Assembly (NCBI RefSeq): GCF_000317205.1
Contig: NZ_AJLK01000188.1
Coordinates: forward strand, 1-33,212
DNA: 33,212 bases
Source: Fischerella muscicola PCC 7414
Lineage (GTDB): Bacteria; Cyanobacteriota; Cyanobacteriia; Cyanobacteriales; Nostocaceae
Direction: 5' to 3'
Positions 1 to 33,212 of the stretch are shown in pieces. Made by a program: the position numbers and the translations under genes. The notes under the pieces were generated by a model, which saw nothing but the letters and a program-made list of their open reading frames with translations, searched no databases and was not told the DNA's origin. Within the stretch, counting starts at the first letter, position 1, and every line of letters begins with the position of its first letter.

Positions 1-93
1 CATTGCCCCCCAACCCCACAAAAGTGGGGACCCCTAGCCCCCCCATCTCCCCATCCCCCCATCCCCCCCATCTCCGATCCCCAGCCCCTGAAC
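1..93. repeat. C-rich CCCCATC-type tandem repeat upstream of argH
   Basis: The 90 bases before the argH start are runs of C4-C6 separated by AT or T (CCCCATCT, CCCCATCC units). No Shine-Dalgarno sequence is visible before the ATG at 94. The same repeat family lies directly before the ABC exporter start (about 16268-16360) and, in the opposite orientation, directly after the SRPBCC gene (about 5412-5460). The G-rich complement could form G-quadruplexes, which is an inference. Confidence 0.7.
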
Positions 94-1479
94 ATGACTG
101 AACAGCAAACTTGGAGCCAGCGGTTTGAATCAGCCTTGCATCCTGCGATCGCTCATTTTAATGCAAGTATTAGTTTTGACATTGAGTTAATAGAATATGA
201 CCTGACTGGCTCTGTTGCTCATGCCCAGATGCTAACTAAATGCGGTATCATTTCTCCAAAAGAAGGAGAGCAATTAGTTGCTGGTTTAGAACAAATCCGG
301 CAAGAATATCGTCAAGGCATGTTTAACCCCGGTATTGAAGCAGAAGACGTACACTTTGCCGTCGAGCATCGTCTAGTGGAAATTATTGGTGATGCAGGTA
401 AAAAGTTACACACAGGTCGTTCCCGTAACGATCAAGTAGGAACAGATACTAGATTGTACCTACGTGATCAGATCCAACAAATTCGTCAGCAACTGCGAGA
501 ATTCCAAAGTGTCTTGTTAGATATTGCTAACAATCACATTGAAACTTTAATACCTGGTTATACCCACTTGCAACGCGCTCAACCTCTGAGTTTGGCTCAC
601 CACTTGTTGGCATACTTTCAAATGGCACAACGAGACTGGGAACGTTTGGGAGATGTTTGGAAGCGAGTGAATATTTCTCCTTTGGGCTGTGGTGCTTTGG
701 CAGGAACAACTTTCCCGATTGACCGCCATTATACAGCCCAACTATTGCATTTTGATAGCGCTTATGCTAACAGCTTGGATGGAGTGAGTGATCGCGATTT
801 TGCGATCGAATTTTTGTGTGCTGCCAGCTTAATTATGGTTCATTTGAGCCGACTTTCAGAAGAAATCATTCTTTGGGCATCTGAAGAATTTGGTTTTGTC
901 ACCCTGAAAGATAGCTGTGCAACTGGTTCCAGCATCATGCCTCAAAAGAAAAACCCTGATGTTCCAGAATTAGTGCGGGGTAAAACTGGGCGTGTCTTTG
1001 GTCATCTCCAAGCTTTGTTGGTAATTATGAAGGGACTACCTTTGGCATATAACAAAGATTTACAAGAAGACAAAGAAGGTTTATTTGACAGTGTTAAAAC
1101 TGTCAAAGCATGTCTAGAAGCAATGACAATTTTGTTACGAGAAGGTCTGGAATTTCGTACACAACGTTTAGCACAAGCAGTATGTGAAGACTTTTCCAAT
1201 GCTACCGATGTAGCAGATTATCTAGCAGCACGAGGTGTACCATTTCGAGAAGCATACAACCTTGTGGGCAAAGTAGTAAAAACTAGCATTGCTGCTGGCA
1301 AACTCCTCAAAGATTTAACCTTGGAAGAGTGGAAACAACTTCATCCAGCATTTGCAGCCGACATTTACGAAGCAATATCTCCTCAGCAAGTAGTTGCAGC
1401 CCGCAATAGCTACGGTGGTACAGGTTTTGAGCAGGTAAGAATAGCATTATCTAATGCCCGTAATCTAATTGCTGAATAG
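94..1479 (+). CDS. argH: Argininosuccinate lyase
   Basis: Cytoplasmic enzyme that splits argininosuccinate into arginine and fumarate, the last step of arginine biosynthesis. The 461-residue length is normal for the family. The fumarase/aspartase superfamily signature [11 protein letters not shown] is at residues 278-288 and carries the catalytic serine loop. The N-terminal [10 protein letters not shown] substrate-binding segment and the TxLQxAQP segment ([14 protein letters not shown] region) are also present. The ATG at 94 gives the standard N-terminus, but it is preceded by a C-rich repeat instead of a recognisable ribosome binding site. It stands alone on its strand; a hairpin follows the stop. 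No odd residues were seen, so identification is secure. Confidence 0.97.
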
Positions 1480-1487
1480 TTTGCTGC

Positions 1488-1519
1488 TGTTGGTTGTTTG
1501 GTATTGGGAACAACCAACA
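1488..1519 (+). terminator. Hairpin downstream of argH
   Basis: A perfect 11-bp inverted repeat (TGTTGGTTGTT at 1488-1498, AACAACCAACA at 1509-1519) with a 10-base loop begins 8 bases after the argH stop codon. It is followed by an AT-rich stretch and not by a clean T run. The stem is built from the same TTGGTTG/CAACCAA units as the local short repeats, so it may be a repeat used as a terminator. Confidence 0.55.
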
Positions 1520-1718
1520 ATTTAAAATAATTTAGATAAATATTATCAGACTAAACAATAGATATCTTGCAAAAGTCATGGCATGATTGCCTGTCTTGAA
1601 AATAGGTATCGGGGATTAACTTAACACCAAACCCATAATCCATCTGTGTTTATCTGTGTGCATCTGTGTTCGACATTCCATGATAGAGGCTCACTGATGA
1701 ACTACTTACCTGTATCTC
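1520..1718. other. Gap with an ATCTGTG repeat
   Basis: AT-rich spacer between convergent argH and the aspartoacylase gene. At about 1640-1672 it carries CATCTGTGTT-type units. Their reverse complement (CGAACACAGATG) recurs at about 12042-12062 and 30702-30714. No gene or RNA was recognised. Confidence 0.5.
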
Positions 1719-2606
1719 CTATTCCCAATTCAAATTCACTTCCTGCTTCTGAGTCAAACACATGGCAATTCCCTTCTCATAGTAAGCAGCTTCATTAATA
1801 AAAATTGGATAAACAGTTGATTCTCCTTCATAATTAATATCTTGACCTTCAAAGCTCAGAAATATTGGTTCACCAGGATGAAGAGGTTCATAATCTCTAA
1901 ACTGAAGCTGGGGATGGATCATCGCCTGAATTTCTCCTAAGTTATTTCTGGGATAATCGATAGTCCCGATGCTTTGATAAAGTGTCAATGTGTGATTGTC
2001 TGATGAAATTGAATTTTGATTATATGCTTCTAAATAGTCCAAAATAGTATAAATAAGCTTCTCTGTTTTGTAAAATAAATCTGCATTTAAAACACCTTGA
2101 GCAACAGGGCCAACTTCAATTACAAAACCGTACTGACATAGAGATTTAAGTAAAGAACTATCTAGATTTGTTGTTGTCAAACAAACTTTTACTAAAGGAT
2201 TGATTGCACTTAGATAAGCAGATAATTGTAAACAAAAAGGGTGTTGATTGCCTATGATAATACTCAACCCCATGTTTGCTGTTGTAGTATGCAAATCTAA
2301 TATTACATCTACTTGAGGATTACCTTTTGGCCCTAATATTTGGTTAATAGCTTTTGCCCGAATGTCTTCATAACTAGAAAGTGTCGAATTTTGTAAGTCT
2401 TGATTAAGGAAGCAACGATTCAAGTCTTTATCAATGTAACGTCTACCAACCTTAAAAGCTTCAGGATTTGCTAGTAAAGTTTGAATGTTAAAGCTGGATC
2501 GCTGAATTAAGTGAGGAAACTGCTCAAATTTTTTGATTAGATATGCCCCTGTAAATTCATTTCCGTGAGTTGCCCCCACGATCGCAACATGATTGATTTG
2601 ATTCAT
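1719..2606 (-). CDS. Aspartoacylase-family zinc hydrolase
   Basis: Predicted cytoplasmic zinc carboxypeptidase-like amidohydrolase of the AstE/AspA family (aspartoacylase, N-acetylaspartate to aspartate plus acetate). Zinc ligands are visible as H14 and E17 ([10 protein letters not shown]) and H106 ([10 protein letters not shown]). R56, N63 and R64 in [12 protein letters not shown], and E164 in FVIEVGP, line up with human ASPA R63, N70, R71 and E178 at nearly constant offset. The 295-residue length suits the family. The ATG at 2606 puts the zinc motif at the usual distance from the N-terminus. The true substrate in cyanobacteria is uncertain; another N-acyl amino acid is possible. It is monocistronic, with the channel gene on the same strand 238 bp upstream. 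Confidence 0.88.
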
Positions 2607-2742
2607 AAGATTAATTTATATTATATTCGCTCGAATACTTATATTATCCGCCTGAGTCTGTAATGGGTAATTGGCATATTACCTAATATTGGTGATGGTT
2701 AAAGGCTGCTCCTTTAAAGCATCATAGTGGGAATATAAAACC

Positions 2743-2782
2743 TATAAACCGAGTTTTTGCAGTAACAAAAACCCGGTTTATA
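2743..2782 (-). terminator. 17-bp stem hairpin after the channel gene
   Basis: Inverted repeat with 17-base arms (2743-2759 and 2766-2782), one mismatch and a 6-base loop. Read on the minus strand it lies about 60 bases after the stop of the channel gene (2845-4500) and is followed by a TTTTATA stretch. It can therefore work as an intrinsic terminator in that direction. It also lies upstream of the aspartoacylase start. The AACCCGGTTT core resembles the atpC terminator at 30659. Confidence 0.6.
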
Positions 2783-2844
2783 ACCTCAAGTTCTAGTACT
2801 AGATTAGTGTTTTGGGTTGTTTAATGACGTGCTTGCAAGTTGAA

Positions 2845-4500
2845 TTAACCTCTATTTTTGAAAGATTCCAACCATTGTTGGACTTGTTCTCTGGCTATAT
2901 CGCGAGATCCTAAACCAAAGGCAAGAGCGATCGCCACTGCGATCGCACCCAATAGCAAGCCAAAGGCAAGATTCACAATATCGGGTGCAACACCGATTTG
3001 TTGTAACGCCATTGCGGTGACTAGGGTAATGATTGCTATCCGCGTCACCTGACCTAAAATTCTCGCTTGGGGATTACCGGAACTGGTAATAATGTTAAAA
3101 GCTAGATTGGCTAGGTATAAACCAATAGCAAATATAATCACTCCAGCCAAAATCCGTCCGAGTACGACAACAATACCAGCTACTAGCACTGTTAGAGCAG
3201 GGATATTGAGGATATTCACCGCTGCCACAGTCGCAAATAGCATAATCCCAACTAATACAATAATGCCCGCAATTTCCGAGGGGGTGCGGCTGGGAGGAGT
3301 TGGTGTTGTTGGTTCTTCTGCGGGAATCACAATCCGTCTGGGGGGTGGTGATATTCCCAAAACAGACAAAATATTGTTAAAACCTATACTGGTCAAAATG
3401 TTGGTGACTAAATCTGCCACAAACCGCCCCAAGAAATAGGCAATAATTAAAATGGCGATTGCTGTAAAGATTGCCGGAAGTACATTGAGAACTTGTTGCA
3501 ACATCGCGATTGCCGGCACTGAAATCGCTGCTATTTGCAGAGTATTCAAAGCAGCGATCGCTACAGGAATCAAAATCAGAATATAGACAATTGTGCCGAT
3601 GATTCTGGAAAGAGGTTGAGTTCCCGCAGCGCGTGATAATCCTAATCGAGTTCCTAAATTGTCAATTCCTGTTGCTGCGAGTAAATTTGTGACAATCCGT
3701 TGGACAACAGTCGCGATAAACCAACCAACAGCGGCAATAATGATTGCTCCGAGAATGTTCGGCAGAATCGCCAAAATCTCTGTCACCAGTGCTTCCACTG
3801 GTTGTAGCGCTCGTTGTAACCCCAGAGTATCTAGTATTGGAATCAGAAATAGTAAAAAGATGAACCAATACAGAGCATTACCAATTGTATTGCTCAGAGG
3901 CAATTGATTTTGAGTAGTAGTGCTATCTTCTGGTGGGTTTAAACGTTCGTCTATTCTTAACGCCCGCAGTCCTCTAATTGTGATTAGCTTGACAACAGTA
4001 GCTACTAACCAAGCAACTGCTGCAAAAATCAGCGCACCCACTAATCTGGGTAAAAAGTCACCAATTTGAGTGAGAAAAGTATTAAGCGGTTGAGAAGCAA
4101 CCCTTAATTCCAGTATGTCCAAAACGGCAACTAGTGTTAGCAGTAGAATGCCCCAAAATACCAAGTTAGAAATCAATTTTTCTACTTGAGGAAGTTCGCT
4201 GCTGCTATCTTCATGTCCAACTACGCCAGCGGCAATGCGGTTATCGATTTGCGTGCGATTGAGAATCCCTCGCGTCACAGCAGCAACACCAGCAGCAATC
4301 AACCAGCCAACCAACAAAATTAATACTGCTCCCAGCAATCGAGGCAGAAATGCACCTATCTGTTGGAAAGAGTTTTGCACATAAGTGTTGAATCCAGCGT
4401 CTTGTGGTGGTAATGTAGGCGATTGTGCTAAAAATGTTTCTACCCTAATCCACAAACCAGCTCCCATCACTTGAGTTATATTTTGCCAAGTTGTATTCAT
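2845..4500 (-). CDS. CmpX-like mechanosensitive-channel-related membrane protein
   Basis: A 551-residue, strongly hydrophobic inner-membrane protein made of repeated 'conserved TM helix' units (CmpX/MscS-related). The recurring motif is LPRLLGAxxxxxVGW(L/F)xA..., followed by a helix ending near a (T/R)xIDxRL or TGIDNLG segment. Good copies start near residues 52, 150 and 245, with more divergent copies near 340 and about 430. The C-terminus (LLLGAIAVAIALAFGLGSRDIAREQVQQW) resembles the pore-helix end of this family. There is a Pro/Thr-rich cytoplasmic loop near residue 395 (EEPTTPTPPSRTPS). The likely role is osmotic or membrane-tension response, which is inferred from the family. Several long antisense reading frames here come from its low-complexity codons and are not genes. 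Confidence 0.82.
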   Translation of the reverse strand: MNTTWQNITQVMGAGLWIRVETFLAQSPTLPPQDAGFNTYVQNSFQQIGAFLPRLLGAVLILLVGWLIAAGVAAVTRGILNRTQIDNRIAAGVVGHEDSSSELPQVEKLISNLVFWGILLLTLVAVLDILELRVASQPLNTFLTQIGDFLPRLVGALIFAAVAWLVATVVKLITIRGLRALRIDERLNPPEDSTTTQNQLPLSNTIGNALYWFIFLLFLIPILDTLGLQRALQPVEALVTEILAILPNILGAIIIAAVGWFIATVVQRIVTNLLAATGIDNLGTRLGLSRAAGTQPLSRIIGTIVYILILIPVAIAALNTLQIAAISVPAIAMLQQVLNVLPAIFTAIAILIIAYFLGRFVADLVTNILTSIGFNNILSVLGISPPPRRIVIPAEEPTTPTPPSRTPSEIAGIIVLVGIMLFATVAAVNILNIPALTVLVAGIVVVLGRILAGVIIFAIGLYLANLAFNIITSSGNPQARILGQVTRIAIITLVTAMALQQIGVAPDIVNLAFGLLLGAIAVAIALAFGLGSRDIAREQVQQWLESFKNRG

Positions 4501-4958
4501 GGTTTTTCGGTATTAAAGTTAAGTTTGATCGCAGAAAACACCGTAGATACTTTTGGAGTAGATTGCCCTGGACAATTCCACATGCCAATAACTTCGTAGT
4601 GTTTTACGTTTGAATTTAACTGTCAATTTTACACGCAATTGATCTCAAGCATTCTTTGTGATAATTTTTTGTTTTTTATTGAAAAAAGCAAATTAAAACA
4701 TCTATCTACTTGTAGTTGACTAGTATTGACAAATACAATTATTTTAAATTGGTCATCTTTGATTAATTATTGGTCAAAAGTTAATAGCTAATCATTTGTG
4801 GTTGTTGATAGTTGCTTGTTGTTTGTTGGTGGTTAGTGGTTGGTGGTTAGTGGTTAGTGGTTATTCCCCTACTCCTCACACCCCCCACACCCCTCACACT
4901 CCCCACACTCCCCAATTTGCGTTACTCTGAGTGCAGATATAATAAGAACTTAAGTGAA
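4501..4958. other. Divergent spacer with TTAGTGG and CACACCCC repeats
   Basis: The spacer separates the divergent channel and SRPBCC genes. It is AT-rich to about 4790, then has GTGGTTA/GTTGTTG heptamers (about 4798-4862), then C-rich CTCACACCCC units (about 4865-4915). An open frame runs through this repeat from 4857, but that N-terminal extension is Pro/Leu/Thr low complexity and was not accepted. Promoters for both genes should lie here; none is clear enough to mark. Confidence 0.6.
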
Positions 4959-5411
4959 ATGTCTGCAATGGAAGTTTTTGAACAATCAATAGATATTAAT
5001 GCCTCAGCCGCAGTTGTGGAACGCTGTATTAGCGATCGCATTTTAATGCACCGTTGGCTCAATCCTGTATTGCGTTGCGAACCTGTAGGTGAGTGGAGTA
5101 CCGATGTTGGTAGTCACAGTCGGTTTGTGATTCAAATACCTTTAATTAAACCGACATTGAAGAGTACTGTTGTCGAAAGAAAACCAGGTTTGATTGTTTG
5201 GGGGTTTGAGGGTTTTTTTAAAGGACGCGATCGCTGGGAATGTCAACCACAAGCAAAAGGAACACGCCTACTCAATCGCTTTGAATTTGAGATACCCAAC
5301 CCTTTGGTGAGTTGGGGTTTTAAAACCTTTGCTGAAAACTGGACAAAAGAAGACATGCAAGCCCAATTACGCCGACTGAAGCTTGTAGCAGAGGAAATAC
5401 AGCAGGAGTGA
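4959..5411 (+). CDS. SRPBCC (START/Bet v1-like) family protein
   Basis: A 150-residue soluble protein with the SRPBCC lipid/ligand-binding fold. It starts with the typical first strand FEQSIDINASAAVVERCISD, followed by the helix and HRWLNP segment. The strands are VGSHSRFVIQIP and GLIVWGFEGFFKGRDRWEC, and it ends in the long helix NWTKEDMQAQLRRLKLVAEEI. Its ligand is unknown; cyanobacterial members are usually annotated only as cyclase/dehydrase-like or polyketide cyclase-like. Start candidates are ATG 4959 and ATG 4968. I chose 4959 since everything upstream is translated repeat. The stop codon abuts a G-rich GGGGTGAT array. Confidence 0.75.
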   Translation: MSAMEVFEQSIDINASAAVVERCISDRILMHRWLNPVLRCEPVGEWSTDVGSHSRFVIQIPLIKPTLKSTVVERKPGLIVWGFEGFFKGRDRWECQPQAKGTRLLNRFEFEIPNPLVSWGFKTFAENWTKEDMQAQLRRLKLVAEEIQQE

Positions 5412-5461
5412 GAGGTGGTGGGGTGATGGGGTGATGGGGTGATGGGGAGGTGGGGGGAGTG
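5412..5461 (+). repeat. G-rich GGGGTGAT tandem repeat
   Basis: GGTGGGGTGATGGGG units, three near-perfect octamers followed by GGAGGTGGGG, begin directly after the TGA of the SRPBCC gene. They are the reverse complement of the C-rich arrays before argH and the ABC exporter. The array could form a G-quadruplex in the sense strand, which is an inference. Confidence 0.7.
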
Positions 5462-5495
5462 TGTAGACGCGTAGCGGCTTAAGGTAAGGGTGGAG
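5462..5495 (-). repeat. Fragment of interspersed mosaic repeat
   Basis: Contains TAGACGCGTAGCGGCTTAAG followed by GTAAGGGTGGAGTAG. It is the reverse complement of segments of the mosaic element at 14816-15131 (CTACCCTTACCTTAAGCC and GTCTACGCGTCTAC). It is sandwiched between a G-rich array and a heptamer array. Confidence 0.65.
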
Positions 5496-5501
5496 TAGTA
5501 A

Positions 5502-5606
5502 ACCACTAACCACTAACCACTAACCACTGACCACTAACTACTAACCACTAACCACTAACCACTAACCACTGACCACTAACTACTAACCACTAACCAATGA
5601 TAAATG
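5502..5606. repeat. ACCACTA heptamer array with 49-bp higher-order period
   Basis: About fifteen consecutive heptamers, mostly ACCACTA, with variant units ACCACTG at 5523 and 5572 and ACTACTA at 5537 and 5586. The variants recur exactly 49 bases (seven units) apart, so the array expanded as a multi-unit block. It lies between two convergent genes. Confidence 0.85.
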
Positions 5607-5614
5607 ACAATTGA

Positions 5615-6436
5615 CTACCCTCTACCAAGTTGAGTTAGTAATCGCCGAATCATGTAGGCGTCTTGGGCTTCTGGGGTCTTGACTAGGTAAGTTTCTAAGT
5701 CATTGGCTGCTTGGGAGAAGCGACCGAGTTGATAGCATAAAAGACCGCGATCGCGCACTTCTAAGGCGAAGCCAGGAAATAATAATAAAATTCTCTCTAC
5801 TGCTGCTAAGGCTTTTTCTAATTCCTGTTTATTCAAGTAGATATATTTAAGATTTGTTAATATTCTTGCCAAAATTTGTTTGTTTGTCACCGATGCTAAA
5901 AATTCTGGTTGCAGAGTCACAGGATGCTGATATATTTGAGTCAATTTTTCTTGACAATCTTGCGGAAATAATATCTCACCTTTATTGAAGGTATCCACAA
6001 AAATCTCAATATCAGAAACGTCAGGACGAATGAGGAAATGTCCTGGCATTCCTATGCCTACCATCGCAAAATCAATCCGTCGAGCAATTTCTAGATATAT
6101 TAGCGCTAAGGTAATCGGAATTCCCAGGCGGCGATCAATCACATCATTCAAATAGCTGTTGCGGGGATCATAATATTCTTGTTTATTTCCTGTAAATCCC
6201 AAATCGTTATAGAGATATTGATTAATAGTTTGGATGATTCGCAAAGGATAACGCTCTGCTGGCAAGCGTTCTTCTAATTCTGTTGCCATCGTATCCAGAC
6301 TATTGATATATTCTTCTGGGTCAAGCTCAGGATATTCTTCTTGAGCAATATATAAAGCTGCTCTTGCTAAATCTATATACTCATCAGGCTGCTGAATTTC
6401 CTGGTAAAAATATTGCCGCGCTGACGAGATATTCAT
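5615..6436 (-). CDS. SirB1-type transglutaminase-like/TPR protein
   Basis: A 273-residue cytoplasmic protein of the SirB1 family (transglutaminase-like core 2 followed by TPR helices). The N-terminal helical region includes DLARAALYIAQEEYPELDPE. The SirB1 core is visible around residues 90-140 as YLNDVIDRRLGIPITLALIY and GIGMPGHFLIR. The C-terminus has a TPR-like pair (ALAAVERILLLFPGFALEVR and LCYQLGRFSQAANDLETYL). The biochemical function of the family is not settled. The ATG at 6436 gives a normal N-terminus. Its stop codon sits at the edge of repeat-rich DNA shared with the convergent SRPBCC gene. Confidence 0.82.
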   Translation of the reverse strand: MNISSARQYFYQEIQQPDEYIDLARAALYIAQEEYPELDPEEYINSLDTMATELEERLPAERYPLRIIQTINQYLYNDLGFTGNKQEYYDPRNSYLNDVIDRRLGIPITLALIYLEIARRIDFAMVGIGMPGHFLIRPDVSDIEIFVDTFNKGEILFPQDCQEKLTQIYQHPVTLQPEFLASVTNKQILARILTNLKYIYLNKQELEKALAAVERILLLFPGFALEVRDRGLLCYQLGRFSQAANDLETYLVKTPEAQDAYMIRRLLTQLGRG

Positions 6437-6844
6437 AAGCTTATGCCGAGTATGGGTTTACAGTTCAGGTTGAATATTGTGAGGTGGTGATACCTATATT
6501 TAATATTAAAGATATTAGCTAGATTTGCAAATATTTTGATGCAGAAAAATAAATAATAAGCATCTATCTAAGGTATGAAAATCATGAACCAAACAGAAGA
6601 GGAACTATAGACAATCTTTATCTATCCCCTCCTTTTTTAGAGGAGAAAATAATTAAAAAATAAACACGGAGGTGGGGAGTGTGAGAAGTAGGGGAATAAC
6701 CACTAACCACTATTGTACAGACGCGATTAATCGTGTCTACCTATTAACCACTAACTACTAACTATTGATAATAGACCAATGACAAATGTCCAAAAATCAA
6801 TAACTAGTAACTATTTAATTATGCTTATTATTTATTTTTAAATC
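6437..6844. other. Divergent spacer with small palindrome
   Basis: A 408-bp AT-rich spacer between the SirB1-type gene and the histidine kinase gene. It holds a short G-rich run (about 6667-6693), a few CCACTAA units and a 20-bp near-palindrome (6719-6738). The DNA next to the kinase start is almost pure A/T and has no Shine-Dalgarno sequence. No gene was seen. Confidence 0.6.
6719..6738. repeat. Small palindrome AGACGCGATTAATCGTGTCT
   Basis: A 20-bp palindrome with one mismatched pair, preceded by GTAC. It has the same outer arms (GTAC-AGACG...CGTCT) as the elements at 15146-15165 and 18491-18510, so the three form one family of tiny palindromic insertions with different centres. Confidence 0.6.
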
Positions 6845-8401
6845 ATGCATAGAACTCCAAGTAGAAACAGAGAAGATACAGCAAAAAACAAATTTTTTCA
6901 CCCCACTAGGGGGATTCTTTGGGCAGTCCAGACTCGCATTCTATTTTGGTACATTTTATCTACAATTTTCATCTTTATTATCTTTATTCCAACATTTCGT
7001 GAGGTTTTGTATGCCAGGGTGGACACAAGAGTTCGTAGGGAACTGGCAGAAAAGATGGAAACATTTAAAAAAGTAATCTATGAAAAAGACATGGAAGTGC
7101 GAGAGGAGATAGAGGAGTCTAGGAATATAAAGGTAGACGAACAACTCAAGCCTCCATCTTCTCAAGAAGAATTAGAAGACTTTTTTGATGTTTTTCTCTC
7201 TCGTCAACTACCAGAAGATGATACACATTTAATTGCTTTTGTCAATGAAAAGTTTTACAAATCAAGTCCGAGTGCTAGACCAGATCCCTTAGCAAAAGAT
7301 TCAAAGTTAATGCAGCGTTGGGCTAAGCTAACCCAACCAGAACAAGGAGAAAAATCAGTTTCAGACAAAACTATAGAAAATATAATCTATATTACTGAAC
7401 CAGTCAAAATCAATGGAAAAACTCTGGGGGTATTTGTAGTTGCTCATACTACAGCTGGGGAGCGCGGAGAGGTTTTAGAAGCTGTCTCTGTGATCGTACA
7501 GTTGAGCAGTGTAGTGTTGATCGTAGCTTTAATATTTGCTTGGCTGATCTCCGGAAGAATTTTGGCTCCTTTGCGTTTACTGATGGTGACAACTCGCTCC
7601 ATTAGTGAGTCTGATTTGAATCAACGCTTACCAGTCAAAGGTAAGGGTGAGATTGCAGAGTTAGCAATCACCTTTAATGAAATGATGGATCGTCTGCAAG
7701 CTGCCTTTACCAGTCAACGCGACTTTATTAACGACGCCGGACACGAACTCCGCACACCAATTACTATTATCCGGGGACACTTAGAATTAATGGGTGATAA
7801 CCCTGAAGAAGTGCAGGAAACTATTGCTTTGGTACTGGATGAATTAGACCGCATGAGCCGATTTGTGGAAGATATGATTTTGCTGGCCAAAGCAGAACGT
7901 CCAGATTTTTTACAGTTGGAAACAGTTGATTTGGATTCCTTTACACAGGAATTATTTCTTAAGGCACAAGCACTAGCAGACCGCAATTGGCAGTTGGAAG
8001 CCGTTGGTAAAGGCAAGATAATAGTAGATCGGCATCGGCTAACTCAGGCAGTTATGAATTTGGCACAAAATGCTACTCAACATACATTATCAATTGATAC
8101 AATTTCTATAGGCTCAGCAATTAATCGAAGCAGAGTCCATTTTTGGGTTAAAGATACCGGGGAAGGCATTGCCAAAGCTGACCAAAAACGAATTTTTGCA
8201 CGCTTTGCCCGTGCTACCAATAGCCGTCGTAGATCGGAAGGTGCAGGATTAGGGTTATCAATTGTGCAAGCGATCGCCCAAGCCCATCATGGATCAGTAA
8301 AGCTTCGTAGCCGATTAGGTTTCGGTTCTACTTTCACTATAGTCTTACCGGTGGAACCACCACAAGAGGAAGTACCCGATGCATCGCATTCTCATCGCTG
8401 A
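6845..8401 (+). CDS. HAMP-domain sensor histidine kinase
   Basis: A 518-residue membrane two-component kinase. TM1 is near residues 29-51. A charged extracytoplasmic sensor region of about 150 residues follows, and TM2 is near 213-235. A HAMP segment comes next (SGRILAPLRLLMVTTRSISE...). The HisKA phosphoacceptor is H300 in DAGHELRTPI. The ATPase domain shows NLAQNATQH (N box), DTGEGI and EGAGLGLSIVQAI. It overlaps the downstream response regulator by 23 bases, so the two are almost certainly a cotranscribed, cognate pair. The sensor region matches no domain I recognise, so the stimulus is unknown. The start has no visible ribosome binding site. Confidence 0.92.
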   Translation: MHRTPSRNREDTAKNKFFHPTRGILWAVQTRILFWYILSTIFIFIIFIPTFREVLYARVDTRVRRELAEKMETFKKVIYEKDMEVREEIEESRNIKVDEQLKPPSSQEELEDFFDVFLSRQLPEDDTHLIAFVNEKFYKSSPSARPDPLAKDSKLMQRWAKLTQPEQGEKSVSDKTIENIIYITEPVKINGKTLGVFVVAHTTAGERGEVLEAVSVIVQLSSVVLIVALIFAWLISGRILAPLRLLMVTTRSISESDLNQRLPVKGKGEIAELAITFNEMMDRLQAAFTSQRDFINDAGHELRTPITIIRGHLELMGDNPEEVQETIALVLDELDRMSRFVEDMILLAKAERPDFLQLETVDLDSFTQELFLKAQALADRNWQLEAVGKGKIIVDRHRLTQAVMNLAQNATQHTLSIDTISIGSAINRSRVHFWVKDTGEGIAKADQKRIFARFARATNSRRRSEGAGLGLSIVQAIAQAHHGSVKLRSRLGFGSTFTIVLPVEPPQEEVPDASHSHR

Positions 8402-9056
8402 AGATGAACCTCGTATAGCCTCCTTTTTAGAAAAAGGCTTGTGTTCTCATGGTTTTACGACTGCGGTTGTTGCAGATGGCAATGAAGTTGTACTCATGGT
8501 TCAAGGGAGCGAATTTGACCTACTCATCTTAGATTTAGGATTACCTGGAAAAGATGGTATAGAAATCATAGAAGATTTACGCGGACAAGGCGAAAGCTTG
8601 CCGATTATTATTTTGACTGCCCGTGATGACATCAAAGATAAAATAGCAGGATTAGAAAGCGGTGCTGATGACTATGTTACTAAGCCCTTTCGCTTTGAAG
8701 AACTATTGGCAAGAGTGCGGGTAAGATTACGCAGTAGTACTGTGTCCGCAGTTAACAATGACACGAGCCTCAGAGTTGGTAATATAGTCCTCGATTTGCG
8801 TACTCGTAGAATCAAAGTAGATGGTCGCACTGTTGATTTACCAGCACGGGAATTTACGTTAGCAGAAACTTTTTTCCGTCATCCAGGACAAGTCTTGAGT
8901 CGAGAACAACTGTTAGACCGGGTTTGGGGTTTCGATTATAACCCAGGTTCTAACATTGTGGATGTGTATGTAGGTTATCTACGTAAAAAGTTAGGTAGTG
9001 ACCTGATTGAAACTGTCAGAGGTATGGGCTATCGATTACGGTTAAATAATGAATGA
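8379..9056 (+). CDS. OmpR/PhoB-family response regulator
   Basis: A 225-residue DNA-binding response regulator paired with the kinase just upstream. The receiver domain covers about residues 1-118: acidic pocket EDE at 8-10, phosphoacceptor D52 in LILDLGLPGKDG, T in IILTARDD, and K in DDYVTKPF. The winged-helix effector covers about 128-222, with LPAREFTLAETFFRHPGQVL, LLDRVWGFDYNPGSNIVDVY and LRKKLG. The ATG at 8379 is preceded by an AGAGGAAG site at 8365-8372, six bases away inside the kinase gene, which supports this start and translational coupling. Targets are not evident. Confidence 0.94.
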   Translation: MHRILIAEDEPRIASFLEKGLCSHGFTTAVVADGNEVVLMVQGSEFDLLILDLGLPGKDGIEIIEDLRGQGESLPIIILTARDDIKDKIAGLESGADDYVTKPFRFEELLARVRVRLRSSTVSAVNNDTSLRVGNIVLDLRTRRIKVDGRTVDLPAREFTLAETFFRHPGQVLSREQLLDRVWGFDYNPGSNIVDVYVGYLRKKLGSDLIETVRGMGYRLRLNNE

Positions 9057-9282
9057 CCTCAACTCGCGATCGCCTGTATTGAAAAGAGGTGTGGGGGTGT
9101 AAGGGTGTAGGGGTGTAGGAGGAGTTAAATTTTCATGCCCTCGTTGTGTGATTTATCACATGAGTGTCTAGGTTAATAATTTAAAAATCAGCTCTAGTTT
9201 TACTCCTAAAGCTATATATTGGTCATGGCTAAATTTTCTCAGACTTTGTCTAAAACAAAATGCATCCGAAGAATTTGGTTAA
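9057..9282. promoter_or_regulatory. Spacer with inverted repeat TGTGATTTATCACA
   Basis: The 226-bp spacer contains GGGTGTAG-type G-rich units (about 9089-9121) and, at 9147-9160, TGTGAT-TT-ATCACA. This is a perfect 6-bp inverted repeat about 120 bases before the receiver-only gene. It resembles a CRP half-site pair, but its TGTGA/TCACA spacing is 4 and not 6, so a regulator cannot be assigned. Confidence 0.35.
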
Positions 9283-9642
9283 ATGACCCAGATTTTAATC
9301 GTGGAAGATGAGGTTCGCCTCGCTGCCTTTGTTGAAAAAGGACTTCGCAAAAATGGTTTTACTACTATAGTGGCAGTAGACGGCGAACAAGCAATTTTCA
9401 TGGCTGAAAGTAGCGATTTTGATTTACTACTACTTGATTTAGGATTGCCAATAATAGATGGTCTTACAGTATTGCGTGAACTGCGAAGCCGAGGAGAAAA
9501 GCGACCTATTATTATTGTCACTGCTAACAACGATGAACGAGATAAAGCAGCTGCTTTGGCTGCTGGTGCAAATGACTACATTACTAAGCCCTTTAGTTTT
9601 AACGACCTCTTAACAAGAGTTCGGGCACAGTTGGGGCAATAG
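9283..9642 (+). CDS. Receiver-only (single-domain) response regulator
   Basis: A 119-residue protein consisting of a receiver domain alone. The pocket is EDE at 8-10, the phosphoacceptor is D52 in LLLDLGLPIIDG, the switch Thr is in IIIVTANND, and the conserved Lys is in NDYITKPFSF. It is clearly paralogous to the receiver half of the preceding OmpR-type regulator (shared EKGL...GFTT...DFDLL and LDLGLP blocks). It therefore probably arose by duplication, without the winged helix. Its final Gln codon and stop (CAA TAG) are part of a GTCAATA/GTCAATG heptamer array that begins there. It may act as a phosphate sink or protein-interaction regulator, or be a decayed copy. Confidence 0.82.
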   Translation: MTQILIVEDEVRLAAFVEKGLRKNGFTTIVAVDGEQAIFMAESSDFDLLLLDLGLPIIDGLTVLRELRSRGEKRPIIIVTANNDERDKAAALAAGANDYITKPFSFNDLLTRVRAQLGQ

Positions 9643-9668
9643 TCAATGGTCAATAGTCAATGGTCAAT
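9637..9668. repeat. TCAATAG/TCAATGG heptamer array at a stop codon
   Basis: Alternating AGTCAAT and GGTCAAT units run from 9641 to 9668, preceded by CAAT at 9637. The array therefore includes the last sense codon and the TAG stop (9640-9642) of the receiver-only gene. CAACAACCAACTACTAC-type repeats follow. Confidence 0.75.
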
Positions 9669-9974
9669 TGTAATTAACTATCAACAACCAACTACTACTC
9701 TACCACACAAGTTTTGACAGCTTGCGAGGCGTCAGATCCCCGACTTTTTTAAAAAAGTCGGGGATCTGGCCGACCTATCAAAATCAATTTGGTGAACTAC
9801 CACTAACCACTAACCAATAACCACTATCATATCAACTTCTTTTGATGAAAAACTTCTCATAAAACATTCATAAAGAATTAATCACTAATTGTGAGTCTAT
9901 GTATAGGTGAGGAATTAATTATCTGTTTTTCTCACAGCTTCAGTAGTTTTTTATCATTTTCGAGGATTGACGCC
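9643..9974. other. Repeat-rich spacer before the glycan cluster
   Basis: A 332-bp spacer with the end of the TCAATGG array, a 36-bp perfect palindrome (9733-9768), CCACTAA heptamers (about 9797-9826), and then AT-rich DNA likely to contain the promoter of the glycan cluster. An open frame extends upstream of 9975 to 9891, but it has no ribosome binding site and does not resemble a dehydrogenase N-terminus. Confidence 0.6.
9733..9768. repeat. 36-bp perfect palindrome
   Basis: Two 18-base arms (CAGATCCCCGACTTTTTT at 9733-9750 and its exact complement at 9751-9768) meet with no spacer. The centre is T6A6. It can form a cruciform or, in RNA, a strong hairpin. It lies between the receiver-only gene and the glycan cluster, so it could also end transcription, but there is no trailing T run. 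Confidence 0.85.
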
Positions 9975-10754
9975 ATGCGTGTTTGTGTCATTGGTACTGG
10001 ATACGTTGGCTTAGTAACTGGAGCTTGTCTGGCAGAGATTGGACACAGTGTTATCTGTGTGGATAACAATACCGCCAAAGTTTCATTAATGCAGTCTGGA
10101 AAGTCGCCTATTTTTGAACCGGGACTGGAAGAAATCATGCAGTCCAATATGCAGGCGGGAAGGCTGCAATTCACAACAGATTTGGCTGTCGGTGTAGAAC
10201 ATGGCGAGATTATATTCATTGCCGTTGGTACTCCAGCCTTACCCAGTGGCGAGAGTGACACTCGCTATGTAGAAGCCGTTGCTCGTGGTATTGGCAGCAA
10301 TCTTAATGGTGGTTACAAAGTCATTGTGAACAAGTCTACCGTTCTCATTGGTTCTGGGAATTGGGTACAGCGCATTATCATGGATGGTGTTGCTGAACGC
10401 CAGCAAGATATTACAGGCTTTGATGTTGTTAGTAACCCTGAATTTCTCCGGGAAGGTTCGGCAGTTTACGACACATTTAATCCCGATCGCATTGTATTAG
10501 GTAGCAATAGCCCCAAAGCGATCGCCATGATGCAAAAACTGTATGCGCCAATCGTTGAGCGCAAATTTACATTTAATAATTATTTATTACCTCCCGTGCC
10601 TATGGTAATAACAGACTTAGCATCCGCAGAGATGATTAAATATGCTGCTAATGCCTTTCTGGCAACCAAGATTAGTTTTATTAACGAAATAGCCAACATC
10701 TGCGATCGCGTTGGTGCTGATGTTACTTACGTTGCCATCTTGGCTGTTTCTTAG
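9975..10754 (+). pseudogene. UDP-glucose/GDP-mannose dehydrogenase, C-terminally truncated
   Basis: The intact family makes UDP-glucuronate (or GDP-mannuronate) from the UDP/GDP sugar with two NAD+. Seen here are the N-terminal Rossmann motif GTGYVGLVTG (residues 7-16), VGTPALP, NPEFLREGSAV, and the central helix AEMIKYAANAFLATK with its substrate-binding Lys and Asn. The frame then turns into VTYVAILAVS and stops at residue 259. Intact enzymes run to about 440-460 residues. The catalytic cysteine segment (GGSCFPKD in relatives) and the whole C-terminal UDP-binding domain are absent and were not found in other frames downstream. The ATG at 9975 has a GAGGA site 8 bases upstream. It is probably inactive, although the reading frame itself is clean. 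Confidence 0.85.
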
Positions 10755-10789
10755 TATCTCTTGCACCTGCACTAAAGAGGATCTGAACA

Positions 10790-12037
10790 ATGAGACTGCT
10801 GGTTTATTCCCATGACACATTCGGTTTGGGTAATATTCGCAGAATGCTAGCTATTTGCGAACATCTATTGAGGGAAATAGAGGGACTGTCTATTTTACTA
10901 ATATCTGGTTCACCGATACTACACGGGTTTCGCCTACCCAAAGGACTTGACTACATCAAGCTTCCTTGTATCAATCGAGGAGAAACAAATAATTTAGTTG
11001 CTAAGTACTTGGGTACAGACATCGATGAAACAGTAAAGATGCGATCGGATTTGATTCTATCAGCAGCCGTTAATTATAAGCCGGATTTGGTGCTGGTAGA
11101 TAAGAAACCCTACGGGATTAAAAATGAACTTGCCCCTACTCTAGATTACTTGCAAGCAAAGTTACCACAAACTCGCTTTGTACTTCTGTTAAGAGATATT
11201 CTCGACACGCCAGCAAAAACGATCGCAGAATGGCACAAACATGGTTACTATGAAGCGGTTAAAAAGTTTTATGACTTGTTGCTGATTGTTGGGATACCAG
11301 AAATTTTTCATCTACCACAGGAATATGAGTTTCCAACTGAGGTTATCCAGAAAGCACACTTTTGTGGCTATATCCGGAAACCGCAGGGATGCAAGCAACC
11401 TGAACAAGTGCGAGATGAGTTACAGCTAAGTTCTAATCAAAAGCTTGTATTAGTTACTCCTGGTGGGGGAGAAGACGGTTATCAGCTAATTCATACTTAT
11501 CTCACAGGCTTGAAATTACTAGCGGATGCACACAACATCAAAAGTCTAATTATTTGCGGTTCAGAGATGCCGATAGAGCATAGACAGGCATTGTATCAGG
11601 TGGCAACAACCTATCCACAGGTGCAGATGTATGAATTTACCGATGAGTTGATGAGTTATTTGGCGGTAGCGGATGTAGTGGTATCGATGGCTGGTTACAA
11701 CACAGTGTGCGAAATTCTTTCGGCGAACAAACCTGCTGTGGTGATACCGCGAATCAAACCCTCCCAAGAACAGTTTATGCGATCACAGAGAATGTATGAA
11801 TTTGGTTGCTTCCAGACAATTCATCCTCATGATCTGACACCATCAGTCTTAATGCAACAGGTACAGCAACAATTAGTAAATACTCAAGTGAATAATACTG
11901 TTGATTTAGGTGGATTAGATAGGATTGCTAGTTTAATTAAAAGTATTTTTACAAATAAAACTTTAATTTATGAACGAGAAGTTTTGTATTTGGAAAGATT
12001 TTCACAGAGTATTTTGGCTGGAAAAATAATTATTTGA
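10790..12037 (+). CDS. MurG-like (COG4671-type) glycosyltransferase 1
   Basis: A 415-residue GT-B fold protein. The N-terminus MRLLVYSHDTFGLGNIRRML has the glycine-loop/HD pattern of predicted MurG-like transferases. The acceptor domain includes PDLVLVDKKPYGIKNEL and LLLRDILD. The nucleotide-sugar domain begins with LVTPGGGEDGYQ (from residue 221) and contains ADVVVSMAGYNTVCEIL and PRIKPSQEQFMRSQRM, typical of the GT28 C-terminal domain. There is no membrane segment. An AGAGGA site sits 8 bases before the ATG and the gene starts 35 bases after the truncated dehydrogenase, so it probably shared a transcript with that gene. Donor and acceptor are unknown. It is a distant paralogue of the next gene. 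Confidence 0.82.
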   Translation: MRLLVYSHDTFGLGNIRRMLAICEHLLREIEGLSILLISGSPILHGFRLPKGLDYIKLPCINRGETNNLVAKYLGTDIDETVKMRSDLILSAAVNYKPDLVLVDKKPYGIKNELAPTLDYLQAKLPQTRFVLLLRDILDTPAKTIAEWHKHGYYEAVKKFYDLLLIVGIPEIFHLPQEYEFPTEVIQKAHFCGYIRKPQGCKQPEQVRDELQLSSNQKLVLVTPGGGEDGYQLIHTYLTGLKLLADAHNIKSLIICGSEMPIEHRQALYQVATTYPQVQMYEFTDELMSYLAVADVVVSMAGYNTVCEILSANKPAVVIPRIKPSQEQFMRSQRMYEFGCFQTIHPHDLTPSVLMQQVQQQLVNTQVNNTVDLGGLDRIASLIKSIFTNKTLIYEREVLYLERFSQSILAGKIII

Positions 12038-12219
12038 TAAACGAACACAGATGGACACAGATGTAGACGCGCCCAAGCGCGGCTTCGGTGCAGGGTACAC
12101 AGATGGATTGTTCGTTTGTGACTGGTTGTGGTTGATAAGTTATGGGTTTTGTTTCTACATGTTTTTGTGGATTTAGATGAGATTTATCTTCAAAAATTTA
12201 TCAGTGTTGGAAAAAGATT
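12038..12219. repeat. CGAACACAGATG repeat interrupted by a mosaic-repeat fragment
   Basis: After the stop of glycosyltransferase 1 comes CGAACACAGATGGACACAG (12042-12060), the same unit as at 30702 and, inverted, near 1640-1672. A piece resembling the interspersed mosaic element (TAGACGCGCCCAAGCGCGGC and on to about 12097) follows. CACAGATGG then resumes, suggesting insertion of one repeat into another. Confidence 0.55.
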
Positions 12220-13404
12220 ATGAAAAAGTTAATGTTCTACTGCCAACATATTTTGGGCATGGGTCATCTAGTGCGTAGCATGGAGATTGTACGCGGTTTA
12301 ACTGAAGATTTTCATATTTGTTTTATTAATGGCGGTGAAGTTATTCCAGAGTTTCAGGTTCCCTCAGGAGTTAAAGTCATTAATTTACCAGCAATTAAAA
12401 CAGACCCGGAATTTAAAGAATTACAAGTGGTAGATAATGCTTTTACGCTGACAGAAGTTCAAGAAATTAGAAAAAATTTGCTGCTGTCAATATTAGACAA
12501 ATTCCAGCCAGATATTTTAATGATAGAATTATTTCCTTTTGGTAGAAGGCGCTTCTCGTTTGAATTAATTCCTTTATTAGAAAGAGTGCAAGCAAGTCAA
12601 TCTTCTACTAAAGTAGTTTGCAGTCTCAGAGATATTGTAGTTACAAAACAAAATCAAGCTCGACATGAAGAAAAAGTCTGTAAACTCATAAATCAATATT
12701 TTGACTTACTATTGGTTCATGGCGATCCAAAACTTGCACCATTAGAAGAAACGTTCTCTCGAATTAAAGACCTTAATTGTCAAGTTTACTATACTGGATA
12801 TGTGGTACAAAAACCATCAGAAAATCCTGTTTTCAGTGATGAAGATAAGGAAATTATTGAATCTGACCAACCTTTGATTTTAGTCAGTGTCGGTGGTGGT
12901 AGATTTGGTCATGAATTATTGGATTGTGTGGTGAAGACAGCGCCATTACTAGAGAAAATAATTCCCCATAATATTCAAGTTTTTACGGGGCCATTTATGC
13001 CAGACGAAAAATTTCAGGAATTGCAAACGCTAAAGGAAAATAGCAATAATCTTCGCATTCGTCGCTATACGCCTTACTTGTTAAATTACATGCAAAAAGC
13101 AGACTTATCTATTAGCATGTCTGGCTACAACACCACACTCAATATTTTAACAACGGGTGTACGAGCTATGATTCTTCCTTTCACTGGCAACAACGATCAA
13201 GAACAAACTATTAGAGCCAAAAAGTTAAATGCACTAGGAGTTGTGAAGACAATTTATCCTCAAGATTTGCAACCTGACATCTTTGCTTGGAGGATAATCA
13301 GTTACTTAGAAAAGCAAATAAATAAAATTAAGTTCGATTTTAATGGTGTGGAAAATACAGCAAAAATTTTAAAATATTTTGTCTATAAAGAAAAAATTGC
13401 TTAA
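12220..13404 (+). CDS. MurG-like (COG4671-type) glycosyltransferase 2
   Basis: A 394-residue GT-B fold protein with the same architecture as the preceding transferase. The N-terminus MKKLMFYCQHILGMGHLVRSM has the GMGHL loop. The acceptor domain includes PDILMIELFPFGRRRFSFEL and CSLRDIVVTK. The donor domain starts at ILVSVGGGRFGHE (about residue 220), with ADLSISMSGYNTTLNILTTG and PFTGNNDQEQTIRAKKL. It is clearly related to, but strongly diverged from, glycosyltransferase 1 and more AT-rich. It probably adds a second sugar to the same glycan. The ribosome binding site is weak (AAAAAG). Substrates cannot be read from sequence. Confidence 0.82.
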   Translation: MKKLMFYCQHILGMGHLVRSMEIVRGLTEDFHICFINGGEVIPEFQVPSGVKVINLPAIKTDPEFKELQVVDNAFTLTEVQEIRKNLLLSILDKFQPDILMIELFPFGRRRFSFELIPLLERVQASQSSTKVVCSLRDIVVTKQNQARHEEKVCKLINQYFDLLLVHGDPKLAPLEETFSRIKDLNCQVYYTGYVVQKPSENPVFSDEDKEIIESDQPLILVSVGGGRFGHELLDCVVKTAPLLEKIIPHNIQVFTGPFMPDEKFQELQTLKENSNNLRIRRYTPYLLNYMQKADLSISMSGYNTTLNILTTGVRAMILPFTGNNDQEQTIRAKKLNALGVVKTIYPQDLQPDIFAWRIISYLEKQINKIKFDFNGVENTAKILKYFVYKEKIA

Positions 13405-13545
13405 GTATGTCGCCACAATTAATGTGAACTCGTTATGGTCGTCATTTGTCATTTTTCATTTTTCATTGGTTATTTGTTATTGGTCATTGTTCAAATGAAA
13501 AATCAGGTGCAGAGGATTTAGAGAAAAGAGATTTTGGTAAAAATC
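13405..13545. repeat. TCATTTTTCATTGGTCATT repeat spacer
   Basis: The spacer between two transferase genes has loose heptamer-like units (GTCATTT, TTTCATT, GGTCATT) between about 13440 and 13490. No gene was seen. Confidence 0.45.
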
Positions 13546-14757
13546 ATGAACAAAAAAACAATTTGTATTACTACACTGGAATACCCTCCAGATATAGGCG
13601 GTGTCGGTGAGTCGGTGCATCGTATTGCCCAGATGTTAGTTAGTAGCGGTTATGAAGTTCATGTTGCAGTTTTTCGCTCTAAGCAACGGCTAGTAGATGA
13701 CGGAAGTGTAAGACGAGCAAGCTGTAAAACAAGATTTCAAGATGGGGTGTTTGTACATCGCATCAAATCAGCTGTACGTGATGATTTACAAGAAATTCAA
13801 GATTTTTTCAGTGATATTTATTTTCAGTTAAATTTTCTACATCATCAATATAATTTTGATTTATTTCATGCGTTTTTTCTCAATGAAACAGGATATGTAA
13901 CGACACTTTTAGCCAAAGAAAATGACTTGCCAGTTATTAATAGCGTCCGGGGTGCTGACTTACACAAACATATTTTTAATCCTAAAAATCATGCTCAGAT
14001 AGCATGGGTTTTAGAAAACTCGGATTGGGTGACATTTGTCAGCCAAGACTTACGCAAAAGAGCGAATGCGATCGCTCCTAGTGTAAAATTAAAGTCTTCT
14101 GTTTTTTGGAACTCAATCGCACCAATTAATTTCACCAAACTCCGCACCCCTCCTCTCGTTTCCGAGTTGTCGGGTATTATCATCGGTTCTAGTGGCAGAT
14201 TTCGTGACAAGAAAGGCATAGAATTTCTTCTTGATGCTTGTAGTGAGTTAATCAAGGAAATCGATTTGACGTTGTTGCTGATTGGTAACTTTGTAGAGAA
14301 AGAACGAAAATATTGGCAACAAGAATTAAAACAATGCTGTTTGGGTTCTCGCCTACGCATTACAGGTATTACCACTCGGCAAGAAGCTTTAGCTTATTTA
14401 CCACATTTAGATATTTTCGCCATTCCCTCACTAACTGACGGGTGTCCAAATGCACTTCTAGAAGCAATGTTAGCTGGCTGTGCCATTGTTGGCACTAGAG
14501 TAGATGCTATTGGTGAAATTCTTGAAGATGGCGTCGATGGTTTACTTGTCAATCCTGGTAGTAGCGCTGAACTAAAAACAGCACTGCTATCTTTAGCTAT
14601 TCAACCACAGTTATGCAAGCAGCTGGGTGCAGCAGCAAAAATCAAAGCACAACAAAAGCTTCACCCATCTATAGAAAAGCAAAACTGGATAGATATTTAC
14701 CAACAAGTTTTAACGACATCGGCAACAGCAACTTTACCTGAAGTTAGTCTCGTTTAG
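13546..14757 (+). CDS. Glycosyltransferase family 4
   Basis: A 403-residue GT-B retaining glycosyltransferase. N-terminal ITTLEYPPDIGGVGESVHRI is the classic GT4 acceptor-side glycine loop. The donor domain begins at IIIGSSGRFRDKKGIEFLLD and contains IPSLTDGCPNALLEAMLAG. The conserved E-x7-E is present with Asp298 in the first position and Glu306 in the second. VGTRVDAIGEILEDGVDGLL follows. The ATG at 13546 is preferred to a TTG at 13534, since MNKKTICITTLEYPP is the normal N-terminus. It is part of the glycan cluster, 141 bp after the previous transferase. The donor sugar is unknown. Confidence 0.88.
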   Translation: MNKKTICITTLEYPPDIGGVGESVHRIAQMLVSSGYEVHVAVFRSKQRLVDDGSVRRASCKTRFQDGVFVHRIKSAVRDDLQEIQDFFSDIYFQLNFLHHQYNFDLFHAFFLNETGYVTTLLAKENDLPVINSVRGADLHKHIFNPKNHAQIAWVLENSDWVTFVSQDLRKRANAIAPSVKLKSSVFWNSIAPINFTKLRTPPLVSELSGIIIGSSGRFRDKKGIEFLLDACSELIKEIDLTLLLIGNFVEKERKYWQQELKQCCLGSRLRITGITTRQEALAYLPHLDIFAIPSLTDGCPNALLEAMLAGCAIVGTRVDAIGEILEDGVDGLLVNPGSSAELKTALLSLAIQPQLCKQLGAAAKIKAQQKLHPSIEKQNWIDIYQQVLTTSATATLPEVSLV

Positions 14758-14815
14758 TTGCAGAGATGGGGGTGTGAGGGGTGTGAGGAGTAAGTAGTTT
14801 AAAGAACAAGTAACC

Positions 14816-15131
14816 ACTAACCCTACCCTTACCTTAAGCCACTACCCTGCCTTAAGCCGCTACCTGCACCAAGCCCTCCGGGTACTCTACCCTACGGGAA
14901 CGCCTTACGGCGTACGAGAAGCCGGGCTTCGCCCGTCTACGGGGGTTCGCATACCCTTACCTTAAGCCTATGAGCGCGTCTACGTGACGGGAAGCTGCGC
15001 CACTGCGCCCTTGGGGGTTCCAAGAGTTGTAGCACGTGGCGTCCAAGACTGCGACCCCCTCACCGCTTCTTTGTCTACGCGTCTACGTGTCTACGTGACG
15101 GGAACCGCCTTTTTGGGGGGCTGGACTCACC
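14816..15131 (+). repeat. Interspersed mosaic repeat, longest copy
   Basis: The element starts ACTAACCCTACCCTTACC and continues through CTTAAGCC blocks. It includes nested short inverted repeats (for example CCGGGCTTCGCCCG and CGCCTTACGGCG) and repeated GTCTACGTGACGGGAA modules, and ends TTTTTGGGGGGCTGGACTC. The first 43 bases and the stretch ending CGCCCGTCTAC recur almost unchanged at the window end (33106-33212). The 3' module recurs inside a protease gene (22483-22573) and inverted at 21560-21642. No terminal transposon features or open frame were seen, so this is a non-autonomous repeat. Confidence 0.8.
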
Positions 15132-15145
15132 ACTAACCAATGTAC

Positions 15146-15165
15146 AGACGTGCTATGGCACGTCT
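15146..15165. repeat. Small palindrome AGACGTGCTATGGCACGTCT
   Basis: A 20-bp near-palindrome flanked by GTAC on the left and GGTAC on the right. It is nearly identical to the one at 18491-18510 and lies about 50 bases before the GT2 start. Confidence 0.65.
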
Positions 15166-15215
15166 GGTACAACAACCAACAACCAACAATTAACTACCAA
15201 CTAATAACAAACATT

Positions 15216-16256
15216 ATGAACAAGCCACAAGTTACCATAATTGTTTCTCAACGTGAGCGTTTTAGCTACACTCGCGAATCACTGGAAAGTATCTATGAAC
15301 ATACTCATGTACCTTTTTCTCTAGTTTACGTAGATGGTAATTCCCCACCTGAGATTGCTGACTATCTTGAGGAACAGGCGCGCGAGAAAGAATTTGATTT
15401 GATTCGCACTGAGTATTACCTTTCACCTAACCAAGCCCGTAATTTGGGTTTACATCAAGTTAAGACTGAGTATGTGATATTCATTGATAATGATGTGATT
15501 GTGAATCCGGGTTGGCTAGACCATTTACTCCAGTGCGCTGAAGAAACAAAAGCGACTGTTGTTTGTCCCCTTACCTGCATTGGTGAACCTTTGGGAGAGA
15601 CTATCCACTTAGCGGGTGGTGAAGCACACATTGTAGTTGAAACCCAAGAAAATAACGAAGCGAAGCGAAGAGTACATGAAAAACATTACTTCGTTAATCG
15701 CAAAGTTGCTGAGGTGCGTGAACAGTTGCACCGTCAACAGTGCGAGTTTGCGGAATTTCATTGTATGTTAGTCCGCACTGAAATTTTTGGGCAGATTGGA
15801 CTTTTAGATGAAGGACTGCTAAGTACACGGGAACATATTGATTTTTGTCTGACTGTAACTAACGCTGGAGGCAGGATTTATTGTGAACCCGCCTCGGTAG
15901 TTACCTACGTACCAGGATTGAAGTTACAAATACCAGAACTTGTCTTCTTTATGCTGCGCTGGAGTGATGCTTGGGAAATCGCCAGTTTAGAACACTTTGC
16001 CCAAAAATGGCAACTGACAACTAAGGACAAATACTTCAAAAAACGCTACAAGCGGATGGGACATCGCCGCCACCAAGCATTCTTGAAACCCCTACTGCAT
16101 CGCCTTACCTTAGGAACAAACCCTCTATGGTTGGAAAAATGGGCGATGTCGCTGGAAAAGAAGTTAAACCAATATATAAGCGATCGCTACACCCAAAATC
16201 ATACAAGTTACAGCAATTTAGAATTCTCCCAACCATTAATCTTGAGGAGAATATAA
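15216..16256 (+). CDS. Glycosyltransferase family 2
   Basis: A 346-residue GT-A fold inverting transferase. The N-terminal strand is PQVTIIVSQRERFSYTRESL. The donor-binding region includes VYVDGNSPPEIADYLEEQ. The metal-binding DxD-type motif is in YVIFIDNDVIVNPGWL (DND). The acceptor side has the LLDEGLLSTREHIDFCLTV segment with the ED-like catalytic region. A basic C-terminal tail (KKRYKRMGHRRHQAF) follows, with no membrane helix. The ATG at 15216 was chosen; the upstream open frame from 15150 is translated repeat. The gene lies 110 bp before the ABC exporter, which it probably serves. Sugar specificity is unknown. Confidence 0.87.
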   Translation: MNKPQVTIIVSQRERFSYTRESLESIYEHTHVPFSLVYVDGNSPPEIADYLEEQAREKEFDLIRTEYYLSPNQARNLGLHQVKTEYVIFIDNDVIVNPGWLDHLLQCAEETKATVVCPLTCIGEPLGETIHLAGGEAHIVVETQENNEAKRRVHEKHYFVNRKVAEVREQLHRQQCEFAEFHCMLVRTEIFGQIGLLDEGLLSTREHIDFCLTVTNAGGRIYCEPASVVTYVPGLKLQIPELVFFMLRWSDAWEIASLEHFAQKWQLTTKDKYFKKRYKRMGHRRHQAFLKPLLHRLTLGTNPLWLEKWAMSLEKKLNQYISDRYTQNHTSYSNLEFSQPLILRRI

Positions 16257-16366
16257 AATTAGCTTCTCCCCATCACCCCACTGCCCCTAATCCCCAGAGG
16301 GGACCCCGAGTTCCCCATCACCCCACCTCCCCATCCCCCCATCCCCCCACCTCCCCATCTCATTCT
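16257..16366 (+). repeat. C-rich CCCCATC/CCCCACC array before the ABC exporter
   Basis: Runs of C4-C6 separated by AT, AC or CT fill the spacer and end a few bases before the exporter ATG at 16367. The array matches the one preceding argH. An open frame crosses it from the GT2 gene (translating as Pro/His/Ser low complexity) but is not a real N-terminus. No Shine-Dalgarno sequence is visible. Confidence 0.7.
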
Positions 16367-18235
16367 ATGGTGGTTAAACTTTCAAAATATTCAGGAATAG
16401 CGCGTCCTGACCGCAAAAGTTTGAGGGCAGCCTTACCAGGAATAGTGCGGATTTTGCGGCGATTTTCACCCCAAATCCGCCAACAGAAAAACCTGCTGAT
16501 AGTATCCTTTGTGGCGCTGATCGCAGAAATTTTCTTACACCTACTAGAACCCTGGCCGCTAAAATTTATTTTTGACTATATCCTTTTACCTGGTTTTAAG
16601 ACTAAGCCCTTAGGTATTCCTTTTCTTGATGAACTCAGTCCTTTTACCTTACTTACTACCTTAACTTTAGCGCTAGTTGCGATCGCTGCTCTGCGTGCTA
16701 CTGCTGCTTACTTCAGTGTTGTGGGTATGTCCTTGGCAGCAACCAACATCCTCACAGAAATTCGCGCTGATCTCTACAGTCACTTGCAACGGCTTTCTCT
16801 ATCTTTTCACCACAAAGCCAAAAGTGGTGACCTCATTACTCGCGTTACCTCTGATATTGACCGACTACGGGAAGTGACTGTCATGGCTGTCATGCCCCTA
16901 CTTGCTCATTCTTTAACTCTAGTCGGTATGATCGCGGTCATGTTCTGGCTGCATTGGGAACTAGCACTCATTGCTATTGCTGTATTTCCCCTATTTTTAT
17001 TTTCCACGATGCGCCTGACAAAACGTATCCGCCAGGTGGTACGCCAACAACGCCAACGCGAAGGAGCAATGGCAGCAACCGCAGCCGAATCTATCGGTGC
17101 CATCAAAATTGTGCAGGCGCTTTCTCTGCAAGATATGTTGGAGAATACTTTTTTCAGCCACAACCGCCAAAGTTTAAAAGACAGTGCCAAAGCCCAAAGA
17201 CTAGCAGCAGGTTTAGAACGAATGGTGGAATTGTTGGTGGGGGTTTCCATTGCTTTGGTATTATGGCGAGGAGTGCAGTTAGTATTAAGACAATCCCTTA
17301 CCCCTGGGGATTTGTTAGTATTTGTCAACTATCTCCGCATCGCCTTTAAACCGATGCGCCAGCTTGCCAAGTACACTGGGCAAATTGCCAAAGCTACCGC
17401 TTCCGGCGAACGTATCTTGGATGTGTTAGACATCGTACCTGATATTCGTGATGCCCGTGGGGCAATTGACGCGCCACCTTTTAAGGGAACTGTGCAGTTT
17501 CAAAATGTTTCCTTCGCCTACGAACAAAATCAAAGTATATTAAAAGACATAAAATTTGTAGTATATCCTGGTCAACACGTAGCTTTAGTCGGGCCTTCTG
17601 GCGGAGGCAAATCTACCTTAGTTAGTCTATTGTTACGCCTCTACGACCCCTTAGAAGGTCAGATTTTAATTGATGGACATGATATCAGAGAATACAAACT
17701 GCATTCTCTACGGCAGCAAATCAGTGTCGTGTTACAAGATAGTATTCTCTTTGCAGCTAGTGTAAAAGATAACATCGCCTACGGTTGTTTACAAGCCTCC
17801 GACCAGGAGATAGAACAAGCTGCTCGTTTGGCAAATGCCCACAATTTTATTATGGCCTTGCCCCAAGGTTACGATACCATCTTGGGCGAACGGGGGGCGA
17901 CTCTTTCTGGTGGACAAAGACAAAGAATTGCGATCGCGCGTGCAGCAGTACGTCAAGCTCCCATTGTCATTTTAGATGAGCCAACTACAGGTTTAGACCA
18001 AGAAAACGAACACGCTGTGAATGAAGCACTAGAGCGTTTGACCAAAGGACGCACCACTTTTTTAATTTCCCATAATCTGAAACCAGTTGTACAAGCTGAT
18101 TTAATTCTTTACATCGAAGGCGGAAAAATTTTAGAAAAGGGTACTCATATAGAATTGATGCGTTTAGGTGGACGCTATGCAGCTATGTATACTCTCCAGT
18201 CTAACGAGGGTAATGGCTTGATGGCTATGCGATGA
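16367..18235 (+). CDS. ABC exporter, fused permease and ATPase
   Basis: A 622-residue half-transporter of the MsbA/multidrug type. The N-terminal TM domain (about residues 35-320) starts with LLIVSFVALIAEIFLHLLEP and includes the coupling segment SFHHKAKSGDLITRVTSDID. The nucleotide-binding domain has Walker A GPSGGGKS at 409-416 followed by T. It also has the ABC signature LSGGQRQRIAIARA, Walker B IVILDEPTTGLD and the switch His in LISHNL. It should act as a homodimer in the inner membrane. As the last gene of the glycan cluster it is the likely exporter of a glycolipid or glycan intermediate, an inference from context. The ATG at 16367 begins the conserved sequence. Confidence 0.92.
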   Translation: MVVKLSKYSGIARPDRKSLRAALPGIVRILRRFSPQIRQQKNLLIVSFVALIAEIFLHLLEPWPLKFIFDYILLPGFKTKPLGIPFLDELSPFTLLTTLTLALVAIAALRATAAYFSVVGMSLAATNILTEIRADLYSHLQRLSLSFHHKAKSGDLITRVTSDIDRLREVTVMAVMPLLAHSLTLVGMIAVMFWLHWELALIAIAVFPLFLFSTMRLTKRIRQVVRQQRQREGAMAATAAESIGAIKIVQALSLQDMLENTFFSHNRQSLKDSAKAQRLAAGLERMVELLVGVSIALVLWRGVQLVLRQSLTPGDLLVFVNYLRIAFKPMRQLAKYTGQIAKATASGERILDVLDIVPDIRDARGAIDAPPFKGTVQFQNVSFAYEQNQSILKDIKFVVYPGQHVALVGPSGGGKSTLVSLLLRLYDPLEGQILIDGHDIREYKLHSLRQQISVVLQDSILFAASVKDNIAYGCLQASDQEIEQAARLANAHNFIMALPQGYDTILGERGATLSGGQRQRIAIARAAVRQAPIVILDEPTTGLDQENEHAVNEALERLTKGRTTFLISHNLKPVVQADLILYIEGGKILEKGTHIELMRLGGRYAAMYTLQSNEGNGLMAMR

Positions 18236-18771
18236 AAATTACTCTTTATCAGCACAGTTAGGACAACTTTCAACTTTTGCTCTGATTTTTTACCTGAGTT
18301 TACGAAATAGGATTAAAACCATGTGTATTTCATCAATAGTGAAATGGCATGGCTTCGCTCTCTCTGCTGATCTGTGGGGAGGGCTGTTTTTTTGAAGCAG
18401 GAGGCAGAAGGCAAAAACATCAATATCCCAACTGACTTGCAACCCTCTGATACCAATTCCTTTTAAACGTGAAACATATTTGTGTTGTAGAGACGTGCCA
18501 TGGCACGTCTGGTACAGGATTTAAATGTATCATGATTAACGTGAAATGGTATGACTTGTCCGAAGGGCTGATAATACAGAATTCTAGTTGGTTAAAATTC
18601 TGGTCAAGAACCCAAATGCTGTTCGTGCAAAGTATCAAAGTATAATAGTTTATACCACTTCACAACATTCCTGATACAAATTCTCCCCCAAGTCGTCCTC
18701 CTTGTCTTCCTTGTCTTCCTGCTTGCCAAATTTATCAGACTTATACTGAAACGGTATTAGGGGTGTCAACT
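18236..18771. other. Non-coding gap between glycan and protease clusters
   Basis: A 536-bp gap. It contains CAATAGTGAAATGGCATGG-like sequence near 18335 and a small palindrome at 18491-18510. That palindrome sits between ATACCA (about 18451) and TGGTAT (about 18546), as if inserted into a larger imperfect inverted repeat. CTTGTCTTCCTTGTCTTCC follows near 18700. A 72-codon antisense frame here is not gene-like. The promoter of the protease gene should lie in the last 100 bases. Confidence 0.55.
18491..18510. repeat. Perfect 20-bp palindrome AGACGTGCCATGGCACGTCT
   Basis: Perfect self-complementary sequence followed by GGTACAGG. It is the same element as 15146-15165 apart from one base. Confidence 0.75.
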
Positions 18772-19752
18772 ATGAGATTTTACAGACATTTAGCTACTGT
18801 TGTATTAGCAATAGCTACAGTAATAGCGATCGCATTTATTCATACATTTGCTTTTGCACTTCCAGAACACGAGGTCGATGCGATCGCGTCCCAGACTACC
18901 GTATTAATTGCACCAGCCTTACAAGAAGGAGAGATAAAGGCACGCAGGGAGTGGGACCCAGGTTCTGGGGTGGTTGTAGCACGAAAAGGTAAAACTTATT
19001 ACGCACTCACAGCCCTCCATGTTGTGCAAAACAAAGGGTTTTATGGAGTACGCACGAGTGATGGCAAAGTACACTTAGTAGAACATAACGAAGATAATTC
19101 CACGATTCAAGCTTTAGGTAGGGAAGAGGGAGAACTCAGAACAAAAGTTAAGGGTTTTGATTTAGCACTGGTCAAATTTGAGAGTGAACACGACTATCCC
19201 GTTGCTGCTTTGGGAAATTCCGAGAAACTTAGGAGCAAAGATGTATTATATGTTTCTGGTTGGCCCGTACCGCAAAATCAAACTCCTCGCCGAGAACGGG
19301 TTACAGAAGTCACATCATTAAATCAAATTAATTCTCAACCTCATCCTGAAGGCGGCTATAGTTTAGCTTATAACATTCAAACCCGGCAGGGTATGGATGG
19401 CGGCCCAGTATTTAGTCAAGATGGACAAATTGTTGCTATCCACCAAAGCGATCGCTCAAATGAACATGGATATTGTCTTGAGCCAAATCTGAGCGGGAAT
19501 AATAGTTGTGGTCTGCAAATAAATCATATTGTACAAGCGATCGAAGCAGAGGACAGGCGCTTGAGTTTTGATCGCGGCTTGATAGATCCCAAAGTGATTG
19601 CACAGGGAATAGCAAATAAATCAACAGCAGATGTCATTCCCAATGTGTACAAGTTGTTTACCTTTGATTTAGATGCAATGTTGAGAAATAAGCCTTCTTT
19701 AGGATGTGGCAGTTTATTACTAGGAGATAAATGTCCCAACAGGCGTATATAG
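18772..19752 (+). CDS. Secreted trypsin-like pseudoprotease (catalytic Ser replaced by Asp)
   Basis: A 326-residue exported protein with an S1/trypsin fold. The signal peptide is RFYRHLATVVLAIATVIAIA and on to about AFA (residue 27). Catalytic-triad positions are H83 (YALTALHVV) and D130 (GFDLALVKF). The nucleophile position reads GMDGGP in place of GMSGGP, with codon GAT at 19396-19398, so residue 209 is Asp. A peptidase without that Ser should be inactive. The oxyanion-loop glycines are kept, which suggests a binding role or a dominant partner of the two active-looking paralogues downstream. A C-terminal tail of about 70 residues ends in Cys pairs (LGCGSLLLGDKCP). The ATG at 18772 has an AGGGG site 8 bases upstream, which rules out the GTG at 18763. 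Confidence 0.85.
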   Translation: MRFYRHLATVVLAIATVIAIAFIHTFAFALPEHEVDAIASQTTVLIAPALQEGEIKARREWDPGSGVVVARKGKTYYALTALHVVQNKGFYGVRTSDGKVHLVEHNEDNSTIQALGREEGELRTKVKGFDLALVKFESEHDYPVAALGNSEKLRSKDVLYVSGWPVPQNQTPRRERVTEVTSLNQINSQPHPEGGYSLAYNIQTRQGMDGGPVFSQDGQIVAIHQSDRSNEHGYCLEPNLSGNNSCGLQINHIVQAIEAEDRRLSFDRGLIDPKVIAQGIANKSTADVIPNVYKLFTFDLDAMLRNKPSLGCGSLLLGDKCPNRRI

Positions 19753-20013
19753 GGAGTATTCAAGGATAGGTTTTCTAGATTTTGCTTACATTCAGTTTAC
19801 TGTAAGTGGACTTGAACTCTGAGCCATGAAGTTCAGTTCTGGGCGGAATATCTGCTCAGGTGAGACTTGACTTGATTTTATTAAGAAAAATAACAAAAAC
19901 AAATGCTTTTCCGAAAATAAGACTCATCAATCTGGATTTATACTGAAAAATATAATATATATGCATTTTCTTTTAAAAAATCTTATATCTTATATATTTA
20001 CATCAGGTGTGAA

Positions 20014-20595
20014 ATGAACATGAAATTGAGTTTATTTGTCCAAGTCCTGAGTGCAATAGCAATCACACTAAGTTCTACTGCAATTAATGTTCAACCCAGC
20101 TATGCTCAAAAAAGTAAATTTTTCTGTGGTATGAGCAGGGGTAATCCAGCAACCATCGTTAACACCGATAGGGGCAATAAACCAATAATTAGCTGGGTTG
20201 ATACGGCTTTCCCGCCACCTTGGACGCCTTGGCAACGCTGTGAGGCAATATCTGATCGGTTTAATCGATTTTATGAAAACGGTACACTGAAGTTTATCAG
20301 AGCGGGAGAACTTAAGCATCAACCTGTGTTGTGTGTTGCTAGTTATAGTGGTGGGCCTTGTTTGCCTAATGGGGTATTAGTCACTCTTAAACCAGGAACA
20401 AACCCCCAGCTGATTCTATATCGGTTGCTGAATAAATCGGTTGGTGGTGGTGGCAGAATCATTGAACTCACAGACAACAATAACAATGTGATTTCCAATG
20501 TCGATAATGCCTCCTATCTTGATGTCCAAAAGCTGATCGGTGAGGAAAGTGAATTAGGACAATGCCCATCGGGAACACCTATGTGGGAATGTTGA
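20014..20595 (+). CDS. COP23-domain secreted protein
   Basis: A 193-residue exported protein of the COP23 (circadian oscillating polypeptide) family, found in cyanobacteria. The signal peptide is about residues 1-31, ending PSYAQ. The domain shows FFCGMSRGNPATIVNTDRGN and IISWVDTAFPPPWTPWQRC. It continues with EAISDRFNRFYENGTLKFI and PVLCVASYSGGPCLPNGVLV. Six cysteines remain in the mature part, including the GQCPSGTPMWEC end, so disulfides are likely. Function is unknown. It ends only 22 bp before a trypsin-like protease gene, so the two are very likely cotranscribed. The ATG at 20014 was chosen; ATG 20020 is also possible. Confidence 0.85.
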   Translation: MNMKLSLFVQVLSAIAITLSSTAINVQPSYAQKSKFFCGMSRGNPATIVNTDRGNKPIISWVDTAFPPPWTPWQRCEAISDRFNRFYENGTLKFIRAGELKHQPVLCVASYSGGPCLPNGVLVTLKPGTNPQLILYRLLNKSVGGGGRIIELTDNNNNVISNVDNASYLDVQKLIGEESELGQCPSGTPMWEC

Positions 20596-20617
20596 GGAAA
20601 TCGTAAGGTAAACCAAC

Positions 20618-21481
20618 ATGGATTGGCGCTTATTAACTATGGTTGCCTGTATTGGGGGTTTATCAATTTTGTTACCAGTATTAGCACCACTAAGTTCTAA
20701 AGTTATAGTTGAACAACCCTCAAGTCAAGGTTCGACAAAGGAACTACAGCATTTAGCTCAGTCCATTACAGTCAAGATACTTGCGGGAGGCTTTTTAGGT
20801 TCAGGGATTCTGATTAAAGAACAAGGTTCTGTTTATACTGTAGTTACTAATGCCCACGTGCTTATTTCGGGAGATCCTCCCTATAGAATTCAAACGCCCG
20901 ATGGTCATGTGTATAAAGCAAAACTTCCCAATCAAGTACAGAAAGTGGATGCTACTTCTTTGAGGAGCAAAGATTTAGCGATTTTACAGTTTTACAGTCC
21001 TAGTACCAGATATACTGTAGCATCCCTTGGCTCGGCATCAAGTTTGACTGTGGGGAATCAAGTGTTTGCTGCCGGATTTCCATTTAATGTTGAGGGAACC
21101 CAGGATGTAGGTTTTGTTTTCAAAGCAGGTAAGGTTTCCTGGGTTTTAGACAAAGCCTTAGAAGGTGGCTATCGTATCGGATATACCAATGATATTCAAA
21201 AGGGTATGAGTGGGGGGCCCTTACTAAATCAGCAAGGAAAGGTAGTGGCTATTAATGGAATACATGCGGAACCTCTGTGGGGCGAGCCTTATACTTATCA
21301 AGATGGAACCGAGCCAGAAGCATCCCTACGAAAACGAATGAGTAAATATAGCTGGGGTATTCCGATTGAAACGTTTGTGGAATTAGTGTCACCATCTTTG
21401 ATAGATTGTGACTCCAGATTTTCATTCACACAAAAATGCGATCGCAAGCTAGTAGTTTATCGCATTGATGATGAAAGGTAA
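20618..21481 (+). CDS. Secreted trypsin-like serine protease
   Basis: A 287-residue S1-family peptidase with an N-terminal signal or anchor segment (LLTMVACIGGLSILLPVLAP). The triad is complete: H80 in VVTNAHVL, D119 in SKDLAILQF and S198 in KGMSGGPLL. ITVKILAGGFLGSGILI at the start and KYSWGIPIETF at the end are typical of the family. It lacks PDZ or TPR domains. It lies 22 bp after the COP23 gene on the same strand, suggesting a two-gene operon; COP23 could be a substrate, inhibitor or partner (inference). A C-terminal tail carries a Cys pair (IDCDSRFSFTQKCD) similar in position to that of the upstream pseudoprotease. Confidence 0.88.
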   Translation: MDWRLLTMVACIGGLSILLPVLAPLSSKVIVEQPSSQGSTKELQHLAQSITVKILAGGFLGSGILIKEQGSVYTVVTNAHVLISGDPPYRIQTPDGHVYKAKLPNQVQKVDATSLRSKDLAILQFYSPSTRYTVASLGSASSLTVGNQVFAAGFPFNVEGTQDVGFVFKAGKVSWVLDKALEGGYRIGYTNDIQKGMSGGPLLNQQGKVVAINGIHAEPLWGEPYTYQDGTEPEASLRKRMSKYSWGIPIETFVELVSPSLIDCDSRFSFTQKCDRKLVVYRIDDER

Positions 21482-21559
21482 ATTGGCGTTGCATATTTGC
21501 AGGATGATTTTATTTTCTCTGGTAACTATAAAATTATTTCTTGGCGTTTTTGGCGTCTT

Positions 21560-21642
21560 GGTGAGTCCACTTGCCGCTCTTGGCGGTCTCCGTCACGTAG
21601 GCAAGGTGGCGTAGATCAAGGTAAGAGTACCCGGAGGGCGGT
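21560..21642 (-). repeat. Interspersed mosaic repeat, inverted copy
   Basis: Reads GGTGAGTCCAC, GGCGGTCTCCGTCACGTAGG, then AAGGTAAGAGTACCCGGAGG. This is the reverse complement, with differences, of the copy inside the next protease gene (GTCTACGTGACGGAGACCGC) and of the 3' part of the longest copy. Confidence 0.7.
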
Positions 21643-21690
21643 TTATTCTTCATCCCCATTTTATGCAACGCCGGTAAATTTGTTCTTAGT

Positions 21691-21739
21691 GAGGACTTTA
21701 GTCCTCTGAAATTATTTAAAATTTAAGCACTAAAGTGCT
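21691..21739. repeat. Double-hairpin repeat GAGGACTTTAGTCCTC / AGCACTAAAGTGCT
   Basis: Two short perfect hairpins (21691-21706, arms of 7; 21726-21739, arms of 6) are joined by an AT-rich linker containing TTTAAAATTT. This looks like a small palindromic intergenic element, not a terminator, since there is no T run. Confidence 0.6.
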
Positions 21740-21793
21740 GACTACAAACCTTCCCGATTCCCAATCCCCAATCACCTATCCCCCTTTTTAGGT

Positions 21794-23599
21794 ATGAAGT
21801 GTTCTTATGCTCTTCCGGCAGCGCTATTTGGTGTAGCCATTGTATTCATACAGCCTCAAATCACCGTAGCATTATCTCCCAAACAGGTTAGTGATATTGC
21901 TAAACAATTTACCGTTCGCATAGATGGAGAAGGTATTGGCTCAGGGATAATTTTTGAACGCAAGGGGGATAGATATTTTGTTCTCACTAATCGCCATGTT
22001 GTTTATAAAGATGGGAGATACGAAATTCTTGCCCCCGATGGCGATCGCTATCCAGTTTACTATAGCCAAGAATTGCCCGGTTTGGATTTAGCAGTATTAG
22101 AGTTTATCAGTCCAAAAGATTACAGTACTGCCAAGTTTGGTAACTCTGATCAATTAACAGAGGGAATGACTGTTTATGCAGTGGGTTGGGCTAAAATACC
22201 AGGTTTGGATCAACCCACTTACCAGTTTACTAAGGGAGACATTCGCAGTCGTTTGCAAAAACCAGATGAAGGTTATGCCCTAGTTTATGACAACGAGGCA
22301 ATACCAGGAATGAGTGGGGGCCCTTTACTCGATGAAAATGGTTTGGTAGTAGGTATTAATGGGCGAGCCACGGTTCCTGATGGTTCCACAGGAACTGTTT
22401 TGCGATTGGGAATTCCTATCAATATATTTGTAGCTACCAAAGGCAATTTGAGAACGCTAACAATCACCCAACAACCACCAATAACCCTTCGGGTTCGCCA
22501 GTCCCCCTACCCTTACCTTAAGCCACTTCGTGTCTACGTGACGGAGACCGCTTTTTGGGGGGCTGGTCTCACCAACACTCAACAACCACCAACAACAACC
22601 AGCAACCAACAACCAACAACCAACCATCAACAAATAACCACCAACACCCAAAAACAACCAACAACCAACCATCAACAAACAACTACTAAAAAACAACCAA
22701 GTGCCGAAAGTTTGATCAGTTTAGGTGGAGCTAAAGCTCAAAAAGGAGACTATCAAGGAGCTATTGCCGCCTATGAAGAAGCTTTACAGATTAATCCGAG
22801 TCATCCTGATGCTTACTTTCAAAGGGCTGTCGCTTACTACGATCTCAAGAATTATCAAGCAGCATTTGAGGATTTAAACCAAGTAGTTCGCCTAACTCCT
22901 AATAGTCCTGTTGCTTACATGAACCGGGGTTTAACTCAGGATCTCCTCCAAAGAAATCAGGAAGCTCTTAAAGATTACAGTAAAGCTATTAGCCTTAATC
23001 CTAATTATGCAGCAGCTTACTTAAACCGAGGAGCTATCAAAAATGAACTCCAAGACTATCAAGGAGGACTATCTGATTTAAATCAAGCAATTAACCTCAA
23101 AGCTGACTATGCTCTTGCTTACTTAAATCGGGGTGATTCCTACATTGGTCTTAAAGATTATAAAAGAGCGATCGCTGATTTAGAAGAGGCTATTAGACTT
23201 CAACCTAACAATGCTCTTGCTTACTCCAGAAGGGGTTTTGCCTATAGACAACTCCAGGAGTATAAAAAAGCAGCTTTGGATTACAATATGGCGATCGGCA
23301 TCCAACCAGACTTCGCCTCTGCCTATTTTGGTAGGGCTTTTGTCCGTCGCAGACTGCAAGATGATCAAGGCGCCCTTGCCGATTACAGCAAGATAATTAG
23401 TATCACTCCAGAATTTGCAGAAGCTTACTACAATCGTGGTCTGATTTACCGGGATTTAGGAGATAATAAAAAAGCTATTGTAGATTTTCAAAAAGCGGCT
23501 AGCTTATATCAACAACAAGGAAAAAGCGAATATTACCAAGACGCTATTCAAAGAATTAGAGAACTACAAACTAAGAGGTTATTTATAAAGTCAAAATAA
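21794..23599 (+). CDS. Secreted trypsin-like protease with eight TPR repeats
   Basis: A 601-residue exported protein. A signal peptide (about residues 1-26) is followed by an S1 domain (about 30-225) with a full triad: H68 in VLTNRHVV, D98 in GLDLAVLEF, S174 in GMSGGPLL. A repeat-derived linker (about 228-300) is rich in Gln, Thr, Pro and Asn. Eight TPRs fill about 303-590 (units such as AYLNRGDSYIGLKDYKRAIA). Within the linker, codons for PPITLRVRQSPYPYLKPLR and the next 17 residues come from a copy of the interspersed mosaic element, and TNHQQ-type codons from a CAACAAC array, all in frame. The TPR part should bind partner proteins outside the cytoplasm. It is the third protease of the cluster. 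Confidence 0.9.
   Translation: MKCSYALPAALFGVAIVFIQPQITVALSPKQVSDIAKQFTVRIDGEGIGSGIIFERKGDRYFVLTNRHVVYKDGRYEILAPDGDRYPVYYSQELPGLDLAVLEFISPKDYSTAKFGNSDQLTEGMTVYAVGWAKIPGLDQPTYQFTKGDIRSRLQKPDEGYALVYDNEAIPGMSGGPLLDENGLVVGINGRATVPDGSTGTVLRLGIPINIFVATKGNLRTLTITQQPPITLRVRQSPYPYLKPLRVYVTETAFWGAGLTNTQQPPTTTSNQQPTTNHQQITTNTQKQPTTNHQQTTTKKQPSAESLISLGGAKAQKGDYQGAIAAYEEALQINPSHPDAYFQRAVAYYDLKNYQAAFEDLNQVVRLTPNSPVAYMNRGLTQDLLQRNQEALKDYSKAISLNPNYAAAYLNRGAIKNELQDYQGGLSDLNQAINLKADYALAYLNRGDSYIGLKDYKRAIADLEEAIRLQPNNALAYSRRGFAYRQLQEYKKAALDYNMAIGIQPDFASAYFGRAFVRRRLQDDQGALADYSKIISITPEFAEAYYNRGLIYRDLGDNKKAIVDFQKAASLYQQQGKSEYYQDAIQRIRELQTKRLFIKSK
22483..22573 (+). repeat. Interspersed mosaic repeat inserted in frame in a protease gene
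   Basis: From AACCCTTCGGGTT (a 5-bp hairpin) through CCTACCCTTACCTTAAGCC and GTCTACGTGACGGAGACCGC to GGGGGGCTGGTCTCACC. Modules match the copy at 14816-15131 (CCTTACCTTAAGCC; GTGTCTACGTGACGGGAACC; TTTTTGGGGGGCTGG). It has no stop codon in the used frame. A CAACAACCA-type array follows to about 22698. Confidence 0.85.
22574..22698 (+). repeat. CAACAACC/AACCATCAAC array inside the protease linker
   Basis: Tandem A/C-rich units (CAACAACCAACAACCAACC, ATCAACAAAT and so on) encode the Gln/Thr/Asn/Pro linker between the protease and the TPR region. The same units occur in non-coding spacers, for example before the GT2 gene near 15171-15190. Confidence 0.7.
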
Positions 23600-23668
23600 A
23601 ATCACTGTAGAGTGTGTTAGGCGCGTATTTAATATTATTTTTCACGAAAAACATGATTTGAGCTACTA

Positions 23669-23693
23669 ACGCACCGCCCATAACATGGTGCGT
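23669..23693. terminator. Hairpin between convergent genes
   Basis: ACGCACC (23669-23675) and GGTGCGT (23687-23693) form a 7-bp stem with an 11-base loop in the 150-bp spacer between the convergent protease-TPR and kinase genes. ACGCACCCC recurs at about 23709. There is no strong T run, so a role as bidirectional terminator is only plausible. Confidence 0.35.
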
Positions 23694-23749
23694 GATAGCA
23701 AAGCCATAACGCACCCCAATTAAGATTTTCTGTAATTTATATCAAATAA

Positions 23750-25171
23750 CTAATAAATTGTTAACGAATTAATCATTGTTTGGGCTATTTCTAAATATTT
23801 GTCATATTCACTTTCTTCTGCTGTATAAGTAATTATGTAGACTTGATTATTTTTTAAAGTCCAAATTGTCAACCTTTTAATATTATATCCTTCTTCTTTG
23901 CCACTATAAATTACTTCATGAGCAGGTAAATTTGATAGTTTAGTAGGATGGGAATCATGAATTCTAGCATTATTCAGAAATTGGACTATTTCATTAACAG
24001 ACAAATTTGTATATTCCACTAAAGAAGTAGGTTCTTTCAAATTTTCAACATTGATATTTACCTCTGCTGTCAATTTATTGGTGCTACCTCTTGAGCGTGG
24101 CCAAAATTTAACTACATCTCCGGTAAATGGATCTCCTATTTGTTGAAGCTTCCAAGATTGCGGATATTTTATCCTCACGCTATAGCTAGGATTCTCATAA
24201 ATGGAGAATTCTATATCTGCTGGTGAATATTGCTCTTGTGGGTTGAATATTTGTATAATTTGTGGAGTTGCCAAAACTGCTATAAATAAAATGCTAGCAA
24301 GTAGTAATAATGGTTTCGCAAATTTTTTGCTTAGTCTCCACTTTTTAGTACTCTTGATATCTGCAATAGCTTGTAAAACTTCACTTGCAGATTGGTAGCG
24401 ATCGCGAAAGTCATAACTTACCATTCTGTCTAAAATATCTATGAGCTGAGGTTTAATATGTTTAATATTGATCAAACCTCGCCAAAGAATTTTATTAGTA
24501 TCGGGATGTCTTGGTAGGTGATCAGGCAAAATGCCTGTAAGAGCTTGGATAGCAATTAACCCTACAGCATAAATATCACTATTAAATTTTGGTTGCCCAC
24601 TATTTTGTTCACACGGCATATAACCAGGAGTACCAATAGCAATTGTTTTTCCTTGCAAGTTGGCAGCCAAGGCACTAATTTGTTTAACTGCTCCAAAATC
24701 AATTAAAACTAACTTATTGTCAGTAGCACGTCTGATTAAATTAGCAGGTTTAATATCCCGGTGGATAACATTTTGCTGATGGACATACTTGAGTATATTT
24801 AATACGTCCTCTAAAAAGTCGATGACTTTTTCTTCACTCCATTTGCTACCCGTTTTTAGTTCTAGGTTAAGAACATTACCTTCTATAAATTCCTGAACTA
24901 AATAAAAATCTTCATTTTCCTGAAAATGGGCTAAAAGTCTTGGTATTTGCTCGTGGTTGCCTAATTGGTAAAGAACTTGCGCTTCCTGCTCAAATAAACG
25001 TTTAGCCGTCTGTAAAATAAACGGATCGGTAGACTTGGGTTTGAGCCGCTTGACTACGCAATAAGGATTACCAGGTAAATCCTTATCTTTAGCCAGATAA
25101 GTCTCAGCAAACCATCCTTTTCCTAATTCTTTAATGATTTCGTAGCGCCCTCGGAGGGTTGTTCCTAACAT
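23750..25171 (-). CDS. Membrane Ser/Thr protein kinase with PsbP-like sensor domain
   Basis: A 473-residue PknB-type eukaryotic-like kinase. The kinase domain covers residues 10-270, with a glycine loop GKGWFAETY (18-26), Lys41 in CVVKRL, Glu61, HRDIKPAN (137-144), DFG at 158-160 and GTPGYMPCEQ as the activation-segment end. A single TM helix lies at about 286-306. The C-terminal extracytoplasmic domain (about 318-473) starts FSIYENPSYSVRIKYPQSWK and resembles the PsbP/DUF1795-like fold. The YPQSW strand and the final helix YLEIAQTMINSL are typical, but that assignment is less sure. The kinase should sense something outside the cytoplasm and phosphorylate cytoplasmic targets. The gene is convergent with the protease cluster. 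Confidence 0.88.
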   Translation of the reverse strand: MLGTTLRGRYEIIKELGKGWFAETYLAKDKDLPGNPYCVVKRLKPKSTDPFILQTAKRLFEQEAQVLYQLGNHEQIPRLLAHFQENEDFYLVQEFIEGNVLNLELKTGSKWSEEKVIDFLEDVLNILKYVHQQNVIHRDIKPANLIRRATDNKLVLIDFGAVKQISALAANLQGKTIAIGTPGYMPCEQNSGQPKFNSDIYAVGLIAIQALTGILPDHLPRHPDTNKILWRGLINIKHIKPQLIDILDRMVSYDFRDRYQSASEVLQAIADIKSTKKWRLSKKFAKPLLLLASILFIAVLATPQIIQIFNPQEQYSPADIEFSIYENPSYSVRIKYPQSWKLQQIGDPFTGDVVKFWPRSRGSTNKLTAEVNINVENLKEPTSLVEYTNLSVNEIVQFLNNARIHDSHPTKLSNLPAHEVIYSGKEEGYNIKRLTIWTLKNNQVYIITYTAEESEYDKYLEIAQTMINSLTIY

Positions 25172-26007
25172 TCATTTGATCCAGGGTTTACACATCTTCT
25201 GGTTTGAAAAGAGGGAATAGGGAGTGAAGAAAGGTCATTTTCATGCTTTTTTCTGGGACTCTCCTGTAAATGATTAGCTTGCCAACCAGTTAGTTTAGCT
25301 TTGACACATTATGATTTGCTAGTTTTAGCAGACGGCGGATGGTTATTTTTTCAACTAGGCAATATTCAAGTTCAATATGCGATCGCTGCTCAATTCTGAT
25401 ATATTACCTAATTTAGCAGAATTTATATAAGTCAAAAAAATGGGGTGTCATAGCTAACTAGATTTAACGCTTAATCTCCAATCACTTGAAAATTCAATTT
25501 GCTCCCTATCTCAACAAGTATATACTTAAACTTTCGTAATGTATAAATATAACCCAACAGGTTCACTCAAGCGATGATATTAGGCTGGGTAGAGCGCGAA
25601 CGTTACCCAACAAAGCGGTGAGAATGTTGGGTTTCGTTCCTCAACCCAACCTACACAAAATTAGGTTTTTGACTCTAACAGAACCTGATTGAAATATAAC
25701 CTCACAATTTATAGATGCACTAATTTATAACAAAATATGAAGCATTAACTGTTAGAAAAATGTTCGTATTTATACATTAATTTTACTAAAGCCATCTTGT
25801 ATAGAAAGATATCAACGATGTATAGTCATCCATAATAATCTGTCAAACGACATCTTAATATCAAGTTCAAATAATTAGCTGTTATTAACAACACAGCTAT
25901 AGCTGAGTAATGGAGATTGAACAAGTCCTTAACTCAGTAGCTCTTACCTTTTCTATAAAGTAAGAGTAAATTTTGAATTGCTTTTTTGTAGTGTGGGGTT
26001 TAACAAA
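25172..26007. other. Long non-coding gap upstream of the porin
   Basis: An 836-bp AT-rich region between divergent kinase and porin genes, with no accepted gene. It holds a hairpin-type repeat near 25575-25652, with GTTGGGTT at 25626-25633 pairing with AACCCAAC at 25643-25650 and a further TGGGTA/TACCCA pair at about 25586-25608. A CTCTTAC/GTAAGAG inverted repeat (25941-25966) lies about 40 bases before the porin start and could act in its leader. A 40-codon frame ending near 25398 might be a gene relic but cannot be identified. Confidence 0.5.
25941..25966 (+). promoter_or_regulatory. Leader hairpin before porin gene
   Basis: CTCTTAC (25941-25947) pairs with GTAAGAG (25960-25966). Inner CTTT/AAAG pairing extends the stem with a bulge. 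It ends 41 bases before the porin ATG at 26008, so it probably lies in the 5' untranslated region. Its function is unknown. Confidence 0.35.
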
Positions 26008-28173
26008 ATGATAGGAAAAAAATATTTACTTCTGAGTGGTGCTTCAGCAATTTTGTTGTTTCTATCAATAACTACGGCTGAAGCTGTTGAACAGCCAATA
26101 CTAGAAGAAGATACTCTACAATCTACTCACACAAATGTAGCTCAATTAAGTAAAAAAGAATTATTTCCTTCAAAGAAAAAACAAAGAGGAAATTCCTTTG
26201 ATTGGATAGAACAAAATACTACTCTGCAATCAGATTTAAATGATGCAGAACAATCAAAAAACCGGATGGCTGATGTTTCCCAACTAAAAGATGACGGCAA
26301 TACGCCAACAGACAGCATCGAACAAGTGACATCGGTGTCCCAATTATCGGATGTGCGACCAACTGATTGGGCTTTTGCTGCATTGCAATCTCTTGTAGAA
26401 CGGTATGGCGTAATTGCTGGTTATCCAGATGGCACCTTCCGAGGCAATCGTCCGATGACTCGCTACGAATTTGCTGCGGGATTAAATGCAGCCTTGGACA
26501 AGATTAATGAACTTACTGCTGCTGGTGCAGAAGATAAAGTTCGTAAAGAGGATTTAATAACACTGCAAAAACTACAAGAAGAGTTTGCCACGGAATTAGC
26601 AACATTACGAGGTCGTGTTGATACTCTAGAAGCGCATACAGCAGAACTAGAAGCGAATCAATTCTCGACAACTACAGTACTTGGGGGAGAAGTAATTTTT
26701 GCAGTGTCGTCTGCTTTTGGGGGTGATCCACCGGGAGGGTGTAGAATCTTCCCTGATGATCAGGGGTACTTTTTCGACACATTAACTGGTGGGAGAGGTC
26801 CTGGAGACCGTAATGATGATGATGAGGTTGACTGTGGAAATAGAAAAGAAGCATCAAGAAACACTGTTTTCTCTCACCTAACACGCCTCGGATTACAAAC
26901 TTCATTTACTGGTAAAGACGTTTTAAGAACTTATCTAACTACTGGTGATTTTGATAACGGTGGTTTTACAAATCCCGAGTCACTTAATACCTATATGGCT
27001 CGGTTTTCTCACCAAGCAGGATTAAATAACCAGGTTTTCTTAGACTTACTGGAATATCGATTTCCTGCTTTTAATGACAAAGTTGTATTCTCTGTTATTC
27101 CCTTTGGGTTTGAGTTAAGCAGTGTTCTCAGTGCTAATTCTCCATACTTTGATACAGGTAGAGGTTCAATTTCCCGTTTTGGACAACTCAATCCAATTTT
27201 AAGAATAGGCGGGCCAATGGATGCTGGGGTAGGTTTTGATTGGACAATTGCCGATCCTCTCAGGTTACAAGTTGCCTATGGTACTAGAAATAGTAGTGAC
27301 ACAGAAACAGGATTTATCGGTGCAGACCACAGTGCCCTTGGTGTACAGTTAGTGGTGAAACCTACTGAAAGGATTCTGACAGGCATATCTTACGTAAATG
27401 CCTATTCCAGTGATGGCTCTTTAGGAACATATACTGGTAGCGTTAACGCTGAAACTGCTGGTTTGTGGTCTGGTTCATCGATTCCCAGTGATGAATTTAA
27501 TAGTCCAGGAGTCCCTTTGGAACAACAGCTGAACGCTCCATCTGGCTTTGGTCCGTGTTGTGGTAATTATATTGGAGATTTACCAGCACAAATAAATGCT
27601 GTTGGTGGTAGCTTCCAATGGCGCGTAACAGATCAACTAACTTTGGGAGCATGGGGAGGTTACATGTTCACCAATTTCTTGGAAGCGCTCCCTAATGATA
27701 GTGTATTGGGTGACTCTGCTGGTAAAAAGCCTTATGGTACTTCTGCTACATACTTGTTTTCTGTGGGAATTTCAGATCCATTTGGTAGGGAAGGCGATTT
27801 ATTTGGTTTCCTGTTTGGAATGCCACCAAAATTAGTGTCTGCGGGGCCTGAAACAGATGGTACGCCAGTACCATTTTTTGAACAAGTAGTCAGAGAAGAA
27901 GAAGCGACTCCGGTAACAGATAATAATGATAACCTCAACACCAATTCAGAATTCACCACCGATGGACAGCGAACTGAAGATCCAGGTGTATTACCTAAAA
28001 AAGTGGGAGTTAAAGATAAAGCGACTTCCCTACACTTTGAAGTTTTCTACCGCTTTAGAGTAAGTGATAACGTCTGGATTACACCTGGCTTTTTCGTGGT
28101 TACAAATCCAGGGCATATTGCTGATAACGACACGATTTTCGTCGGTACTCTCCGCACAACCTTCCGCTTTTAA
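26008..28173 (+). CDS. SLH-domain OprB-type outer-membrane porin (iron uptake porin family)
   Basis: A 721-residue outer-membrane protein. The signal peptide is about residues 1-26 (IGKKYLLLSGASAILLFLSI to AEA). A linker is followed by an SLH domain at about 110-165 (DVRPTDWAFAALQSLVERYG, VIAGYPDGTFRGNRPMTRYE) that anchors to peptidoglycan. A coiled coil (about 180-215, LQKLQEEFATELATLRGRVD) and an OprB-like beta-barrel ending in Phe (TLRTTFRF) follow. This is the usual architecture of cyanobacterial SomA/iron-uptake porins. An early barrel loop carries two Cys and an acidic NDDDEVD stretch; GPCCGN occurs later. The ATG at 26008 was chosen; the TTG at 25978 would put ten residues before a good signal peptide. 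The exact solute is not readable. Confidence 0.88.
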   Translation: MIGKKYLLLSGASAILLFLSITTAEAVEQPILEEDTLQSTHTNVAQLSKKELFPSKKKQRGNSFDWIEQNTTLQSDLNDAEQSKNRMADVSQLKDDGNTPTDSIEQVTSVSQLSDVRPTDWAFAALQSLVERYGVIAGYPDGTFRGNRPMTRYEFAAGLNAALDKINELTAAGAEDKVRKEDLITLQKLQEEFATELATLRGRVDTLEAHTAELEANQFSTTTVLGGEVIFAVSSAFGGDPPGGCRIFPDDQGYFFDTLTGGRGPGDRNDDDEVDCGNRKEASRNTVFSHLTRLGLQTSFTGKDVLRTYLTTGDFDNGGFTNPESLNTYMARFSHQAGLNNQVFLDLLEYRFPAFNDKVVFSVIPFGFELSSVLSANSPYFDTGRGSISRFGQLNPILRIGGPMDAGVGFDWTIADPLRLQVAYGTRNSSDTETGFIGADHSALGVQLVVKPTERILTGISYVNAYSSDGSLGTYTGSVNAETAGLWSGSSIPSDEFNSPGVPLEQQLNAPSGFGPCCGNYIGDLPAQINAVGGSFQWRVTDQLTLGAWGGYMFTNFLEALPNDSVLGDSAGKKPYGTSATYLFSVGISDPFGREGDLFGFLFGMPPKLVSAGPETDGTPVPFFEQVVREEEATPVTDNNDNLNTNSEFTTDGQRTEDPGVLPKKVGVKDKATSLHFEVFYRFRVSDNVWITPGFFVVTNPGHIADNDTIFVGTLRTTFRF

Positions 28174-30148
<1,975 letters not shown>

Positions 30149-30238
30149 TTAGTTAGTGGTTGTTAGTTGGTAGTTAGTGGTAACAACTACTAACTACTAA
30201 CTACTAACTACTAACTACTAACTACTAACAAAGGACAT
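30149..30238 (+). repeat. TTAGTGG/CTACTAA inverted heptamer arrays inside the atp operon
   Basis: The 90-bp spacer between the beta and epsilon genes begins at the beta stop codon with TTAGTTAGTGG-type units. It then has exactly six tandem CTACTAA heptamers (30187-30228). The two halves are partly complementary (GTTAGT...CTAAC), so the transcript can fold into a hairpin between the two cistrons. AAGGA (30231-30235) follows the array and is only 3 bases from the epsilon ATG. Confidence 0.8.
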
Positions 30239-30652
30239 ATGCCATTAACCGTTCGTGTAATTTCCCCGGATAAAACAATCTGGGACGCTGCCGCTGAAGA
30301 AGTAATTTTACCTAGCACAACTGGGCAGCTAGGTATCCTCACCGGACACGCACCACTATTGACTGCTTTAGATACTGGTGTAATGCGAGTACGTCCTAGT
30401 AAAAATCAAGGCTGGACACCCATCGCGCTTATGGGTGGATTTGCTGAAGTTGAAGAAGATGAAGTAACCATTCTGGTTAACGGTGCTGAACGTGGTGACA
30501 GCATTGATCTTGAAGAAGCCCGTGCTGCTTTTAACGAAGCCCAAACTCGTTTAAATCAGGTCCCCGCAGGCGATCGCCAAGCTCAAATCCAAGCCAACCA
30601 AGCCTTTAAACGCGCCCGCGCTCGTTTTCAAGCTGCTGGTGGTATGGTATAA
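30239..30652 (+). CDS. atpC: ATP synthase F1 subunit epsilon
   Basis: A 137-residue epsilon subunit (atpE in cyanobacterial/plastid naming) of F1, which joins gamma to the c ring and inhibits wasteful ATP hydrolysis. The N-terminal beta-sandwich shows [20 protein letters not shown], the conserved [20 protein letters not shown] and [19 protein letters not shown]. The C-terminal helical pair is [18 protein letters not shown] and [19 protein letters not shown]. Length is normal. It is cotranscribed with the beta gene and ends 6 bases before a strong intrinsic terminator. The Shine-Dalgarno spacing is unusually short (3 bases) for such a highly expressed gene. Confidence 0.97.
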
Positions 30653-30658
30653 TTAGTG

Positions 30659-30690
30659 ACCCGGTTTCTTTCAGGAACCGGGTTTTTATA
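30659..30690 (+). terminator. Intrinsic terminator of the atp operon
   Basis: ACCCGGTT (30659-30666) pairs with AACCGGGT (30676-30683) around a 9-base loop and is followed by TTTTATATTTTT. It lies 6 bases after the epsilon stop and is the clearest rho-independent terminator in the window. Confidence 0.85.
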
Positions 30691-30701
30691 TTTTTGAGAA
30701 A

Positions 30702-30736
30702 GCGAACACAGATGCACACGGTGCAAGGCGATGGGT
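30702..30736. repeat. CGAACACAGATGCACACGG repeat
   Basis: Another copy of the CGAACACAGATG unit seen at 12042 and, inverted, near 1640-1672. It is followed by GTGCAAGGCGATGG and lies between the atp terminator and the SPFH gene. Confidence 0.5.
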
Positions 30737-30856
30737 TTTGCGTGTGCTTTGGGTTATTGAGTAAATTTTTATCAAAATTAGAACAAGTTTAAGAAATTAG
30801 GGGAATTCTGGGTGGAGTGATACGTTAGATAATTAGTTGCCCAGAGGGGCAAATAT

Positions 30857-33049
30857 ATGGAAGGCTCACAAGATTCCTCTAATAGAAGTAAGCAAAATAA
30901 AATACTTCGTTTCGCTGCATCTGTAATTACAACTTTGACTCTAGCTGGTAGCATTAATACTGCTAGTGCCAATCCGATTCAAAAGGCTACTCCTCAAGAA
31001 TTGACCTCAGTCCCAACCCAAATTCAGCAAACACAACCAACGACGGTTCAACTTTCAGCTATATCACCTTGGGGAATTATCCCCTTTATTGTCGCGGGTG
31101 GGGTTGTGGTCTTTGTCCCCCTGTTTTTTGGCGGACTGGTTGTGATTGGTGAACGAGAAGTTGGTATTGTTATTAAAAAATTTACGATCTCCGGACGTGG
31201 ACTTCCTGCTGGCCGCTTAATCGCCATGAATGGCGAAGCCGGCTTACAGGCTGATACTCTGGCTCCTGGTTGGCACTGGTTTTACTGGCCTTGGCAATAC
31301 TCGGTGAAAAAAGAGCCAGTGGTCGTTGTTCCCCAAGGTGAAATTGCCTTGATTGTAGCGGAAGATGGCACACATACCCCACCCGAACGTATTTTAGGCA
31401 AGGTAGTTGAATGCGATAATTTTCAAGATGCCCGGAAATTCTTGACTAATGGCGGGGAAAAAGGGCGACAAATGGGTTTTCTCACAGCTGGTACTTACCG
31501 AATTAACACTGCTCTATTTAAGGTGATCACAGCAGCCAACGCCGGTAAACACGGTATGAGTCCAGAACAGTTGCGGGTGTATCATGTTGCAGGTGACAAA
31601 GTTGGTATTGTCACTACCCTAGATGGTCTTCCTATTCCTGGTGGTGAAATTGCAGGCCCGGTGATTGCCGCTCATGATAACTTCCAAAATGGACAAAGAT
31701 TCATTGATGGTGGTGGACGTCGGGGTTTACAAGAACAGATTTTGCTTTCTGGTTCTTGGAACTTGAACCCTTGGTTTGTTCAAGTTGAGCAAGTGCCAAT
31801 GACGGAAATTCCCATCGGCTATGTGGGTGTGGTGATTTCGTTTGTTGGTAAGGCGCACGAAGATGTGAGTGGTGCAGCTTTTACCCACGGTAACTTAGTG
31901 AACCCTGGACACAAAGGCGTGTGGATAGAACCTTTGTATCCAGGTAAACACCCAGTCAATACCCGCGTCATGAAGATTGAGTTGGTTCCAACAACTAACA
32001 TAGTTTTAAATTGGTCAACTCGTACGGAACGCCATAATTATGATGCCAAACTTGATTCTTTAACAGTGCGTTCTAAAGATGGGTTTGCTTTTGACTTGGA
32101 AATTGCCCAAATTATCCACGTTGGCGCTTTGGATGCTCCCAAGGTGATTTCTCGGGTGGGTTCGATGCAGAATTTAGTAGACCATGTATTGGAACCTACA
32201 ATTGGTAACTATTTCCGCAACTCAGCCCAAGATTACACTGTGTTGGACTTTCTCAGCGCTCGTAGTGAACGGCAAGCAGAAGCCGCCGATTATATTAGAG
32301 TAGCGCTGCGGGCTTATGATGTACAAGCGATCGATACCCTGATTGGTGATATCCAACCGCCAGCAACCTTGATGCAAACGCAAACAGACCGGAAGATTGC
32401 CGAAGAACAACGTAAAACCTTTGAAGTCCAACAGCAGGCGCAAACTCAAAGGCAACAACTGGTAAGGGAAACAGCTTTGGCAGATATTCAACAAGATATG
32501 GTGAAGTCTGAGCAGGGTGTAAAAATTGCCGAACTTAAAGCTCAAGCTGATATCCAACAAGAAGCGGTGAAATCTGAGCAAGGCGTGAAAATTGCCGAAC
32601 TCAAAGCCAATGCCAAAGTTAAAGAGACGACAGGTGAGGCTGAAGCAATTCGTTTAAGAGCTGACGCAGAAGCTCAATCTTTACGCCTCAAAAGCCTTGC
32701 TGAAGCCGAAGCCATCCGCGCCACAGGTAACGCTAAAGCAGAAGCTTACCGTGCAGGTGTAGAAGCCTTGGGTTCACAGGGTTATACAGCCATGCAGTTG
32801 ATGCAAATTATCGGCGATCGCCACGTCCGCCTCATCCCCGATGTGTTAGTTGGTGGCAATAATGGCACTAGCAATAGTTTGGTGGATGGGTTACTTTCCA
32901 TGATTTTATGGAACCAAACAACTAAACCAGGTGAAGTCATATCACCCTTGCAGGCAAAATCACCAGTTACCGAACCACAACCAGTTCAACCAAATGGTAA
33001 TTCACCTGTAGTTGTCGATTTTCCATTAGATGGGAATGCTTTGGGGTAG
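30857..33049 (+). CDS. Flotillin-like SPFH/band 7 membrane protein
   Basis: A 730-residue membrane-associated scaffold protein. There is a hydrophobic N-terminal segment (about residues 16-36, FAASVITTLTLAGSINTASA), then a second membrane segment (about 72-97, WGIIPFIVAGGVVVFVPLFF). The SPFH/band 7 region starts at GEREVGIVIKKFT and runs to about residue 510. A charged coiled-coil C-terminus follows, with Glu/Ala-rich flotillin-type repeats (AEAIRLRADAEAQSLRLKSL). An exact-length 22-residue tandem duplication (DIQQ.x.VKSEQGVKIAELKA) occupies 543-586. Flotillins organise membrane microdomains and polyvalent protein complexes. At 730 residues it is longer than the usual 400-500 residues, mainly through a large SPFH region and a Pro/Gln-rich tail. 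The ATG at 30857 is the first good start; ribosome binding is by GAGG at a distance. Confidence 0.85.
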   Translation: MEGSQDSSNRSKQNKILRFAASVITTLTLAGSINTASANPIQKATPQELTSVPTQIQQTQPTTVQLSAISPWGIIPFIVAGGVVVFVPLFFGGLVVIGEREVGIVIKKFTISGRGLPAGRLIAMNGEAGLQADTLAPGWHWFYWPWQYSVKKEPVVVVPQGEIALIVAEDGTHTPPERILGKVVECDNFQDARKFLTNGGEKGRQMGFLTAGTYRINTALFKVITAANAGKHGMSPEQLRVYHVAGDKVGIVTTLDGLPIPGGEIAGPVIAAHDNFQNGQRFIDGGGRRGLQEQILLSGSWNLNPWFVQVEQVPMTEIPIGYVGVVISFVGKAHEDVSGAAFTHGNLVNPGHKGVWIEPLYPGKHPVNTRVMKIELVPTTNIVLNWSTRTERHNYDAKLDSLTVRSKDGFAFDLEIAQIIHVGALDAPKVISRVGSMQNLVDHVLEPTIGNYFRNSAQDYTVLDFLSARSERQAEAADYIRVALRAYDVQAIDTLIGDIQPPATLMQTQTDRKIAEEQRKTFEVQQQAQTQRQQLVRETALADIQQDMVKSEQGVKIAELKAQADIQQEAVKSEQGVKIAELKANAKVKETTGEAEAIRLRADAEAQSLRLKSLAEAEAIRATGNAKAEAYRAGVEALGSQGYTAMQLMQIIGDRHVRLIPDVLVGGNNGTSNSLVDGLLSMILWNQTTKPGEVISPLQAKSPVTEPQPVQPNGNSPVVVDFPLDGNALG

Positions 33050-33212
33050 TTAGTTGTTAGTAGTTGGTTGTTGGTTGTTGGTTTTTATCCACTATCCACT
33101 ATCCACTAACCCTACCCTTACCTTAAGCCACTACCCTGCCTTAAGCCCGTAGGGTACTCTACCCTACGCTCACGCCTTACGGCGTACGAGAAGCCGCCCT
33201 TCGCCCGTCTAC
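33050..33212 (+). repeat. Heptamer arrays and second full mosaic-repeat copy, cut by the window end
   Basis: The SPFH stop codon runs into TTAGTTGTTAGTAG and TTGGTTG units, then ATCCACT triplets (about 33086-33105). From 33106 a copy of the mosaic element follows. Its first 43 bases and its CGCCTTACGGCGTACGAGAA and CGCCCGTCTAC segments match 14816-14940. A perfect GTAGGGT/ACCCTAC inverted repeat sits in the middle. The copy is truncated by the end of the window. Confidence 0.8.

Follow-up and report, generated by a model that had tools for sequence, protein, structure and literature searches.

A conserved genetic link between COP23 and S1 protease genes in cyanobacteria, with a pseudoprotease in one sublineage

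Do a COP23 protein and the three trypsin-like proteins encoded beside it work together, and if so, in what roles? We address this question for a locus of Fischerella muscicola PCC 7414, within a window of 33,212 nucleotides (contig NZ_AJLK01000188.1), the whole stretch of DNA that was analysed. An earlier note had proposed a joint system, including an inactive partner, at positions 18772-23599. The relevant features are as follows.

18772..19752, + strand: pseudoprotease, Trypsin_2, with a hydrophobic N-terminus and the motif GMDGGP (Pfam E 1.6e-18; hit 18763/18772-19752)
20014..20595, + strand: COP23 protein, PF14218, with a signal-like N-terminal segment (Pfam E 8.2e-32)
20618..21481, + strand: small S1 protease, Trypsin_2, triad intact; slot 1 (Pfam E 7.8e-24)
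21794..23599, + strand: S1 protease, Trypsin_2, with eight C-terminal TPRs; slot 2 (Pfam E 3.7e-23)
23750..25171, - strand: convergent Ser/Thr kinase that has a transmembrane segment and ends in a PsbP-like domain (Pfam)
25978..28173, + strand: SLH-OprB porin, of the kind found near the pseudoprotease clade (Pfam)

Pfam agrees with the earlier reading of three trypsin-like proteins and one COP23 on a single strand (Trypsin_2 three times, COP23 once). The 22 bp gap between COP23 and the second protease was recomputed and holds, and Pfam also matches TPRs in the last protease, where the repeat profile counts eight. For the first protease we use the ATG at 18772, a start supported by orthologues, which open with similar MxFY residues. 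The three proteases had been described as carrying a signal peptide or N-terminal anchor, and COP23 as secreted; a simple hydropathy scan finds a hydrophobic N-terminal segment in each of the four, and it is from these segments that secretion is suggested. Counting against this reading, such segments exceed the threshold in only 32/44 COP23s and 33/44 slot-1 proteins, against a background of 358/1185 among all ORFs of at least 200 aa. The proteins of the module are probably exported, judging from their hydrophobic N-termini. The boundaries first drawn proved too narrow, since the convergent kinase and the OprB porin recur with the module in relatives.

COP23 is a family whose founder comes from Synechococcus RF-1 and which, described in 1996, is still of unknown function according to the available text of two papers citing it (PMC6315102, PMC11131595). 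Both portray it as an oscillating (diel) membrane protein, and neither mentions a protease partner in that text. A COP23 gene is reported to change more dramatically between day and night than any other in UCYN-A (PMC6315102, available text), and in a diatom endosymbiont a COP23 homologue is the most highly expressed gene (PMC11131595, available text). The window gene is a member of this family (PF14218, E 8e-32), aligning over positions 1-132 of 138 with 110 bits against a cut-off of 27, and PF14218 was its sole match in the Pfam scan. COP23 is said to be detected only in N2-fixing cyanobacteria (PMC6315102, available text), whereas we find matches in 95/145 sampled cyanobacterial genomes, irrespective of N2 fixation. 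No published link of COP23 to proteases was found in the literature searched.

Conservation of this neighbourhood is the comparison by which the proposed association stands or falls, and COP23 and S1 genes are indeed kept together. A class-wide sample supplied 150 COP23 genes; for 47 of them an S1 protease gene lies on the same strand no more than 500 bp away, where chance would give 0.07-0.17. These counts cover 92 of the 95 genomes with a COP23 match and leave out COP23 matches beyond the 150 listed genes. The nearest linked S1 gene lies downstream of COP23 in 40 cases (median gap 17.5 bp) and upstream in seven; a separate counting rule gives 44 COP23 genes with a downstream S1. Linked pairs occur in 30 of the 92 genomes, spread over 13 GTDB families. 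The window's own genome holds four COP23-S1 clusters, containing 4/8 of its COP23 genes and 7/18 of its Trypsin_2 genes. We also searched genome contigs with an alignment of the slot-1 protease, built from COP23-linked baits, which gave 80 named loci. COP23 is present in the fetched flanks of 74 of these and was not found in those of the other six; inspection places it immediately before the matched gene in 70, and a looser scripted rule does so in 71. COP23-protease gene linkage is therefore conserved in cyanobacteria. Not all COP23 genes share it: 103/150 are unlinked, and 72 of these show the DGG[TS] motif, which marks a longer COP23 subfamily and is absent from every linked gene. The proposal of a joint system thus gains strong genetic support from the linkage, the clusters within one genome and the gene fusions described below, while most COP23 genes stand outside it.

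The protease next to COP23 appears to be of a dedicated kind. In all 44 S1 proteins downstream of COP23, window slot 1 included, the His, Asp and Ser columns are invariant, and both slot 1 and slot 2 of the window read GMSGGP. With its full triad and GxSGG motif, slot 1 is predicted to be an active-type S1 protease. It sits in a group of the S1 tree where 66/68 rows lie directly downstream of COP23 (this tree leaves out 53 of the 80 named loci). Slot-2 orthologues follow slot 1 in loci L242-L248. In some genomes the two kinds of domain are joined: locus L276 encodes S1-COP23 and S1-COP23-COP23 fusions and locus L171 an S1-COP23 fusion, all confirmed by Pfam. These fall in separate branches of the S1 tree, that is, in two lineages, and in both the COP23 domain occupies the place of the TPR arm. 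An AF2 model of a natural S1-COP23 fusion has two well-folded domains, with a pTM of 0.60 that does not fix their orientation; confident docking of COP23 on S1 was not obtained in this model, and we therefore make no docking claim. HtrA/Deg proteases (DegP, DegQ, DegS and cyanobacterial HhoA) are among the best slot-1 profile matches in solved structures (best 60 of 101 matches). They form trimers or higher oligomers with chaperone as well as protease activity. Like these, the module has an S1 protease able to carry a C-terminal arm. Its arm, however, is a TPR region or a separate COP23 protein, and the C-terminal PDZ of HtrA/Deg had no match at E <= 0.001 (Pfam) in the three window proteases.

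The first protease (18772-19752) had been predicted dead, and its catalytic Ser is indeed replaced by Asp, in the motif GMDGGP (codon GAT, 19396-19398); the catalytic His (CAT, 19018-19020) and Asp are kept. Sequencing error was considered and rejected as the source of this change, because the GAT codon is present in 8/8 aligned genomes. Asp occupies the Ser site in 11/11 distinct pseudoprotease sequences, of which six have also lost the catalytic His. Six further loci (L322, L323, L325-L328) read GMDG[GA]P and were left out of the 11, since they probably come from species already represented among L242-L247. The pseudoprotease carries a conserved C-terminal PSLGCGSLLLGDKC module, and its orthologues hold the same place before COP23 in loci L242-L248. 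Its median dN/dS of 0.19 (28 pairs) is like that of its neighbours: 0.19 for COP23, 0.26 for slot 1, and 0.18 for slot 2. The suggested inactive partner is thus real and conserved, although restricted to one sublineage (11 distinct sequences counted). Presumably inactive protease homologues are known in cyanobacteria as pseudo-orthocaspases (PMC6426788, available text). Those belong to another protease family, whereas the inactive S1 protein described here lies beside active-looking S1s and COP23.

Relatives of the Ser/Thr kinase occur at 47/80 named loci. Of 49 hits, 41 follow the operon on the opposite strand, and four more overlap the slot-1 gene tail to tail. Class-wide, a kinase is present at 13/45 linked versus 6/99 unlinked COP23 loci, and five of the 13 near linked loci have a PsbP-like end. 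The module is therefore wider than first described: the kinase, and the link between pseudoprotease and porin, recur with it.

Our leading explanation, held with about even confidence, is that these genes form a conserved, probably exported module in which COP23 is the detached accessory domain of a dedicated S1 protease. COP23 would bind the slot-1 protease and control or aim it, much like a PDZ or TPR arm acting in cis. Slot 2 carries its own arm (a TPR region, though COP23 or a pilin-like domain in certain species) and would broaden or scaffold the activity. In the window's sublineage, the inactive S1 homologue, whose clade is genetically tied to the OprB porin, would have joined as a subunit that binds or competes. 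The membrane Ser/Thr kinase, with its ectodomain, might be a sensor or responder. The gene linkage, the fusions, and the conservation of the triad and of the pseudoprotease are observed; we infer export, complex formation, regulation of activity, kinase signalling, and a porin client.

A more specific version is offered tentatively. Here, the short, protease-linked COP23 would be an obligate partner in an exported protease pathway, where a COP23-S1 enzyme and an arm-carrying second S1, joined in one lineage by the pseudoprotease, release or block a signal to the membrane kinase, possibly timed daily. The daily step draws on oscillation reports for COP23 in general, not specifically for the protease-linked subfamily.

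COP23 might instead act as a cognate inhibitor, or in the manner of an immunity protein, and hold the exported protease off until it is required, with its C-terminal Trp tail or a Cys-bounded loop entering the active site. COP23 is small and encoded upstream in the same gene cluster, and its four Cys are invariant in an alignment of 30 sequences. The C-terminal tail in the window is CPSGTPMWEC, and Trp is found among the last four residues of 51/118 operon COP23s versus 99/1781 other ORFs (related species all counted). Yet the Trp tail also terminates some operon proteases and TPR proteins, which is ill-suited to an inhibitor motif, and permanent C-terminal fusion of an inhibitor to a protease with intact GMSGG is possible but less expected. 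Structure comparison offers no help to this reading. When solved structures were searched by sequence, no relative of COP23 appeared (sole match E 0.5). The AF2 model of COP23 (mean pLDDT 75; 82 residues at 90 or above) had no Foldseek match at E <= 0.001 in PDB (best E 0.26) or BFVD (best E 0.11), so neither an inhibitor nor a binding domain emerged as a significant structural match. We consider an inhibitor rather unlikely. Two other candidates were dropped. A likeness to sliding clamps among the Foldseek matches was rejected at TM-scores of about 0.1-0.2. Binding of the Trp tail by the TPR arm was discarded on side-by-side inspection of loci, because Trp tails occur with TPR-less slot-2 genes, and TPR arms without Trp tails.

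Could the cluster serve outer-membrane quality control, with S1 proteins, some acting as chaperones, surveying porins such as OprB, and a pseudoprotease that keeps the chaperone role only? OprB relatives occur at 16/16 loci of the pseudoprotease clade, and 7/8 of the clade's active-looking members have one immediately downstream in the same orientation; the slot-1 S1 domain is closest to DegQ/DegP-type proteases in solved structures (best 60 of 101 matches). In the window, however, the porin is 6.2 kb from the pseudoprotease-clade gene. Moreover, OprB relatives are found in the fetched flanks of just 3/221 other loci, so quality control could explain the pseudoprotease branch only, and we regard it as quite improbable for the module.

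A further reading makes COP23 the substrate of the protease, which would mature it or break it down, for instance at the membrane with a daily rhythm. This would suit an oscillating membrane protein, as COP23 in general is described (PMC6315102, PMC11131595, available text). Protease-COP23 fusions in two lineages, with COP23 replacing TPR as the C-terminal arm, fit a stable partner better; we therefore favor an accessory or regulatory module over a substrate, which we judge distinctly improbable. Gene order without functional cooperation, through common descent or selfish operon spread, is the least credible reading: many loci are closely related and neighboring genes duplicate together, but linkage spans 13 families, over which bacterial gene order usually decays, and the fusions lie in two separate tree branches.

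Other small families also co-occur with trypsin-like peptidase genes, such as the Trypco1/Trypco2 domains of VMAP ternary conflict systems of the vWA-MoxR type (PMC7159879, available text). Their partners may set them apart: vWA, MoxR and VMAP had no match among the ten window proteins scanned with Pfam.

Species with loci include the isolates Fischerella sp. PCC 9431 and Chlorogloeopsis fritschii PCC 6912, so tests are feasible. The conserved pseudoprotease offers a natural series of catalytic-site decay. The module also reveals a protease architecture whose accessory arm is encoded by a gene of its own, in some cases fused to that of the enzyme. This association gives COP23, which has matches in 95 of the 145 cyanobacterial genomes sampled, a concrete functional lead.

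Pfam searches recover, on the plus strand of the 33,212-bp contig (part of a 6.9-Mb cyanobacterial genome), the three trypsin-like proteins and the COP23 protein that the earlier note had described:

18772-19752, +, Trypsin_2 protein (the pseudoprotease)
20014-20595, +, COP23 protein
20618-21481, +, small Trypsin_2 protein (slot 1)
21794-23599, +, Trypsin_2-TPR protein (slot 2)

The slot-1 and slot-2 proteases retain GMSGG. In the first Trypsin_2 protein, Asp replaces the catalytic Ser, bearing out the prediction of a dead homologue. The slot-1 protease is 91-92% identical to Westiellopsis and Fischerella genes, and the COP23 protein ends in CPSGTPMWEC. A simple hydropathy scan finds a hydrophobic N-terminal segment in all four proteins. 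The gap between slots 1 and 2 is 312 bp, as against −22 to 45 bp in the related fetched loci L242-L248. A 21-nt inverted repeat (95% complementary) lies in this gap (21583-21603) and in frame within the slot-2 linker (22531-22551), which suggests copies of one repeat element.

The earlier note held that its proposal would fall if COP23 and S1 genes were not kept together in other genomes; in part of the genomes examined they are. Among 145 genomes sampled class-wide, COP23 occurs in 95 and Trypsin_2 in all 145. The 143 regions around listed COP23 matches, plus the window, yielded 150 COP23 ORFs from 92 genomes with our own COP23 profile. A same-strand S1 gene lies within 500 bp of 47 of these 150 (hereafter linked), spread over 30 genomes and 13 GTDB families; one of the 47 is a COP23 domain within a fusion (L171). 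Chance would give 0.07 linked COP23s at typical Trypsin_2 density and 0.17 at the highest. The nearest S1 gene is downstream in 40 cases and upstream in seven, with a median gap of 17.5 bp from COP23 to a downstream S1 gene, and a slightly wider rule gives 44 COP23s with a downstream S1 gene. Four of the eight COP23 genes in the window's own genome have an S1 gene directly downstream. Class-wide, 32/44 linked COP23s and 33/44 slot-1 proteins pass the hydropathy scan, compared with 358/1185 ORFs of at least 200 aa; thus, export is likely for the module, rather than established for each member.

The remaining 103 COP23s are unlinked. A DGG[TS] motif, which marks a longer COP23 subfamily, is found in 72 of these 103 and in none of the 47 linked proteins. 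Members of this subfamily lack an S1 gene on their own strand within 500 bp and often carry a LRPFLDPADGGTG...LNPDNFR-like C-terminal end (e.g., L090, from the window's own genome, contig C73).

Linkage is also seen from the protease side. Of 211 genome stretches that encode a slot-1 relative, we retained the 80 best, and the flanks fetched for 74 of these 80 loci contain COP23. Since the bait was itself made of proteases linked to COP23, this figure describes the slot-1 clade rather than S1 proteases at large. COP23 directly precedes the matched protease gene in 70/80 by reading, and in 71/80 by a looser script rule.

The S1 domains of the class-wide loci and of 27 of the 80 named loci, 160 in all, were placed in a FastTree phylogeny, where the proteases that immediately follow COP23 fall into a single group (66/68 rows), with modest local support of 81. 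Slot-2 proteases, many with TPRs, are separate from it, and their C-terminal arm varies, being TPR in some, COP23 in others and, in L274, a Pilin_GH-like domain. Pfam-confirmed fusions occur in Oscillatoriales cyanobacterium USR001 (L276: S1-COP23, 374 aa, and S1-COP23-COP23, 518 aa) and at L171 (S1-COP23, 432 aa), in different branches of the tree. Detached TPR proteins occur at L207 and L102. The strongest indication that COP23 is probably an accessory module of S1 proteases is, in our view, this exchange of domains. A distinct S1 group of 384-399 aa with GNSGG (L101, L106, L112, and L143) precedes COP23 in family members.

The AF2 model of the window COP23 (49 sequences) has a confident EEE-H-EEE-H-EE-H core, with 82 residues at pLDDT ≥90; Foldseek searches of PDB and BFVD gave no significant match. 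The S1-COP23 fusion model has two confident domains but does not fix their relative orientation (pTM 0.60). COP23 might alternatively be an inhibitor of the proteases, or their substrate.

All four genes keep their order, the first again inactive, in L242-L248 (Westiellopsis, two Fischerella, Brasilonema, Chlorogloeopsis, Goleter, and Tolypothrix). Pseudoprotease matches at E ≤ 1e-70 occur in 11/217 genomes of the family, the window's own included. Ser is replaced by Asp in all 11 distinct sequences (window, L242-L248, L324, L329, and L330). The catalytic His is also gone in six (Gly in L245 and L324, Ser in L246, Arg in L247, Asp in L329 and L330); L247 and L329 also have Asn for the catalytic Asp. 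COP23 was not found in the short flanks of L329 and L330. Median dN/dS (28 pairs, eight genomes) is 0.19 for both the pseudoprotease and COP23, with 0.18 for slot 2 and 0.26 for slot 1. Active-looking clade members carry GMSGG (L208, L215, L217, and L229-L233), as does L331, a further match that adjoins a second S1 gene and COP23.

Within fetched flanks, an OprB porin accompanies 16/16 pseudoprotease-clade loci and only 3/221 others, and in 7/8 active-looking members it is the next gene downstream, on the same strand. In L208, L215, and L229-L233, the two genes range from overlapping to 228 bp apart. Porin quality control is a rival reading of the module.

In the window, the operon is followed by a convergent Ser/Thr kinase that has a transmembrane segment and, at its C-terminus, a PsbP-like domain. 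Its relatives occur at 47/80 named loci (49 matches; median gap over all of these, 155 bp), 41 of the 49 on the opposite strand after the operon. Four more matches overlap the slot-1 gene tail to tail (L311, L314, L319, and L320); these slot-1 genes have no COP23 in their flanks and overlap the PsbP-like kinase by 8-44 bp. Class-wide, a kinase is near 13/45 linked and 6/99 unlinked COP23 loci (Fisher test, P = 0.0004, kinship ignored), with a PsbP-like end in only five of the 13.

A C-terminal Trp, often as -PLW or -xW behind a Pro/Ser-rich linker, ends 28/118 operon COP23 proteins compared with 30/1781 other ORFs. The same ending occurs in some of the S1 and TPR proteins encoded in these operons (COP23 and S1 C-termini in, e.g., L100, L108, L274, L292, L295, L304, and L318): downstream Trp tails occur in 10/28 operons with a COP23 Trp tail and 5/90 without (P = 0.0002, kinship ignored). 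The tail may be an unrecognized sorting or binding motif.

In published work, COP23 is a diel or strongly transcribed protein with an unknown or presumed membrane function (PMC6315102, PMC11131595); among the openly licensed PMC papers listed, we found none linking COP23 to a protease. At the genetic level, through conserved linkage and fusions, the joint system proposed by the earlier note is well supported; we infer the roles of its members. The most likely reading, to which we give about an even chance, is that COP23 would act in trans as an accessory domain of a dedicated exported S1 protease.
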